A stretch of 64,000 nt of DNA, from NCBI RefSeq assembly GCF_003970675.1, contig NZ_CP034563.1, positions 372,001-436,000 on the forward strand, in the 5' to 3' direction. Made by a program: the position numbers and the translations under genes. Positions 1-64,000 of this stretch are shown one piece after another. The stretch's first letter is position 1. Each line of letters starts with the position of its first letter. Origin of the DNA: Flammeovirga pectinis (GTDB taxonomy: Bacteria; Bacteroidota; Bacteroidia; Cytophagales; Flammeovirgaceae). The notes beneath the pieces were generated by a model, which saw nothing but the letters and a program-made list of their open reading frames with translations, had not been told where the DNA came from and did not search any database.

Positions 1-1281
1 GTCACTTTACTCTTAACTGGAATTAGCTGTTATTTGCTCTTATATGGGAAGGCCTTGGGTAAATCTTTTGCTAATAGCACTACTCCAACTTCTATAGACC
101 TAGAATTAGTACTATTATTTTTGTCCTTTGCTGCTTTGTACACTTTTATTGCTTATGGTTCTTTTTGTCTTAAACAGGCAACTTATGGAATAGACGGCTA
201 TAAGATTAAGCTACTTATTTGGTTTATTATACTGATAGGCTATCCAACATATTTGTCTGTTAGTGCTGCATTAAGTTTATATCATGTTCAGAAAAAAAAT
301 TATACTACTGCTATTATTATAGTACATGCCATAGATTTCCCTGTACTAATTGACCGTATAAAATTCTTTGATTCTAAAACAAAAAAAGCATCTTCTGTTT
401 CTTACAGGTATCATGAAAATGATAGAAAAATGAATCAAATTGAAGGTTTAAGTTCTGATAACGAACAGATGCGATATCAAAGATATTACACACAATTGAG
501 TCCTACTTTAATTCCAATCGGGTTCGATTCTTTTGAGTTATCTTGGTACTCAATATCAGAAAGTAGATTCTATAGAGACACCTTTCCAATAGATCAGAAA
601 AAATTAAAAATAGATGAGAACTACGATGGATATTTAACTATTAGTGATCTGTTGATTAATATATTACCTGATGGAAATGTAGATGTATTAAAAAGGGAGT
701 ACACAAGTTATACTCATTTAGGGGCTTATTTTGATGTTGCTTTTACTCCCGTTGATGGACAAAGTATTGATACTATTTGGAAAAACCACTCTCAAATTGA
801 TGAACAAAATATCAATTATAGAAATTTGAATATTGATTTTGAACGTTTAAAAGCAGGAACAGTTAGAAACCTATCTCCAGAAGAAATATTGAGTTTTAGA
901 AATGTATATGCTTACGGAATTGATATTGAGTTACTACAAAAAGAGGAGACTATTTCTGAATTTAGAGATATAACAGTTGTTGATTTTTATTTAAATCAAT
1001 ATTCAAGATCTTCTAAATTTTTAAAGAAAATAAGCACTACACCATTGCCAAGTTTAATTAGGGTTAAACATATAGACAACAAGGATCAATATCACTGGGT
1101 AACTATTATGTTTGATAAGAAAGAGTTACTCAAACAATTTGAATTTTTTACTAAAACACATAAAAATGAAGTGTCTTTTAAGATCGTTATAAATTCTTCA
1201 GCTTTAAAAAAGAGTACGATTTGGTTACAATCTAATGATGATAAAATAGTTTTAGATAATTGGTCTATTATTAAGAGGTAA
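1..1281 (+). CDS. membrane-associated protein of unknown function, 5'-truncated
   Basis: The reading frame is open to the first base of the window, so the true start lies upstream; a TTG at 34 is the first start-like codon but sits inside a hydrophobic segment and is unlikely to be used. The visible part has three hydrophobic segments in its first 100 residues (codons 1-20, about 40-60 and 75-95). A long soluble domain of about 320 residues follows, rich in Asp/Lys/Tyr and without a motif I recognise. The layout suggests an inner-membrane protein with a large C-terminal domain on one side. The next gene is convergent, 27 nt away. The function is unknown. Confidence 0.7.
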   Translation, partial: VTLLLTGISCYLLLYGKALGKSFANSTTPTSIDLELVLLFLSFAALYTFIAYGSFCLKQATYGIDGYKIKLLIWFIILIGYPTYLSVSAALSLYHVQKKNYTTAIIIVHAIDFPVLIDRIKFFDSKTKKASSVSYRYHENDRKMNQIEGLSSDNEQMRYQRYYTQLSPTLIPIGFDSFELSWYSISESRFYRDTFPIDQKKLKIDENYDGYLTISDLLINILPDGNVDVLKREYTSYTHLGAYFDVAFTPVDGQSIDTIWKNHSQIDEQNINYRNLNIDFERLKAGTVRNLSPEEILSFRNVYAYGIDIELLQKEETISEFRDITVVDFYLNQYSRSSKFLKKISTTPLPSLIRVKHIDNKDQYHWVTIMFDKKELLKQFEFFTKTHKNEVSFKIVINSSALKKSTIWLQSNDDKIVLDNWSIIKR

Positions 1282-1308
1282 TTCTTTTAACTTGGGCTTC
1301 GTTAATAG

Positions 1309-1944
1309 TTATTCGTAGTTCCCATTAGACCACTTTATTATTGGGTCTAACCATTGATCCATTGCTTTAAATTGAAAGCCGTGTTTTAAACCAGTATTTA
1401 ACGCTATTTCTTTAAAATGATTAATATTACAATTTGAAGTTTTTACTCTTTCAATTGCAGATTCTCCATAAGGATCTGTTTTTTCATATATAGTTAATAT
1501 ATTACCACAGTAATTGATTTCAGGTAATGACTTAATATCTGCATTTGTAAAACTTGCTACAAAAACAAAATTCAAATTAGGATTATTAGCATAAGTCGAA
1601 ACATATTGTGCTATATACCCACCTTTTGAAGTACCTACAATTGTTATATTTTTTGCTGGTATTCCTTCTTCAATTAAAATTTCAATATGATCCACAATCT
1701 TTTTAGCATAATTATAAGAATCCGTATTTCTAGATCTCTTCTCACTTAGTACTGTAAAACCACTTTCTTCGAACTTACTAATTATCTCCTTGTACTCAGC
1801 TTTACCATACTCTGGATGTTCTTCATTTAAGTTATGGTTTTCAATAAAGCGATTATGTATAAAAAATATTATTCGTGTATTCTGCTTGTCTTTACATGAG
1901 ACCAATAAGATTAATAGAAATAGTAGAATATTGAAATGTTTCAT
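1309..1944 (-). CDS. alpha/beta-hydrolase-fold lipoprotein
   Basis: This 211-residue protein begins with a lipoprotein signal peptide ending in a lipobox (LLVSC, Cys17), so it is probably anchored in the periplasm or outer membrane. A nucleophile elbow GTSKGG places the catalytic serine at Ser106. Asp157 (in KTDPYG) and His188 (in LKHGFQ) are well placed to complete an alpha/beta-hydrolase triad. The protein is shorter than most esterases of this fold, and the substrate cannot be told from sequence. It converges with the truncated membrane gene on its left. Family assignment rests on the triad spacing and is fairly secure; the activity (esterase, lipase or peptidase-like) is open. Confidence 0.75.
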   Translation of the reverse strand: MKHFNILLFLLILLVSCKDKQNTRIIFFIHNRFIENHNLNEEHPEYGKAEYKEIISKFEESGFTVLSEKRSRNTDSYNYAKKIVDHIEILIEEGIPAKNITIVGTSKGGYIAQYVSTYANNPNLNFVFVASFTNADIKSLPEINYCGNILTIYEKTDPYGESAIERVKTSNCNINHFKEIALNTGLKHGFQFKAMDQWLDPIIKWSNGNYE

Positions 1945-2225
1945 AAAAATAAGATTTATTACTAATATAAACTTACAGAAGCTATGGACTCTACTAATTT
2001 AATTATAGTATTTATTTTAGTATAAAATTCCTTTTACATTTAAAATAATCACTCTACTGCTAGCTAGCCCATTGAGAGATAATTCTCAATGTAATACAAA
2101 ACGAGAAATGCATTATTAAGGGTGAAATTGTACAGTTTTTGGGGGATAGATAGCACGAACTCTCATAAACCATCAAACGCCCTATTTGCTATGTATTACT
2201 ATGTTATTACCCATGTGCATTTCTT

Positions 2226-2741
2226 TTAAAAAATTTCTTTTGGGTCAAATTCGACTGTGTGTAAAATTGCTTTACAAGCAAACATAAAATCATTTAGATT
2301 CCTTTTTTCTGTGTCAGAATCAGGAGATGGTACTTTATATGAAACTCCTGTTGACACACCACCATAAATTAGTTCACAAGTACTACCATCAAGTCCCATA
2401 ACATCCATTCCACTCGTTATGTCAACACAATTTACTTGTTTCACAGCTGCAACTATTTTGTCAAAATCTGATTTATCTAGGTTGAAAGTCGTGTCAATCT
2501 TTGTGTGGTTCCATTTATTATCCAAAGCTTTCATTGGCTCTGAAAGTAAATGAACTGATATACTATCACCATACCTAAGAAATTCAACTGAAACATGGTG
2601 GTTCGGAATTCGCATAGCATGATAGTAATCAAACTTTATATGGTAAATATTATGTTCCTGTCCATATGTTGACACAGTAAAACTTATTAAAAAAATAAAT
2701 AAAAATTTAGTCATCCATATTTTAATGTTTCCGTCTTTCAT
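2226..2741 (-). CDS. secreted hypothetical protein
   Basis: This is a 171-residue protein with a signal peptide. The hydrophobic core runs from about residue 12 to 26 and a cleavage site is likely after the segment STYGQ. Translation could start at Met1 (2741) or at Met10 (2714), which gives a more compact signal peptide. The mature part has two cysteines near residues 105 and 123 that could form a disulfide in the periplasm, and an N-terminal half likely rich in beta-strands. I recognise no family. It stands alone on its strand. Confidence 0.6.
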   Translation of the reverse strand: MKDGNIKIWMTKFLFIFLISFTVSTYGQEHNIYHIKFDYYHAMRIPNHHVSVEFLRYGDSISVHLLSEPMKALDNKWNHTKIDTTFNLDKSDFDKIVAAVKQVNCVDITSGMDVMGLDGSTCELIYGGVSTGVSYKVPSPDSDTEKRNLNDFMFACKAILHTVEFDPKEIF

Positions 2742-2830
2742 TTTCTTGTATTAAGTGCAATGTTTTGTTTATGAAAAATTGTTGATATCGAAGCAATAAA
2801 CTTGAGGTTGAGTACAAAGTTTGAATTACG

Positions 2831-2996
2831 TTAAAATCGATTCTTAATAATTTCTATAAAATCTTTGTTTTTAATTTTCATCATTTTAGCATTATTCCCA
2901 ACAATAAAAAAACATATCACCGTTTATATTTTTAACTAAATAGTAAACCCCTCTTTTATAAATTATAGTTTGCTTTATAGAAGTTTTAGTAATCAT
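2831..2996 (-). pseudogene. small frameshifted ORF (about 54 residues when repaired)
   Basis: Reading leftward from an ATG at 2996, the frame encodes a peptide that stops after 34 codons at 2892-2894. Within it lies a run of seven A on the + strand (2906-2912, seven T in the gene). Removing one base of that run joins the frame smoothly to a second stretch ending at the TAA at 2831-2833, giving about 54 residues with plausible composition (…GDMFFIVGNNAKMMK…). The frame is also open upstream of the ATG for some 24 codons, so this may be the remnant of a longer gene. A sequencing error in the homopolymer is an alternative explanation. Confidence 0.35.
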
Positions 2997-3112
2997 AAAG
3001 AGAAGTTTATTAACTGTAGGTAAGTTGTTAATAAAGTGATTGAAATACAAATTTTTATTTTGATACTACTAATACAATCGAGATAGTTTTTATTAAAATA
3101 GTCTGATAAAGT

Positions 3113-3151
3113 AAAACCATCTACATTTTATGGAAATGTGTAGATGGTTTT
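3113..3151 (-). terminator. hairpin terminator of the GH2 gene
   Basis: A 13-bp perfect inverted repeat (AAAACCATCTACA at 3113-3125 against 3139-3151) with a 13-nt loop lies 45 nt past the GH2 stop codon. On the minus strand the stem is followed by a short T-rich tract. Confidence 0.6.
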
Positions 3152-3195
3152 ATATTTTCTTGAAGAATATGGTTTAAATGGTCAAAAACATTTTT

Positions 3196-5607
3196 CTATT
3201 GAATAATAAAGGTCTCTTTACCTGTTTTTAAACCTTTAATTTCTAATGTTGCAGTACCATTGCTATATTTTGATTGCACAATTACTACTAATTTCCCATT
3301 AAATGTTTTCATCCTAGGTAAATGGAACATTTCTAATGAAGTTGGATCTCCGTTACAAACTGCTTTAAATGTTGCATTACCATTTACTTTAAATGACAAT
3401 GGTAGGTTGGCAGTTGGACAAGTATTTCCATCTTTGTCTACTACTGTTACCGTTACAAAACTCAAATCTTCTCCATTTGCAATTAACGTCGTTTTGTCTG
3501 CTTCTAGTTTTAAATGATGTGGTTTTCCTGCCGTATGTATTTCTTTTGTTGCTACAATTTTATCTGTACTATCATAAGCTACTACTTTAACCGTACCTGC
3601 TTCATATTTTACATCCATCCATCTTAACCTATATCTATCAAGTCTTGAAGATTTATCTTTTTCACGAATACCTTGGCTCTTTCCATTTATAAATAATTCT
3701 GCCTTCTCATAATTAGTATAAACAAAAATTGGAGTAATTTCACCCTCTCTTCCTTTCCAATTCCAATGGGGTAAAATATGTAAGGTTTCATTATTTGTAT
3801 CCCATCTACTCTTATATAAATAATAACGATCTTTTGGAATGCCTGCTAAATCACAAATACCAAAATAAGAACTTCTAGAAGGCCACTCTTCATTATAGGG
3901 AGATGGTTCTCCTAAATAATCAAAACCTGTCCATACAAATTCTCCTAAAACCCATGATTTATCATCTTGTAAAATAAAATCATCTTCGGGTATATTAGAC
4001 CACGAACACGCTTCTAAATCATAGGAAGAACTTTGTAAATCTGAGTATTTTTTTGCTTTAAATTCTTCTACCGGAAATTTATACACTCCTCTCGAACTAA
4101 CAGTAGATGCTGTTTCAGAACCGAGTACAAATCCTTGTGGAAATTTCTCATAGGCTTCATCATATAAATGTGTTCTATAATTTAAACCTGGAATATCTAA
4201 GATTGCACCAAACCCATTTTCCATTACAGATTTCACCTGGTCCATACCTACAGTTACCGGGCGAGTAGGGTCTTCCTTATGAAAAATATCTTGTAACCAT
4301 TTCGCTCTTTTCACCCCTTCATTACCCCATTGGTCAGGTACTTCGTTCCCTGCACTCCACATTACAATAGAAGGATGATTTTTAGTGGCTCTCACTAAAT
4401 TTTGAATATCTTTTTTTGCCCATTCGTCAAAAAAGCGATGATATCCATTGTCAACTTTTGGTTTTTTCCACTCATCAAAGCTTTCAGCAACTACCATTAA
4501 GCCAAGTTCATCGCATAATTCTAATTGTTCTATTGATGGCATATTATGAGCTGTTCTTATGGCATCCGCTCCCATTTCTTTCATTATTATAAGTTGCCTT
4601 TTAATTGCTGCTTTATTAACTGCAATACCCAAAGGACCTAAATCATGATGTAAGCAAACTCCTTTAAATTTTCTTTGTTTTCCGTTTAACTCAAAGCCTT
4701 TTTCAGAAGTATAAGAAATAGTTCGAATACCAAAACGCTCCGATGCTTGGTCTGTAATTTCCTCATTTTTATATGTTGTTGTAATCACTTTATATAAATA
4801 AGGAGTTTCTGGGCTCCATAATTGAGGGTGTTTTACTTGCAAAGTATTTTCAAATTGATCAGCAAATTTAACCTTCGATTCTACTGTACTAATTACTTTA
4901 CCATCTAGCGTTTGTATTTCTGTTTTTACTTTATCTACAGTACCCGTTGTGTTAGTTTTAACAACTACTTTTGCTATCTCATTATCTACAAAAGGTGTTG
5001 TAACAGTAGTACCCCAATGTGCAATTCCATTTTTATTTTTTACAATAAGTTTTACATTTCTATAAATACCTGCTCCCGGATACCATCGGGAAGATTTTGG
5101 CTCATTATGTAGACGTACAGCTAAAGTATTTTCTCCTTTAGTAGTAATGTACTTTGTAATATCAAAATAAAAATAGGCATATCCGTAAGGGTGTTCTCCA
5201 ACAAATTTACCATTAATGTATACTTTTGCTTCACTCATTGCCCCGTCAAAATGCAAAAGTATTTTTTGGTCATCATCTAATTTTGGAGAGGTAAAATTTA
5301 AACGATACCAAGCTGTTCCCATATAAGGTAAAGCACCTGTTCTTCCTGTTTTTTCGGTGGCAGATTTTTCTCCATCCTGTAAAATAGCTACACGTTGTAT
5401 ATCATTTTCCTTGTCAAAAGGTCCTGTAATTGCCCAATCATGAGGGATCGAAACTGTTTCCCATTGGCTATCATCAAAGTTATTTGTAAAAGCAGAATCT
5501 ATAGTGCCTTTACTAAATTTCCAATTGTCTTTTAATAACGTTTCCGTTCTTTGTGCAATACATATATTGCATAACAGGATACCTATTATGAATGTTAATT
5601 TGTTCAT
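3196..5607 (-). CDS. secreted GH2 beta-galactosidase
   Basis: This 803-residue glycoside hydrolase family 2 enzyme has an N-terminal signal peptide (residues 1-18, ending CIAQ), so it acts in the periplasm or outside the cell. A sugar-binding jelly-roll domain (about 25-190) is followed by an Ig-like domain (195-295) and the TIM barrel (300-600). The acid/base is Glu422 in AGNEVPDQ and the nucleophile is Glu498 in GSETAST. Their spacing of 76 equals that of E. coli LacZ. WTGFDYLGEP (559-568) closes the barrel. A DUF4982-like domain follows (about 612-690), then a C-terminal Ig/Big-like domain. In this agar locus it probably removes beta-linked galactose from agaro-oligosaccharide ends; this substrate is inferred. 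It lies 99 nt downstream of the hybrid two-component gene on the same strand. Confidence 0.93.
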   Translation of the reverse strand: MNKLTFIIGILLCNICIAQRTETLLKDNWKFSKGTIDSAFTNNFDDSQWETVSIPHDWAITGPFDKENDIQRVAILQDGEKSATEKTGRTGALPYMGTAWYRLNFTSPKLDDDQKILLHFDGAMSEAKVYINGKFVGEHPYGYAYFYFDITKYITTKGENTLAVRLHNEPKSSRWYPGAGIYRNVKLIVKNKNGIAHWGTTVTTPFVDNEIAKVVVKTNTTGTVDKVKTEIQTLDGKVISTVESKVKFADQFENTLQVKHPQLWSPETPYLYKVITTTYKNEEITDQASERFGIRTISYTSEKGFELNGKQRKFKGVCLHHDLGPLGIAVNKAAIKRQLIIMKEMGADAIRTAHNMPSIEQLELCDELGLMVVAESFDEWKKPKVDNGYHRFFDEWAKKDIQNLVRATKNHPSIVMWSAGNEVPDQWGNEGVKRAKWLQDIFHKEDPTRPVTVGMDQVKSVMENGFGAILDIPGLNYRTHLYDEAYEKFPQGFVLGSETASTVSSRGVYKFPVEEFKAKKYSDLQSSSYDLEACSWSNIPEDDFILQDDKSWVLGEFVWTGFDYLGEPSPYNEEWPSRSSYFGICDLAGIPKDRYYLYKSRWDTNNETLHILPHWNWKGREGEITPIFVYTNYEKAELFINGKSQGIREKDKSSRLDRYRLRWMDVKYEAGTVKVVAYDSTDKIVATKEIHTAGKPHHLKLEADKTTLIANGEDLSFVTVTVVDKDGNTCPTANLPLSFKVNGNATFKAVCNGDPTSLEMFHLPRMKTFNGKLVVIVQSKYSNGTATLEIKGLKTGKETFIIQ

Positions 5608-5706
5608 TGTTTCATACTATTTAATATAATGCAATTACATTATTTTAGTATGAATAATTGTTGTAGAAATCAACCATTTTTTTTAAAAAAACAGTCCCTA
5701 ATAGTA

Positions 5707-8700
5707 TTAAGAAATCGTTTCCTGGTTATTTATAGCAAAATTATCGCTATTAAATTTCTCTTGGTATTTTTTAGGTGAAATTTTAAATTCGGCCTTAAAT
5801 ACTCTCGAAAAATAAGAAAGGCTAGAGAAACCAACTTGGTCTACAATCTCTGTTATATTCCCTTCTCTATTTTGTAATAACTGAGAAGCTTTCTTTAAAC
5901 GATGTTTTTTAATTACATCTTTTGCGGTATGGTTTGTAGTTGCTTTTAGTTTTCGATACAGATGTGTAGTACTTATAGATAGTTCTTGACTTATCATTTC
6001 TACACTAAGTTCTGTATTAGAAATATTGGCCTCTATAATTTGCATTACTTTATTTACAAAAATTGTATCCTCATTTTTTAAAGGATTCATTTCTTCCGAT
6101 TTATTAAAAATTTCTTCTTTAAAATGCTCTTCTAATTCTATTTTTCTGGTCAATAATTTTTTGATGTAAGCCTCTAATAATTCAATTTCTATTGGCTTAG
6201 TAAGGTAAATATCAGCCCCTGCTGTTAAACCATCTACTTTTTGAGAAGGCAATGATTTTGCTGTTAATAAAATTATAGGAATAGCACTTGTTTTAGGGTT
6301 CTTTTTAACCTTATCTGTGAAAGATAATCCATCCATTACTGGCATCATAATATCAGAAATTATTAGTTGAGGTAAAAACCTATTGGCTTTAACAACTCCT
6401 TCCTGTCCATTTTCTGCTACTATTAAATTGTACTTTTCTTTTAGGCTATTTCTAATAAAAGCAATAATATCCTGATTGTCATCTACCAAAAGTAAAAGTG
6501 GTTTATCAGAATTTAAATCTAATTTATAAGATGTAATTTTATTATCTAAATGATGTGTTACAGGAGATAAAGTAAGTTCTATTTCATCCTGCTCTAACTG
6601 ATCTACAGGTAAATGATCTGTTCCTAAAGGCAAATCTAATGTAAAAGAAGTGCCTAAATTTACTTTACTTTCTATACTAATTTGTCCGTAATGCAATTCT
6701 ACAAATTCTGCAACTAACGTTAAACCGATTCCAGAGCCATTCTCTTTTATGTTTTGTTTCTTTGCCTGATAAAAACGATCAAAAATATGCAACTGATCTT
6801 CTTCTGAAATACCAATACCAGTATCTGAAATCTTAATATTTATACCGCCTTCTTTATAAGGATTGTCTATTTCAGTTCTCGTCAATACAAAAGAAATTGT
6901 TCCTCCTTCTTTTGTAAATTTAAAAGCATTGGATAAAAGATTAAATAATATGGTTTCCATCTTTTCTACATCAACCCATAAAATTTGTTCCTCAACTTCA
7001 GAATTAAATGTATAATTAATCCCTTTACGAGAAGCATTATCTGTAAACAATAGAAATACATTTTCACTAAATTCAATAAAATCTACTTTCTTAAATTTTA
7101 AAGAAAGTTTTTCATACTGCATTTTATTAAAATCTAAGATCTGGTTAACGAGTTTTTTTAATCTCTTCGCATTTTTCTCTGCAAGGTTTAGTAACGTTAA
7201 GCTATCACCATCTAATTGTGCCTTTTTTTGAAGTTGGTGAAGTGGCGGTAAAATTAAACTAATTGGTGTTCTTAATTCGTGCGATATATTAGTGAAGTAG
7301 TCTTCTTTCGTCTTTTCTAATTCTTCTGAATGCAGCACTTCCATTTGTGTAATATGAAGTTGGCTTTCTAGTTTTAACCTGTTTGTGTACATTCTAAAAA
7401 GGGTAAATACTATTCCTAATATTAAAAATAAATATAACGCTAAGAAGATGTTCTGTAAGAAAAATGGACGTTTAATAGTTATAGAAAGTGGTTTAGATTC
7501 TGCCACCGTTTCGTCTAAATTATTTATAGATTTTACACTAAAGATATATTCTCCCGGCTTTACTTTTGAGTAAATTGCCTTATTATCAATACCAGATACT
7601 TGATGCCAATTTTCATCAAAACCTTTTAGCTTGTAGGCGTAAATATTTTTGATGGAATGTGAAAAATCTAAGCTAGAAAAATTAATTGTAAAAGATCTTT
7701 CATCATAATTAAGAATTAACTTATTGATAAAAGATATGCTCTTCTCTAATAATACTCTACCGTCAACTTCTTGATCAATACCAATTTTCTTATTGTTTAT
7801 TTCTAACCCTGTAATAAGCACGGCTGATTTACTAGTTTCGTTCTTAATATCCTTTGGGTAAAAAGAAACGTAACCATTATCTCCTCCAAATAATATCTCA
7901 TTGTTTTCTTTTATGGTTACACAACCATAATGAAAGTTTTTAATGGGTAATGTGTATTTAAGAGGGTAGACATTTACATTCCCTGCCTTAGCATTAAGTC
8001 GGACAATAGATAAATTAGTTATACCCCAAATTGTTCCTTGTTTGTCTTTTATACATGCTCTTACAATTTCGTCACGTCTTGTATTAATAGCATAAAATTT
8101 GGTTTGCTTTGTCTCAATAGAATATTGTATTATTCCATTTAAAGTACCTATCCATAAATTACCATCACCAGAGTTATATAAAGAGTATGCTTCACTGTTT
8201 TTAAATTTAGCATTGTATTCTTCTATCTCTATCACTTTTAAAGTAAGATCATCTACCCTAAAGAGTTTATTTTTATCTAAAAGCCAGATATTGTTATTAA
8301 AAGCAATAAATTTTTCAGAATCAGAAGTGTGGTTTTTTATTTTTTTAAACGACAGGTTTTTTAAATTTTCAACATCACCTTCTATCTTATAAATACCTCC
8401 TTCCCATGCACTTACCCAAATAGTTCCGTCTTTCTGTTGTGTAATATTACCTATGTAATTTGATTGTAAGCCAACCTTCGAATCAACATTTATAGATGTT
8501 ATTTTATTTTTGTTTTCATCCCAAATACTAATTCCAGATGCAGTTCCCATCCAAATTCTACCCCATTTGTCTTCCATTAAAGTAGAAACATTATCCATTA
8601 ATATTCTTCTACTTTTTATACCATTTTGGCTAAAGACTACCTCTTTATTTTTTTGTACATCTTTACGGATTACTCCATGTGTAGTGGCAAACCACATGTT

Positions 8701-9771
8701 ACCTTTACTATCTACAAGTATAGATTTTACCTTGTGGCCTGTGCGTTTTCCATTGCTACGATATGATAACTCGTTAGCGGTGTAAGATGTATTTTGGGTA
8801 TTTAATGTACTGATACCATTTAACGTAGAGAACCAAAGTGTACCATTTCTATCTTCAAAAATTTGTCTTATTGCATTATTGGTAATGGAATATGATTTTC
8901 TTGGGTTATGAAAATATACTGCATTTGTAGCCGCTTTAGGAGAAAAAATATTTAGCCCAAAATCAGTTCCTAAAAATAATTTTCCAGACCTATCTTGATA
9001 AATTTCTTTAATAACCGCGTTAGAAAATTTATTGTTTTCAGATAAATAAGAAGTTACCTTTTTGTCTTTTTTATCTATTGAAAATAAACCCTTCTCAGTA
9101 CCCACCCATAAGTTAGTATTACTTCTATCTTCTTTAATATCTAAAACAAGTAGGTTAGATTTTTTCTTCTGAAGTAAAGGGATGGATTTGAAATTTTCTG
9201 CTCCTTTTTCTAAAAGATTTATCCCATCAAATGTACCAACCCAGACGTTACCTTCTTTATCTAAAAGTATACTCCTTACCATATTATGTGATAAGTTCTT
9301 TGTAGAATCAAATACTTTGTAAGTTTTATCTTTGGTATTATACTCGATCAATCCATTTGCAGAACCAACCCATAAAATATCTCCTTCTCCTTTGCAAATT
9401 GTTCTAATTTTATTGAAGGGTAAATCTACTCGGCTAATCTTTAATGTCTTATTATTTATACAACTTAAACCATTCCAACTACCCACCCAAATAGTTTCAT
9501 CAATTGCTAAAGTAGACGTTAATTCGTTACTAGGTAAACTATATTCTGAAGAGTCGTTTCTAAAATATGTAAACTCATTTCCATCGTAACGCGTTAAACC
9601 ATTTCTTGTTGCAACCCATAAAAAGCCATACTTGTCTTGTGTTATATCTGCAATAATATTAGAGGGTAATCCATCACGCATAGATAAGGAAGAGAAATAG
9701 ATCTCTTGACCAAATAATGGTTGAAATACAAAGATTAAACTAAATAAAAACAATGTAAGCCTGCTATACAT
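5707..9771 (-). CDS. hybrid two-component system sensor/regulator (HTCS) for glycan utilisation
   Basis: This single 1354-residue protein combines sensor kinase and transcription factor. A signal peptide (1-21) precedes about fourteen two-component propeller blades (the repeated GLWVGT/NLWIGT-like motif, roughly 25-680). A Y_Y_Y domain (about 690-750) and one membrane helix (about 768-790) follow. The cytoplasmic part has a HisKA domain with phospho-acceptor His831 in SHELRTP and a HATPase domain with the glycine boxes DTGIGIS and GSGIGLTL. A receiver domain has Asp1140 in ISDIMMPVMDG, and an AraC-type helix-turn-helix forms the last 100 residues. HTCS proteins bind oligosaccharides in the periplasm and activate polysaccharide-utilisation genes. 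Its position between the GH2 gene and the beta-helix/SusCD genes makes this locus the likely target. Confidence 0.95.
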   Translation of the reverse strand: MYSRLTLFLFSLIFVFQPLFGQEIYFSSLSMRDGLPSNIIADITQDKYGFLWVATRNGLTRYDGNEFTYFRNDSSEYSLPSNELTSTLAIDETIWVGSWNGLSCINNKTLKISRVDLPFNKIRTICKGEGDILWVGSANGLIEYNTKDKTYKVFDSTKNLSHNMVRSILLDKEGNVWVGTFDGINLLEKGAENFKSIPLLQKKKSNLLVLDIKEDRSNTNLWVGTEKGLFSIDKKDKKVTSYLSENNKFSNAVIKEIYQDRSGKLFLGTDFGLNIFSPKAATNAVYFHNPRKSYSITNNAIRQIFEDRNGTLWFSTLNGISTLNTQNTSYTANELSYRSNGKRTGHKVKSILVDSKGNMWFATTHGVIRKDVQKNKEVVFSQNGIKSRRILMDNVSTLMEDKWGRIWMGTASGISIWDENKNKITSINVDSKVGLQSNYIGNITQQKDGTIWVSAWEGGIYKIEGDVENLKNLSFKKIKNHTSDSEKFIAFNNNIWLLDKNKLFRVDDLTLKVIEIEEYNAKFKNSEAYSLYNSGDGNLWIGTLNGIIQYSIETKQTKFYAINTRRDEIVRACIKDKQGTIWGITNLSIVRLNAKAGNVNVYPLKYTLPIKNFHYGCVTIKENNEILFGGDNGYVSFYPKDIKNETSKSAVLITGLEINNKKIGIDQEVDGRVLLEKSISFINKLILNYDERSFTINFSSLDFSHSIKNIYAYKLKGFDENWHQVSGIDNKAIYSKVKPGEYIFSVKSINNLDETVAESKPLSITIKRPFFLQNIFLALYLFLILGIVFTLFRMYTNRLKLESQLHITQMEVLHSEELEKTKEDYFTNISHELRTPISLILPPLHQLQKKAQLDGDSLTLLNLAEKNAKRLKKLVNQILDFNKMQYEKLSLKFKKVDFIEFSENVFLLFTDNASRKGINYTFNSEVEEQILWVDVEKMETILFNLLSNAFKFTKEGGTISFVLTRTEIDNPYKEGGINIKISDTGIGISEEDQLHIFDRFYQAKKQNIKENGSGIGLTLVAEFVELHYGQISIESKVNLGTSFTLDLPLGTDHLPVDQLEQDEIELTLSPVTHHLDNKITSYKLDLNSDKPLLLLVDDNQDIIAFIRNSLKEKYNLIVAENGQEGVVKANRFLPQLIISDIMMPVMDGLSFTDKVKKNPKTSAIPIILLTAKSLPSQKVDGLTAGADIYLTKPIEIELLEAYIKKLLTRKIELEEHFKEEIFNKSEEMNPLKNEDTIFVNKVMQIIEANISNTELSVEMISQELSISTTHLYRKLKATTNHTAKDVIKKHRLKKASQLLQNREGNITEIVDQVGFSSLSYFSRVFKAEFKISPKKYQEKFNSDNFAINNQETIS

Positions 9772-10056
9772 ACCTTAAAAAATTATAGCCAAAAAATAGT
9801 GTAAATTTCACTTTAAAATAAAGTAAAATAGTACCAATAAGTAGTGTAGAAAACCTTCAGAATAATAGATAATTCTTAAAAGATCATGTCGTAAGATAAA
9901 GCTTAATTTTGTAATATATATTATGAATAAAGTTATGTAGTCAAAAATAGTAATTAACTACGAAATACTCCACAAAAAATAAGGTTTATACATACCCCTT
10001 ATTTTGTACTTTACTCCTTCCCGGAATTCTAATAACAATTGCAATATTAGGTAGTA

Positions 10057-10620
10057 TTAATTCGCTTTTCCTTGTGCTGTGAAGAAATTCTTTTTCTTCT
10101 TTGGATAATCATTAAAATACTCTTTCATTAACAAATCATCCTGACAACTGACTGACATAGAATATAAACGTTCGGAAGAAGCTCCCTCAACATAATCTGT
10201 GAATCTAAATACATTGATAGTAAAATGGTATAACCTACCTCCTATCGTCTGAACACCAGAATATGTTATAAATGGTAACCCATTATAAATAGTAGGATCT
10301 TCATTAGTATTGGTTAACTCATATTTATTCAATTTAATTTTTAGGGCACGTTCTAAATCTGTCACCACTCTTAATATTGTTTCTTCTGAATACCAATTGT
10401 AATCGTTACCATTTAAATTAACTGATGCTGTAGAAATCCCCGCTAGTTGTTTGTCTTTTGTTACAAGCTTATTAAATGCAATTTTCTTACCGTAAAATTC
10501 TTGAATTATGGCAGCTTTTTTTGTTTTTTCGAGGTTCATTTTAATCCCGTAAAAATTCATTTGAGCTTGTGCAAAATTGACTGTAAAAAAGAGAGTAAGA
10601 AAGAAAAAGATACTTTTCAT
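10057..10620 (-). CDS. secreted hypothetical protein
   Basis: This 187-residue protein has a clear signal peptide (residues 1-19, ending NFAQAQ). The mature part mixes charged helices and strands. It has a single Cys late in the chain (SVSCQDD) and a lysine-rich tail (PKKKKNFF). I recognise no family. It stands alone between the hybrid two-component gene and the beta-helix gene on the same strand. It is separated from the beta-helix gene by a terminator (10701-10731), so it probably has its own promoter. The product would be periplasmic; the role is unknown. Confidence 0.65.
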   Translation of the reverse strand: MKSIFFFLTLFFTVNFAQAQMNFYGIKMNLEKTKKAAIIQEFYGKKIAFNKLVTKDKQLAGISTASVNLNGNDYNWYSEETILRVVTDLERALKIKLNKYELTNTNEDPTIYNGLPFITYSGVQTIGGRLYHFTINVFRFTDYVEGASSERLYSMSVSCQDDLLMKEYFNDYPKKKKNFFTAQGKAN

Positions 10621-10700
10621 ATTATTTTTTAAGTTGATTAGTTTAGTTTTTAGACATTTGATAATTGTAGGTAAACAAATTGTTTAGCATTATTATAACA

Positions 10701-10731
10701 AAAAAAAGCCCCCTCATATAACGAGGAAGCT
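10701..10731 (-). terminator. terminator of the beta-helix gene
   Basis: On the minus strand an interrupted stem (AGC-nn-CCTC against GAGG-nn-GCT) is followed by eight T. It lies 31 nt past the stop of the beta-helix gene. Confidence 0.7.
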
Positions 10732-10761
10732 AATTAAATTGGTTAGCTAAAAGTAAGTTAG

Positions 10762-13674
10762 TTAATACTTTATTATACGGGTTACATGATTTCCGATTTT
10801 TAAAATATAAACACCATCAACCAAACCCTCTAATGAGAAGGATTGATGTTTAACTTCTCGCTGTAATGTCTTACCAAGAAGAGTAATTAATTGAACTACT
10901 TCTTCATTCGGTACATTTTTTAAATAAATGAAATTAGTTGTCGGATTTGGATATACGACAATGTTTATGTCGTCTAGATCACTCACTACATTTGTAATGA
11001 TTTCTTCTTCAGACGCCACTTGATTTGCGCCAATATTCCAATTCCCTGTAATAGTTATTATGTTCCCAAAGTAATCTTCGGTTCCAGCATTATTTATAGC
11101 AATTCCCTTACCAATTAGAGGTGAATTTGCAGCAAGTATATAATCGTTATCAAAGACACTTCCTGGATTAATTAGTAATGGATTGATAATTAAATCGTTA
11201 TCTCCTGTTGGGAAACCAACTATAGCACCAAAATAATTATTATGATTAAAGTCATTTTGCTCTTCTTTGCTATTTGCAATGAATGTTCCTTCAGTTTGAA
11301 TAATATTATTCTTAAACATTACTTGTACACCTTCTCCTATTTGAAAACGTGACGTAATGTTTTCTTTTGTGTAGACTGTGTTATTGTACATAGAAATATT
11401 TTCTACAGAAGTAAGTTCATCCATCCATACAAAATACCCTTCATTATTAATAGACAGGTTATAACGGAAATTTAACGCTGATAATACACCTGATGCTTTT
11501 ACCACTCCACTTTTATTTTCTAGAAGGTAATTATACTGTAATGTTATATTTCTATTCTCATTTTTAAGTAAAAAAGCGTAGCCTTCTTTAGTACCTACAA
11601 TTTCAGATTTCTCAACAATAATGTTTGTTGCCCCATCAATTACTATAGCACCATCTACAGTTTCAATTGCAAGTAAACTACAGCTAGAAATTTTAATATT
11701 ATCAGAATTCATTATCTCTATACCATATTGTTCACTTACAGGAGATGTCTTATTTTTAAAAGACAAGTTACTTACTTGTATATTTGTTGCTCCATCTAAT
11801 TTTAATACAGATAAAAAATTGCTTACTTCTAATGTTGCACTTTCGGTTCCGTAGGTATCAATAATGATTGGGTTTTCTTCTGTTCCTTTTGCAGAAATAA
11901 TAAGTTGACCATCAAAAGTAGTTCCTCCTTTAAATAAAATAGAATCTCCTGCCAAAAGTGTGAGTGCATTTACTCTATCAACTGATTTAAAAGGAGTTGA
12001 AATTGATAAACCATCATTATTATCATTTCCATTATTATCATCTAAATAATATGTTTTACTTTCTGTTCTTTCTACCTCAACCAATTCTTGACCACCAATT
12101 GTTGGGTTAATATCTTTAGGTAAAAGTGATTGCCAATAATCATATACCCCGGCATTTTTTATAATTTCTCCAGCTGATTTTGCAGGAGAGAAATAGTCTA
12201 ATTTATAATCATCTGCTGCAGTACTACCTGGTATTTTTATAAGTGGATCTATAAAGGCATCGTTATCACCATAAGGCATAGCAATTACACTTTTAGCATC
12301 TTTATCTATAGGTGCAGTAGTTGGGTTACCATTAGCATCTTCTTTATAAAAGATATTATGATCAAAATCTACATCTACCTTTTCAAAGTTATTTTCGTAA
12401 CTGTAATTTCTATAAATCAAGTTGGCATTTTTATGAATATGTACAATGTTATTTTTAAACATATTTTCTGTGCCATATTGCAATAAAACATACGTTGTAA
12501 TTCCTTCTCCTACATAAATTGTATTGTTATAAACTTGGGTATTTACAGAACCTTCTGGGTCTAAATTATTCCCCATATAGCCCCCAATCCAAAAGATAAC
12601 ACCTAAATGATTACCTGTTCTCCATCCATCATTTACAGAGATGTTATAACGATAAATTGAATTTTTATTTCCTCCAAGAACTTCTACAAAGCCACCTTCA
12701 TTATCATAACTGTAGTTATATTGAATAGTGATATCTTCATTTCCAATATCTATATGTGCTCCACAAGAATCTTGTTTGCCTCTTGCTGATAAAAACTGAT
12801 TACGTTGGATGAGTACATTTTTGCATCTTAGTGGCCAAATTCCACTTCCTCTACCAATCATTCTCGGGTCTGAAGTATCTCCGGGATGATCAACAATATT
12901 ATCTTCAACAAGTAGGTTTTCCATGTGCATAGGTACAATCCCTGCCCCTCCAATATTATGAATATGGTTATTTCTAATTACAATATTTTTATTCATAGCA
13001 TACTCCGGAGCAACGGTACTCCATCTACCTCCAATTATACCTCTGTAACCAATGTCATAGATTTCGCAATTCTCTATAGTTACCCCATCGATATAAGTTT
13101 CTTTATTTCCATAGGTTGTTATCTTAAAACCGTAACCTTTATAAGCTGGGTCGTTTGCTTCGTCATCTGTTGGGTTGTTAGGATAGATATCATGCATTTT
13201 TAAATTTGAAAACTTAAAAAAATATTTGATTCCATCGGTACTATTACTTAGTGTTACTCCTACTCTTTCTGTTAAAGCATTGTCTTCTAAAGCAGTACCC
13301 TGATCATTTACGAGTTCTAAATCTTTTACTATATATCCTTGTACATTAGATAACGTGATTACGGAAGTATATCCTTCTCCATTTATTTTTGCATGAGCCT
13401 CCCCACCGTATTTACCAATAATGATTGGATTTTCTGAAGTACCAGACCCTTTAGGCTTTAATGTTCCGTAAATTTCAACACCTGCTTTAAAATAAACTGC
13501 ATCCCCCCCATTTAAGGTTAATGTATTTACTTTATTCATTGATTTCCAAGCAGAACTTTCTGATGTTCCATTATTCGTATCATTTCCATTAATTGCATCT
13601 ACATAGTAGTTTGATGCAAACCCCGGTAAAAAAGTCAAGAACCAGAGTAGAGCCACTGTAATTATTTTTTTCAT
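10762..13674 (-). CDS. T9SS-exported protein with two tandem right-handed beta-helix modules
   Basis: This 970-residue secreted protein has a signal peptide (1-20) and two related modules. Each opens with the same signature, YYVDAINGNDTNNG at about residue 23 and YYLDDNNGNDNNDG at about residue 542. Each continues with a strand carrying W/F-K-S-x-x-x-V-N and GDAVYFKAG / GDSILFKGG. Asn-rich coils typical of parallel beta-helices of polysaccharide lyases and some glycosidases follow. The last 75 residues (from about 895) look like a type A T9SS sorting domain (YPNPTTNFIYL … GVYILKIGN), so export to the surface is likely. No catalytic residues can be named safely. Activity on an algal polysaccharide is inferred only from its place beside susCD and agarolytic genes. 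Confidence 0.8.
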   Translation of the reverse strand: MKKIITVALLWFLTFLPGFASNYYVDAINGNDTNNGTSESSAWKSMNKVNTLTLNGGDAVYFKAGVEIYGTLKPKGSGTSENPIIIGKYGGEAHAKINGEGYTSVITLSNVQGYIVKDLELVNDQGTALEDNALTERVGVTLSNSTDGIKYFFKFSNLKMHDIYPNNPTDDEANDPAYKGYGFKITTYGNKETYIDGVTIENCEIYDIGYRGIIGGRWSTVAPEYAMNKNIVIRNNHIHNIGGAGIVPMHMENLLVEDNIVDHPGDTSDPRMIGRGSGIWPLRCKNVLIQRNQFLSARGKQDSCGAHIDIGNEDITIQYNYSYDNEGGFVEVLGGNKNSIYRYNISVNDGWRTGNHLGVIFWIGGYMGNNLDPEGSVNTQVYNNTIYVGEGITTYVLLQYGTENMFKNNIVHIHKNANLIYRNYSYENNFEKVDVDFDHNIFYKEDANGNPTTAPIDKDAKSVIAMPYGDNDAFIDPLIKIPGSTAADDYKLDYFSPAKSAGEIIKNAGVYDYWQSLLPKDINPTIGGQELVEVERTESKTYYLDDNNGNDNNDGLSISTPFKSVDRVNALTLLAGDSILFKGGTTFDGQLIISAKGTEENPIIIDTYGTESATLEVSNFLSVLKLDGATNIQVSNLSFKNKTSPVSEQYGIEIMNSDNIKISSCSLLAIETVDGAIVIDGATNIIVEKSEIVGTKEGYAFLLKNENRNITLQYNYLLENKSGVVKASGVLSALNFRYNLSINNEGYFVWMDELTSVENISMYNNTVYTKENITSRFQIGEGVQVMFKNNIIQTEGTFIANSKEEQNDFNHNNYFGAIVGFPTGDNDLIINPLLINPGSVFDNDYILAANSPLIGKGIAINNAGTEDYFGNIITITGNWNIGANQVASEEEIITNVVSDLDDINIVVYPNPTTNFIYLKNVPNEEVVQLITLLGKTLQREVKHQSFSLEGLVDGVYILKIGNHVTRIIKY

Positions 13675-13814
13675 AGTGTTAGTGTAGTTGTATTATGTAG
13701 TTTTTTTTAAAATAACTGTACAGAATATGGTTAATCACATATTTGCAAACTAGTTAATAATGGTAGTTATTATCAGTATTCGTTAGACCTTATTCAATCT
13801 TTAATTGACATTAC

Positions 13815-13853
13815 AAAAAAAACAGATCACCACAATAATTGCGATGATCTGTT
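13815..13853 (-). terminator. terminator of the SusC-SusD-SGBP operon
   Basis: Arms AACAGATCA (13821-13829) and TGATCTGTT (13845-13853) form a stem, followed on the minus strand by a run of T. It lies about 30 nt after the surface glycan-binding gene and closes the susCD operon. Confidence 0.75.
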
Positions 13854-13882
13854 TCTATAATAAATACTTTTATGTCTAAATC

Positions 13883-15856
13883 CTATTCAAAAATAGCATC
13901 ATAAACCTCAATAGTTGAATATTTTAAATCTACAATTGCAAAAGTATTTCCCCATGTTGTTTCAATAACTTCTACAAAAATACCAAAGAATAATGAACCT
14001 GTTTCTCCTTCAGTAATTTCTCTAGAGTAAGAAATTTCGTCTAGTTCTTCTGTTGGTAACACATATTCATTAGATGACATATTTGTAGCACCATATCCTG
14101 TTGTCCATGTTCCATTATTTTCTTCTTCTAGAGTAGTCCACTCACTAGCCACAAAACTTGAAGTAGTATAAGCATCCGAAACTCTAAATGATCTATTAAA
14201 TTTAGAACCAGCACCCCATCCATGTGAATTATTTAAACCGTCTTTGTATTTTACCTCTAAAGATTTAATTTCTCCATGTGCTCCAGCTAAAGGCACTTCT
14301 AAAACAACTCCATAAATTCCTGTTGAGAATGTAGCTCCTGCACCTTGTACTGATTTAATCCAAGGGATAGAAGTTGGATGATCTGCATGAGCTCCAATAA
14401 CTGTTGGTGCTGCCCATGTTGGTATTAGCATATCGTCAAATACTCTTCCTACCATTCCATTAAATGGAGGATCAATATCAACTATTTCTTGGTAACCACC
14501 TGTAATTGTTTCTGTTACAAATTCTTTTGTTACTACTTTAATAGTATAAGCATCTGCATATGGAAGAGGGTCGTTACCTGGAGAGTTGGCTACTACAGTA
14601 ACAGCATACTCACCGTCAGTATAATTTTGATCTGCAGCCAATGCAATAGCACCAGTTGTTGTATTAATTGTTAGACCTTCTAAATCTGATATGATAGAGT
14701 AAGTCTGAGCTTCATTGCCTAATTGCTCTAAATTAACTTGTAAACCTGTAAAAGCAGTCCAAGGAGATACTTCAACAGAAGTAGTCGGTACACCATCTTT
14801 TGCAAAAGTCATAGCAGGCTTTTCTGCAATTGTAATCTCTAAAGTAGTATTTGGTACTACACCAATATTTGTAACTAAAGCTACTTCTAAAGAATAAGAA
14901 GTTTCTGCTGCAACTAAATTTGGTCTAAAAATCTCACCCGTTAATGAGTCTATTGTAAAACCTACATACTCTTCTGTGAATGAATATCTGAATGATGAAG
15001 CTTCTGCAGCGTCTAACTCAGAACCAGATAAACTTGGAGTACCAATAGAACCAGTTTCTAAGAACCCTACATTTTTAGATGTATAAGTCATAGCAATATC
15101 CAAAGGATTTACCGTTGTAATTAAAGTACTATCAAAATATTTATCTCCATAGGTTGTATTCACTTTTACACCAAATTGATAAGTACCAGGTGCAATTAAT
15201 ACAGATTCTTTAGAAAGTTCTCCTGTTAAAGAATCTATAGAAAAACCTTCTACTGGATCATTAATTAAGGCATAAGATAAGATTTCTAAATCCGAAGTTT
15301 CTAGGTCTGTAACAATTGCTTTTACAGTCTCATAAACACCTGTAAAAGACGTATTTACTGCATTTGTATACGATGGCTGTTCTAATTCTAAACCTAAGTT
15401 TACAAGATGAATTGTTGATGCAGAATCGTGTACAACTGTACCACCTCTGTAATCTGTATATACAGAAACTACGTAATCACCATATGGTAAGTCTGTAACA
15501 CTAAAGTTTGGTGTATCTCTAATAATTACTTCTCCAGTTTTAGCATCGGTAGTAAATAAGAATTGTACCATTGCACTATCTACAATTGAAGTTGTAGCAT
15601 AGTCCACTTCCTCACCACCAATAAACACTCTTACTGGGTATTCAATTCCGTAAGCTACATTTGTTGTACCACCAGATATAGATGGTTTTTCTGTTATAAT
15701 TGTATCAGAATAACTTGTAATTAATTCTTGATAAGAAACTTCTTGAGGAGGATTAGCAATATCCGATTCAACTCCTTCTATTATCTCTTGCTCTTTAGTA
15801 CAGCTAGTAAAAGCTAAGATGAAAGCTAAGAAACTATATATATAAATATTTTTCAT
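13883..15856 (-). CDS. putative surface glycan-binding lipoprotein (third gene of the susCD operon)
   Basis: This 657-residue lipoprotein has the signal peptide lipobox FTSC (Cys19). The middle (about 55-430) is built of four to five Ig/cadherin-like repeats marked by the recurring motif F-x-I-D-S-L-T-G-E (FSIDSLTGEL, FTIDSLTGEI, LTINTTTGAI). A C-terminal domain of about 210 residues rich in Trp and Gly (SIPWIKSVQGAG, SHGWGAGSKF) could form the sugar-binding face. It directly follows susD in the operon, the usual place of SusE/SusF-like or SGBP proteins. These sit on the outer membrane and hold glycan for the SusCD transporter. The function is inferred from position and architecture; no strict family was recognised. 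Confidence 0.75.
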   Translation of the reverse strand: MKNIYIYSFLAFILAFTSCTKEQEIIEGVESDIANPPQEVSYQELITSYSDTIITEKPSISGGTTNVAYGIEYPVRVFIGGEEVDYATTSIVDSAMVQFLFTTDAKTGEVIIRDTPNFSVTDLPYGDYVVSVYTDYRGGTVVHDSASTIHLVNLGLELEQPSYTNAVNTSFTGVYETVKAIVTDLETSDLEILSYALINDPVEGFSIDSLTGELSKESVLIAPGTYQFGVKVNTTYGDKYFDSTLITTVNPLDIAMTYTSKNVGFLETGSIGTPSLSGSELDAAEASSFRYSFTEEYVGFTIDSLTGEIFRPNLVAAETSYSLEVALVTNIGVVPNTTLEITIAEKPAMTFAKDGVPTTSVEVSPWTAFTGLQVNLEQLGNEAQTYSIISDLEGLTINTTTGAIALAADQNYTDGEYAVTVVANSPGNDPLPYADAYTIKVVTKEFVTETITGGYQEIVDIDPPFNGMVGRVFDDMLIPTWAAPTVIGAHADHPTSIPWIKSVQGAGATFSTGIYGVVLEVPLAGAHGEIKSLEVKYKDGLNNSHGWGAGSKFNRSFRVSDAYTTSSFVASEWTTLEEENNGTWTTGYGATNMSSNEYVLPTEELDEISYSREITEGETGSLFFGIFVEVIETTWGNTFAIVDLKYSTIEVYDAIFE

Positions 15857-15884
15857 GATCTGAAATACTTAATGTTTTTATGAT

Positions 15885-15914
15885 CACTCAGGTAAATAGT
15901 AGTTTACCTGAGTG
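15885..15914. repeat. perfect intercistronic hairpin between susD and the glycan-binding gene
   Basis: Two perfect 12-bp arms (CACTCAGGTAAA at 15885-15896 and its complement at 15903-15914) enclose a 6-nt loop. No T run follows on the minus strand. It is therefore more like an mRNA-stabilising or attenuating stem than a full terminator. It could set a different level for SusCD and the downstream lipoprotein. Confidence 0.6.
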
Positions 15915-15927
15915 AATGTAGTTTTTA

Positions 15928-17589
15928 TTAGTAACCAGGGTTTTGCTCTGATAACGCTTGATTATTCGCAATCTCTGATAAAGGAATTGGAAATAACATT
16001 CCTTTATTTGTTGTATTTAATTTAACATCAATAGCTTCATTAAAGTAGATAAAGTTATTATGAGGTTCTATCACATGAGAAGTAAAATAAGCAAAGCCTC
16101 TTCTTCTTACTTCATACCAATCTTCTCCTTCGCCAACTAATTCAAAAATTCTTTCTTGAAAAATTGTCTCTCTCATCTCATCTTGAGATTGACCTGGTTG
16201 TAATATTGGATCAATACCATTTCCAGATTGAACATCACCATTTACATTTAAATACGTAGATGTTCTAGCTCTTTCTAATATTTTTGCTAGATACGTTTCT
16301 GCTTTAGAAGTATTTCCTAATTCATTTTCAATTTCAGCAAGCATTAATAATAAATCTGCATATCTAAAGATGATAAACCCTTTAGGTGAATCTAAAGTAG
16401 TCTGTTCTCTATCTTTTATCATATGCTTTGTTAATACAGCATAGCCTAATCCCATTTGGTTTGTTTTAAGGTTTAATCTACCTGCATCATTTATTTTAAA
16501 ATTAGTGCCCCAAGGAGCAATAATAATTTCACCTGTACTTTGATTTCTAGAATACCCATTATAATCTCCTAAGAAATTTCCTTTAAATCTTGGGTCATTT
16601 TCATGTGTGTTTTGATGACTAGCGTAAACCTCTGGGTTAACAACTATTCTACCATAATTATTTAAACCTTTTGTCCAGTTGTTTGGTGTAAATAATGCAG
16701 TGTAAGAAACCTGAGCTACTTCGCTATTAAAGTTCACTTCAAAAATACTTTCTTCTGTATGGTTACCATCTGCTCCAGCAAATAATGTTCTGTAATCAGA
16801 AGTTAGCATATATTGACCTTCTACTTTAGATGCATGTGCTAAAGCACTTTGCCAATATGTAAGTTCAGTACCAGAAGTTGTATCTGTTTCGTATTGAACA
16901 CCAGAGATTAATACATCTTCTTCACCACTGTCTTCTGCAGAAGCTAACCACATATACACTTTACCTAAAAGCATTTCGGCAGCATATTTTTTAGGATATC
17001 CAGGTGCTAAACCACCTTCAGATAAATACTCTGCAGCTAACGTTAAATCAGCTATAATTTGTGTATAAATTTCACCTTTTGTAGACTTACCAACATATAA
17101 AGTCTCCAAATTAGTTGGTGTAGTAATTAATGGAACTTCACCCCAGCTTCTTACCAAATGGAAATAAGAAAAAGCACGTAAGAATAATGCATTCCCAACT
17201 ACATCTATATTATACGCAGTAGATGTTTCTTTTACTTCTATATCTACTAATAATTGATTTGCTCTATAAACCAATGTATAATAATTACCCCAAGAAAAAT
17301 CATTTTGATTCCAAGTTGGGTCTATATTTAAAGAACCAACTGTAGCTTGTAAAGATGCTTGTCTTGAATTTAAGATACCTGAATGTATTTGTCTTGTTTC
17401 ATGAAATCCTTGCTTATAACCAGGGAACTCAATAAGCATAGCATACAAACCATCTAATACTGCTTTTTGTCCTTGATCTCCTGCATAGATTAACTCTTTA
17501 TCTGCAAAAGGTGGCTCTTCCTTAATAGTACACGATGATAAAATTAAGAGAGGTAATAGTATATATTTTAAGATATTATTCTTTTTCAT
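15928..17589 (-). CDS. susD: SusD/RagB-family outer-membrane lipoprotein
   Basis: This is a 553-residue SusD-like protein. I place the start at the ATG at 17587-17589, giving MKKNNILKYILLP and a lipobox LILSSC; an upstream TTG at 17607 would add six residues and is less likely. The chain shows the SusD pattern: N-terminal TPR-like helices with the motif A-x-F-L-R-A-F-S-Y-F-H-L-V-R (near 125-140) and a central variable region. The conserved C-terminal segment contains FRYADLLLMLAEIENELG and RIFELVGEGEDWYEVRRRG. SusD proteins lie on the outer face of SusC as a lid and hand glycan to the channel. The gene starts 18 nt after the susC stop, so the two are cotranscribed. Confidence 0.95.
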   Translation of the reverse strand: MKKNNILKYILLPLLILSSCTIKEEPPFADKELIYAGDQGQKAVLDGLYAMLIEFPGYKQGFHETRQIHSGILNSRQASLQATVGSLNIDPTWNQNDFSWGNYYTLVYRANQLLVDIEVKETSTAYNIDVVGNALFLRAFSYFHLVRSWGEVPLITTPTNLETLYVGKSTKGEIYTQIIADLTLAAEYLSEGGLAPGYPKKYAAEMLLGKVYMWLASAEDSGEEDVLISGVQYETDTTSGTELTYWQSALAHASKVEGQYMLTSDYRTLFAGADGNHTEESIFEVNFNSEVAQVSYTALFTPNNWTKGLNNYGRIVVNPEVYASHQNTHENDPRFKGNFLGDYNGYSRNQSTGEIIIAPWGTNFKINDAGRLNLKTNQMGLGYAVLTKHMIKDREQTTLDSPKGFIIFRYADLLLMLAEIENELGNTSKAETYLAKILERARTSTYLNVNGDVQSGNGIDPILQPGQSQDEMRETIFQERIFELVGEGEDWYEVRRRGFAYFTSHVIEPHNNFIYFNEAIDVKLNTTNKGMLFPIPLSEIANNQALSEQNPGY

Positions 17590-17607
17590 GTCAGTTGTGT
17601 TTATCAA

Positions 17608-20600
17608 TTAGAACGATAAGTTAAAACCAAAGATGAATGTTCTTGGGTTAGGCATTGTCTGCCAGTCAACACCTAAGATTGTACCATCGTATAGGTAAGA
17701 AGTTATTTCTGGATCGTAACCAGTGTAGTTTGTGATTGTAAATAAGTTTCTTCCTGTAACATATACATTAAGACCTTTAATTTTACTCATACCAAGTTTA
17801 TTTGTTGGTACATCATAAGCTAACGTTACAGTAGATAATCTTAAATAACTTCCATCTTCTAATAACCTATCTGAGATTATGTTATTGTACCCTTCAGTAT
17901 ATCCATATCCCACTCTAGGGTTAGTACCGTTTGGATTACTCTCTGACCAATTGTTTGTATATGTATCATGACGTACACTATTATTACCCCACATTGGATC
18001 TGGATAACCATAGAATGCTAAACCAGAATTCATGATTTGATTACCATACACACCTGTAAATAATACTGATAATGATATTCCTTTATATGAAGCATTGATG
18101 TTCATACCATAGTTAAACATTGGGTTTGGATTACCCATTGTTGTTCTATCATCTGCATTAATTACACCATCACCGTTAAGGTCAACATATCTGATATCTC
18201 CAGCTACAGAAGATTTACCATTTACTAACGGGCTGTCTTGTGCCTCTTGTGCTGAAGAATAAATTCCATCTGACTTATAACCATAGAATAAGCCTAATTG
18301 CTCGCCTACAATAAATAAGTTAGCAGGTGATTTTAAAGTAAATCCTGTTGAGATATTACCCCCTTGGATCATCTCTTTTGTCACCTCTTTACCATCTTGA
18401 TAGAAAGTAGAATTTGGCACTCCTAAATCTGTAATAATTGTTCTGTTAAATGAGATGTTACCACCTACCTGAATCTTTAAATCGTTCTTATCATAAGCAA
18501 CAACGTTTAACGCATATTCCATACCCTTACTTTCCAAAGAACCTCTATTTGTTAAGTAAGATCCAAAGCCAGTTGAGTTTGGAATTTGAACTTGCTGTAA
18601 TAAATCATCCGTTTGCTTGTAATAAAAATCAGTCACCAATGTCACTTTATCGTCGAAGAAGCCTAAATCAATACCAACGTTTGTTTGAGCCGTCGATTCC
18701 CAAGTTAAGTTAGGGTTTTCAAAGTTCATTGGGTTAGCAGTCATTACTGTATTTCCACCAGCATCAACATATCTGCCAGTAGTGTAGTTTTGCCAAGATC
18801 TATATGGCTGTACAGATTGGTTACCTGTTTCCCCCCATCCTGCACGTAATTTTAAATTAGATACTGTATTTAATCCTTTCATCCAAGGTTCGTCAGAAAC
18901 ATACCATGCAGTTGATAAGGATGGAAAGTACCCCCATTGGTTATCTTCTCTAAATTTAGAAGAACCATCTGCTCTAATTGATGCAGTAATGATATATCTG
19001 TTCTTAAAAGTATAGTTAGCTCTTGCCAAACCAGATAATACAGTATACTCCGTAATATTTTTAGAATAAGGCATTATTACTGTTTTACCCAACTGAGGGA
19101 ATTCAGTTCTATACGATTGATTTGCAAAATCTGCCACTCCATATACTTGATCAGTTTGATTCACACCATCATAAGTAACACCTACAGTTGTATTAATTCT
19201 ATGTTTCTTTTTAAATGTTCTGTTATACATCAAAAGGTTATCCATAGTAAACGATCTTCTGCTTTGCTCAGATTGATTGTATGTTCCATTAGAACGGTCA
19301 CCTCTTGAAGTTCCTGTTCCGTACCAAACTTCTCTATTTTTCATTCTAATATCAGCACCAGCTCTAAAAGTATAACTTAAATACTTATTGAACTTGTACT
19401 TCATGTTTAACGATAATTGAGATCTTAATTCTTCCGTCAAATCATCGTTTCCTAACATACGTTTTAATGGAGTATTGTTCGTATCTGCATTGTCAGTCGT
19501 TTCATCACTAAATTGACCTCCCACTAAAGGTTTTGAAAAAATTGCTTGCGTAACAATCGAAGCATTACCGCCTGCAGCTAATCCTGACTGAGATTGAGAT
19601 CCATTATTGTAAAATAAGTTTGATTTAATATTGAAGTTAAACTTATCAGTTACATTTCTATTATAATTAATTCTGAAATCACCTCCTGTAGATTTAGCAA
19701 CTGATTGTAAACCTTGGTTATCTCTATAGTTTGCAGCAATATAGTAGTTAGATTTTTTAGACCCTCCACTTAAAGTTGCTCCTGCATTATAACTTACAGC
19801 TTGCTTATATATTTCTTCTTGCCAATTAATTGACTCAAACTTATCACCGGTAGTAAAATCGGTCACTTCTTTAGTGTTAGGGTCAATGTTATAAACTGGT
19901 CGTAAGCCTTGGTTGAATTTCACTTCGTTAATAAATGATGCATATTCATGACCATTTAAAACAGGGATTTCATTTTGAAAATTAGAAATTGATGTATTTG
20001 CATATACCGTAACTTTCTCATTTCCTTTTTCTCCTTTCTTGGTTGTAATTAAAACTACACCATTTGCACCACGAGAACCGTAGATTGCTGTAGCAGAAGC
20101 ATCTTTTAAGACTTCCATAGACTCAATATCTCTTGGGTTAATACCAGCTAGACCATTTTGAGCACCCATTGCATATCCGCCTCCGCCTTCAAAAGGACTA
20201 CTCATCCCTTCACCAGCAGTAGAAATTATTATACCATCAACAACGTACAAAGGTTCGTTATTTCCTCTTAAAGAGTTAGTACCACGTATTTTTACAGAGG
20301 TTGCACCACCTGCACTACCATCATTTCCAATAACTTGAATACCAGATGAACGTCCTTGAAGTAGCCCATCCACAGTGTTATACTGTGCTTTTACATCAGT
20401 AGATTCTTCAATTTGAGTAAGTGCACCTGTTAAGTCACGCTTTCTCATTTCTCCATATCCAGTAACAACAACTTCATCCAGTTGTTCCACATTTTCTTTC
20501 ATTTTTACTAAAATGCTAGTTTGTGAACCCACTGTAATGTCTTGAGGTAACATTCCAATAAAACTAATGTGGAGAACATCTCCTTTTTTAGCTTCAATCT

Positions 20601-20781
20601 TAAATTGACCATCAATGTTAGTAATTGAGCCAGTGCTCGTACCTTTAATGACTACACTTACTCCAGGTAAAGCCTGGCCTGTATCATCTTTGATAAGACC
20701 ATTAAGTTGGAATACGTCTTGTGCTAGTAATTGTAGCGAACAAAAAAGTAGGGCTACAAAAAATAATAATTTTTTCTTCAT
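17608..20781 (-). CDS. susC: SusC-family TonB-dependent outer-membrane transporter
   Basis: This 1057-residue protein begins with a signal peptide (1-20). A carboxypeptidase-D-like regulatory domain follows (about 24-100, with TGQALPGVSVVIKGT). The plug domain (about 105-235) contains LDEVVVTGYG and the SusC/RagA signature IRGTNSLRGNNEPLYVVDG. A long beta-barrel ends in the aromatic residue Phe at the C terminus (FGFNLSF). It imports oligosaccharides across the outer membrane using TonB energy. Gene order susC-susD-SGBP places it as first gene of the operon. The divergent AraC-type gene begins about 350 nt away. The substrate is probably an agarose- or porphyran-type galactan, judged from neighbours. 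Confidence 0.96.
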   Translation of the reverse strand: MKKKLLFFVALLFCSLQLLAQDVFQLNGLIKDDTGQALPGVSVVIKGTSTGSITNIDGQFKIEAKKGDVLHISFIGMLPQDITVGSQTSILVKMKENVEQLDEVVVTGYGEMRKRDLTGALTQIEESTDVKAQYNTVDGLLQGRSSGIQVIGNDGSAGGATSVKIRGTNSLRGNNEPLYVVDGIIISTAGEGMSSPFEGGGGYAMGAQNGLAGINPRDIESMEVLKDASATAIYGSRGANGVVLITTKKGEKGNEKVTVYANTSISNFQNEIPVLNGHEYASFINEVKFNQGLRPVYNIDPNTKEVTDFTTGDKFESINWQEEIYKQAVSYNAGATLSGGSKKSNYYIAANYRDNQGLQSVAKSTGGDFRINYNRNVTDKFNFNIKSNLFYNNGSQSQSGLAAGGNASIVTQAIFSKPLVGGQFSDETTDNADTNNTPLKRMLGNDDLTEELRSQLSLNMKYKFNKYLSYTFRAGADIRMKNREVWYGTGTSRGDRSNGTYNQSEQSRRSFTMDNLLMYNRTFKKKHRINTTVGVTYDGVNQTDQVYGVADFANQSYRTEFPQLGKTVIMPYSKNITEYTVLSGLARANYTFKNRYIITASIRADGSSKFREDNQWGYFPSLSTAWYVSDEPWMKGLNTVSNLKLRAGWGETGNQSVQPYRSWQNYTTGRYVDAGGNTVMTANPMNFENPNLTWESTAQTNVGIDLGFFDDKVTLVTDFYYKQTDDLLQQVQIPNSTGFGSYLTNRGSLESKGMEYALNVVAYDKNDLKIQVGGNISFNRTIITDLGVPNSTFYQDGKEVTKEMIQGGNISTGFTLKSPANLFIVGEQLGLFYGYKSDGIYSSAQEAQDSPLVNGKSSVAGDIRYVDLNGDGVINADDRTTMGNPNPMFNYGMNINASYKGISLSVLFTGVYGNQIMNSGLAFYGYPDPMWGNNSVRHDTYTNNWSESNPNGTNPRVGYGYTEGYNNIISDRLLEDGSYLRLSTVTLAYDVPTNKLGMSKIKGLNVYVTGRNLFTITNYTGYDPEITSYLYDGTILGVDWQTMPNPRTFIFGFNLSF

Positions 20782-21133
20782 TTTGAGAATTTCATTAATT
20801 CCCTTCCACTATTATATTATGTTTATTCTTTGTCAGATGAATAGTTTAAATAGTAATAGTAGTAGAGTGCCTGTTTAATTCATTTCAATTAAGGATCACA
20901 TCAATCCTTTTCTAAGAGCCTTAAGTGTTAATTCTAAATTTTCAAAACTATTTAATTAAAAAGCTTCAATATTTTAAATTAATTAACAATTCAAATATCT
21001 CACTTTTTATTAGTGTATATAAGACACATTTCTACTGAAAGTAGTACTTATTTGACATAGTTTGTTGCAATTCTGTTGACAAGTAACAAAATAAGTACAA
21101 TATTTACATTACAACGACACAAAAAATGATGAA
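20782..21133. promoter_or_regulatory. divergent control region between susC and the araC-type gene
   Basis: This 352-nt AT-rich gap separates two divergent genes and should hold both promoters and regulator sites. On the minus strand TAGTTTTG (20950 down to 20943) fits the Bacteroidetes -7 box TAnnTTTG, and TTG (20969-20967) lies 16 nt upstream of it, which is shorter than usual. This promoter call for susC is weak, and I found no convincing operator repeat. Confidence 0.35.
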
Positions 21134-22003
21134 ATGAGATTACTTGAAAAGAAATTAGCACCTACAAACAAGAGTTTTGCGATATACAGAAATCAAAAGC
21201 CATGTTTAGACGAACAATGGCACTTTCATAAAGAATTAGAGCTTATTTACGTCAATAAAGGAAACGGATTACGCTTTATTGGTGATCATGTGGCTGAGTT
21301 CAATGAGGGAGAATTGGTTTTAGTAGGCTCAAATTTACCTCATCTTTGGAAAAACTCTCCAGAATACTACAACAACTTAGGTTTAGCTACTGATTCTTTG
21401 ATTCTTCAATTTGACCCTAAGTTTCTTGGAGATACTTTTTTACAAATGCATGAGTCTGTTTCTTTACGCAAACTTTTAAGCAGAGCAAAAAATGGTATTG
21501 AATTTAGAAATGAAAAAGTAAAGAAAGAAATCTTTAAGCACCTTGTAGATTTACAAACATCTCAGGGGTTTGAAAGTATGCAAACTGTACTACAAATTCT
21601 ACACAAATTATCAATAGAAGAAGATATCAATATTTTTGTTAGTAGCGGATTTAGTGAAGACATTAATGATAAGGATTCTAAGCGATTAGATAAAGTCTAC
21701 CAATTTGTATTAGAAAATTTCCATAGAGATATCCAACTTTCAGAAGTGGCAGAACTATCTTTCTTAGGTATTTCTCCTTTTTGTAGATTCTTTAAGAAAA
21801 GAACACATAAACCCTTCTCACAATTTCTAAATGAGGTAAGAGTTGGGCATGCTTGTAAACTACTAATTACTAATGAATTATCAATTAGTCAGATTACTTA
21901 TAGTTGTGGGTTTAATTCCCAAACTAACTTTAATAGACAGTTTAAAAAGATTAAGAATGTAAGTCCTAGAGACTACCAGAAAATTCATTTAAACAGAAAT
22001 TAA
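21134..22003 (+). CDS. AraC-family transcriptional regulator with N-terminal cupin
   Basis: This 289-residue protein has an N-terminal cupin-like ligand domain. It contains the metal/sugar-binding style motif HFHKELELIYV (about 31-41), a second strand pair GDHVAEFNEGELVLVGSNLPH, and a linker. The C terminus is a two-helix-turn-helix AraC domain (about 185-285) with the second HTH signature ISQITYSCGFNSQTNFNRQFKK. The ATG at 21134 fits, as the cupin starts at once. It is transcribed away from susC, the usual place for a local regulator. It may control the susC operon in response to a sugar, giving the locus a second regulator beside the hybrid two-component protein. The ligand is unknown. Confidence 0.9.
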   Translation: MRLLEKKLAPTNKSFAIYRNQKPCLDEQWHFHKELELIYVNKGNGLRFIGDHVAEFNEGELVLVGSNLPHLWKNSPEYYNNLGLATDSLILQFDPKFLGDTFLQMHESVSLRKLLSRAKNGIEFRNEKVKKEIFKHLVDLQTSQGFESMQTVLQILHKLSIEEDINIFVSSGFSEDINDKDSKRLDKVYQFVLENFHRDIQLSEVAELSFLGISPFCRFFKKRTHKPFSQFLNEVRVGHACKLLITNELSISQITYSCGFNSQTNFNRQFKKIKNVSPRDYQKIHLNRN

Positions 22004-22192
22004 GAAATAGAGATAGTAACGTTTAAGGTAAATTAAATATTTGAGCAGTAGATAAAACATTTCATAACTATTATTGATCTACTCCTAATGTATATTTGTG
22101 ATTTGAAAAGTACATTATAGCAAATAATTAATTTTTAATTGGTGATATTTTTTTCAAGATGATATTAGTAATTGAATATACTTTAAAACTCT

Positions 22193-22762
22193 ATGAAAAA
22201 GATAATACTCGTTCTATCACTATTTACCTTTTGTATTCTAAATGCAAATGCTCAGCTAGTTTTAGTAGTTCAGGCAGTAGCCTCTTCAATAAAAACTCCA
22301 AACCAGCTTGATAATGTTACTTTCTATACAGAAGGTGATTCTATTGTTGTTCCTGTTACAAAATTAAAAAAAGAAAAAGTAGCTAGTTTTGACAGTGTTA
22401 AGGTGCAAACTTTATATTCTGCTCAGCGTGTGGCAAAAATATATGGAGATAGCATTCAAGTTAGTGCTGTTCCAGAAGATGCTCTTTATTATGAGCATAC
22501 TAAAAAATATAGAAATGCAAGAATGTCTACAATGTTTGCCGTATCTGGTTGGACACTTGTGTTACTTAATCCTTACTTCTTAATTGTGGCTCCTCTACCT
22601 ACCATTCAGGCAATCACTAGAGACAAGACTGTAGATAAAGCCTACGTTATGAATGGAAAAGAATGGAGAACATTTAAAAAGGAATATAAAGCGTATAAAA
22701 AATCATTCAAAGGCAAAAAAGAAATTTCTAATGAAGAGAATGTCGGTTACGCAAAAATATAA
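22193..22762 (+). CDS. secreted hypothetical protein with one membrane segment
   Basis: This 189-residue protein has a signal peptide (1-20, ending NANAQ). A hydrophobic stretch around residues 118-145 (FAVSGWTLVLLNPYFLIVAPLP) could be a membrane helix or hairpin. The C-terminal part is short and Lys-rich (KEYKAYKKSFKGKK). I do not recognise a family. It is an isolated gene ended by a strong bidirectional hairpin. Confidence 0.65.
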   Translation: MKKIILVLSLFTFCILNANAQLVLVVQAVASSIKTPNQLDNVTFYTEGDSIVVPVTKLKKEKVASFDSVKVQTLYSAQRVAKIYGDSIQVSAVPEDALYYEHTKKYRNARMSTMFAVSGWTLVLLNPYFLIVAPLPTIQAITRDKTVDKAYVMNGKEWRTFKKEYKAYKKSFKGKKEISNEENVGYAKI

Positions 22763-22778
22763 AAACAGTTTACTACTA

Positions 22779-22824
22779 AAAAAGGTGATTATGAATGCTA
22801 CTGTTGCTCCATAATCACCTTTTT
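22779..22824. terminator. bidirectional hairpin terminator
   Basis: Arms of 15 nt (AAAAAGGTGATTATG and its complement) form a stem with A/T runs on both sides. It separates the convergent genes ending at 22762 (+) and 22848 (-). Confidence 0.8.
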
Positions 22825-22847
22825 CTATAATAAATGTGTGTGTTTGC

Positions 22848-23075
22848 TTAATGTAATTTCCAACTTTTGAATCTGTTATACATCTCTTTAGAAAGATGGC
22901 CTGAGAACAGAATACAAACAAAAGTGATAACCAAAAATAAGATTGATAAAAAATCACTTTGAACTTCGCTATACATACTATCGATATTAACAACCAAAAG
23001 TAGTAACAGAAGGGTAAAAACTACAGTCAAAACTCCGAGAAAAACGGAGGAAAAAAATTGAAATTTTCTTTTCAT
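22848..23075 (-). CDS. small membrane protein, two helices
   Basis: This 75-residue protein has two strongly hydrophobic segments (about 9-30 and 42-60). The N terminus is basic (MKRKFQF) and the tail is charged (SKEMYNRFKSWK). That composition is what a real small inner-membrane protein would show. It ends next to a bidirectional terminator on its own strand. No family was recognised. An overlapping reading frame on the same strand was rejected. Confidence 0.5.
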   Translation of the reverse strand: MKRKFQFFSSVFLGVLTVVFTLLLLLLVVNIDSMYSEVQSDFLSILFLVITFVCILFSGHLSKEMYNRFKSWKLH

Positions 23076-23284
23076 AGGATTTGTTTGTTATTTTAAAGTC
23101 CAACCACATAGAGAATGAAATGAGAATTGGAATTCAAAAAGTTATGTCAAATTTTTCAAGCTAGTATATTAAAGTTGTATGCAAAACTAATTGCTTACAT
23201 AACAAACATAATAAGAATTATTTGCATTAAAAAATGTTACAGTTTAACTTATTGTTACACAAACACAGTATTCTATAAAAATAA

Positions 23285-23788
23285 TTATATTTTCTTTCCT
23301 AAAAAGACATTTACTCCTTTTTCTTGAGGGTTACCATCTATACGTCTCCAACTAAGTATCTGACCTACATGTGTTAATGCATCGGCAATTTGCCCATTTA
23401 AAAGGTACCAAAAGGGATAATTCTGTGCTGAACCCATGTAATTATAGTTCTCTAAATCGTCCGGATCCATTCCTTTAAGACGCGTGCTTGTATCCCAATA
23501 CAGTGCTAATGTTTCTGCTCTTAAATCTTTAAATTCTGATAATTCTTTTTTCTTAAAATTTCCTCCTAAAACTTTATTAGTACCGTAAGCAAGGTCATAA
23601 ATATGACCAATTAAGCCAATCATATCTCTACTTCCTTCTACAGGACAGAATTTTAAATTTGAAGATGTGAGGCCATTTGTAGCCCAATAATACCTAAACC
23701 CGAGCCCATCAATCATTCTTGAAATAATGTTAGTCCCGTTAATTTTATCAGGTATTGGAGGTATCTCTTTAAAAGGAAGTTCTTGCAT
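23285..23788 (-). CDS. DinB-like four-helix-bundle protein
   Basis: This 167-residue protein fits a DinB/YfiT-like helical bundle. It shows a His in helix 2 (GLIGHIYDLAYGTN, His62) and the typical closing motif ADALTHVGQILSWRRIDGNP (His140). The conserved Arg and Pro near the end are characteristic. Many DinB-like proteins bind a divalent metal through three His residues; I see only two clear candidates here. Some act as thiol S-transferases, but no substrate can be named. It is cytoplasmic, as there is no signal peptide, and forms a single-gene unit. Confidence 0.65.
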   Translation of the reverse strand: MQELPFKEIPPIPDKINGTNIISRMIDGLGFRYYWATNGLTSSNLKFCPVEGSRDMIGLIGHIYDLAYGTNKVLGGNFKKKELSEFKDLRAETLALYWDTSTRLKGMDPDDLENYNYMGSAQNYPFWYLLNGQIADALTHVGQILSWRRIDGNPQEKGVNVFLGKKI

Positions 23789-23837
23789 AATTTTGATGTT
23801 GTATAGGTTTAATTCTTGATCTAAAATAGTATATAAA

Positions 23838-24011
23838 TTAGCTTAAGTTTTTCAGCCAATTTGCTAGACGGATAAACATAAATGCTAGCCATCCTAAAAA
23901 CAAAACAGAAAAAATACCGTCTAAAATACTATTTCCATTAAAGTTATATGCCAAAACTGGCAATGCAATTAGAATTACAGTATATGCAATTCCATAATAT
24001 AAATCTTTCAT
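23838..24011 (-). CDS. small two-helix membrane protein (57 residues)
   Basis: A short frame runs from ATG at 24009-24011 to TAA at 23838-23840. It encodes a basic N terminus (MKDLYYG) and two hydrophobic segments (about 8-22 and 32-50) split by the polar turn NFNGNSILDG. It ends in a charged tail (RLANWLKNLS). The composition is far from that of random AT-rich DNA. No family was recognised; a role in the inner membrane is inferred. Confidence 0.45.
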   Translation of the reverse strand: MKDLYYGIAYTVILIALPVLAYNFNGNSILDGIFSVLFLGWLAFMFIRLANWLKNLS

Positions 24012-24417
24012 TCAATCTTTTATTATTTTCTATACAAATATAATAGCGGAGATTATGAATGCATTAAAAATTATACTTTTTATAGATTTCAATCAAAAAT
24101 ACCTCATTAAAAAAATAAACTTCGTTTTCAAATCAGATACTTGTATTGAAATTGTGGATATTTACCTCTTTAATTATCACATTATTTAATATATAAACGA
24201 AGCTAAAACGTGATCAATCTAAAGTTTCAGTATAAATACTTTCTTCCAATTCTCATATTAAAAGATAAAATTGACCCCTACAATATAATTTAGAAAGGTC
24301 AATTTAAAGGTGAAATCATATCTAATTTACTACGTAATATATAAAATACAACAATACAAAAAGACTAGTAAACAGGTGTCTACTAGCCTTTTGAGTATCG
24401 CTTATATCAGAATTTTC
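24012..24417. other. intergenic stretch
   Basis: About 400 nt of AT-rich DNA separate the small membrane protein gene from the aldolase gene. Apart from the aldolase-operon terminator (24360-24392) I see no gene or repeat. Confidence 0.6.
24360..24392 (-). terminator. terminator of the anhydrogalactose operon
   Basis: Arms GACTAGTA (24363-24370) and TACTAGCC (24381-24388, one G-U pair) are followed by T on the minus strand. It lies 25 nt past the aldolase stop. Confidence 0.65.
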
Positions 24418-25074
24418 TTATGCTAAAGTAGGCTCCTGAACACCTTTAATTTCTGCTTTAATATGAGCAAAATGTGCTTCTAATTCTAGTTCTTTACCAG
24501 GTTGTATAAGTGCTTTATCGAACAATGATCCACCCATGCCAACACCTACGGCACCAACTTTAAAGAATTCGCCAATGTTTTTCTTATCTACTCCACCTGT
24601 TGGTAAAAGTTTAATTGTATTTAAAGGTGCCAATACATCTTTAATGTAACCAACTCCAAACTGTGAACAAGGGAATACTTTTACTGCATCTGCTCCTAAA
24701 GTCCATGCTTTGTAAATTTCTGTAGGTGTTAACGCACCCGGAAAAATTGGTAAACCTAATGCTTTACAAGGAGCAAAAATTTCTTCATTTATAATAGGTG
24801 TAACAATAAATTGTGCTCCGGCATCTGCTGCTTTCTGAAGGTCTTCTAAAGAACAAACAGTACCTGCACCTACATTAATTTGAGGATAAACACTTCGCAT
24901 TTCTGCAATTAAGTCAGTTGCTCCTTCAGTATTCATTGTAATTTCTACTGTAGAAAAACCTGCTTTAATATATATAGGAATAATACGGTGGATAGTATCT
25001 ATTGTAACTCCACGCATAATACCAACTACGGGTGCATCGTTAAATGCATCCCAAGAAAATGAATTATTTTTCAT
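24418..25074 (-). CDS. dgoA: 2-dehydro-3-deoxy-6-phosphogalactonate (KDPGal/KDPG) aldolase
   Basis: This 218-residue class I aldolase of the KDPG/KHG family cleaves a 2-keto-3-deoxy-6-phospho sugar acid to pyruvate and D-glyceraldehyde-3-phosphate. The Schiff-base lysine is Lys132 in VKVFP. Glu44 in VEITMNT is the general acid/base, and Arg21 in MRG plus LLPTGGV form the phosphate pocket. The motif FPGALTPTEI is common in the galacto-type members. It overlaps the upstream kinase gene by 11 nt, so translation is probably coupled. As last gene of the operon it gives the final step of anhydrogalactose (or galactonate) breakdown. KDPG cleavage in an Entner-Doudoroff role cannot be excluded from sequence alone. 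Confidence 0.9.
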   Translation of the reverse strand: MKNNSFSWDAFNDAPVVGIMRGVTIDTIHRIIPIYIKAGFSTVEITMNTEGATDLIAEMRSVYPQINVGAGTVCSLEDLQKAADAGAQFIVTPIINEEIFAPCKALGLPIFPGALTPTEIYKAWTLGADAVKVFPCSQFGVGYIKDVLAPLNTIKLLPTGGVDKKNIGEFFKVGAVGVGMGGSLFDKALIQPGKELELEAHFAHIKAEIKGVQEPTLA

Positions 25075-26014
25075 ATGATTCTAAAATTTTACGCTGACCT
25101 ATCAGCAATGCTTTTTCGAGTACTTCTTCTTCTATGAAGTTTAAACGACTATTATCGTCTAAAATTTCTTCTAAAGCTAATTTATATAAGTCGCCAAGTG
25201 TACCGTTTGCAGCTACACTAATAGTAGAATCATCATTATTGAGGTAGGCCAATTCGTCTCCAATCAATAGTCCACTTAAGAAAAAGTAGTTTTCTTGTTT
25301 TGTTGCATTCTTCATTAAATCTTTTGCCCTAATAGAGAACAAAGAGGCCGTAAATCCTTCCGCTCCTTTCTTCACCCCTTCAATAAAAGATTTCTCAAAC
25401 TTTTTAGAGTAGTCTGTTTTTTCCAACGAAGATTTTAAAATACTTTGAGAAGAAATGATCTCAAATAATTCGCCTGTCATAAATGTTTTAAAGTCATCAT
25501 AAGATGCTTTTTCGTAATGTAGGTGTTTGCTATGTGTTCCTGGAAGAAGTAACACACCCGTCTTTTCTATCGGTAGAAATTCTGATAAACCAACTGCCTG
25601 AATTTCTTCTCCACGCATTACATCTTCTTTAGTTTTTGCTCCTGATACTAATAATATCTGCAGTTTTTTACTAAGTGAAATTGATCTGCTAAAGAGGTTT
25701 TTTCCGTAGGCATCAAAAGGCATTGCAGAATATCCTAACTCTCTCATACCAATTGATGAAGACGCCATTCCTGAAGCTACAACTACATTTTCCCCTTCCA
25801 GAGAAGTTACTTCTTTTAGTTGTTCTGTTAGATAATCAGAAAAAAATCTATCTTGATTTAGCCTTTTTTGAGATTGAAATTCACTGTAAAGCTTTTTCAC
25901 TCCCTTATCAGTTTTGTGCTCATCGAGTACTTCTAATGTGTCTGTCTTGATTAAACGAAGACGAAAATTAGAAGTACCCCAATCACAACTGATAAACTTT
26001 TCTGGTAAGCTCAT
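25064..26014 (-). CDS. dgoK: 2-dehydro-3-deoxygalactonokinase
   Basis: This 316-residue DgoK-family sugar acid kinase phosphorylates 2-keto-3-deoxygalactonate on O6 with ATP. The N-terminal phosphate loop ISCDWGTSNFRLRLI (8-22), the family motif LLLPGTHSKH (about 157-166) and the Gly-rich SGLLIGDELAYL near residue 245 identify it. It starts 6 nt after the aldehyde dehydrogenase stop and overlaps the aldolase start, so it is within the operon. Together with the aldolase it converts KDGal to central metabolites. It is cytoplasmic. Confidence 0.9.
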   Translation of the reverse strand: MSLPEKFISCDWGTSNFRLRLIKTDTLEVLDEHKTDKGVKKLYSEFQSQKRLNQDRFFSDYLTEQLKEVTSLEGENVVVASGMASSSIGMRELGYSAMPFDAYGKNLFSRSISLSKKLQILLVSGAKTKEDVMRGEEIQAVGLSEFLPIEKTGVLLLPGTHSKHLHYEKASYDDFKTFMTGELFEIISSQSILKSSLEKTDYSKKFEKSFIEGVKKGAEGFTASLFSIRAKDLMKNATKQENYFFLSGLLIGDELAYLNNDDSTISVAANGTLGDLYKLALEEILDDNSRLNFIEEEVLEKALLIGQRKILESYEK

Positions 26015-26020
26015 CTTTAA

Positions 26021-27487
26021 TTATATTTTTTTTGATACTCTTTTAAGTATCAAGTAGTCGTCTAAAGCATATTTAGAGCAATCCATACTTATACCACTAT
26101 TTTTAACACCTAAGTGCGGCAAATTGATATCGTACCTTACTCCATTTTGTTGTACCTCTCCAAATTCTAACTCCATAGCAATTTCATCGGCTAAGTCGTC
26201 GTTTGCAGTAAATACATAAGAAGCTAAACCAGCATCAGAATCGTTGGCATAAGCAACTACTTCTTCTTTTGTTTTAAACTTCAAGATCACACATACAGGT
26301 CCAAATACTTCGTGTTGTAAAATGGGTGCTTTCGGATTATCCATTACAATAACTGTAGGTTCAAAGTAGCAACCAGGTCCTTCTAATGTCTTACCACCAG
26401 CAAGAATTTCACCGCCTTGTTCTACACACTGAGCAACAAATTTTTCTACAGCTCTTAGCTGTGCATTATTTGCTAAAGGCCCCATATCTGGCTTATTTTC
26501 TTTACCAAAACCAAGTTTTGTAGCTTTAGCATTGACTACTAATTTCTCTACAAATTCTGTATGAACACCTTCTTGAATAAATAAACGGTTAGGTGCAACA
26601 CAAACTTGACCAGCATTACCTCCGAACTTAATTGCCGTTGTAATTCCAAGCGCATCTTCTAAATTACCGTCTTCAAAAAGAATAAATGGTGCATTACCAC
26701 CACATTCCATAGAATAACGTTTGATGGAAGTTTTTACAGATTGCTCAATTAATTTTTGAGCCGTAAATGTAGAACCAATCATGGTTACCAAACGAGGAAT
26801 TGTACTTTCGCATAAAGGTATTCCCACATTCTGACGGTTACCAAAAAGTACTGTAATTACTCCTTTTGGGAAACCTATTTCGTGTGCTAATTCTGCAATA
26901 ATTAAAGAGGATACAGAAGATGATTCTGACGCTTTAATTACAATAGAACAACCAGCAGCTAATGCAGGCCCTAATTTAAATCCTAAGTTTAATAACGGGA
27001 AGTTCCACGCTAAAAATGCTGTTACAACACCTAATGGTTGATATACCATTCTGTGCGTATGCGTTCCAGCTCTATCCTCAATTTCAAAATCCGACTTCAC
27101 GCGGATTTCATCAGAATAGAACTTTAACGAATCAGTAATACTAGTGATGTCCTCTTCGGTTGCATCCCATGTTTTACCCATTTCATTACTTACAGCTTCA
27201 CGAAGTAAATCGCTGTTTTCTAATAATTTATTTCTTAGTTTATTGATCCACTCTAAACGCTCTTCTAAAGGGAGTTTAGACCAAACTTTAAAACCTTCTT
27301 GAGCTGCATCTAGAGCTCTTTTTGTATCTTCTAAAGTTGCTAGGGCTACTTCTGCAATAGGCTCATTATCATGAGGACATGTCACAAAAGAAGTTTCATT
27401 AGTAGACCCTTCAACTAATTCTCCGTTGATATAAAGTTTTTTCTTACCAAACTTCAACGCTTTCTTTTCTTCGATTATCGCTTGCAT
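26021..27487 (-). CDS. aldehyde dehydrogenase, probable 3,6-anhydro-L-galactose dehydrogenase
   Basis: This 488-residue NAD(P)-dependent aldehyde dehydrogenase has the nucleophile Cys296 in NAGQVC. The general base is Glu261 in SMECGG, and Asn162 in AWNFPL stabilises the oxyanion. The family signature FGPVCVILKF lies near residue 395. The start at 27487 overlaps the end of the cycloisomerase gene by 44 nt; no later ATG precedes the conserved region. In agarolytic bacteria an enzyme of this family oxidises 3,6-anhydro-L-galactose to anhydrogalactonate. The gene order (cycloisomerase, dehydrogenase, KDGal kinase, KDPGal aldolase) supports that role. A lactaldehyde or succinate-semialdehyde substrate is the main alternative if the context misleads. 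Confidence 0.85.
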   Translation of the reverse strand: MQAIIEEKKALKFGKKKLYINGELVEGSTNETSFVTCPHDNEPIAEVALATLEDTKRALDAAQEGFKVWSKLPLEERLEWINKLRNKLLENSDLLREAVSNEMGKTWDATEEDITSITDSLKFYSDEIRVKSDFEIEDRAGTHTHRMVYQPLGVVTAFLAWNFPLLNLGFKLGPALAAGCSIVIKASESSSVSSLIIAELAHEIGFPKGVITVLFGNRQNVGIPLCESTIPRLVTMIGSTFTAQKLIEQSVKTSIKRYSMECGGNAPFILFEDGNLEDALGITTAIKFGGNAGQVCVAPNRLFIQEGVHTEFVEKLVVNAKATKLGFGKENKPDMGPLANNAQLRAVEKFVAQCVEQGGEILAGGKTLEGPGCYFEPTVIVMDNPKAPILQHEVFGPVCVILKFKTKEEVVAYANDSDAGLASYVFTANDDLADEIAMELEFGEVQQNGVRYDINLPHLGVKNSGISMDCSKYALDDYLILKRVSKKI

Positions 27488-28604
27488 ATTTTTCTAAGTA
27501 ATCTTGATTCACATCTACACCTAAACCTGGTGTTGTAGGTATTAATATTTTGCCATTTTCCACTTTCACATCAGAGAAAGTCACATTATCTCTAAGTGGA
27601 TTTTCGGTTCTATCCAATTCTATCATTGGTGCTTCTCCAAACATTCTGCCTGGGTTCTTATCTAAATTTGCCACAAAGTGTACTGCAGCACTAATTGCAA
27701 TCCAAGTACCCCAAGAGTGTGGCACAATATCTTTATGATAAGTAGATGCAAGAGTTGCAATACGTTTAGCCTCAGTTAAACCACCCGATGCACAAATATC
27801 TGGTTGTGCAATATCTACAGCGTCAGCATCAAAAAGACGTTTGAAACCGTGTTTTAAATACTCACACTCCCCTCCAGCAATAGGAATATCAGTATTATCT
27901 CTAAGCCTTTTATAGCCATTATAATCTTCTGGAGAAACAGGTTCTTCAAACCAACCTATATTGTAATTTTTTAATCTATTACACAGTTCTAGTGCTTCTC
28001 TATAATTATAAGCATGGTTAGAATCGATCATTAATTTAATGTCAGGTCCTAATGCTTTACTTAATAAATCAACATAAAAAACATCTTTTTCGATCCCTAA
28101 ACCAACTTTCATTTTGGCAGCTTTAAAACCAAGTTTCTTATATAGTTTGGCTTCTTTTACTAAATCTGCCTCCAATGTTGGCGACTGCGTAAAATAAAAC
28201 CCAGTAGCATAAGGATGAATAACAGGGTTTTTCACACCTCCTAATAAAACGGATACAGGTTGATTAAAAACCTTTCCTTTTATATCCCATAAGGCAACAT
28301 CTATTGCACTCACTGCTGCTTGGAAAACTCCACTACGTCCATAATCAAGAGAACGCATATACATTGTCTGCCAAATTTCTTCGTGCTCTAATGCATTTTT
28401 TCCAATAATAAATGGTTTAAAAAACTCTATTCCTGCTTTTAAAACATCAGCAGGACCGTAGCCTTCTCCCCATCCGTACGTACCGTCTTCTAAAGTTATT
28501 TTCACTAAACAAATTTTTCTAGAAGCGTATTCCCACTGAGAGAAGTAGAAAGGCTCTTCGAGTTGTTGTGAAATAACATAAGGTTTAATTTCTTTAATTT
28601 TCAT
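27444..28604 (-). CDS. enolase-superfamily enzyme, probable 3,6-anhydro-L-galactonate cycloisomerase
   Basis: This 386-residue mandelate racemase/muconate lactonizing enzyme family protein is read from the ATG at 28602-28604 (MKIKEIKP); an upstream start would run into the permease gene. The KxK motif is Lys164-Met-Lys166. Metal ligands are Asp194 (IDSNHAY), Glu220 (FEEP) and Glu246 (GGECE), and His296 in VPHSWGTW is the second acid/base. The set fits galactonate-dehydratase-like enzymes and the anhydrogalactonate cycloisomerase. The cycloisomerase opens the 3,6-anhydro ring to give 2-keto-3-deoxygalactonate. Its neighbours (aldehyde dehydrogenase, KDGal kinase, GH50 agarase) favour the cycloisomerase reading over galactonate dehydratase. 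The specificity is inferred. Confidence 0.85.
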   Translation of the reverse strand: MKIKEIKPYVISQQLEEPFYFSQWEYASRKICLVKITLEDGTYGWGEGYGPADVLKAGIEFFKPFIIGKNALEHEEIWQTMYMRSLDYGRSGVFQAAVSAIDVALWDIKGKVFNQPVSVLLGGVKNPVIHPYATGFYFTQSPTLEADLVKEAKLYKKLGFKAAKMKVGLGIEKDVFYVDLLSKALGPDIKLMIDSNHAYNYREALELCNRLKNYNIGWFEEPVSPEDYNGYKRLRDNTDIPIAGGECEYLKHGFKRLFDADAVDIAQPDICASGGLTEAKRIATLASTYHKDIVPHSWGTWIAISAAVHFVANLDKNPGRMFGEAPMIELDRTENPLRDNVTFSDVKVENGKILIPTTPGLGVDVNQDYLEKYASDNRRKESVEVW

Positions 28605-28657
28605 GACATAATTTTTGTTTGTAAATCGCTTGTTGGTCGGGTAAGAAGTCGTTTTTG

Positions 28658-29710
28658 TTAATAATTTGCGTAACCTAGAATACAAACAGCTACAATTAAT
28701 ACTGCTAATCCACCTAGTAGAATATTAAAAGGACCTTTTGCTCCTTTCCATTCTCCAGATCTGTATCCCCAAACGTTACTAATAATAAGTGCTAATCCTA
28801 ATAAAATTGGCCATCCAATTACAGGACCTAAATTTCCCATAAGTGCTGCTCCTTGTCCGTAAACACCAAGTGCTGCAAACCAGAATAAACCTGCTAAAAC
28901 TGACCATTTATATGCGTTACCGCTATTGGCCACCTGAAACGATGACCATGAATTATTTTGAACTAATTTAAAGACAGCATAACCACCGTTCATTACAAAT
29001 GCACCAAGAAGTACTACTACCCAAGCTACTAAACTTGCGTCTTTTGGATCTGCTCCAAAATTAGCTACTGCCGATGCCGCTACTGGTGCCGCATTAGAGA
29101 AACCTACATTTAAAAAGGCCGATAAAACACCACATGCAGTAGCAATTATTACACCTGCTTTTATAGATTTTTTAGGTGTTTGTATCTTAGGAGCAACGGC
29201 TACTAAAACATCACCATCTTCTTCTTCTGTATCTTCTTGCGTGTTATTTTGAACACTATCTCTTTTCACTCCTGCCACTGCAGTAATACCAACACCTACT
29301 AATAAGAGTGCTACTCCAGCTAAAACAGCTCCGATATTATCTGGTAATTTCTCCATTTGAAACAATGGAATTAATGAGCCTACAGATGCCGCAAGTCCCA
29401 TTACAATACCATAAGTTATAGATATGCCAGTATATTCTACACTAATACCAAATAAAATTCCCCCAATTCCCCACAGAAACCCATAGAGCATTGCCATTGT
29501 TAATACAGATGGATCTGTACCAGCAATAATTTCAAATGTTTCTGGAACAACTATTAAAGACCACACAATTGGAAAGGCTATCATGGCTACAAACGAATGT
29601 ACTAACCACCAATTCTCCCATTTCAGAGGAGCTATATGTTTCATTCCCAAACCAAAAGTTCCTTGAAAGAAGCTTGCGAATACAATTAATGTTATTGCTA
29701 AAAAATCCAT
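28658..29710 (-). CDS. RhaT-family sugar/proton symporter, likely anhydrogalactose uptake
   Basis: This 350-residue inner-membrane permease of the L-rhamnose/H+ symporter (RhaT) family has ten predicted hydrophobic segments. A charged cytoplasmic loop in the middle (about 150-172, rich in Asp and Glu, TQEDTEEEDGD) splits them. Family-type segments include the N-terminal MDFLAITLIVFASFFQGTFG, FLWGIGGILFGISVEYTG and the Asn/Gly-rich GNLGPVIGWPILLGLA. It is the first gene of the operon and lies 53 nt upstream of the cycloisomerase. Since the other four enzymes process anhydrogalactose, this protein probably brings that sugar into the cytoplasm. Rhamnose or fucose is the known substrate type of the family. 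Confidence 0.85.
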   Translation of the reverse strand: MDFLAITLIVFASFFQGTFGLGMKHIAPLKWENWWLVHSFVAMIAFPIVWSLIVVPETFEIIAGTDPSVLTMAMLYGFLWGIGGILFGISVEYTGISITYGIVMGLAASVGSLIPLFQMEKLPDNIGAVLAGVALLLVGVGITAVAGVKRDSVQNNTQEDTEEEDGDVLVAVAPKIQTPKKSIKAGVIIATACGVLSAFLNVGFSNAAPVAASAVANFGADPKDASLVAWVVVLLGAFVMNGGYAVFKLVQNNSWSSFQVANSGNAYKWSVLAGLFWFAALGVYGQGAALMGNLGPVIGWPILLGLALIISNVWGYRSGEWKGAKGPFNILLGGLAVLIVAVCILGYANY

Positions 29711-29875
29711 ACGCTATTTATATTAAAAAATTTATAATCAAATATGACACTTATTATTAGTGTTTATTTTACATATTTAAACCACTACAAACACTATTTT
29801 GACTTCATATCGATTTTGAATACTTTATATGATCAAAATAAGATCAATAGTCAAAAACTTGGTTTCCTAATTATT

Positions 29876-31921
29876 TTATTGTTTTAGACCAACTCTAGTT
29901 TCATACAAAGTATCTGATGTATATTTTACAGCATTTGTAAGTTGATCAAAAGGTTGATCTGTAATATCCACTAATCCAATTCTATAATTTTCGCCATCTT
30001 TTCTACCTGTTGTTAATTGATCTACCCACTGAAACCAATGTGCACCAATAATTTTCTCATGCTCCATTGCTCCTTTCATATAAGCCTTATAAAGATCTGC
30101 TTGATGTTCATCAGAAGTTGCATTTTGCAAACCATCTCCCCAAACACCTTTACTTGCAACACCAAAATGAAACTCTCCGATAATTACAGGTTTATCAGCA
30201 TTAAATAAGGGCTTAAAGTCAGAGACAGAATATCTATAAATATTAAAACTTACTACATCACAATACTTAGCTGCAGCCTCTTGTACAATGCTGTTTTTTT
30301 CCATAATCTGACCATGAATTCTACTTCCTAGATACAAGTGTCCTGGCATATATTCTTCAACCAACTCTTTTGATAACCTGTAGAAAGTTTCTGCATGATG
30401 ACGTAAAAAATCGTGCATATCCGTCTTAAAAGTATCATTGTATTTATTTATAGTTCTTACTTTTATAGTTTCGAAAGAAGTGAATGAACTTCCCCATTCT
30501 TTATTCAAATTATCAATAGAAGTATATTTTTTTCCTAAAAATTTTAACATCTCTTTTTTTGCCGCAACCGAATTTGGGGAGTTTAAAACAGCTAAAGGAA
30601 CAGTGTGATGCGTTTTTCCCCAATGAATCTCGTTCTGAACAAAAACACCTAAATTCCATTCATCTCCTTTATATTTATTCGCCATCATTTTTAACCTACG
30701 GCTAAGGTCTTCTTTAAATTCTTCTGAAAATGGATCAGGAACTTTATCAGCTTTCCCAAAATTGACAACATTAGGATGTACTATTAAGGTATAAGGCATT
30801 TTTTGTCCTTTTGTAACTTGCGACCACGCTCCGTATGTATTCATTCCCCAAGTATGCATTCTACCTAAAGAGACTTTTGGGTGAGTTGTCTTCCAATCTA
30901 AACCATATTTTCTAATTAGATTTCTTGAATGAAAATCAATTCCTTTCCATGTTTCAGCCTCTTTTAATAAACTACCTATATTACTAGATAATTCATTTTC
31001 AGTTAAAGTAGGAAACAGTTCTTTTCTACCTTGAGTAGGTGTTGCAGAACCTCCATTCACGCCTGTTACACCTATAGACCAAAAAAGGAATCCTTCAGGA
31101 TCTATAAAAAACCATTTGTCGTTATATTTTTTAACATAAAAATGACCTGTTGCTCCAAATTGAGGCCCATTTAACCAACCTCCATATTTATTAAATTCAA
31201 CATTGTCATATCCTTTATCAATAAATTTATGAAGATCCTTTTTCCCTTGTTTTGTCAACTCCTCAGTGTTAGGTACTTTATTCTCCCAAGTATCAGAAAT
31301 AAATTGACCCATATTATCAACAACAGGAAGGGGTAAATCGAAGTGAGGATGTTTACCAAATTCATAAGTATCTATTCCATAAGGAGCTTTTAATTTTATT
31401 GTTTCTGTTTTAGAAGAGGGTTTCTCCCAAGCTATTTTTACAGATACAAATGTTGTCTTTTTAAGGTCAAAAGCATCCCACCTTGGATGCATATCATAAG
31501 GGTACATTTTTAGATCACCTAAAGTAGTTACCCAGGTATCTTGCTTATCAAGGATTGGACGCATAAGAATTACCTTTCCTATTTTACGTTCCCCAGCTGC
31601 AAGTAAATATCTAGATTGTTGCTTCTTATATGTTGTCTTTCCACGAACTGTGATAAAATAATCTAGAGCTGCTTTCGATGAGTTATCAACTTCAATAGCT
31701 AAATTTTTATAATCACTTAAATCAAGAAAACATTTTGCATAATTAACCTTTAAAGTAATTTCTCCTTTTTTTCCTGATAATGGAATTTCTATCCAATCCT
31801 TTTCGTTATAATCGCAACCATTTTTTTGTAATACATTTTTTTTATTCTGTTGGCCAATAGTCGTAAATTGAAGGCCAAAAAATAAGAGGAATATAAAATA
31901 TAAGATAGTAATATTTTTCAT
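29876..31921 (-). CDS. secreted GH50 beta-agarase
   Basis: This 681-residue enzyme has a signal peptide (1-24, ending TTIGQQ). An N-terminal CBM-like beta-sandwich (about 40-190) precedes the TIM barrel. The acid/base is Glu431 in VFVQNEIHWG and the nucleophile is Glu583 in VIIGEFHFG. The conserved closing segment FQWVDQLTTGRKDGENYRIGLVD is split here as FQWVDQ and TGRKDGENYRIGLVDITD. These are hallmarks of glycoside hydrolase family 50, which cleaves beta-1,4 links in agarose, mostly releasing neoagarobiose or neoagarotetraose. It lies about 165 nt upstream of the anhydrogalactose operon on the same strand. The product would need a GH117 enzyme, not seen in this window, to release anhydrogalactose. 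Confidence 0.92.
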   Translation of the reverse strand: MKNITILYFIFLLFFGLQFTTIGQQNKKNVLQKNGCDYNEKDWIEIPLSGKKGEITLKVNYAKCFLDLSDYKNLAIEVDNSSKAALDYFITVRGKTTYKKQQSRYLLAAGERKIGKVILMRPILDKQDTWVTTLGDLKMYPYDMHPRWDAFDLKKTTFVSVKIAWEKPSSKTETIKLKAPYGIDTYEFGKHPHFDLPLPVVDNMGQFISDTWENKVPNTEELTKQGKKDLHKFIDKGYDNVEFNKYGGWLNGPQFGATGHFYVKKYNDKWFFIDPEGFLFWSIGVTGVNGGSATPTQGRKELFPTLTENELSSNIGSLLKEAETWKGIDFHSRNLIRKYGLDWKTTHPKVSLGRMHTWGMNTYGAWSQVTKGQKMPYTLIVHPNVVNFGKADKVPDPFSEEFKEDLSRRLKMMANKYKGDEWNLGVFVQNEIHWGKTHHTVPLAVLNSPNSVAAKKEMLKFLGKKYTSIDNLNKEWGSSFTSFETIKVRTINKYNDTFKTDMHDFLRHHAETFYRLSKELVEEYMPGHLYLGSRIHGQIMEKNSIVQEAAAKYCDVVSFNIYRYSVSDFKPLFNADKPVIIGEFHFGVASKGVWGDGLQNATSDEHQADLYKAYMKGAMEHEKIIGAHWFQWVDQLTTGRKDGENYRIGLVDITDQPFDQLTNAVKYTSDTLYETRVGLKQ

Positions 31922-32104
31922 CGAAATCTGTAGTAAATAGTTAAACTAAAAAATGCGTTATGTTATTAGTAATCACTTAAGCAAAGTACGAAAGGTAAAA
32001 GTGTGATTTGAACATTAAATGAACTTATATAAGCACATAATTGACTCAATAGGGTTAATACGCTCTCTAAATAGGTATAAAAGTAGAATTAGAGTAAAAA
32101 AAAA

Positions 32105-32128
32105 CATCCTTCTTCTAAAAAAAGGATG
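32105..32128 (-). terminator. terminator of the exonuclease gene
   Basis: Arms CATCCTT (32105-32111) and AAGGATG (32122-32128) are followed on the minus strand by a run of nine T (32096-32104). It lies about 50 nt past the exonuclease stop. Confidence 0.7.
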
Positions 32129-32180
32129 CCTATAGTATTATGAAATCATAAATGATTTTAAAGTCGATTCTTCCAAATTT

Positions 32181-32765
32181 TTACTTTATCAAATTGATTT
32201 CCTTTCTATTTAATAACTCAAAGAAGCACCTTGCTGTAGCTCGAACATCGTTCAATGCATCATGGGCTCCATCAAAGTTTTCGTTAAATAATATCTGATG
32301 TAATTCTTCTAGCTTAGGCCATTTATATTTCCCATAATTACCCGGAAGTTTACAGAAATCTACCGTTAAATCTTTAGTACAATATTTATTTGTTTTATGG
32401 CGCGTAAACTGACCGTAACGAATCATTTCTGCTCCTAAAACATTATGATCGTAACTCAAATTATGAGCAACTATATGCTGGCTTTTTTCAATATCCTGAA
32501 TAAATTCCTGAATTGCATTAGGCATAGGAATACCTTCTTTTACATTTTGTTCAGTTGAGTAACCATGGTCTATCCAAAATTTTTCTTTAGGAATAACCCA
32601 ACCATCAGGTTGAATCAATTGAGCATACTCTTTTACCAGTTCTTGTTTAGTATTATATAGCTGATATCCGAGTTGAATTATCCTTGGCCAATTGTCTACT
32701 TCTGTCATTGGAGCCTTCCAGTTTTTAGGTAAGCCTGTTGTTTCCGTATCAAAAAATAAATACAT
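32181..32765 (-). CDS. DEDDh-type 3'-5' exonuclease
   Basis: This 194-residue protein has the DnaQ/epsilon-like exonuclease fold. All acidic metal ligands are visible: Asp6 and Glu8 in FFDTETTG (Exo I), Asp106 in AHNLSYDHNVL (Exo II), and His168 plus Asp173 in HDALNDVRAT (Exo III, the DEDDh type). There is no polymerase or helicase domain, so it is a stand-alone nuclease that probably trims 3' ends of DNA or RNA. It forms a single-gene unit with its own terminator. Confidence 0.88.
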   Translation of the reverse strand: MYLFFDTETTGLPKNWKAPMTEVDNWPRIIQLGYQLYNTKQELVKEYAQLIQPDGWVIPKEKFWIDHGYSTEQNVKEGIPMPNAIQEFIQDIEKSQHIVAHNLSYDHNVLGAEMIRYGQFTRHKTNKYCTKDLTVDFCKLPGNYGKYKWPKLEELHQILFNENFDGAHDALNDVRATARCFFELLNRKEINLIK

Positions 32766-32951
32766 ATAATTTTCAGTTTATTTGCTACTAAAATAAGTAA
32801 TTTATATAGATAAAAAGCATTCTATTTGATACAATTTTAACGATATATTGTTCTATAATAAGTTAAAAGTAAAATATTAGACTAGAATCATACATATACA
32901 ACTAAAATAATCGTAAATTACGCTTCCGCTTTTAGTTAAGAAGATGGCTAA

Positions 32952-32981
32952 TTGAGGAATTAATATATATAAATATCTTTC
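32952..32981 (+). promoter_or_regulatory. probable Bacteroidetes-type promoter
   Basis: TTG (32952-32954), 19 nt, then TATCTTTC (32974-32981, seven of eight to TAnnTTTG). The -7 box ends 27 nt before the ATG at 33009. Confidence 0.45.
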
Positions 32982-33008
32982 ATCCCCATATCTCTAATAT
33001 TTAACAAT

Positions 33009-33266
33009 ATGGAAATCACTCTAGATTCGAAAAGTTACACACTACTCTTTGACACAGAAAAAGAGTTACATACAAATCGTCAATACCTAGCGTCGTCTAA
33101 TGGAAAGGTATATTCTAGATTATCTCTTTATAGTTACGATGTAGGAGAAAGTTTACCTGAGGGTGGAACTGTTGTTGCAATCGTTGATTATTCTACAATG
33201 AACAAATTTGTTGAAGAAGAAATTGCAAAACTTCCTAAAAGAACTAGAAAGAAGAAAGCTGAATAA
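33009..33266 (+). CDS. small hypothetical protein, 85 residues
   Basis: This is a soluble protein with alternating strands in its first 60 residues and a strongly basic C-terminal tail (KLPKRTRKKKAE), which could bind nucleic acid. It has no signal peptide and no motif I recognise. A promoter-like pair lies just upstream and a clear terminator just downstream, so it is a compact single-gene unit. Confidence 0.65.
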   Translation: MEITLDSKSYTLLFDTEKELHTNRQYLASSNGKVYSRLSLYSYDVGESLPEGGTVVAIVDYSTMNKFVEEEIAKLPKRTRKKKAE

Positions 33267-33294
33267 AGATAAACATCTTAATGATGTCTATAGA

Positions 33295-33329
33295 ATAGCA
33301 TTTCAATTAATTGAGATGCTATTTTTTTT
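33295..33329 (+). terminator. terminator of the 85-residue gene
   Basis: Arms ATAGCATTTCAA and TTGAGATGCTAT (one G-U pair) are followed by seven T. The stem lies 29 nt after the stop codon. Confidence 0.85.
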
Positions 33330-33367
33330 ATTCAAGAAGTTATATTTACAGAGAAACTGATGAATGG

Positions 33368-34363
33368 ATGAAAGAAGAACTTCAACTTTTAAAAAGAACG
33401 CAAATAGATACTTCATTATGGGATAGGTGTATTGAAGATTCTGTACAATCTGTTGTATTTGCCTTTTCTTGGTATCTTGATATTACCTCTCCAAATTGGT
33501 GGGCTGTTGTCTTAAAAAAAAATGAAGGCTATTTATGGGTGATGCCTCTCCCCGTTCTAAAAAGGCAAGGTTTCAATTTTATCAAAATGCCCCTTTTTAC
33601 ACATGAACTTGGTTACTTTTCTGTTTTAAAAAATGCAGCTGATTATACTCCTATTGCACTAAAACTCGTAAAAAAGAAAATCCCTTATTGTATTGATTAT
33701 ACATTCAATTCTAAAAATACTGTTGCCACTACTTTTTATGTTGAAGATATAGCACTTTCTTTAAACAACGCTTGGGAGAATATTTATGCTCAATTCTCCA
33801 AGGATAAAAAAATGAATATTAAACGTGGAATTAAGAGAAATAATGAGAAAATTGAACTTTCAGAAATAGATACTTTTCTTGATTTATTCGAAAAACATAC
33901 TGCCAAAAGAATAGGAGACATAGATATAAACTACATTAAAGATCAATTACAACAACTGTATAAAGCACTTGCTAAACATAATGCTATTTCAATTTTTGCA
34001 ACTACTGATAATAATACGCATGAATCTGTTTCCATATTTATCAAACATAAAAATCATTTTCAATATCTATTAAATACCGCAACGGAAGCTTCAAGGTCAA
34101 AAAATTCTAGAAATTATATTTTAAGTGAGTTTATTAAATCAAATCTTAATCAAGATACAACCCTCCATTTTGGAACTTATGTAAACTTATCGGATTTAGA
34201 TACTCATTACAAAAAACAACTTCGTCCTTATTTTGAGGGTTTCACTAAAGATAGAGTTTTGTTACCTGTCTTAAAGTGGAATAATTTACCTTGGTATATT
34301 AATCTTATTCACCTTTCTAAAAAGTTTATATTTAAACAATTATCTAGAATCAATTTCTTATAA
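33368..34363 (+). CDS. FemAB/GNAT-like acyltransferase-fold protein
   Basis: I take the ATG at 33368 (MKEELQLLKRTQ) as start, giving 331 residues. A TTG at 33311 would place the start inside the upstream terminator. The middle and C-terminal parts fit the FemAB-like GNAT group (GNAT_acetyltransf_6/BioF2-like). The helix FSKDKKMNIKRGIKRN (about 153-168) is the typical N-x-R-R/K-x-I-x-K style motif. Alternating strands and the segment HFGTYVNLSDLDTHYKKQL follow. Such proteins add acyl or aminoacyl groups to small molecules or cell-envelope precursors. No signal peptide is present. The substrate is unknown. Confidence 0.6.
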   Translation: MKEELQLLKRTQIDTSLWDRCIEDSVQSVVFAFSWYLDITSPNWWAVVLKKNEGYLWVMPLPVLKRQGFNFIKMPLFTHELGYFSVLKNAADYTPIALKLVKKKIPYCIDYTFNSKNTVATTFYVEDIALSLNNAWENIYAQFSKDKKMNIKRGIKRNNEKIELSEIDTFLDLFEKHTAKRIGDIDINYIKDQLQQLYKALAKHNAISIFATTDNNTHESVSIFIKHKNHFQYLLNTATEASRSKNSRNYILSEFIKSNLNQDTTLHFGTYVNLSDLDTHYKKQLRPYFEGFTKDRVLLPVLKWNNLPWYINLIHLSKKFIFKQLSRINFL

Positions 34364-34519
34364 ATTAAAATCAAATATATAGTAACATTCATAAATTATT
34401 TATTTGGTATCACTTTATAAGAGATAAATAGAAACGTTTATTTAGATAACTTCTCTTTCAAAATCTATTTTTGATAGAAATCAATCATTATATATTCTTT
34501 AACTACACAACTGACTGAC

Positions 34520-34527
34520 TATGTTTG
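34520..34527 (+). promoter_or_regulatory. -7 box of the 560-residue lipoprotein gene
   Basis: TATGTTTG matches TAnnTTTG and ends 26 nt before the ATG. No clear TTG is seen at the -33 distance. Confidence 0.35.
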
Positions 34528-34553
34528 CATTATAATTTTACATAAAAAATATA

Positions 34554-36236
34554 ATGAACAAAATCACAAAGTTTACCCTTAGGTCTGGTGTAGCTATGGC
34601 TGCAATCCTTTATCTTAATTCATGTGCTAACGACACAGAAATTTCTCCTGATACAACTTCTCACGACGTAGTAGTTTCTTTTACAGGTTTATCATCTATA
34701 ACTTCTAATATGCGTTCAAATGTAGAACATAATTACGTTACAAATGGCTATACAATTGTTGTAAATGGTGAAGAGGAATTTATTGGAGAAGTAGACATCA
34801 ATAGCTCAGTTACATTACATGATGTTACTGGAGATTTACAAATTGAAGTTTACAATGAAGAATTTAATACTAATAAAATAGACATTTCTGAAAGTGCTTA
34901 TTATGAAAGTGATGTTATTTCTGTACCTACCTCCGAAGGGAGTACAGAAATAAACATGAACTTAATGCAAGGAGCTGTATTGGTAAATAATTCGTCCGAA
35001 ATTAATTCAATTCACCTTTCTACTCAAAATCAAGAAGTAGCAATTAATGCTGATCAATTTTATTATGTAATAGGAGGTACAGATTACAACCTAAATATTC
35101 AAACTTCGCGCAATTTATTGACGGATCAGAATACAGCAATTGCTGGTAAGGCGGTTAGTTATAATGTAAACTTAGATACTCAACTAAGCTTTGTAAACGA
35201 ATCTTTTGATAATCCTTCTGATGGCTCTTTACAAACTGTAAATACTGTTATTAATTTAGATAACATTACGGGTGCTACAAATTTATATGCTAATACAGAT
35301 GGTTCCGTTTCTGGTACTTCTATAGCAATGCAAAATCTAGTATCTGCATACACTTTAACAGGAATGAATTCTGCAGATGCCATTGCAATTAATGCTTTAA
35401 CAGCTCCATCATATACAGTAACTACAACTGCCCCAAATCAGTACATGAACATGTATTTTTCTGATAATGCAGATGGTCTTGGTTCTTATGCAAGAGTAGA
35501 TGTTAGTAATGCATGGGAGGCTAGTACAGCTAAAAACTTCCAAGTTTATATTAATAACGAATATGCTACAGAATTTGCAACTTGGGAAGAAGTTCAAGAC
35601 TACTTTACAACTAACGGTATGGTTTACCTACAAACTAACCGTATTGATGGCTTAAAAGTAAATACAAACTATATTGTAAGAATGAAAAATGATGCGAAAG
35701 AAGCATTCGATTTTACGATTAATGATATAGTTATTGGTCAAAAAGTTGAAGGAACAACTCCTGTTCTAGCTACTTCAGCGATTACTGGAGCAACAGCTCT
35801 TTCAGCAGATATTATTACGGGTGCAGTTTCTGGTACTGCTGTTCAGAGAAAAGATAATACGTATCAAGTTTGGGCTTACGGTGCAACACTTTTAACTGAT
35901 AATGATGCTAAACTTGTTACAGAAGTAGCTCCTGCTTTTGCAGTAACAATACACCAACCTAACGTTGTTTCTTTCATGAATGTATACGTATCTACAGATG
36001 GTGTAAACAAAACTATAAGTATTAATACTAATGGAACTGTAGATTATGATGTGATTGCAGGTAGCCCATCAGCTTCGTATTCTTCTTGGAGTGAATATGC
36101 AAATGCTCACTCTACAGATGTAATTAGAACTGATGTTTTAGATGCAGGTAGAGTAAATACAAACTACATAATCCGTATGGGTGGTTCTGGAAATACATCA
36201 GGTTTTGATTTCACTTTAGAAGCTTTAAGCTACTAA
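34554..36236 (+). CDS. large lipoprotein with repeated domains
   Basis: This 560-residue lipoprotein has an N-terminal lipobox LYLNSC (Cys24). The sequence is poor in Cys and rich in Asn, Thr, Ser and Ile, as in surface beta-domain proteins. The C-terminal half contains two related units. In one, YMNMYFSDNADG … KVNTNYIVRM … FDFTI is seen around 300-395; in the other, FMNVYVSTDGVN … RVNTNYIIRM … FDFTLEAL around 475-560. The shared NTNYI(V/I)RM core is striking. I recognise no family. It is probably exposed on the outer membrane; the role (adhesion, ligand binding) is not known. A hairpin terminator follows. Confidence 0.7.
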   Translation: MNKITKFTLRSGVAMAAILYLNSCANDTEISPDTTSHDVVVSFTGLSSITSNMRSNVEHNYVTNGYTIVVNGEEEFIGEVDINSSVTLHDVTGDLQIEVYNEEFNTNKIDISESAYYESDVISVPTSEGSTEINMNLMQGAVLVNNSSEINSIHLSTQNQEVAINADQFYYVIGGTDYNLNIQTSRNLLTDQNTAIAGKAVSYNVNLDTQLSFVNESFDNPSDGSLQTVNTVINLDNITGATNLYANTDGSVSGTSIAMQNLVSAYTLTGMNSADAIAINALTAPSYTVTTTAPNQYMNMYFSDNADGLGSYARVDVSNAWEASTAKNFQVYINNEYATEFATWEEVQDYFTTNGMVYLQTNRIDGLKVNTNYIVRMKNDAKEAFDFTINDIVIGQKVEGTTPVLATSAITGATALSADIITGAVSGTAVQRKDNTYQVWAYGATLLTDNDAKLVTEVAPAFAVTIHQPNVVSFMNVYVSTDGVNKTISINTNGTVDYDVIAGSPSASYSSWSEYANAHSTDVIRTDVLDAGRVNTNYIIRMGGSGNTSGFDFTLEALSY

Positions 36237-36256
36237 ATAGAAAAAAAACAGATTAA

Positions 36257-36291
36257 AAAAGGAGTAATTGATTAAATCAGTTACTCCTTTT
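36257..36291. terminator. bidirectional terminator
   Basis: AAAAGGAGTAA (36257-36267) pairs with TTACTCCTTTT (36281-36291), and the loop holds a second short stem (TGATT/AATCA). It lies between convergent genes. Confidence 0.85.
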
Positions 36292-36310
36292 ACATTTAAA
36301 ATAGCTTATT

Positions 36311-37495
36311 TTATGCTATTACTTTATACTTTCTTTCCGAAAAGGTATATAAAAATATTCCTAAAAGAGAACAAAATATCATTACTAAAATTGGAGGGAA
36401 TAAAGTTCCGTTATTTAACGTACTTGCTGTTGCTCCTGCAAGAGAACCGACAATAATACCAACAACTCTCATTTGTGAGTTAGCCAAACCTGCTAAACTC
36501 TTATCAAATTTTTCTAAGGCAATTGTTGTTGCATTACCAGATATAAATCCAAGTGTAGAAACATGAAGCGTAATCATAGGTAAAATAAAATAGAAGTTAG
36601 GTTTAAATAAAATCAAACTAACTAATAGAATTACTAATGTGCTAATATGTACACTCAACCCAATATTCAACATTTTTTTAGGAGAATATTTTAATACCAA
36701 TTTAGAGTTTAACTTATTCATTATTATTAATGATAAGCCGTTTACACCAAACAATAAGGCAAATTGTTTCTCTGGAATATTAAAATACTCTTGATAAATA
36801 AATGGGGCAGTAGTTAAATATGTATACAAAGCTCCTGATGGAATTGCCATTGCAGCCATATAACCTAAAGCAGGTTTGTTACTGTATACCTTTTTAATCC
36901 CTTTAAAAAAAGAATGCCTATTCTCTTTTGGTGGTATCACATTCTCTAATCTTAACTGTAAGAAAACAAGAGTAAAAACACCATAAAGTGCTATAAAAAT
37001 AAATATACTATGCCAAGTGCTAAAATGTAAAAATGTAGCTCCTATAGATGGTGCTATTAATGGAGCTCCCATTGCAATCATCATTACTAGAGACATTACA
37101 CTCGCGGCCTCATTTCCTTCAAAATTATCTCTTACAATTGCTGCTACAGATACACCAACACAACCAGCTCCAATGCCTTGTAATGCTCTAAAAATATAGA
37201 AAATTTCTATCGATGGGGTGAAAATTAAAACAATACTACCAAGTACCGAAATAATTAACCCGAGAGAAACAATCCATTTTCTCCCTTTTATATCAGAAAA
37301 ATAACCTCCAAATAACTGACCTATTCCAAAGCCCAAAAAGAAGATACTCATGCTAATTTCAACACGCTGAAACGTTACGCCAAGTTCTTTACTTATTTGT
37401 GTTAGTGCTGGTAAACATGTATCTATATTAAAAGGTCCAATCATGGCTAGTAAGCCTAGCAATAATATAAACCTATTTCTCTCTTTACTATTCAT
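36311..37495 (-). CDS. MFS exporter of the Bcr/CflA type
   Basis: This 394-residue major facilitator is read from the ATG giving MNSKERNRF; an upstream Met would add nine residues. Twelve hydrophobic segments are visible. The first helix carries MIGPFNIDTCLPAL, the drug-exporter motif near TM1 of Bcr/CflA proteins. The loop between TM2 and TM3 has GYFSDIKGRKWIVS (MFS motif A), and RALQGIGAGCVGVS (motif C-like region) follows. Proteins of this type expel drugs such as bicyclomycin or small metabolites using the proton gradient. It is a single gene. Confidence 0.85.
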   Translation of the reverse strand: MNSKERNRFILLLGLLAMIGPFNIDTCLPALTQISKELGVTFQRVEISMSIFFLGFGIGQLFGGYFSDIKGRKWIVSLGLIISVLGSIVLIFTPSIEIFYIFRALQGIGAGCVGVSVAAIVRDNFEGNEAASVMSLVMMIAMGAPLIAPSIGATFLHFSTWHSIFIFIALYGVFTLVFLQLRLENVIPPKENRHSFFKGIKKVYSNKPALGYMAAMAIPSGALYTYLTTAPFIYQEYFNIPEKQFALLFGVNGLSLIIMNKLNSKLVLKYSPKKMLNIGLSVHISTLVILLVSLILFKPNFYFILPMITLHVSTLGFISGNATTIALEKFDKSLAGLANSQMRVVGIIVGSLAGATASTLNNGTLFPPILVMIFCSLLGIFLYTFSERKYKVIA

Positions 37496-37586
37496 TTTAA
37501 ATTCGATTAGGTATAAGACCACAAAGGTTACGTTATTAATAACTGTTTCAAAACCTCAATCAAGAATAGCTGTTAATACTTCTCAT

Positions 37587-37620
37587 AAAAAAAGCACCTT
37601 ACCATTTTTGATAAGATGCT
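37587..37620 (-). terminator. terminator of the GNAT gene
   Basis: AGCACCTTA (37593-37601) pairs with TAAGATGCT (37612-37620) with one G-U wobble, followed by seven T on the minus strand. Confidence 0.7.
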
Positions 37621-37639
37621 TTCTCTATTTATTTAATGT

Positions 37640-38131
37640 CTAAAATAATTTCTTTCTTAAAACAAGCTGATGATTTAACGTAATCCCATTTTCTATAATT
37701 GGCTCATGATACTTCTCAGTAAAATAATCCTTTTTAATTTCGTAAAACTCGAAACCTAATTTTTGATAGATATATAATTGCCTAAACGCTGCATTTGAGG
37801 TACCAATTAAAACATACTTAAAACCTCTTTTCTTTGCTTTTTCAACGGCATCTAGTAACATTTTCTGACCAATACCTTCATCTTGATTGCTCTTGGAAAC
37901 GGCTATATTTTTTATTTCAATAGATTCCTCATCAAACATTTGATAAGCATATACAGCCAAGGTTTCATCTCCTCTTTCGTAAATATAAATTTCAGAATCA
38001 TGTATATATTGATCTATAGCATCTATTGTTTCATCTGCTAACAACAATAAGTCATAAGGTAGTTTATTTCCTTCTTCGAACATTCGAATGCGGTCCTTCT
38101 TTTCTAATACCAATTTCATATTATAATTCAA
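37640..38131 (-). CDS. GNAT-family N-acetyltransferase
   Basis: This 163-residue single-domain GNAT shows the acetyl-CoA binding motif A: strand IEIKNIAVSKSNQDEGIGQKMLLDAVEKAKKRG carries the Q/R-x-x-G-x-G/A type pyrophosphate loop (QDEGIGQ, about residues 83-89). The motif B segment LYIYQKLGFEFYEI follows near 118-131. Met1 or Met5 could be the start. The protein is cytoplasmic; its substrate cannot be predicted. Confidence 0.8.
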   Translation of the reverse strand: MNYNMKLVLEKKDRIRMFEEGNKLPYDLLLLADETIDAIDQYIHDSEIYIYERGDETLAVYAYQMFDEESIEIKNIAVSKSNQDEGIGQKMLLDAVEKAKKRGFKYVLIGTSNAAFRQLYIYQKLGFEFYEIKKDYFTEKYHEPIIENGITLNHQLVLRKKLF

Positions 38132-38320
38132 TTCTTTGTTAATTTATTTGACCTTGCTAAGATAATAATATCCTCGAAAATTTAATAACGTTTTCACTGT
38201 AGTATTTCAATATTTTCTATTCTTATAAAGAGAATCTGAATATATCGAATATCGATTTTAGCAAATTTCCCAAAATCGTATTTCAATTTATATACTATTT
38301 ATAATCAATGGTCTATAAAC

Positions 38321-38352
38321 AAAAAGTCACTCTAATAAATTTAAAGTGACTT
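38321..38352 (-). terminator. terminator of the tandem HNH-like gene
   Basis: AAGTCACT (38324-38331) pairs with AGTGACTT (38345-38352), followed by T on the minus strand; 25 nt after the stop codon. Confidence 0.7.
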
Positions 38353-38376
38353 CTTAGAAAGATGAAATGATACGTA

Positions 38377-39078
38377 TTATACTATACTTATATCTTCTTC
38401 TTTTTTTCCGCTTTGGTTATTTTCTGATTTAGTTTTTACTACTTCTAAGTTTGAAAGAGTTGCATTCGTTTTATCACCATCTTTCCACGTTATTCTAGCA
38501 GTACCATATTTAATTCCCTCAAAGGCTTCTAACATACAAATATGCGTGTACATTGTAGCTCCTTTTTTATCTATACTTATATACGATGCGCTTGGAATTC
38601 CATCTAGTAATCTAGATTTTAAAAGTTTTAAGCGATAGCCTTTTTCTACCGTATAAAATCTTCCCTTTCTATCTATATAAGTACCCGGAAAAGAAGGTAA
38701 TTTATAACAAACAGTTTTGTCGTTCATTAACCTATCTGGGAGTTCGTTTACGCGCTCTTTAAATTGAGCATTCACTGGAGATAATCCCCACATTAAATTA
38801 TTTAGGTTATTATTTTGGGGGTTTCCATCCAAATAAAGAAAATTTTTCTTTGAGCTATTTCCTCTAAATAGCGTAAGAACTATCTTTCCTAAATAGTAAC
38901 TTTTTCTTTCATGAATTATGAAAGGCTTACCTGTAATTGCTGCATAGTTAATTTGTTTCTTCAATTCTTGATTGATATACCCGTCAGCATAGATTGTGTA
39001 TTTTCCAAAAATACGGTATGAGTCTAAAGACAATTTCTCCTCTTCTAGGATATAATTGTAGTTCCTTTTCATTGCCAT
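38377..39078 (-). CDS. protein with two degenerate HNH_3-like modules
   Basis: This 233-residue protein appears to hold two HNH-homing-endonuclease-like modules. Module 1 (about 60-105) has the closing pattern LYLDGNPQNNNLNNLMWG. Module 2 (about 175-220) has YTHICMLEAFEG followed by TWKDGDKTNATLSNLEV. In the HNH_3 family the pattern is V-H-R-L-V-A-x-A-F, then N-H-x-D-G-N-x-x-N-N … N-L-E-W. Here the key His of the second element is Tyr82 in module 1 and Trp198 in module 2. Of the first His only His179 of module 2 remains. Cleavage activity is therefore unlikely; DNA binding is possible. It lies upstream of the partition genes but on the other strand. Assignment is by eye and tentative. Confidence 0.5.
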   Translation of the reverse strand: MAMKRNYNYILEEEKLSLDSYRIFGKYTIYADGYINQELKKQINYAAITGKPFIIHERKSYYLGKIVLTLFRGNSSKKNFLYLDGNPQNNNLNNLMWGLSPVNAQFKERVNELPDRLMNDKTVCYKLPSFPGTYIDRKGRFYTVEKGYRLKLLKSRLLDGIPSASYISIDKKGATMYTHICMLEAFEGIKYGTARITWKDGDKTNATLSNLEVVKTKSENNQSGKKEEDISIV

Positions 39079-39597
39079 GTTAGTAGGTTTATAGATGTCA
39101 GATGTTGTTATTAAAAATTATTTATTTAACAGTAGATATTAATAAAAACTGGTTTTGTATTTATCATTATGCACAAATATAAGCCTTAAATACATAGAAA
39201 ACGTTATTGGAATAAGAGTAAAACATACAATATTTATAAATAAAACTAAATATTTTCTTAAAAAGAACTATCGTGTACACAATACTATACGCTACGTTAT
39301 AATTTCTATCTAGTGATAGTACTTTATAAATCACCACACTTAATCAGTAGCTTACTTTACTCTATAAGACAGGTCTTCTAAAAATTGATAAGGTACTTTT
39401 TCTTTATCTCATCAATTTTTCTGTAGATGTACTTTTATTTTAATAACCGTAAACATTTAAAACAAAACTCTTTCTCAATTTAAAAGAAGAGTATACATCA
39501 CTTAAATAATAATGTAAGGTTATTGTAAAGTAGTTATGCCCTTATGTGTGTTTATTCAATTCTAAAAAATTGTGTACAAAGGCTAAATAACCCTCTC

Positions 39598-39621
39598 TAA
39601 TAGATAGCGTATTATCTATTA
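39598..39621. repeat. perfect 9-bp inverted repeat upstream of parA1
   Basis: TAATAGATA and its complement TATCTATTA are separated by GCGTAT. This resembles an operator or a partition-protein binding site, but only one copy is seen. Confidence 0.45.
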
Positions 39622-39733
39622 AGGACATGATATAATTGAATGAATATTAATAAAAAGATAAAAATGAGATTATCATAATTTACCTAAAAACTAGAGAATC
39701 TATTATTTGAATAACATAGTATTTTAATTGACG

Positions 39734-39763
39734 ATACCCTTCTTAAACTTTTAAGAAGGGTAT
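39734..39763 (+). terminator. terminator-like hairpin with no gene upstream
   Basis: Thirteen-bp perfect arms (ATACCCTTCTTAA) with a 4-nt loop are followed by TTTGTGTTT on the + strand. No protein gene reads into it, so a small RNA or an upstream leader could end here. Confidence 0.45.
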
Positions 39764-39947
39764 TTTGTGTTTAATGTTTTCTTAATCTAAGTCAAAAAGT
39801 ATGATTATCTACTTCTAATTTTACTTAAAAGTAGATAATTCAACTTAAATAGTAGAAATAATTACTTTATAGTATAATTTATTTCTTAAAAGATGATTTT
39901 TTTACTTAATTGCATAGCGTAAAGTTAAAAAACATACTTTTTAGATT

Positions 39948-40889
39948 ATGAACCAAGAAAAAATACTGAAGTTTATCAAAAAGAACGATATGCTTAAGAT
40001 ATCTGCTTTAGAAAGACAAGCAGGTTTACCTAGTAACTCTCTCCATAAAGCACTTAATGGTAACTATTCTTTTAAACAAGAATATGTAGAAAGATTAGCG
40101 GATGTCTTAAGTAAGTTTGGTTTGGAGGATGAATCCGATGCTAAAATCATCAGTATTATAAACAACAAAGGTGGAGTTGGTAAAACAACTACAGCTTGTA
40201 ATCTTGGAAAAGCACTCGAACTTAGAGGTAAAAAAGTACTGTTAGTAGACCTTGATCCTCAAGGAAACCTTTCTCAGTACCTTGGATGTACTAACCCTCA
40301 GCCAGAGTTTGTTGATCTTGTTTTAGGAAAAACAGACGATTGGGAAAAAATTCTTCACAAGCATAGCGAAAATCTTCACTTATTACCTTCTACAATTAAT
40401 TTAGATGCTGCTACTCTAGAATTGCAAAAGCAAACAATTGGAGGGTACAAACGCATTAAAAATGTAATTGGACCAATTGCTGAAAACTACGATTTTGTAC
40501 TTATTGATTGTCCTCCTTCTTTAAGTATTCTAACGGCAGGATCGTTGGTGGCATCTACAGATATTATTATTCCTTTAGATGCAGAACCTTTTAGTATGAA
40601 CGGTATTTCGAATATGTTTAATTTAATTAATGATGTTCGAGATTTAAATCCAAACATTCAAATTCTTGGTTTTCTATTTACCTCTATAAAACCTAAAACT
40701 GTTTTGCATAGAGACTTTATGAAAAGTCTACGTGATCAGGTAACAAACTATAATGTTTTTGATACTTTCATTCATGATTCTATAGCAATTGCAGAATCTA
40801 CTGGGGCTCAAAAAGATATTTTCGACTATGCTCCAGATTCTAAAGGAGCAGATGATTACTTAAACTTAGCAATCGAAATACTAGATTAA
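39948..40889 (+). CDS. parA: ParA-type partition ATPase with N-terminal helix-turn-helix (first system)
   Basis: This 313-residue protein starts with a small DNA-binding domain (about 1-58, LERQAGLPSNSLHKALNGNY as HTH), followed by a complete ParA ATPase. The deviant Walker A box NNKGGVGKTT has signature Lys74 and P-loop Lys79. Walker A' is VDLDPQGN (Asp101/Asp103) and Walker B is FVLIDCPPSLS. The N-terminal HTH resembles type Ia ParA proteins of low-copy plasmids such as P1, which repress their own operon. With ParB it positions replicon copies along the nucleoid. parB starts 2 nt after its stop codon. Confidence 0.92.
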   Translation: MNQEKILKFIKKNDMLKISALERQAGLPSNSLHKALNGNYSFKQEYVERLADVLSKFGLEDESDAKIISIINNKGGVGKTTTACNLGKALELRGKKVLLVDLDPQGNLSQYLGCTNPQPEFVDLVLGKTDDWEKILHKHSENLHLLPSTINLDAATLELQKQTIGGYKRIKNVIGPIAENYDFVLIDCPPSLSILTAGSLVASTDIIIPLDAEPFSMNGISNMFNLINDVRDLNPNIQILGFLFTSIKPKTVLHRDFMKSLRDQVTNYNVFDTFIHDSIAIAESTGAQKDIFDYAPDSKGADDYLNLAIEILD

Positions 40890-40891
40890 TT

Positions 40892-41725
40892 ATGGCAAAA
40901 GGTAAGAGTTTTAATTTTCAGATGCCATCAAATACTCAATCTACGATTGGCAAAAGTTTAAAAGCTGAAGTGAGAGATACTATTTCTATTCTTCCGGAGC
41001 TAGAGCATTATATAAGAAAGCTTAAGCCAGAAGAATTTGCTCAGTTAGAACGTTCTGTACAAGAAGAAGGCTGTCATGATCCATTAAAGATTTGGAAAAA
41101 AAATGATGATGAACTTTATATTATAGATGGTCATCATCGTTTTGAGATCTGTAAAAAACATGCTATTGAATTTAAAGTTGAATACAAATACTACGCTTCT
41201 TTAGAAGAAGTAAAAGAGTATATGATTCAGCTACAACTGGGTAGACGAAACTTAAATAGTAACGAAACTTCGTATTATCGAGGTTTACATTATAATATGC
41301 ACAAGTCTACCGAGAATTTAGGTAGAGCAGCAAGTGGTGGGAAATTAGCTCAAAAGCTAGCAGAACTTCATGGAATTGGAGAAAAGACAATCCGAAGAGA
41401 CGCTTCTATTGCTGCTGTTGTTGATGCATTACCAACCATAGAAAGAGTTTTGTATTTAACAGGTGAGGCTTCTTATACAAGAACAAAAATGCTTGAAGCA
41501 GCCAAACAGTTAGATGAAATTTTAGATCTAGTTGCTTTCTTAAAGGGAGATTCGTCCACAAACCAAGAGGTCATTCAACCTAGAGAAAGAGATATAAATT
41601 ATTTAGGCTCTTATATTTCTAAGATAGATTCTCAAGTAAAATCTTGGAATAAAAACCTTGATACTGGCGAAAAGCAAGAGCTTATTTCTTATCTAGAAAG
41701 TGTGCTAAATCAATTAAAAAAATAA
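40892..41725 (+). CDS. parB: ParB-type partition protein (first system)
   Basis: This 277-residue protein has a ParB/Srx N-terminal domain (about 35-125). The segment IIDGHHRFE (Gly80, His81, His82, Arg83) stands where chromosomal ParB has GERR. QLQLGRRNL (115-121) stands where ENxQR-type box II would be expected. The Arg-rich arrangement suggests a nucleotide-binding (CTPase) pocket with unusual residues. A DNA-binding HTH follows (about 150-175, LAELHGIGEKTIRRDASIA) and the C-terminal part probably dimerises. Two copies of a 21-bp palindrome downstream are candidate binding sites. It forms an operon with parA. Confidence 0.9.
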   Translation: MAKGKSFNFQMPSNTQSTIGKSLKAEVRDTISILPELEHYIRKLKPEEFAQLERSVQEEGCHDPLKIWKKNDDELYIIDGHHRFEICKKHAIEFKVEYKYYASLEEVKEYMIQLQLGRRNLNSNETSYYRGLHYNMHKSTENLGRAASGGKLAQKLAELHGIGEKTIRRDASIAAVVDALPTIERVLYLTGEASYTRTKMLEAAKQLDEILDLVAFLKGDSSTNQEVIQPRERDINYLGSYISKIDSQVKSWNKNLDTGEKQELISYLESVLNQLKK

Positions 41726-41745
41726 CGTTCTTACGATATAAATAT

Positions 41746-41766
41746 CGGTGGTCAGCTTGACCACCG
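41746..41766. repeat. candidate parS site, copy 1
   Basis: CGGTGGTCA-GCT-TGACCACCG is a perfect 9-bp inverted repeat with a 3-nt centre. It lies 21 nt downstream of the first parB. A second copy is at 41953-41973; the flanks TAT before and TTC after are also shared. Confidence 0.6.
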
Positions 41767-41952
41767 TTCTTACCTTCCAAATTCAATCAATCTTAAAGTA
41801 GGGTTGTACCGTAAAATCACTTTACTTTTTGTATTACAGTCTGAATTTATCAGCAGAATTATTTTCATTTTTATCAATTACTCTTTGATATAATTATGGA
41901 CTTTTCGTTCCTATACACAGTTCTAAAGGGCCATTACAGAACATTATATTAT

Positions 41953-41973
41953 CGGTGGTCAATCTGACCACTG
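41953..41973. repeat. candidate parS site, copy 2
   Basis: CGGTGGTCA-ATC-TGACCACTG differs from copy 1 only in the centre and in one base of the right arm. It lies 31 nt before the next gene. A half site (TGACCACT) also occurs at 45512-45519 inside the origin region. Confidence 0.6.
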
Positions 41974-42004
41974 TTCATTTTATTAAAATCTATACTTCTT
42001 TAAT

Positions 42005-42793
42005 ATGTCGATTTCTAAAATTGCAGACTATTCATTAATTCTAGTATCATTAATGTATAGCTCTTATGTATCGTTCCTTTTTTTAGCAGAAGTAAGTTCT
42101 GTATATGTTGCTATTTTTATAGCAGTATTTATTGTTGTACTTGGGCATCATTATACATTTCAAACAATAAAGCATTATCAAGAGACAAAATCTGTTTCTC
42201 AGTCAATTCTAATAGCTATTATTTTGATGGGGTTTGTTTTCTATGCAGAATGGAACGGGCAATCTATACATACTTTAGATGTGGCAGATATTCCTACTAC
42301 AGAAAAAATTGATAATCAGATAGATGAAACAATGGAAATTATTCATCAAAATGCAAATAAACGAAACTGGAGAAATGTAGAACAATATAGAACGGCATCC
42401 GAACAACTAGAAACTCTACAACTAGAAAAGGAAAGGTTACTATCTATCATCAGTAAAAAAAGTAAAGATGCAGAACAACTTGCTAACGATTTTAGGTGCT
42501 TCTCCATTTTATTATTTTGTGTAGCATTTATAGCAAGTACGCTAACCAATAAGACAAAAGTTACTAGTACTAAAGAAGTTACAAATGCAGTTACCCCTCT
42601 TCAGAATATAAATACACCTGTTCAATACACATCTGAAGTTCCTGTTGCTACATCAAATAATTTTGAAGAGGAAATAATTCTAAAGATTCAAACTGGGGAA
42701 ATTAAAGACCATAAAGTTTTAATGAAATTACTTCGTTTAAATGTCCGTCAGGCAAATCAGCTTTTAAGTACGTATAAACCTAACTATGTATAG
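42005..42793 (+). CDS. membrane protein with coiled coil, partition/origin region
   Basis: This 262-residue protein has three hydrophobic segments in its first 85 residues. A coiled-coil-like helical stretch follows (about 100-160, EQLETLQLEKERLLSIISKK), with a fourth hydrophobic segment at about 168-180. The Thr/Val-rich linker ends in a small helical domain (about 228-262, DHKVLMKLLRLNVRQANQLLSTYK) that could be a helix-turn-helix. I recognise no family. The stop codon lies inside an iteron copy (42786-42800). Its place between parB1 and the initiator suggests a function tied to this replicon, such as membrane attachment; that is conjecture. Confidence 0.6.
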   Translation: MSISKIADYSLILVSLMYSSYVSFLFLAEVSSVYVAIFIAVFIVVLGHHYTFQTIKHYQETKSVSQSILIAIILMGFVFYAEWNGQSIHTLDVADIPTTEKIDNQIDETMEIIHQNANKRNWRNVEQYRTASEQLETLQLEKERLLSIISKKSKDAEQLANDFRCFSILLFCVAFIASTLTNKTKVTSTKEVTNAVTPLQNINTPVQYTSEVPVATSNNFEEEIILKIQTGEIKDHKVLMKLLRLNVRQANQLLSTYKPNYV

Positions 42794-42913
42794 ATATACC
42801 GTTAATTTAAAAAAATATATAAATTTTAAAACAATATGAATGAATGTATTGTTTGGTATTCATGGTTCGATTAATAATCGACCACATTATTAAAGGGTAA
42901 TATAAGATTAAGT

Positions 42914-42943
42914 AAAAGCTCATCATTATGTGGTGAGCTTTTT
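42914..42943 (+). terminator. hairpin terminator after the 262-residue gene
   Basis: AAAGCTCATC pairs with GTGAGCTTT (one wobble), followed by T. It ends the transcript of the membrane protein gene about 120 nt after its stop codon. Confidence 0.7.
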
Positions 42944-42993
42944 CATTTTTGAGGATAAATAAAATTTTTCGTTATACATAATAAAGAATCACC

Positions 42994-43001
42994 TATCTTT
43001 G
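42994..43001 (+). promoter_or_regulatory. -7 box of the 71-residue gene
   Basis: TATCTTTG fits TAnnTTTG exactly and ends 29 nt before the ATG at 43031. The expected -33 TTG is replaced by TTC (42968-42970). Confidence 0.45.
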
Positions 43002-43030
43002 TTGATGTATTCAAACTTTTACAAAAAGGT

Positions 43031-43246
43031 ATGCAGCTAGCAATGAAAGAAATTGACTCTATTTTAGATAGCGTGAACATTATTGAGGAAAAACTACAAT
43101 GTACAATCATTGAAGCCTATTACGATGAGCTTGTAGATGACTTTTGTTTGAAGATGGAATTTCTAAAAGATGGTAGTAAAATTAAATCATGGAAACGTTA
43201 CGATGTACATACTTTAAAAAATATAGTATTTCCAGAAATAGCGTAA
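43031..43246 (+). CDS. small acidic hypothetical protein, 71 residues
   Basis: This short protein begins with a helical, acidic segment (KEIDSILDSVNIIEEKL). Two or three strands follow, with a Lys/Trp-rich stretch (DGSKIKSWKRYDVHTL). The start is Met1 (43031) or Met5. It has its own -7 box and a strong terminator, so it is probably expressed. It is not a recognised family. It lies just upstream of the 3' end of the convergent rep gene, where plasmids often carry small control proteins. Confidence 0.55.
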   Translation: MQLAMKEIDSILDSVNIIEEKLQCTIIEAYYDELVDDFCLKMEFLKDGSKIKSWKRYDVHTLKNIVFPEIA

Positions 43247-43263
43247 TTAAATTATAAATTGGG

Positions 43264-43301
43264 AAGCCTTCTAATCTAAAAAATGATTAGAAGGCTTTTT
43301 T
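43264..43301 (+). terminator. terminator of the 71-residue gene
   Basis: AAGCCTTCTAATC (43264-43276) pairs perfectly with 43285-43297 and is followed by T. Confidence 0.85.
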
Positions 43302-43527
43302 ATGTATCAAAATCTGAAAAGATGTATTGGTTTTCCAAACTGTGTATTAAAATCCAGATTAATGTATCAGTTTACTTAAATATGTATAGATATACCGCAA
43401 AATGTATCTTTTTTCAAATGCTTTTATCATAAAATGATACATTAGATATCTATTCCATACATTTTTGGCTGATTTATGGACGCTAACACAATATTTACGG
43501 GAAACCTATACATAATTGGATAAAACA

Positions 43528-43563
43528 AAAATGGGTAGCCTATTTATGTATAGACTACCCATT
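43528..43563 (-). terminator. rep terminator with an iteron in its loop
   Basis: ATGGGTAG (43531-43538) pairs with CTACCCAT (43555-43562); the minus strand continues into TTTTGTTTT. The loop and right arm carry ATGTATAGACTACC, an iteron variant. Confidence 0.7.
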
Positions 43564-43585
43564 CTTTATTATTTAGAAGTATAGA

Positions 43586-44782
43586 TTATTTCTGATCAAT
43601 AATCCATTTCTTAAGTGTATGTTTATTTGGATAACTTGCTCCATCTCTCATTGCCATTTTTACGTTATTCAACTCTGGCCATATTTTCCAATTTGGATCA
43701 GATTGGTATTTCTTGATGGCAACAGATACAACCTCTGCTGTTAAACCAATCTCATTCAATCTTAAATGAAGTTTGTCTACCTTCTCCTGAAAATCAAATT
43801 CTAAAGAACCTTGAGATGTAGGTCTAGGAGTAGTTGTAGCCTGTTGCATTGGTTGTTCATTAACCGTAACAGGATCAACATCTATTGTTTCTTCTTGCTC
43901 GTTACCACCAACTTCTACATCTGTTTTTAATAACTCTCTTAAAATCTCTTCTCTAGAAAAGCCTAAAGATTGGAGCATCTTCATTTTCTGTTGTAGACTA
44001 TTCTGCTGAGGTTCCTGAGCTGCATTATTTACAGGTTGATTGGCCGTTTGTCCAATTTCTATAGTTTTAGGCTGTTCTTTCTCTTTTTTCTTAAAGAAGA
44101 ACTCTAAGTGCGTACACCTTCTACCTGTTTTTATTAATTCGAGATTAACTTCTAGGTCTGTATTCTCATTAATATCTTTTAAACATTTCTGTAAAATTGA
44201 TCTATTAAAGGCTGCAAAACTTTTGTATGATTTTGAATCTGAAAGACCTAATATAGATTTTAGTTCTTCTACAGATATCTTTCTAGAATTGTATTTACCA
44301 ACACCCTGAGAGAGTAAATCATACATTCTTACTGCATGAGGAGAACGCATATGGCGCACACTAGAATACAGGTATTGTGTATAATTAGAACTTGGCGATA
44401 ATATATTTTTAAAGTTTCCATTAAACTGAAACTTTATAGAAGTCTTGTCTAATTTAATCTTACTAAAAAGTGGAATATACTCTCTATCAAATGTTTTAGA
44501 GTCGTGATCTCCCTCTCCTAGCGTTATTTTTGCACTCGATAAAGCATCACAACCAAAATCTAGTTGCTTTAAATCCTTTCCACCAGGATGTCGACCTAAA
44601 AATTCAGAAACTTTAAATTCGATTTCATCCTCTACCGTTAAATCATTTAATGTAAAGGCAAATAGGAGTAGCTTCTGAGATACTAAGGGAAGGGGTTTCT
44701 TTTGCTTCGCCTTAATAAATCGGTTACTTCTCTTTACTTTATTACTACTTGTTCGAATTTTATTTAAAATGTCCATCGACAA
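43586..44782 (-). CDS. rep: replication initiator protein, Rep_3 (RepB/RepE-like) family
   Basis: This 398-residue protein resembles iteron-binding plasmid initiators with two winged-helix domains. WH1 spans about 30-150 and includes PLVSQKLLLFAFTLNDL. The WH2 region (about 150-235) contains MYDLLSQGV, SVEELKSILGLSDS, SFAAFNRSILQKCLKDINENTDLEVNLELIKTGRRCTHLEF in consecutive pieces, the usual Rep_3 order. A linker rich in Gln/Asn and Pro (about 240-330) and a further helical C-terminal domain of about 65 residues go beyond the usual family length. The gene is transcribed away from the iteron array, which lies directly upstream. It should bind the iterons to open the origin and control copy number. 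Confidence 0.88.
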   Translation of the reverse strand: MSMDILNKIRTSSNKVKRSNRFIKAKQKKPLPLVSQKLLLFAFTLNDLTVEDEIEFKVSEFLGRHPGGKDLKQLDFGCDALSSAKITLGEGDHDSKTFDREYIPLFSKIKLDKTSIKFQFNGNFKNILSPSSNYTQYLYSSVRHMRSPHAVRMYDLLSQGVGKYNSRKISVEELKSILGLSDSKSYKSFAAFNRSILQKCLKDINENTDLEVNLELIKTGRRCTHLEFFFKKKEKEQPKTIEIGQTANQPVNNAAQEPQQNSLQQKMKMLQSLGFSREEILRELLKTDVEVGGNEQEETIDVDPVTVNEQPMQQATTTPRPTSQGSLEFDFQEKVDKLHLRLNEIGLTAEVVSVAIKKYQSDPNWKIWPELNNVKMAMRDGASYPNKHTLKKWIIDQK

Positions 44783-44813
44783 AAACCAATATTACGTTTG
44801 GAAATTATTATAT

Positions 44814-46104
44814 ATGTATAGCTTTACCGTATTAAGCAGTCACTATATCGGTATATCTATACATAAATACAAATAATTGACGGGTAATTTGTACATATTT
44901 TCATTTTTGTACGGTACATCTATACATATTTAAGAACCTAGATACATTAAAACGAATCATTTTACTCAATTATTAAAACTTATGGTATATCTATACATCT
45001 ATCTCTTAAACTCTCCTATTATACGGTATATCTATACATAATAAGCCAAAATGATACAGATTTGAGTAATCATGTACCTTATTTATAAAAGATAGTTGAC
45101 TTTAAATGTATCAAAATACTTCTTATATGCTTTAAAGATATGATAAGTAGTAAAATTGACTAAATTATACGGGTAATCTATACATATTAATAGAAAGTGG
45201 TACAGATTTAAAGTTTGAGAAGAATAAAATTGTCTTTAGATGTATAGATATACCATATCTGTAAGTATTTACTATTGAAATTACGGTACAACTATACATA
45301 GATAGAGATTATGGTACATAAAAAAGTATGAAAAAGAGTATTTTACTACTGATATTAGGAATTTTGATACATAATTAAACCACTTAATACTTAGTTCAGT
45401 CAATTAATACATATAAATGCCAGTTTATGTAGTCACTCTTACTGTTTGATTTGATCAGAAATTCTATATTTCTACTTAAAAAAGTAGTATTCTTTTTCTT
45501 TTAGCCTCTAATGACCACTAATTCGCTTAAATGTATGTCATTTCCATTCATATAAAACCATTAAAGTACATTCTATGGTATATCTATACATAAATACACG
45601 GTAAAACTATACATATAGGCTGTTTTAGATACATAAAAGGGTAATCTATAGATATGCTCAGAATTGTCATACATAGCTTATCGGTACATCTATACATCTT
45701 AGTATGGTACATCTATACATCTATCTTCGGGGGATCTATACATCTACTTAGTACTTTATTATATGATTATCAGTAAGTTATGGCGCCCTATAATAAGAAC
45801 AATATAAATAACTATATATAAGGAACCCTCATAATTGAGACAATTTTATATTTAAATTTTTAATTATTTTTTCTTTTATACATAAAGTATGTATAGATAT
45901 ACCTTAGTTTATTTCCAATTAGAAGAATGTATACGGTATATCTATACATAATATAATAATTTAGAGCAGTATTGCGCGGTAAGACCATACATATATAGTA
46001 ATTATTGAACATCTATATACGGTATATCTATACAGATTAGCTTATTCTATTACATAAGTATCTTTAGAGATGCGCAGTAATTTAAAAAAATGTATAGTTG
46101 TACC
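44814..46104. repeat. iteron array, 15-bp core GGTAYATCTATACAT
   Basis: Forward copies (GGTATATCTATACAT or close variants) start at 44850, 44913, 44984, 45025, 45171, 45285, 45577, 45600, 45639, 45683, 45706, 45729, 45935, 45978 and 46021. Reverse copies (ATGTATAGATATACC or variants) start at 44814, 45240, 45889 and 46090. Spacing is irregular. The right half CTATACAT is best conserved, while the middle of the left half varies (TATAT, TACAT, TACAA, TAAAA). A weaker copy is at 44881. Confidence 0.88.
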
Positions 46105-46175
46105 GTATTTTCAATGGAATTATGATACATATTTTATTTTTTTAATTAATCTTTAGTATAATCAAAGTAAGAATA

Positions 46176-46217
46176 TTGCGCCTTTAATAGAAAAATTGTA
46201 GGTTTGTAACTATACAA
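46176..46217 (+). promoter_or_regulatory. promoter and possible operator of the second parA
   Basis: TTG (46176-46178), 20 nt, TAGGTTTG (46199-46206) is a full match to the Bacteroidetes promoter. Overlapping the -7 box and likely start point is TTGTA-acta-TACAA (46204-46217), a small palindrome that could bind the HTH of the second ParA. Confidence 0.6.
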
Positions 46218-46237
46218 TAATATAATTAACCGAAGTG

Positions 46238-47068
46238 ATGATCGGAGACAACATAGTAAAACTTCGTAAGAAAAATAATATGCAACAGAAGGAGTTAGCT
46301 CAGCTAATTGACATTTCTGTGCAAGGTTTAATAAAATGGGAGAAAGGAAAAGTAGAAATTCCTTACTCTGGTTTATCTAAAATAGCTGACGTATTCAAAG
46401 TTCCCCTAGATTACATCGTTAAAGGAGCACCTTCTAAGGTCATTTCTTTAATTAATTCTAAAGGTGGTAATACAAAATCCTCATTATTGCGTCAAATAGC
46501 TGTTGGTATTGTTACAGAACACCCTGAAATAAAGGTTTTATGTATTGATACCGACCCTCAGCAAACTTTAGTAATGTATTCTGAGAACGGATTACATGAA
46601 AACATAAAAGTAATTGGGTTTGATTCCAATTCTATTGCCGTTTCTGAGAAATATAGAAAGCTAATTGAGGAAAGTCAGTACAAGTATGACTACATATTGG
46701 TAGATACTGCAGGTTATGTAGCCGTTACAGACCTACTTACAAGTATTATCGCTAATTCTGATGTAGTTGTTCCGATAACATTGAACGAAACCGCTCTAGG
46801 GCCTACAATATCGAGTATTTCTAACATTGCAGATGTAAGAGACTCTTTAGATTTACCAACTAAGATAATTGGTATTAGAAATAGAGTGAATAGAACGGTG
46901 AAAGAATCTAAAATGCCATTCGAATTAGATGGTTATATGGGATTAAAATTGATGGATTCGTTCTTACCAGATGCTATTCAGTACCAAAGAGATACTAATT
47001 TTAGCAATACTTCAATCACTAAAGAAGTGAAGGAGATAGTAAACGAATTACTTCCTATTATTGATTAA
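46238..47068 (+). CDS. parA: ParA-type ATPase with N-terminal XRE-type HTH (second system)
   Basis: I choose the ATG at 46238 (a GTG three bases earlier is possible), giving 276 residues. The first 60 residues are a Cro/C1-type HTH (IVKLRKKNNMQQKELAQLIDISVQGLIKWEKGK). The ATPase domain has a divergent Walker A box, SKGGNTKSS, that keeps both lysines (Lys75 and Lys80 from this start) but lacks the usual Gly before the second. Walker A' is IDTDPQQ and Walker B is YILVDTAGYV. The HTH type differs from that of the first ParA, so the two systems are not simple duplicates. parB2 begins 38 nt downstream. An origin-proximal promoter precedes it. Confidence 0.88.
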   Translation: MIGDNIVKLRKKNNMQQKELAQLIDISVQGLIKWEKGKVEIPYSGLSKIADVFKVPLDYIVKGAPSKVISLINSKGGNTKSSLLRQIAVGIVTEHPEIKVLCIDTDPQQTLVMYSENGLHENIKVIGFDSNSIAVSEKYRKLIEESQYKYDYILVDTAGYVAVTDLLTSIIANSDVVVPITLNETALGPTISSISNIADVRDSLDLPTKIIGIRNRVNRTVKESKMPFELDGYMGLKLMDSFLPDAIQYQRDTNFSNTSITKEVKEIVNELLPIID

Positions 47069-47106
47069 TAACTGTTTAATACCCCAAATTACAATTCAGA
47101 AATCTG

Positions 47107-48480
47107 ATGCTGAACCTAGATAAGTTTAAACAAAAAGAGGAGAAAAGGATAAAAGAGGGCAAAACTACCCTTCGTGAAAAGAAATCACAGGAAAAATTAA
47201 CGCAAATTGATTATAAATCTCCGGGTGCTTTTCATATCGAACCAGAATTTAGAGAACTTATTCGTAAACAAAACGACGATGAGGCGGCTAATTTTGAGGT
47301 TTCAATTAAAGAAGAAGGTGTTAGAGAGCCAATCTTGTATTGGACGCATACTTTAAGAGATAAATCAGGTGCTAGGGTTGTACACACTGTTGTTGACGGT
47401 CACCATAGATGTGAAGCAGCAATTAAGTTGAATTTAGATTTCATTCCTTCTAAAGAGATGAAATTTGAATCTTACAATGATGTACGTATTTGGATGCTTC
47501 GTAATCAATTAGGAAGAAGAAATATTGGTGATGCAGAAAAAATCAGAATTGCTTTACAGTTAACTGAATTTTTAAGCATAGAAGCTAAAGAACGTAAAAA
47601 GAAACAAGTTGAGGCCTTTAATAAAGGAGCTGCTGACAAAACAACAACTACCCCAAAGAAAGCTGAAAAAGAAGTTGTTTCTGTGGAACAACAAGATATA
47701 AATGCTTTTAAAAGTGATTTAAATATAGGTGCTTCAGGAAAAATTAATAGGGCAGAAGAAGCTGCTAAGATTGCTGGAGTATCTACTAAGAATGTCACTA
47801 AAATGAAGAAAGTGATTGAAAAGGGGTCAAATGATCTACTTTCATCTGTAATGGATGGTGTCACTTCAATTCATAAAGCATGGTCTGATATTAGAAATAA
47901 AGAAAAGGAAGACAAAAGTGTTATTTCTAAGTCTAAAAAAGTAGTCGACAAAGAACTTACGCCTCGTCAGATTCAATTATTATTAAATAATAAGGAGTCT
48001 ATATCAACTATTAGTCGTGTTGCTTTAGCATTTCGTCATCCAGACTTAGAATTTGATACTTTAAACCTAACAGGACTTCGTTATACACACTTTAATGATT
48101 TTTCTGCAAGATATATTGAGCAGAATCAGCAGGTACGCCAGAGTAAGAATATAGACGTTGTACAGTTAGTTAAATTGAATGAGAAAGAATATGCTCCTGC
48201 TATAGTTGGGTACCAAATTTTTTCTACAATTGCAGACTTAGAGAACCTTCATTCTTTAGAGGAGTTATCGCGCTTCTGTCATAAGTTTTATGTTGTTGTA
48301 CATGATAAATTACAAGAAGACGCAGTTCTTCAGGTACAAAAACAAAACCTTACAATAGGAGTATTAAGCATTACTGCTGATAAAACCATAAAGAGTATTC
48401 ATGAAAGCCATTACAATATGGTAGAAGAGCATCAGGAGTTACAAATAATGCGAGAAAGCTTCACTAGAATGAGCAAATAA
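47107..48480 (+). CDS. parB: ParB-type partition protein with long C-terminal extension (second system)
   Basis: This 457-residue protein has a basic N-terminal tail and a ParB-like domain (about 40-145). VVDGHHRCE (Gly98-Arg101) and NQLGRRNI (133-140) are the same unusual boxes as in the first ParB. A Lys/Thr-rich linker (about 165-195) leads to an HTH-like helix set (RAEEAAKIAGVSTKNVTKMKKV, about 217-240). The last 170 residues form an extra domain of unknown type, making the protein much longer than usual ParB. A clear terminator follows. Confidence 0.85.
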   Translation: MLNLDKFKQKEEKRIKEGKTTLREKKSQEKLTQIDYKSPGAFHIEPEFRELIRKQNDDEAANFEVSIKEEGVREPILYWTHTLRDKSGARVVHTVVDGHHRCEAAIKLNLDFIPSKEMKFESYNDVRIWMLRNQLGRRNIGDAEKIRIALQLTEFLSIEAKERKKKQVEAFNKGAADKTTTTPKKAEKEVVSVEQQDINAFKSDLNIGASGKINRAEEAAKIAGVSTKNVTKMKKVIEKGSNDLLSSVMDGVTSIHKAWSDIRNKEKEDKSVISKSKKVVDKELTPRQIQLLLNNKESISTISRVALAFRHPDLEFDTLNLTGLRYTHFNDFSARYIEQNQQVRQSKNIDVVQLVKLNEKEYAPAIVGYQIFSTIADLENLHSLEELSRFCHKFYVVVHDKLQEDAVLQVQKQNLTIGVLSITADKTIKSIHESHYNMVEEHQELQIMRESFTRMSK

Positions 48481-48493
48481 AGAAGTAATATAG

Positions 48494-48528
48494 AATCCAC
48501 CTTATTAACGTAAGGTGGATTTTTTTTT
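48494..48528 (+). terminator. terminator of the second parAB operon
   Basis: AATCCACCTTA (48494-48504) pairs perfectly with 48511-48521 and is followed by a run of T. Confidence 0.9.
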
Positions 48529-48540
48529 AATGATGAGACA

Positions 48541-49089
48541 ATGCAAACAATTAAATCAATTTTTAAATACTTCTTTCTAGCCATAACTTTAATAATTACC
48601 ATTACTACCGCCAGTTACTTGATTCACCCTAGAAAAACATTCTCTTATTGTAAAAGTGGTTTAGTTGTCGTTTTAAAAACCGTAAACAGAACAAAACCAT
48701 ATCCTACTAAGAATGGTGTACACCCTATTTTAGCAGCTAAAGTGACGAAAGTACTTACTGCTGCACATAAAAAAGGAATAGACCTACGTGTTGTGAGAGG
48801 CTTTAGAAGTTTTGAAGAACAGGAGAAGTTATTTAATCAAGGACGGACTACAAAAGGAGGTATTGTAACCAATGCAATCCCTGGGCTATCGTACCATAAT
48901 TATGGGTGGGCAGTAGATGTTTGCGAGTATAGAAATGGACAACCTTACTGGAGTTCTAAAAAATGGGATGAAATTGGCAGTTTTGGCAAAAATCAAGGAT
49001 TAGTTTGGGGAGGTGATTGGACAAATTTTGTTGATAGACCTCACTTACAATTATCAATACAAGATATTCTTACCGAAGTTATTTTTTAA
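48541..49089 (+). CDS. M15-type LAS peptidoglycan metallopeptidase
   Basis: This 182-residue protein has a membrane anchor or signal segment (about 9-28). The D-Ala-D-Ala/L-Ala-D-Glu peptidase domain of the M15 family follows. It shows RVVRGFRSFEEQEKLFNQGR (83-102, split here as RVVRGFRSFEEQ and EKLFNQGR). The zinc ligands are His119 and Asp126 in SYHNYGWAVDV, and His168 in RPHLQL. Such enzymes cut peptide stems in the cell wall; phage endolysins and VanY-like enzymes are relatives. It starts only 60 nt after the parB2 stop, past a terminator. Confidence 0.85.
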   Translation: MQTIKSIFKYFFLAITLIITITTASYLIHPRKTFSYCKSGLVVVLKTVNRTKPYPTKNGVHPILAAKVTKVLTAAHKKGIDLRVVRGFRSFEEQEKLFNQGRTTKGGIVTNAIPGLSYHNYGWAVDVCEYRNGQPYWSSKKWDEIGSFGKNQGLVWGGDWTNFVDRPHLQLSIQDILTEVIF

Positions 49090-49249
49090 AGGTGTTAATC
49101 TATTGCATCTAGACGTTCTATATTTATAGTGTTATACGTAAAGTGCTATTTTAATATCATTTTAAATTAAAATAATTAGAACTCTATTTTATTAGTAACA
49201 GAATTTTAAAAAATTCTATTCTAATTAGGAGAATAATCATACTATTATC

Positions 49250-50062
49250 ATGAAATTATTGTTGAGAAAATTTCTAAACTTAGTAAAATATTTTACAATT
49301 TTAAGTTGTACTATAATTATAATATCTATTGGTTTTCTTTCTTTTAGAGAGCTTTTTCATACCAATAAGGGGCAAAGTGTTTCACATGGAACACGTTTTA
49401 ATGGTACTTTAGAGAGAGGATGGCTATTACCATATAGAGGAGAAAATTATGGTAGTTTTAGTGGGATAAGTTATTATTTAATGGATAATGCTTATGTAAA
49501 TAATAAGGTTTCCAGAAGTGTTTTAGATAGTTATGAATCTTTGAATAATACAATTTCAAATGATTGTTTCTATTATTATATGGAATGTAGTGATCATTCT
49601 GGAGGAAACCTATACCTACATAGAAGTCATGAAAATGGTTTAAGTATTGATTTCATGATTCCAAAACAACAAGAGGGTAAACCTTATACATTTTTAGATC
49701 ATTGGGGTCTTTTCCATTATTTTTTAGAAACAGATTATTTAGGCAATTATAAACAGAGGTATTCCCTTTTAAATTTTTTAAACCCTTTACTATCAAAAAT
49801 TATTGGAAAGGTATTTATACCAAGTAATATATCTAATGATTTTAGAAAAGTAGCAGATCATATATTAGCTCTTGATATTGCTTGTAAGAAAAATGGAATT
49901 AGTATTAAGCAAGTTATTATAAGGATTGAATTTAAAGAGAAGATATTTTCTACTCCGTCAGGACAAAAATTATTAAGTAGGGGAGTTTATTTTGCAAAAA
50001 AATTACCTCCTGAAGTAAATGAAATGCATGATGAACATTATCATATAGATTTTAATATTTAA
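49250..50062 (+). CDS. MepA/M74-like LAS metallopeptidase, membrane-anchored
   Basis: This 270-residue protein has one N-terminal hydrophobic helix (about 11-32). A LAS-type zinc site is visible: His127 and Asp134 in RSHENGLSIDF, and the terminal HDEHYHIDF (His263 and His265). The spacing H-x6-D plus H-x-H matches penicillin-insensitive murein endopeptidase (MepA) and related M15 enzymes. Sequence outside these motifs is divergent. It probably acts on periplasmic peptidoglycan and follows another LAS peptidase, which is notable next to a partition locus. Confidence 0.7.
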   Translation: MKLLLRKFLNLVKYFTILSCTIIIISIGFLSFRELFHTNKGQSVSHGTRFNGTLERGWLLPYRGENYGSFSGISYYLMDNAYVNNKVSRSVLDSYESLNNTISNDCFYYYMECSDHSGGNLYLHRSHENGLSIDFMIPKQQEGKPYTFLDHWGLFHYFLETDYLGNYKQRYSLLNFLNPLLSKIIGKVFIPSNISNDFRKVADHILALDIACKKNGISIKQVIIRIEFKEKIFSTPSGQKLLSRGVYFAKKLPPEVNEMHDEHYHIDFNI

Positions 50063-50156
50063 GATGTTATTATGAATTGTTCAAATTTGTTTAGTGATAT
50101 AATTAAACTTTTGATATAAGCTAGCGTTAAATAGATTATAACCAAAATAAATAATT

Positions 50157-50282
50157 ATGTTTCAATTTGAAGATAAAAACACAAAACGTCGTTTGAAGTT
50201 CAAAAAAGGCGTTAGCTTAGGAGATTTAATTAGACAAGGTGTTTCTAAAGAAGAAATAAAAGAAGTACTTGGTTTAAAGTAA
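50157..50282 (+). CDS. very small protein, 41 residues
   Basis: The frame runs ATG (50157) to TAA (50280-50282). It encodes a basic N-terminal half (KNTKRRLKFKKG) followed by two short helices separated by a turn (LGDLIRQGVSKEEIKEVLGL), similar in style to a helix-hairpin or HTH pair. A good terminator lies 28 nt downstream, which supports expression. The family is unknown; DNA or RNA binding is possible but unproven. Confidence 0.5.
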   Translation: MFQFEDKNTKRRLKFKKGVSLGDLIRQGVSKEEIKEVLGLK

Positions 50283-50309
50283 GAATAATTTTTAGTTAAA
50301 TATATATAC

Positions 50310-50339
50310 AAAAGGTCAACAGAGATGTTGACCTTTTTT
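50310..50339 (+). terminator. terminator of the 41-residue ORF
   Basis: AAAAGGTCAACA pairs with TGTTGACCTTTT and is followed by T. Its T run is at the same time the start of the larger inverted repeat at 50334-50371. Confidence 0.8.
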
Positions 50340-50371
50340 CGGTTTTGGCAATTTTGCCAAAACCGAAAAAA
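50334..50371. repeat. 17-bp perfect inverted repeat, hairpin A
   Basis: The arms at 50334-50350 and 50355-50371 pair perfectly around the loop ATTT. The core TTTTGGCA-ATTT-TGCCAAAA is shared with hairpin B at 50593-50630. Confidence 0.75.
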
Positions 50372-50467
50372 TATAAAATAACAGGGTGATATTTTCTACC
50401 ATTTGATATTAGTATATGTAAGCTTTAAAATAAAGCAAAAAATAAAAACTCTTTAAAAAGCAATCTC

Positions 50468-50563
50468 ATGGAATCAATTTTACTCCCTTCTGTTCTTACA
50501 ATATTTATTACATTAATGTGTGTTGTTTCTGCTAGTGAAATGTATAAAATCTTTAGAGATTAA
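50468..50563 (+). CDS. tiny single-helix membrane protein, 31 residues
   Basis: The frame from ATG 50468 to TAA 50561-50563 encodes one hydrophobic helix (about 4-21, with PSVLTIFITLMCVV) and a short charged tail (SEMYKIFRD). The pattern is like that of known small membrane peptides. It sits 30 nt upstream of hairpin B. Confidence 0.4.
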   Translation: MESILLPSVLTIFITLMCVVSASEMYKIFRD

Positions 50564-50592
50564 TCTTAAAATATAAATAATAAAATTATAAG

Positions 50593-50630
50593 GAAAACCG
50601 ATTTTGGCAATTTTGCCAAAATCGGTTTTC
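50593..50630. repeat. 17-bp perfect inverted repeat, hairpin B
   Basis: The arms at 50593-50609 and 50614-50630 pair perfectly around ATTT. Relative to hairpin A the pair next to the core changes from G-C to A-T on both arms together, so the structure is kept. A short T-rich stretch follows. Confidence 0.75.
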
Positions 50631-50749
50631 TACTTTTATAAAAAAGAGATGCTGCCATTTTAAACATTTGTTATTAGATGTTTTTATTTAAATCAAAGAG
50701 ATAAATAATTCGTTATAAATAATAATGTTTAACATTAAACTTAATAAAA

Positions 50750-51391
50750 ATGAGAAAATTAATACTAGTTCTTGCTACCTGTGTAGTTGTATCTTGTAAT
50801 CAAGAGCAAAAGAGTATCAGCAACAAACCTGTTCAAAAAGAAGTCGCACAACATCAATCAGAGACTCCAGAATTAATTCAAGTAGGAGATACGAATAAAG
50901 AAGTACAAAGAAAAATGGATAAAATGTCTTTGTTTACAGGAGCACAGGTAAACATAGATACGCTTTCTGATAATTTCTACATAGAAAATATATACCAGTA
51001 TAGCTTACTTCCTCAAGGGGCTAAGTTTGCAGATTTAAGTGTGGTAGTAGCAAATAATGAATTTAAATTTATGCAAATGCTAATGCAACATGTAGAAAAT
51101 ACAGATGCGGCTAATAAAGCAAAATTTTATAAAGGGATAAAACAAAATTTGGTATCGGGTTTAAATAGTGGTTCTATTTCTGTAGTTGACAATAAGTTTA
51201 TGAAATTTACCAACGAAGGAGAAACATGGTATTCAGTTTGGTATTTATCCGAAGATAAAACAACAGGTATACAAGATTACTATTCTATAATGGTACCTGA
51301 AAAAGAATATGATTATCTAGTTTACAGAGAAAATTTACTACACAAAGATAAGGAACATACTATAGAGTTATTAGTAGAATTCAAATCGTAA
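50750..51391 (+). CDS. lipoprotein of unknown function
   Basis: This 213-residue lipoprotein has a lipobox VVVSC (Cys16). A Gln/Glu-rich linker follows (about 17-45), then a globular domain with alternating helices and strands. I recognise no family. It probably faces the periplasm or cell surface. It is followed by a strong bidirectional terminator shared with the convergent gene. Confidence 0.65.
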   Translation: MRKLILVLATCVVVSCNQEQKSISNKPVQKEVAQHQSETPELIQVGDTNKEVQRKMDKMSLFTGAQVNIDTLSDNFYIENIYQYSLLPQGAKFADLSVVVANNEFKFMQMLMQHVENTDAANKAKFYKGIKQNLVSGLNSGSISVVDNKFMKFTNEGETWYSVWYLSEDKTTGIQDYYSIMVPEKEYDYLVYRENLLHKDKEHTIELLVEFKS

Positions 51392-51435
51392 AGAAGTGCG
51401 TTTATTGCACTAATTCAGTACGAGACAAAAGCAAA

Positions 51436-51476
51436 AAAAAGGCTTGATAATAATTAAATTACTATCAAGCCTTTTT
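51436..51476. terminator. bidirectional terminator
   Basis: AAAAAGGCTTGATA (51436-51449) pairs with 51463-51476; it separates convergent genes. Confidence 0.88.
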
Positions 51477-51491
51477 ACTTATCTTGGATAT

Positions 51492-52058
51492 TTACTCTAT
51501 AATTATTTGCTCAAAAAGCTGTTCGTGTTCTGATTTAAGTTTTATAAAATGAACACCAGAAAGTAAATTGATTTCCGAATGATCTTTTAAATTAGATAAC
51601 TTAACCTCTGGAGTACCATCAGCTTTTAATACCATAACAGAAACATTACCATCATTTGTAGATATACTTACTTTCTGATCAATGATCTCGTAGTCTACGA
51701 AAGGCTTCTCTTTTGCAACAGCATAACTCGTAATCTTATTATAAGTTATGGTATCTCCAGCAAGGTCAATTTGTTTAATACGGTAATATGTTGTTGTATT
51801 TGGTGCTGAAATTGGTAAGCTATACTCTCTATGAATAGACGAATAAGACTGCCCTTTTATTTCTCCGATAGTGGCCCAATTATTTTTATCAACCGATGCT
51901 TCTATTAGAAATTTATTATTATCAACTTCTAAACTAGTTTCCCAAGAAAGGATGTTATCTTCTAATTGAAATGAATTTATTTTTGTAGGATGTTCTTCCG
52001 ATGCAAATACTGAGATTGAAAGTAGAAGAAACACAAAATTTATATATAATTTTTTCAT
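51492..52058 (-). CDS. secreted protein with Ig/FN3-like domain
   Basis: This 188-residue protein has a signal peptide (1-19, ending SVFAS). A beta-sandwich like those preceding T9SS sorting domains follows (LSWETSLEVDNNKFLIEASVDKNNW in consecutive pieces, YYRIKQIDLAG near 105-115). The last 60 residues (ISTNDGNVSVMVLKADG … GVHFIKLKSE) resemble a shortened sorting domain. The order FN3-like plus CTD-like end, without any catalytic part, is odd and could be a small surface protein. Assignment is tentative. Confidence 0.6.
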   Translation of the reverse strand: MKKLYINFVFLLLSISVFASEEHPTKINSFQLEDNILSWETSLEVDNNKFLIEASVDKNNWATIGEIKGQSYSSIHREYSLPISAPNTTTYYRIKQIDLAGDTITYNKITSYAVAKEKPFVDYEIIDQKVSISTNDGNVSVMVLKADGTPEVKLSNLKDHSEINLLSGVHFIKLKSEHEQLFEQIIIE

Positions 52059-52179
52059 GTCTAAGATCGAATAGTTAAAGATTATAACTAATTAAACGTA
52101 AAAAACAGTGTATAGTATTCGTTTATTTTATGACATTAACGTTTAACTTTACTGTATTGATTAAATAAAAATAGTGGTG

Positions 52180-52581
52180 ATGAAAGAACTTAATGAATGC
52201 CCTTGTAGATCTGGTAAAACATATATAGAATGTTGTGGAGTAGCCCATAAAGATATTATGAAAGTAAAGACAGCAGAACAGTTAATGCGTTCTAGATATA
52301 CAGCCTTTACTATGGCAAATGGAAATTACCTTCATAAAAGTCATTATTCTAAAACTAGACCTACTAGTAAAGCAGAACGAAGAGATACAGAAAGGTGGGC
52401 AAAGGCTGTGCAATGGATTAAACTAGATATCTTGAATGTTATAGATGGTAAGGAAGAAGATGCTACAGGAGTAGTAGAATTTAAAGCCTATTATTTAGAT
52501 AAACATCTGCCGGGTATTATTCACGAAAAATCTACTTTTAGAAAAGAAAATGGACATTGGGTTTACGATGCGGCTATCTAA
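52180..52581 (+). CDS. YchJ-family protein with SEC-C motif
   Basis: This 133-residue protein is read from the ATG at 52180. The N terminus has the zinc-binding SEC-C pattern CPCRSGKTYIECC, and the segment AEQLMRSRYTAFTMANGNYLHKSH identifies the YchJ group, with W-A-K-A-V-Q-W and the closing STFRKENGHWVY. YchJ-like proteins are small NTF2-fold proteins of unclear role, sometimes linked to protein quality control through SEC-C. It is cytoplasmic and a single gene. Confidence 0.88.
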   Translation: MKELNECPCRSGKTYIECCGVAHKDIMKVKTAEQLMRSRYTAFTMANGNYLHKSHYSKTRPTSKAERRDTERWAKAVQWIKLDILNVIDGKEEDATGVVEFKAYYLDKHLPGIIHEKSTFRKENGHWVYDAAI

Positions 52582-52598
52582 TAGTACACTATAAAATA

Positions 52599-52635
52599 CA
52601 AAAGCTCTCTATTAAAATTTAATAGAGAGCTTTTG
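52599..52635. terminator. bidirectional terminator, 18-bp perfect stem
   Basis: CAAAAGCTCTCTATTAAA and its complement are separated by a single base; the stem ends just before the stop codon of the convergent gene. Confidence 0.85.
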
Positions 52636-52637
52636 TA

Positions 52638-53387
52638 TTATTTTGTTTTTGGAATGGATAACTTTTTACTAAAGTGATCCCATTCATCTTCGGTTGTTGC
52701 GTCAACCAATTCTTTATGTAATACACTGTAAGCATCAAAGACTTCTCGTGTAACTTTATTTAAATAGTTATTAACCTTCTCATATTCTTCATCAGTTATA
52801 TTGTAATGATAGAGAATAGAATTTTTATCACATACCTTATCAATAATAGATTGGTAGGAGTGGTTTAATACTAATTCAAAAGAATCAAAAGCTAGAGTGG
52901 CTTGTTTTTCTCGGTCTTTATCTAGTATAACGGCTTGAATTGTCTTCTTAACTTGAGTAAAATATTTTGCAGTTTTAATTAACTTCTCATCAGATTTTTC
53001 CTGTAATTTTTCAATATCTGCATTTAAGTCAGGAATAAATTTCCCCCATTCTTCTTCAGATATTATTTCTTGAGACTTGGAGAGAACTTCAATATTCGTT
53101 TTTCGAATTGCAGTTTTATGAGCAATTACAGAATCATAGAAAACATCAAATTCTAACGTAGTTGTAGTACGTTTAACAAAGAGCTGATTTAATTCTTTTC
53201 TATTAAACTTATCTTTCTTATTTGCTTCCTTTCTAATGTCTGCAGATTCCTTTACTATAGCTACAATTGCTTTCACTTTTTCTTTATCGTCAATATGTTT
53301 TTTTACATACTTTTCGAAATTAGGAATAATGTATTCATCCCCTTTTGTAGACGAGAAAATGAGCATAAAGAGTAGTACCCAAACCAT
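52638..53387 (-). CDS. helical secreted or membrane-anchored hypothetical protein
   Basis: This 249-residue protein has a short hydrophobic N terminus (MVWVLLFMLIFSSTKG) that could be a signal peptide, though it lacks basic residues before the core. The rest is almost wholly charged alpha-helix (Lys, Glu, Asp), with no Gly-rich loops, so a helical bundle or coiled coil is likely. I recognise no family. The start may be imprecise. Confidence 0.55.
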   Translation of the reverse strand: MVWVLLFMLIFSSTKGDEYIIPNFEKYVKKHIDDKEKVKAIVAIVKESADIRKEANKKDKFNRKELNQLFVKRTTTTLEFDVFYDSVIAHKTAIRKTNIEVLSKSQEIISEEEWGKFIPDLNADIEKLQEKSDEKLIKTAKYFTQVKKTIQAVILDKDREKQATLAFDSFELVLNHSYQSIIDKVCDKNSILYHYNITDEEYEKVNNYLNKVTREVFDAYSVLHKELVDATTEDEWDHFSKKLSIPKTK

Positions 53388-53520
53388 TTATTGAATGTTT
53401 TTATTTGTGTGTATTTTCAGATGAAATGAATCTCGTCAAATTATGTTACAAATTCAAGTTTACAGTTACATCGCTTCTTTCTAATATTGTTGGCATCTTT
53501 AAAAAAATGGAATGATTTTG

Positions 53521-53550
53521 TTGATACTGATTCATACTTTCATAAATTTG
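53521..53550 (+). promoter_or_regulatory. Bacteroidetes-type promoter
   Basis: TTG (53521-53523), 19 nt, TAAATTTG (53543-53550), ending 40 nt before the ATG at 53591. Confidence 0.55.
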
Positions 53551-53590
53551 TTAGTAGGATATTCTTTTTTTTAATCTAACTTTTTAAATA

Positions 53591-54679
53591 ATGCAAGAGC
53601 AATTTTTTTACGCAGTTGCTACTATTTTCGCCTTAGTATTTGTTTTGTTGATTCCTGTAATGTTTTTACTAAGAGGTAAGAAATTAAAAAAACAGAATAA
53701 CTTACTAAGTGTAAAATCTAATTCTGATGAAAAGTATAATGACCTTTTAGAGCGTTACACAACACTCCAAAATAAGTTAGAGAAGCAGAAAAATGAATAT
53801 GATACTAATTTAAATGATTTAGAACGTGAGTTAGTAGTTAAAGGAGACGACCTGTCTGCTATAGCAAAGCGTTTGATAAATGACTATGTTGAATTCTTAT
53901 CCACAAAAGTAACTTCTAGTAATTACGTAGAAGTGAAACACCAATTAGAAGAAGTTTTTGAATTCTGCGAAGTGCATAACTTTAAAGATAAAGAAGGTAA
54001 AGATGGTGCCAAGAAAGATTTAAAACACCGCTTTGAGGAGTTGGTAAGAAAAGATATTCAAGTTCAAGAACAAACTCGATTACAAAATCAGATGCATGAT
54101 GAAAAAGTGATGCAAGGGAAAGTAATTCAAGAGTTAGAACGTTTGACATCAGAAAAAGAGACGTTATCAGAAGCTTTAAATACTGCATTACAAGAAGCCA
54201 ACGAGAAACAAGTAGAATTACTTCAATTAAAATTAAATAGAGTAGAAGAGAATATTGAAAGGGCGACTTCTCAATCTAAAAATACAACTTCGGGTTTTGT
54301 ATATATACTTTCAAATTTTGGAGCATTTGGCGAAGATGTATTTAAAATTGGTATGACGCAAGATGAGAATCCTAACAGGTTAATTAATGAGTTTGGTAAT
54401 GCAACAGTACCATACCCATTCGATATCCACGCAATGATACCATCAGACAATGCTGCAGCTCTACTAGAAAAGTTACACAGTCAGCTGAATAAGTATAGAG
54501 TGAATAGGGTAGATTTAGAGAAAAATTTCTTCTCTGTTTCCATTCAAAATATTATAGATATTGTAGAAGAGGCGGAGAGTAAAGTAACATTTACCAAAGA
54601 CCCTGAAGCTCTAGAGTATTTTAGATCTATGGAAACCACAGCAGAAGAACTAAATTACTTATCTAAAGTAAAGAAATAA
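53591..54679 (+). CDS. membrane-anchored coiled-coil protein with T5orf172 (GIY-YIG-like) domain
   Basis: This 362-residue protein begins with one membrane helix (about 7-27). A coiled coil (about 35-85) and a charged helical middle of the DUF4041 style follow, with a second coiled coil (about 165-230). The C-terminal T5orf172/MUG113 domain (about 237-325) has the GIY-YIG-like order GFVYILSNFG … VFKIGMTQD … NRLINEFGNATVPYPF … LEKLHSQLNKYRVN. Phage and conflict-related proteins often carry this pair of domains. Whether it cuts DNA is unknown. Its membrane anchor is unusual for a nuclease. Confidence 0.75.
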   Translation: MQEQFFYAVATIFALVFVLLIPVMFLLRGKKLKKQNNLLSVKSNSDEKYNDLLERYTTLQNKLEKQKNEYDTNLNDLERELVVKGDDLSAIAKRLINDYVEFLSTKVTSSNYVEVKHQLEEVFEFCEVHNFKDKEGKDGAKKDLKHRFEELVRKDIQVQEQTRLQNQMHDEKVMQGKVIQELERLTSEKETLSEALNTALQEANEKQVELLQLKLNRVEENIERATSQSKNTTSGFVYILSNFGAFGEDVFKIGMTQDENPNRLINEFGNATVPYPFDIHAMIPSDNAAALLEKLHSQLNKYRVNRVDLEKNFFSVSIQNIIDIVEEAESKVTFTKDPEALEYFRSMETTAEELNYLSKVKK

Positions 54680-54721
54680 AAAAATGGTCATTTATCAACT
54701 TTAGATAAATGACCATTTTTT
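54679..54721. terminator. bidirectional terminator
   Basis: An 18-bp perfect stem (AAAAAATGGTCATTTATC and its complement) with a 7-nt loop fills the gap between convergent genes and touches both stop codons. Confidence 0.88.
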
Positions 54722-57033
54722 TAATAAACATCATATGTTTTCCACCAATCCTTAGCATCTTCTCTGCTCCAAGGGTGGAGTTTATTTTGAACTTCTAAAA
54801 CCGTAATCAATGTATCTACAGTTTGTAATCTTTTTGATGGATCAAAGCGAATACATTTTAATAAGATTTCTTTAAGACCGTGTGGAACATCATCTCTATC
54901 AATTAGCATGTCTCTAAAGTTACCTTGGATGGTTTCTTCGCCAGACATCACTTTCTGAGAAATTAATTCTACCAAAAATTTTCCACTTAGCATATATAAT
55001 CCTAAAGCGCCTAGTGCATAAATATCAACTTTAGTATCACTATTAAGCGGGTCTCTTAATCTTTCTGGAGCCATAAACATTGGTGTGCCTCCAATTTTAT
55101 GCATTTGCGTTACCTCTTCATCTTGGCTTTCTAAGTTTTTAACCAAACCAAAGTCTAATAACTTTACCTGATCATAAGCTCCACCTTGTTGAGAAAGAAG
55201 TATATTTAGAGGTTTTAAATCTCTATGTACTAAATGGTTTGTATGTGCTTCTTGTAAGCTATAGCAAACCTGTAATAGCACATGAATAACCCTTCCCAAA
55301 GGAAATGGTTGCTGAATTTCTAAAGCTCTAGAAAGTGTAATGCCTTTAATGTATTCCATTACATAATAGAAATTACCATCAGGGCTTCTACCAAAATCAT
55401 ATACTTTAATAGTATTCGGATGTTTTAAAGAAGAGGTAATCTTTACTTCTTTTTCAAAACGCATAATACTATCGTCGTTAGAAATTTCTTTTTTAAGAAG
55501 TTTAATAGCGACAGGCATTTTTAATAAAACATGTTCTGCTTTGTAGACTTCTCCAAAACCACCTTCTCCAATTTTATCAAGCAATTTATATTGTCCTAAT
55601 TGATGAAGCTGATTAATTTTTTTGTTGTAACGAAGTAAAGTAATGTTGGAGTTATAGAGCACGAAAAGTAACCCCGTAATGATGATATATAGAATTATAA
55701 AAAGGAAATCTAACTTAGGAATAATATCTAATGAGTCTTCAGCATATTCTTCTGATATAATTCCAAAGCCTAAATCATCCATCCATTTCCATGCACCGAT
55801 AACTTCAACCCCTTGATAATTTTTATAAACATGGCTAATAGCACCAAAATTCTGGAATGAAGAAGGTTGATCAAGATACTGTTTAATAGCCTGAGCACTT
55901 TCTGTTAAAGGCCATTCAGAAGGGTTTAATGCAGGCGTTTTACCTGTCATAACATTTTCTCCTGGATTATTAATATTGATATAAAAGATACTTGTTGCAT
56001 CTGGAGTATTTGGGATAAGAACCGTACTTTTAAGTACATCATTAAACCTAGTTTTAGAGATCATCTGGAAATCAGTATCTATTGCATATGTTTCTGATGA
56101 ATGACCATGTTGACTAGGAATAAATAACTTAGAAAATTTTCCTTTAGCAAAAGTAGCACTGTATAAAATACAAAGAATGTTTCCTTTTGTATCTTTTATA
56201 GGAGTTAGAAAAACGCAGTCGGCATCTTTATATAAAATTGTTTTAGAGAATAAAGATTCAGAATTGTGAATAGGAGGAATAAATAGTGTCTCTCCATTTC
56301 TGGCTTTAACATGAGGTGTGTAAAACGCATTACCTAGTTGCTCAAAATTAAAATCAGACGCTAAACCTATTTTTGCATGATAACTATTGAGTAATACCAT
56401 AGGAGTATTTTTACTCATAATACCAATAGCTTCCATCTGATAGACCTTTTGTATTTTAAGCATCTGATCAGACAACGGAACAACTTCTCTGTTGTATTCT
56501 TCTAAAGAGAGATTTTTCTTTTCTAATTCTATTAAACTTTTCCCAAGGTTTATTATTATATCTGTTTTTGCAAAGCGTTGTAATTTATCTTTTTCAGTAG
56601 AAACCCAATCTTTAATTATAACAGCAGTAGTCTTATTTTCTGCAATTTTTTCTTCTAATTCAGAAGTCACAATTGTAGTATATACTTCTTGCCTTAAATA
56701 GTAACCTAAACCGAGTAGGCAAATTAAAGCTGTAGTAATAAGAAGTAATCGAGAGCGCTTTTTTGTAAAAAGACGAACCCTTAACTTATTTATAAAGTTA
56801 CTTTTATCTTCTTGCTTATTCGTTAAGAAGAAATGCTCTTTTGTTTTCTCTTTCTTAGTGTTATCTGCTACTATATTTATTTCTGTAAATTCATTATATA
56901 GAGAGATAACTTCATTATAAAGAAGCTCGTTAGTTCCACAAGCTTCCTTTATAAATTCAAGTGCATTGTCTTTCGGTAATTCTAATACTTTAGCCAAAAT
57001 TTCAGAGGCTTGCTGATGTAGTTTTTTATCCAT
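54721..57033 (-). CDS. receptor-type Ser/Thr protein kinase with extracytoplasmic sensor domain
   Basis: This 770-residue kinase has an unusual order, with the sensor first and the kinase last. Residues 1-50 form a helical head with the motif LPKDNALEFIKEACGTNELLYNEV, split here as LPKDNALEFIKEACG and TNELLYNEV, known from ECF-linked kinases. A membrane helix (about 96-114), a large double-Cache-like sensor domain (about 120-440) and a second helix (about 448-470) precede the kinase domain (about 485-750). The kinase has IGEGGFGEVY, the VAIKLL lysine, HRDLKPLNIL (about 600), LDFG and APE. All catalytic residues are present. The sigma factor gene ends 3 nt upstream, so the two form one operon. 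Confidence 0.9.
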   Translation of the reverse strand: MDKKLHQQASEILAKVLELPKDNALEFIKEACGTNELLYNEVISLYNEFTEINIVADNTKKEKTKEHFFLTNKQEDKSNFINKLRVRLFTKKRSRLLLITTALICLLGLGYYLRQEVYTTIVTSELEEKIAENKTTAVIIKDWVSTEKDKLQRFAKTDIIINLGKSLIELEKKNLSLEEYNREVVPLSDQMLKIQKVYQMEAIGIMSKNTPMVLLNSYHAKIGLASDFNFEQLGNAFYTPHVKARNGETLFIPPIHNSESLFSKTILYKDADCVFLTPIKDTKGNILCILYSATFAKGKFSKLFIPSQHGHSSETYAIDTDFQMISKTRFNDVLKSTVLIPNTPDATSIFYININNPGENVMTGKTPALNPSEWPLTESAQAIKQYLDQPSSFQNFGAISHVYKNYQGVEVIGAWKWMDDLGFGIISEEYAEDSLDIIPKLDFLFIILYIIITGLLFVLYNSNITLLRYNKKINQLHQLGQYKLLDKIGEGGFGEVYKAEHVLLKMPVAIKLLKKEISNDDSIMRFEKEVKITSSLKHPNTIKVYDFGRSPDGNFYYVMEYIKGITLSRALEIQQPFPLGRVIHVLLQVCYSLQEAHTNHLVHRDLKPLNILLSQQGGAYDQVKLLDFGLVKNLESQDEEVTQMHKIGGTPMFMAPERLRDPLNSDTKVDIYALGALGLYMLSGKFLVELISQKVMSGEETIQGNFRDMLIDRDDVPHGLKEILLKCIRFDPSKRLQTVDTLITVLEVQNKLHPWSREDAKDWWKTYDVY

Positions 57034-57036
57034 GAA

Positions 57037-57594
57037 TTAAATATCCGATTTCATAAACTTTTTCAACCATGCTTTAGCCACTTTCCAATCGACTTCAATA
57101 GTTTTAATAGAAACGCCAAGTTCATCGGCAATTTCTTGCATTTTTAAACCACCAAAAAATTTAAGTTCAACTACTTGGGCTTGTCGTTCATGAACTAAAG
57201 CAAGCTGTTCTAACCCCTCATGAATATCTAATACCATTCCTTCTTTTTCTGGAACGAAAGCAATCCCTTCTTCTAATTCTAGTTTATGTGCACCAGAACC
57301 TCTTTTCTGAGCATTTGTAGATCTTGCATGATGTACCAAAATACGACGAATGGCTTGTGCTCCTACAGCAAAGAAATGTGTACGTCCTTGCCAATTAATT
57401 TGGTCTTGATCTACAAGATTTAAATAGGCTTCATTTACTAAAAGTGTCGGTTGAAGGGTATGCCCACTTCTTTCCCTACGAAAAAGGTTATTAGCTATAT
57501 TATGTAAATTTTCATAAACTAATGGGTATAACTTTTCTTTGGCTTGAGGTAAATCTAACTGATTTAATAATTGAGATACTTCGTTTTTTTCCAT
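57037..57594 (-). CDS. ECF-type RNA polymerase sigma factor (kinase-linked group)
   Basis: This 185-residue sigma-70 family factor has region 2 (YPLVYENLHNIANNLFRRERSG, split YPLVYENLHNIA and NNLFRRERSG) and the group-specific segment TLQPTLLVNEAYLNLVDQ. Region 4 has ELKFFGGLKMQEIADELGVSIKTIEVDWKVAKAWLKK in consecutive pieces. It matches the ECF group found beside Ser/Thr kinases rather than anti-sigma factors. The kinase gene starts 3 nt downstream, suggesting that phosphorylation controls the sigma factor. Target promoters cannot be named. Confidence 0.9.
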   Translation of the reverse strand: MEKNEVSQLLNQLDLPQAKEKLYPLVYENLHNIANNLFRRERSGHTLQPTLLVNEAYLNLVDQDQINWQGRTHFFAVGAQAIRRILVHHARSTNAQKRGSGAHKLELEEGIAFVPEKEGMVLDIHEGLEQLALVHERQAQVVELKFFGGLKMQEIADELGVSIKTIEVDWKVAKAWLKKFMKSDI

Positions 57595-57917
57595 AGTACA
57601 AGAGTTGTATAAAAGTTGATAAGTAGATTTAATTAAAGCTAAAAAATTTAATTGATAACTTCATGCTTCTATAAGGGTAAAGTACTCTTAATACCCCTAA
57701 AATAGATTTATTTATTTTAATAGGGTGACATTTTTACTTCTTTGATATTAATAGATGTAGGTTCAAAACAGTGATGACGTATTGAACTAAGTGAATGTGT
57801 AATTAATGATAGATATTATAATTTTTGATGATGAAAAAAGGGAGACGCTTGTTTCCCTTTTTTTTTGACAAAAGTTAGGGTTTAGTTCTTCTTAATTCCC
57901 TTCTAAAAATAAAAAGC
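57595..57917. other. divergent region between sigma factor and PP2C genes
   Basis: This 323-nt gap has no ORF that I can support. It should hold promoters for both directions. The hairpin at 57837-57866 on the + strand lies just 51 nt before the PP2C start. Confidence 0.5.
57837..57866 (+). terminator. terminator-like hairpin in front of the PP2C gene
   Basis: AAAGGGAGAC pairs with GTTTCCCTTT (one wobble), and nine T follow. No gene is read into it on this strand. Confidence 0.55.
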
Positions 57918-58601
57918 ATGATTAAAAACGTCTACCAAAAAGGTCTATCTCACTCTAACCATAATGAAGATGCGTTTTATACGCACTCCTTAAATAAAAA
58001 ATTTACTGTAATTGCTGTAATGGATGGCTGTTCAACTGGTGTTGATAGCTACTTTGCATCTACTCTTGTTAAAAAGCTTTTAAAGAAAATTTGTTTAGAA
58101 TTACCGAAAAAGAAATCTCTAACAGATAAATTATTAATAGATGAGTTATCTACAGAAGCTTTAGGAAAGTACATTACCAGGACTTTATTTATACAGTTGG
58201 TTCAACTAAAAAATAAATTATATCTTGATTATTCTGAATTAGCCACTACAATTTTAATTTCTGTAATTAATACAGAAACAAAAAGAGCTTGGGTAATGAT
58301 GTCTGGTGATGGAGTATTAAATATTGATGATGAAGTTATCCTTGTCGACCAACAAAATATTCCACACTTTTTATGTTATTTCTTAGAAGATACATTTACA
58401 AATTGGTTTTCTAATTATACCTACCATAAAGAATTTTCTTTCACACAGAAAGTAATATTAGCTACTGATGGTGTGAAAACTTTTAGTAATCAACAATTAC
58501 CTGCAGAAGAATTATTACGAACATTTTTAGATAAAGGAACACAACAATTATTTAGATCACCACATATGGATGATATTAGTGTAGTATGTTATTCTATTTA
58601 A
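57918..58601 (+). CDS. PP2C-type Ser/Thr protein phosphatase
   Basis: This 227-residue metal-dependent phosphatase of the PPM/PP2C family has metal-binding residues in NHNEDAF (Asp18), VMDGCS (Asp36), the SGDG motif (about 132-135), ATDGVKTF (about 193-200) and the C-terminal DDISVV. It lacks a membrane segment. It is divergent from the sigma factor/kinase operon and is the natural partner to reverse the kinase signal. The pairing is inferred from gene neighbourhood. Confidence 0.85.
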   Translation: MIKNVYQKGLSHSNHNEDAFYTHSLNKKFTVIAVMDGCSTGVDSYFASTLVKKLLKKICLELPKKKSLTDKLLIDELSTEALGKYITRTLFIQLVQLKNKLYLDYSELATTILISVINTETKRAWVMMSGDGVLNIDDEVILVDQQNIPHFLCYFLEDTFTNWFSNYTYHKEFSFTQKVILATDGVKTFSNQQLPAEELLRTFLDKGTQQLFRSPHMDDISVVCYSI

Positions 58602-59159
58602 ATTCCGAAAAATTGTATAAACAAAAAAAGAGTTAGGAGAAACCCCTAACTCTTTTTCATAACCCAAAAACTAACTATTACTCTTAATCTTTATATCTTA
58701 AACTCGAACTAAATCAAGTATTGTTTCTTTTTATAATTATACTAACGCAAATAAACAGTCATCGTTTCGAAATTTTTGTGAACGAGATATAACTAATTGT
58801 ATTGAATGTTAACATCAAAATTTATCAATTAAAAAAGAACATGATCTCAGCTGAAACCATGTTCTATCGATACTTTTTTATGTTATATTGATATGAAACA
58901 TTCATTTTTTGTAGGTTGAACCCAAAAAGCTCAATTACTTAAATGTCTATTATTTTGTTTTAGTTTTGCTTATATAAACGACTATTTATACCCTTGTGAT
59001 TTTACTAAACAGGTCAAAAACTATCTCTAAAAGATCAAACTCTAAATCTATTTCATCTCATTTTTAGTAATTATCTATGGAATAGATATTTCTTGATACA
59101 ATTATTCAAATTGGTTGTATATTGTTAAGGAAATTAAACGAATAATTAACAAACTAAAT
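58602..59159. other. intergenic stretch with two hairpins
   Basis: About 560 nt without a supported gene. It holds the PP2C terminator (58625-58657) and a second hairpin (58836-58865) whose T run faces the minus strand. The rest is AT-rich, probably including the GH9 promoter, which I could not place. Confidence 0.6.
58625..58657 (+). terminator. terminator of the PP2C gene
   Basis: AAAAAGAGTTAGG pairs perfectly with CCTAACTCTTTTT; 24 nt after the stop codon. Confidence 0.88.
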
Positions 59160-60923
59160 ATGAAACTATCTCCAATAGTACTAAGTATCATCTGTCTGCT
59201 ATTTTTAAGTTGTTCTAACAGCAAAGAAGAAAATAGAATCTTAATTAACCAGGAAGGTTATTACCGTACTGCTACTAAAATTATTACGGTTAAAACCGAT
59301 AAACCGGCCAAATTTTTACTTTTATCGGCTGATAAATCAAAAGATATTTTGAAAGGCGATGTAACTAACATTTCTCCTTGGAAATTTTCAGGAGAGACTT
59401 ACGGGAAAATTGACTTATCAAGTTTTAAAGAAGCAGGGGCTTATGTTGTGTGGATAGAAGATATTGGTTACTCCGATATTATCAATATTAAAGATAACTT
59501 AGGAGAACAATCTTTAGCCACTAGTGTAGAAGCTTACTATTTACAAAGATGTTCATCTCCAATAGAAAAAGAGTACGCTGGTATTTATGCTAGAGAAGGA
59601 GGTCATCCAGATGATAAAGTGCTAATTCATTCCTCAGCACTTAATCCAGGACAAGATCCTAAAACAACAATTAGTAGCCCAAAAGGGTGGTATGATGCAG
59701 GAGACTATAATAAGTATATTGTAAATTCTGGTATCACTACGTATACATTATTATTGGTCTATAAAAATTATGCAGATATTTTAAAACCAATAGAACTTAA
59801 AATTCCCGTAAACAATAAGAATTTACCTTTGTACTTAGATAACATAAAATGGAATCTTGATTGGATGTTTACTATGCAAGATCCTTTAGACGGAGGAGTG
59901 TATCATAAACTCACAAATGCAAGTTTTGATGGAATGGTTATGCCTGCAAAAGCTCAGAAAAAATCAAGGTATGTTGTTCAAAAATCTACCGCCGCAGCTT
60001 TAAATTTCGCAGCCGTATTTTTTCATGCATCAAGAGTATTTTCAGAATTTGATAAGACTTTAGCCGAAGATTATAAACTTGCTGCAATTAAAGCATTGGA
60101 TTGGGCAGAAAAGAATCCTTCGATAATTTATGATCAGGTCGAGATGAATAAAAAATATTCTCCTAAAATTACAACAGGAGCATATGATGATAAGAACTTA
60201 TCTGATGAATTTATTTGGGCTTATACAGAAGCCTTTTTAACTACTTTGGATGATACCTATTATACAAAAGTAGAATGGTCTAAGGGAGATTATAATAAAG
60301 TACCTTCTTGGAGTAATGTAGAATATTTAGCAATATATTCTTTATTAACAATGAAGTACGACATACCAAAAATTGCTCAGAAAGATTTTCTTCTACTCAA
60401 GAAAATGATGACCAAAAAAGCGGATGTATTAGCTTCTACTTATAAAAGTTCAGCAATGTCTACATCAATGGGAGCAACCAATAACGATTTTGTTTGGGGA
60501 TCTAATGCAGTAGCGGCTAATCATGCAATGTTTCTTTTACAAGCTTATGCTATTAATTTTAATAAAGAATATATAGATACAGCAATTGGAGCTTTCGATT
60601 TTGTAATGGGTAGAAATCCTTTAGATATGTGTTTCTTAACGGGTTCTGGAAAACAACACCCTATGCATATACACCATAGATTATCTGACGCAGATAAGAT
60701 TAAAGAACCACTACCAGGTTTACTAGTTGGAGGTCCTCAAAATGAGAATAACTCAGATAATTGTGGTTATAACAATGAATTTCCTGCAACTACATATAAA
60801 GACGTAGTCTGTAGTTTTACAACCAATGAAATTGCGATAAATTGGAATGCACCTTTTGTTTATATGATGGCCGGTTTAGAAAGCCACTATGGTAATAAAA
60901 TAGATCCCTTGGCTCAGAATTAA
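59160..60923 (+). CDS. GH9 family glycoside hydrolase (cellulase-type) lipoprotein
   Basis: I take the ATG at 59160 (MKLSPIVLSI), giving 587 residues and a lipobox LLFLSC (Cys18); a further upstream Met would lose the signal peptide shape. An N-terminal Ig-like CelD_N domain (about 25-112) precedes the (alpha/alpha)6 barrel. The catalytic base region is GWYDAGDYNKY (Asp179 and Asp182). The HHRLSDADK segment lies near residue 508, and the acid Glu in SFTTNEIAINWNAP lies near residue 562. GH9 enzymes cut beta-1,4-glucans. Lipid anchoring suggests action on oligosaccharides in the periplasm or at the surface. Exo-glucosaminidase activity is an alternative in this family. Confidence 0.9.
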   Translation: MKLSPIVLSIICLLFLSCSNSKEENRILINQEGYYRTATKIITVKTDKPAKFLLLSADKSKDILKGDVTNISPWKFSGETYGKIDLSSFKEAGAYVVWIEDIGYSDIINIKDNLGEQSLATSVEAYYLQRCSSPIEKEYAGIYAREGGHPDDKVLIHSSALNPGQDPKTTISSPKGWYDAGDYNKYIVNSGITTYTLLLVYKNYADILKPIELKIPVNNKNLPLYLDNIKWNLDWMFTMQDPLDGGVYHKLTNASFDGMVMPAKAQKKSRYVVQKSTAAALNFAAVFFHASRVFSEFDKTLAEDYKLAAIKALDWAEKNPSIIYDQVEMNKKYSPKITTGAYDDKNLSDEFIWAYTEAFLTTLDDTYYTKVEWSKGDYNKVPSWSNVEYLAIYSLLTMKYDIPKIAQKDFLLLKKMMTKKADVLASTYKSSAMSTSMGATNNDFVWGSNAVAANHAMFLLQAYAINFNKEYIDTAIGAFDFVMGRNPLDMCFLTGSGKQHPMHIHHRLSDADKIKEPLPGLLVGGPQNENNSDNCGYNNEFPATTYKDVVCSFTTNEIAINWNAPFVYMMAGLESHYGNKIDPLAQN

Positions 60924-60944
60924 ACATAAATAAAGTACTTAATA

Positions 60945-60988
60945 AAAAAGCCTTTCAATACAGTGAATCCTGTATTGAAAGGCTTTTT
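60945..60988 (+). terminator. terminator of the GH9 gene
   Basis: A nearly perfect 18-bp stem (GCCTTTCAATACAG core) with a 6-nt loop is followed by T. Confidence 0.9.
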
Positions 60989-61056
60989 ATGTTATAATTC
61001 TAATTGTACGAAGGTGATAGAACATTAACCTTCTATTTTAGGAGCTTTATCTTTGA

Positions 61057-61248
61057 TATTTTATTGAACTCGTTGTAGGTGTTTTCTATGATTTAAATGG
61101 AAAAATACTTTCACAAACGGTACTTTCTAAAGATATCGAAGGGAATGTAGTTGCTACAGTAGATGTTCCCGCTGCCACCAAAGGGATTAACCTCTTAAGA
61201 ATTTCTAACGGTTATAATTCTGAAACTGCAAAAATAATAATTAACTAA
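61057..61248 (+). pseudogene. orphan T9SS C-terminal sorting domain remnant
   Basis: An open stretch of 63 codons after a TGA (61054) ends at TAA (61246-61248) and has no start codon of its own. The peptide reads VVGVFYDLNGKILSQT … ATKGINLLRISNG … TAKIIIN, which matches the last part of a type A T9SS sorting domain. Its host protein is missing. The GH9 gene upstream is a lipoprotein and has a terminator in between, so the remnant is probably left from a deleted secreted-protein gene. Confidence 0.6.
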
Positions 61249-61411
61249 TTTCTAGTTCTTATATAAGATTTTGAGAAAGACGGATAGTATACTTTAAAGA
61301 CAAAGCTATATTATTCGTTTTTTATTATGCTGATAACATTAAATTTTTCTAAATAAATCTCGCTAATTATTTCAAATAGCTTATTTTAGTAAATAATTAG
61401 CCTAAGAAAAT

Positions 61412-61939
61412 ATGAATCTTGTAAACGTAAAAAAAATTACATTACGGAAACTAGAATTTTCGGATTGTCAACGGATGATAGATTTAGTGAATAATAAGAA
61501 TATTACCAAAAACTTATTAGATAGATTCCCCATTCCGTTTACTTTTAAACATGCCCATAGATTTATAGAAAATACTAAAACATCACAATCAGCCACAGTA
61601 TTTGGAATAGAATACAAAGGTGAATATGTAGGTAATATAGAACTAATGCACGGACAAGATGTATATAGAAAAGGAGCAATAATTGGCTATTTTATTGGTG
61701 AGGAGTATTGGAATAAAGGTATTGCATCTGCTGCTGTTAAAATGATGGTAGATTATGGTTTTAAATATCTTGATTTTGTGAAAATTAGTGCTTTAGTTTT
61801 CGATAAAAATATTGCTTCTCAGAAAGTATTAGAAAAAGCTGGTTTTAAAGTAGAAGGTATATTTAGAAAAGCAGTATTTAAAAATGAAGAGTATTTAAAT
61901 GAAATTCATTATGCGGTTTTTTCAGAAGATATTGTTTAA
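61412..61939 (+). CDS. RimJ/RimL-type GNAT acetyltransferase
   Basis: This 175-residue GNAT of the ribosomal-protein-alanine acetyltransferase type shows ITLRKLEFSDCQRMIDLVNN at the N terminus and the central IGYFIGEEYWNKGIASAAVKMMVDYGF, split here as IGYFIGEEYWNKG and IASAAVKMMV. This part holds the acetyl-CoA pyrophosphate loop. NIASQKVLEKAGFKVEGIFRKA closes the fold. The substrate (a protein N terminus or a small amine) is unknown. Confidence 0.85.
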   Translation: MNLVNVKKITLRKLEFSDCQRMIDLVNNKNITKNLLDRFPIPFTFKHAHRFIENTKTSQSATVFGIEYKGEYVGNIELMHGQDVYRKGAIIGYFIGEEYWNKGIASAAVKMMVDYGFKYLDFVKISALVFDKNIASQKVLEKAGFKVEGIFRKAVFKNEEYLNEIHYAVFSEDIV

Positions 61940-62018
61940 AACACCTTTGCTCATTTAATCTTCAAGTAATAATATTTACATTGAAGAGATTTATAAATAA
62001 CATCGAAATATAATATAA

Positions 62019-62798
62019 ATGTATAATACAGATATTCGTACAGTGAATATGACGCGTTATATTACGCCTTTACGTGAAGGAGGTTCTCTACCTGCAATCG
62101 TAGAATGTGATGACGGTTTTGAATATGTCATTAAATTTAGAGGAGCGGGTCAGGGAGTAAAGGCTTTAATTGCTGAACTTCTTGGTGGAGAGATGGCTCG
62201 TCAGATTGGATTAAATATGCCTGAATTAGTACTTATAAATTTGGTAGATACGTTTAGTAAATCAGAAGGTGATGAAGAAATTCAGGATTTATTAAAATTT
62301 TCTGAAGGCCTAAATTTAGGTATGAGCTATTTAAGTGGAGCAATAACATACGATCCTTTAGTTTCTATTGCTGAACCATTGGCGGCTTCAAAAGTGGTAT
62401 TGTTAGATAGTATTATCACAAACATTGATAGAACGCATAGAAATACAAATCTTCTTAATTGGAATAAAGCATTATGGGTTATAGACCATGGAGCAAGTCT
62501 GTACTTTCATCATTCTTGGGATGGGTGGGAAGATCATTCTAAAAGAACATTTCCTATGATTAAAGACCATGTTTTATTAAAGAAAGCAACCAAATTAGAT
62601 GAGGCCGCTGCTTTAATTAAATCAGAATTAACTGAAGAAGTTATAAATGGTATTGTAAATTTGCTGCCTGAAGATTGGTTGTCTGCTAAAGGAATAGATG
62701 CAAATCCTGAGGAAAGAAAAACCGTTTACAAACAATTTTTGAATACGAGAATTGCTAATTTAGACCAACTCACCAAAGAGGCAAAAAATGCAAGATAA
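62019..62798 (+). CDS. HipA-like kinase, partner of a DUF3037 protein
   Basis: This 259-residue protein has a compact kinase-like fold related to HipA. Lys39 in EYVIKFRG is the ATP lysine. The catalytic loop is SIITNIDRTHRNTNLL (Asp137 and Asn142), and the metal motif is VIDHGASLYF (Asp156). It lacks the N-terminal HipA domain that normally binds HipB. The next gene overlaps it by 11 nt and encodes a DUF3037 protein, a known pairing in many bacteria. The cellular target is unknown; I cannot say whether it is a toxin. Confidence 0.8.
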   Translation: MYNTDIRTVNMTRYITPLREGGSLPAIVECDDGFEYVIKFRGAGQGVKALIAELLGGEMARQIGLNMPELVLINLVDTFSKSEGDEEIQDLLKFSEGLNLGMSYLSGAITYDPLVSIAEPLAASKVVLLDSIITNIDRTHRNTNLLNWNKALWVIDHGASLYFHHSWDGWEDHSKRTFPMIKDHVLLKKATKLDEAAALIKSELTEEVINGIVNLLPEDWLSAKGIDANPEERKTVYKQFLNTRIANLDQLTKEAKNAR

Positions 62799-63174
62799 GC
62801 AAGTATATGAGTATGCAGTTATTCGCTTTGTTCCTAAAGTAGAAAGGGAGGAGTTTATAAATGTTGGAGTAATTTTATTCTGCAAAGGATTAAAATACCT
62901 TGATTTAAAATACAAAGTGGTACAGAAAAAATTAGATGCTTTTGATATTGAAATTGATCAAGCTCAATTAGAAACCTATCTACAGACTTGGAAATTAATT
63001 TGTGAAGGAGGATCTAAAGGCGGTGTTATTGGCGAACAAGATTTACCAAATAGATTTAGGTGGTTAACTGCAACAAGGAGTACATTGATCCAAAGCTCTA
63101 AAGTTCACCCAGGTTTATGTATTAAGCCTCCAGAAGAAATACTAGAACATTTATTCTGTAAGTATATCGGTTAA
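62788..63174 (+). CDS. DUF3037 family protein
   Basis: This 128-residue protein has the DUF3037 opening YEYAVIRFVPKVEREEFINVGVILFC, split here as YEYAVIRFVPKVE and REEFINVGVILFC. The typical NRFRWLTATRSTLIQSSKVHPG, split NRFRWLTATRS and TLIQSSKVHPG, follows in the second half. The family function is not established. Translational overlap with the HipA-like kinase suggests that the two act together, perhaps as kinase and regulator or substrate. Confidence 0.85.
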   Translation: MQDKQVYEYAVIRFVPKVEREEFINVGVILFCKGLKYLDLKYKVVQKKLDAFDIEIDQAQLETYLQTWKLICEGGSKGGVIGEQDLPNRFRWLTATRSTLIQSSKVHPGLCIKPPEEILEHLFCKYIG

Positions 63175-63726
63175 TATAATTATTTTTTCTATTCTTTATT
63201 GAGAATAACACACTGCACCTTATTAAAGGTGTTTTTTGTTTACTAAGCTAATTGGTACTTATAATTACTTTAAACGTTAATTTTAAAAAGCCTATAAATC
63301 AGTGTTGTTTGTGTCTGTAGCATAAATTTATTTCAAAATAGCATATTTTTCAGCTTTCAAAGTAACTACCTATAAATGAAATAATTATCAGAATTTCTGC
63401 TAAATATTTACAATGAGGATACCTAATATTGAATATCAGTAGATTAAAACTAATACAGTTTTTTGACCTGTTTTTTGTAATAAACAATATCACTTATGGA
63501 GTTAACTCAACTATTATACAATTCAATTCTAATTGTTTTACATCCATTTTATCGGCTCTATTAATTATAAACTCCTTTAGAAAACAGCAAACTACTATAT
63601 ATCTAAGAAAGAGAATATGGTGTTATTAGCAGTCAATAAGCGACTGTATTTGAGTTTTGTTTTTATATACATTTGTCAAAAGACGCTACTACAAAAAATT
63701 TAAAAATTTACTACTTCTACAATGCT
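63175..63726. other. intergenic stretch
   Basis: 550 nt without a supported gene. A terminator for the DUF3037 gene is at 63216-63237. Beyond it I see AT-rich DNA only; a TTG-started frame at 63429-63629 looks accidental. Confidence 0.6.
63216..63237 (+). terminator. terminator of the HipA-like/DUF3037 operon
   Basis: CACCTT pairs with AAGGTG around ATTA, followed by six T. Confidence 0.65.
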
Positions 63727-64000
63727 ATGGAATCAATAACTAAATCTCGACTACTTGATATTAAAAAATGTCTTTTTATTAGTTTATGTCTTTTAATGAC
63801 TGATTTAATTTGTAATGCTAATAATATCACTGTTACAAATGTTGTTTTAAGTGAACCAGATACAACTGCAAAAACAGCCGACATTACGTTTACAGTTACA
63901 TGGGAAAACTCTTGGAGAGTATCAGCATCACCTTCAAATTGGGATGCAGCATGGGTATTTTTAAAATTCCAAAATGTTTCTACAGGTAATTGGGAACACT
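63727..64000 (+). CDS. start of a secreted SUMF1-type protein, cut by the window end
   Basis: The frame from ATG 63727 is open to the last base (91 codons). A basic start and hydrophobic core (about 12-28) form a signal peptide. It is followed by NNITVTNVVLSE and TWENSWRVSASPSNWDAAWVF, split here as TWENSWRVSASP and SNWDAAWVF. In Bacteroidetes this opening is typical of secreted proteins that carry a formylglycine-generating-enzyme (SUMF1) domain further on. The catalytic part is outside the window, so the assignment is tentative. An ATG five bases upstream (63722) leads at once to a stop. Confidence 0.55.
   Translation, partial: MESITKSRLLDIKKCLFISLCLLMTDLICNANNITVTNVVLSEPDTTAKTADITFTVTWENSWRVSASPSNWDAAWVFLKFQNVSTGNWEH

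Follow-up and report, generated by a model that had tools for sequence, protein, structure and literature searches.

Plasmids F and P1 carry their centromeres (sopC and parS, respectively) downstream of the parAB operon, and their ParA proteins have an N-terminal extension. The F centromere is a tandem array, and the P1 centromere is a composite site. The locus described here resembles both in that its candidate centromere, parS1, lies downstream of parAB and its ParA1 has an N-terminal extension, but it differs from them in that parS1 consists of two single palindromes and relatives often carry an intragenic one.

The locus also resembles the chromosomal ParB/parS and Noc/NBS systems, which, in the excerpted text of PMC7383237, likewise combine a palindrome, a helix-turn-helix (HTH) recognition helix (presumed in ParB1) with few specificity residues and the ParB N-domain fold. 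The canonical parS (TGTTTCAC-GTGAAACA) has no 3-bp centre and other half-site bases than parS1, and the specificity residues proposed here for the ParB1 family are suggested by natural covariation rather than by mutagenesis. Two HTH-ParB systems on one replicon have been described for Streptomyces SCP1 (PMC13245405). According to excerpts of that paper, each SCP1 system has its own palindromes in few copies around its own operon, as here, and the inverted repeats are odd-length (13 and 19 bp), as is parS1 (21 bp); SCP1, however, has three identical copies per system against two for ParB1, is a linear plasmid of an actinomycete, an unrelated host, and had its ParB binding and CTP use measured, whereas both are predicted here.

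ParA, ParB and RepA homologues are reported on chromosome II of Flammeovirga in PMC8653839, the excerpted text of which holds no parS sequence and no mention of a palindrome or iteron. In open-licence PMC text, including excerpts of PMC8653839, PMC13342612 and PMC10645730, we recognised no parS sequence for Bacteroidota second chromosomes, and no published description of the parS of the ParB1 family was recognised in open-licence PMC text. ParABS with palindromic parS, odd-length sites and dual systems are already known; new, as far as this literature shows, are the sites reported here, a family-wide palindrome with a 3-base centre (N3) in Cytophagales and a natural helix/half-site pattern.

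The palindrome pair and its gene neighbourhood

The window, that is, the whole 64-kb stretch of DNA analysed, spans positions 372001-436000 of C2, a contig of 1.41 Mb, in a genome of 6,680,108 bases (6.68 Mb) on 3 contigs. Along the window, the order is parA1, parB1, the two sites, a third gene, a Rep_3 initiator gene, iteron-like repeats, parA2 and parB2. The parA1 gene (39948..40889, + strand) encodes a ParA-type ATPase (AAA_31, 1.6e-51), the ATPase domain of which begins at residue 66, after the N-terminal extension. The parB1 gene (40892..41725, + strand) starts 2 nt after parA1, a ParA-type ATPase gene directly upstream being expected of ParABS, and encodes a predicted centromere-binding protein with a modelled ParB-fold N domain; its presumed recognition helix begins with GEKTIRRDA (residues 163-171).

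The first-pass annotation had described two 21-bp palindromes 207 nt apart, right after the first parB, with constant arms and a varying centre, and a pattern search confirmed this description. Site 1 (41746-41766, no strand assigned) is a perfect palindrome, CGGTGGTCA-gct-TGACCACCG, within a conserved block at 41743-41769, and begins 20 nt past the parB1 stop codon. Site 2 (41953-41973, no strand assigned), 207 nt further on from start to start and within a conserved block at 41950-41978, reads CGGTGGTCA-atc-TGACCACTG and departs from the pattern CGGTGGTCA-N3-TGACCACCG by a single mismatch, a T replacing C in the right arm. The pattern did not match once in 100 dinucleotide-shuffled versions of the 64-kb window. 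A genome-wide search, which the same annotation had called for with enrichment only at this locus in view, placed both copies beside parB1; no third copy was found in the 6,680,108-base genome at up to 3 mismatches, and the reversed-pattern control gave 0. Neither site was among the window matches to the 16-bp canonical chromosomal parS (TGTTYCACGTGRAACA) at up to 2 mismatches.

A half-site, TGACCACT, had also been noted at 45512-45519. The string is present, but it is not conserved in the sister species: it is absent from the corresponding 18-kb region (L042), where the only TGACCAC/GTGGTCA strings are the two palindromes. Because TGACCAC also occurs at window position 12089, far from the sites, and the 45512 copy is missing in L042, we gave this half-site no weight.

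The third gene (42005..42793, + strand) encodes a predicted membrane protein with four hydrophobic segments on a simple scale, and is 35-43% identical to genes that follow parAB in six other Flammeovirga loci. Profile searches with it returned nothing above a curated family cutoff, and the one PHROG match was weak (E 0.017). A membrane protein linked to a partition operon seems unusual. Between the sites lies a 22-bp block (41869..41890, no strand assigned) that is identical in the sister species and is possibly part of the third-gene promoter. Further along, the Rep_3 replication initiator gene (43586..44782, - strand; Rep3_N 3.5e-18) is followed by the neighbouring second partition system, composed of parA2 (46235..47068, + strand) and parB2 (47107..48480, + strand), with weak profile matches to ParB-like proteins and a tblastn match to ParB1.

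Conservation in a sister species and distribution within Flammeovirga

In F. kamogawensis (G005), ParB1 is 94% identical to that of the window and both palindromes are present with unchanged spacing. The two 27-bp site blocks were identical in 26/27 and 27/27 columns (53/54), compared to 144/226 in the remaining intergenic region (Fisher, 1.4e-8), and even the odd T in the right arm of site 2 is common to both species. As ParB1 is 94% and the sites are 53/54 identical while the flanks have drifted, continued selection is indicated. ParB1 at >90% identity together with its site occurs only in the window genome (G000) and G005, 2 of the 9 Flammeovirga genomes, so ParABS1 is probably, by its distribution, an accessory system beside a genus-wide ParAB2.

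The second partition system and canonical-type sites

Two copies of a ParB2-linked palindrome, TTTTGGCAA-tt-TTGCCAAAA, lie at 50343..50362 and 50602..50621 (no strand assigned) and are referred to as candidate parS2. The corresponding pattern, TTTTGGYAA-N2-TTRCCAAAA (TTTTGGYAANNTTRCCAAAA), had at least 2 perfect copies in 9/9 Flammeovirga genomes, with every perfect match on the contig that also bears parB2. When up to 1 mismatch was allowed, G000 and G005 had six matches, all on C2 and none on C1, of which the four further ones carried one mismatch. One-mismatch matches were also present on other contigs of G008, G009 and G010, four in all, a number similar to the five found in the 9 genomes with the reversed control. 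Because it is present in 9/9 genomes and lies on the parB2-bearing contig, the ParB2 palindrome is the more likely genus-wide, ancestral chromosome II centromere, a better candidate for that role than parS1. Candidate parS2 perhaps includes distributed sites.

Six Flammeovirga genomes had intergenic strings of the canonical parS type, with one mismatch to TGTTYCACGTGRAACA, on the contig that bears parB2, at a distance of about 8-44 kb from that gene; in a seventh genome such a string was on a short contig (positions: L172 9026, L173 8936, L174 9384, L177 10110, L175 5273, L180 5580 and L046 539). The reversed control gave 5 places in the 9 genomes, and on C2 of the window species and F. kamogawensis no intergenic canonical-type parS was found. 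Through such strings, the ParB of the main chromosome could act on chromosome II. In the window, a string near canonical parS (TGTTTCACATGGAACA, 49378-49393) lies within an ORF (49250-50062) and is probably a coding coincidence, since the homologues of this ORF in G006 and G010 (52-53% identical) carry a similar string where they encode the same KG(Q/E)SVS(H/R)GT stretch.

Fold and presumed DNA-binding part of ParB1

Several properties of ParB1 count against assigning it to a ParB/parS system. Its score against Pfam ParB_N was 14.2 bits, below the cutoff of 26.3; no PDB chain matched the ParB1 family profile at E 0.01; and the window ParB1 sits on a long branch (2.2) of the family tree. Using an AlphaFold2 model built from 51 sequences (mean pLDDT 85), Foldseek matched ParB, Noc and KorB structures (E 3.2e-6), but the whole-chain TM-scores to ParB-family structures were low, 0.22-0.44 by query length, which also counts against the assignment. 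Residues 18-119, the N domain, aligned to Caulobacter ParB with Z 11.0 and an rmsd of 2.2 over 96 residues, and D79, G80, H81 and R83 together with Q115, G117, R119 and N120, located in this ParB/CTPase-type domain, were invariant in the 51 sequences. On the model, the N domain of ParB1 has the ParB fold. In the presumed HTH domain, helices were modelled at 152-160 and 164-179, and residues 126-229 gave a middling score against P1 ParB-DNA (Z 4.4). No ParB1 relatives in viral contigs were confirmed among 10 candidate stretches.

Palindromes at ParB-family genes of related genomes

GTGGTCA-N3-TGACCAC was found in 10 of 390 genomes of the order. At least two copies were present in G000, G005, G016 and G108, all of them inside a ParB-family gene or no more than about 3 kb from one, and the single copy of G378 lay inside such a gene. 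The other five single-copy genomes had no ParB-family gene within the 2.4-3.0 kb of sequence examined; as the reversed pattern gave 7 places in 6 of the 390 genomes, these five stray copies are at chance level. Persicobacter plasmids (L063 and L072) carry GAGTGGTCA palindromes within and just after parB. The helix GEKTIRRD occurs together with the arms (A/G)TGGTCA in the window, the sister locus L042, L055, L063 and L072, and a further locus with this helix, L105, has the close arm variant ATGG(T/A)CA.

Beyond these arms, CA-N3-TG palindromes were counted in two locus sets. The first contained 41 loci, including near relatives, and its zone comprised the 242 kb lying no more than 2.5 kb from a ParB-family hit. 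In this zone there were 50 such palindromes, compared to 38 in the other 693 kb. Centres of 4, 2 and 8 bases were in excess as well, with 30, 12 and 14 palindromes in the zone (0.124 vs 0.037, 0.050 vs 0.027 and 0.058 vs 0.032 per kb, respectively); part of the N4 excess came from ParB2 palindromes read in a different register and from distant relatives that have N4 sites. None of these three excesses recurred in the second set, which came from a separate scan: from the best 80 of 147 relatives, 22 were dropped for being at least 70% identical to another, leaving 58 loci with <70% ParB identity. With the zone drawn from 100 nt before to 400 nt after parB, CA-N3-TG palindromes were located at parB in 35 of these 58 loci, and numbered 54 in 80.5 kb at parB against 30 in the remaining 381.6 kb. 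Palindromes with any other centre length (0, 1, 2, 4, 5, 6, 7 or 8 bases) numbered 1-3 at parB. The 23 of the 58 loci without a CA-N3-TG palindrome at parB count against reading the pair as parS1.

Many of the N3 palindromes were intragenic. In 57 parB ORFs (the second set minus L084, and thus also from the best 80 of 147), we found 36 N3 palindromes distributed over 26 ORFs, whereas 100 synonymous-codon shuffles of the same ORFs averaged 3.9 and never exceeded 9, indicating that the palindromes are not dictated by the encoded protein alone. The centres of 34 of the 36 were at codons 143-201 of parB. Some distant ParB relatives have a 4-base centre: AAGTGACA-N4-TGTCACTT occurs three times in L058 (8786-9072), and AAAGTGCA-aatt-TGCACTTT occurs in L053 (9191) and L054 (8964), so centre length may vary between subfamilies.

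Association between the presumed recognition helix and the half-site

To relate helix residues to half-site bases, 124 entries were reduced to 121 by removing 3 outside 240-360 aa, to 80 by removing 41 at 70% identity, to 70 by removing 10 without a recognisable helix, and to 50 by removing 20 without a near or repeated N3 site. That 20 of these 70 ParB ORFs, all non-redundant and with a recognisable helix, were siteless counts against the parS1 reading; two of the 20, L056 and L061, were scored siteless by rule, though repeated sites occur further upstream. Two doubtful site picks were kept, L060 with an AT-rich site and L151 with a better-fitting site at codon 160.

The 50 loci carry a helix of the type xxxTIxRD, in which the variable position is 168 and the residue before the conserved T is 165 (ParB1 numbering). 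With R168, base -6 was T in 11/12 loci, and with K168 it was A or G in 22/23. With K165, base -4 was G in at least one half-site in 28/29 loci and in both half-sites in 27; it was G in 8/8 with R165, C in 4/5 with A165 and C in 2/2 with N165. The window matches this pattern, having R168 with T at -6 and K165 with G at -4. Among pairs of loci at most 45% identical, which partly removes kinship, a shared residue 168 went with a shared base -6 in 148/207 pairs, vs 197/744 otherwise, and a shared residue 165 with a shared base -4 in 294/309, vs 273/642; each value was reached in 0/300 permutations. The correspondence is not one-to-one, as residue 168 is also associated with -7 and -5, 165 with -5 and 164 with -4 (0/300 each). 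On the maximum-likelihood tree, R168 requires 9 gains or losses, at least 6 of them forced by well-supported branches; between sister groups, for example, L010 has R and GTGGACA, and L006 and L007 have K with GGGGACA and AGGGACA. These covariations suggest that the motif evolves together with the part of ParB expected to read it and, at the sequence level, form an unusually clear natural recognition pattern among the relatives.

Interpretation and alternative explanations

On the second chromosome (1.41 Mb) of a Flammeovirga species, the two palindromes very probably form parS1, the centromere used by the ParA1-ParB1 system. The candidate parS proposed in the first-pass annotation is well supported by comparison, through sister-species conservation, the presence of the arms in other genera at ParB-family genes with an identical GEKTIRRD helix, the family-wide N3 enrichment at parB and the helix/half-site association, all computed directly, as were the sites themselves, their uniqueness and the ParB fold of the N domain. 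By analogy with the ParB family, each 21-bp site would be occupied by a dimer of ParB1, one helix-turn-helix contacting each half-site; GTGGTCA would be read by the helix GEKTIRRDA and the 3-bp centre left unread. Once loaded at parS1, ParB1 would act as other ParB CTPases do, clamping and sliding with CTP, and the ParB1-parS1 complex would be moved by ParA1, which would thereby segregate the replicon.

Both palindromes would fold as strong RNA hairpins (-14.8 and -12.6 kcal/mol), and site 1 is only 20 nt beyond the parB1 stop, as factor-independent transcription terminators might be. Of the two, however, only site 2 was flagged on the + strand in a terminator consensus scan; site 1, which is followed by TTCTTACC, was flagged on the minus strand alone and not on the strand where parB1 would need it. 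The T-rich stretch after site 2 (TTCATTTT) has been lost in the sister species (TTCATATC) with the palindrome kept, the arm sequence rather than pairing alone is conserved, and palindromes of the same class in relatives lie inside parB, mostly at codons 143-201, where termination would cut the gene. Terminators are therefore scarcely credible as the whole explanation, though the hairpin folding and the scan match at site 2 leave room for what may be a side role in transcription. It is also very unlikely that the sites are operators only, through which ParB1 or another dimeric repressor controls a third-gene promoter between them. Such control would fit the conserved 22-bp stretch that lies ahead of the third gene, flanked by both sites, but in the other Flammeovirga loci for which both a third gene and sites were located (L043, L045, L047, L051 and L052) the sites of related ParBs lie after the third gene, and other genera often carry the site inside parB, so that the constant partner is parB. 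Autoregulation on top of a centromere role is possible.

A further reading, which we consider unlikely, is that ParAB1 arrived with a plasmid and its sites are now unused remnants, ParAB2 segregating the chromosome. The presence of ParB1 (>90% identity) in only 2/9 genomes of the genus, against 9/9 for the ParB2 palindromes, would agree with this, as would SCP1, where, in the excerpted text of PMC13245405, one of the two systems alone is crucial under laboratory conditions. What speaks against disuse is that ParB1 remained 94% identical and the sites 53/54 identical across two species despite drifted flanking DNA.

Taking parS1 as a centromere, we lean, with some reserve, towards a joint reading of the whole comparison. 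The sites would be members of a broad and so far undescribed centromere family of Cytophagales plasmids and chromids (CA-N3-TG, often inside parB), in which few helix residues set the half-site. The putative code would pair 168 with -6 (R with T, K with A/G) and 165 with -4 (K/R with G, A/N with C); by moving through it, replicons that share a cell would avoid incompatibility, and the origin of one Flammeovirga second chromosome would carry two partition systems with separate palindromes. The pair offers a concrete, testable candidate centromere for a Bacteroidota second chromosome, and the relatives represent a natural experiment in the change of ParB DNA specificity: with fifty diverged ParBs that have identifiable sites, the predicted residue-to-base rules are directly testable. 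Such rules could explain how many related plasmids coexist in a cell, for example in Persicobacter, with 28 plasmid records showing a match.

A third related parAB, again with the third gene and accompanied by two AAGGTACCA-N3 palindromes, is located on C1 of the window genome at about 4.305 Mb (L051, 7478-9480). In F. kamogawensis, the close relative of this parAB occupies a replicon of its own (640 kb), and the position of the parAB on the main chromosome in the window species thus suggests replicon integration or fusion.
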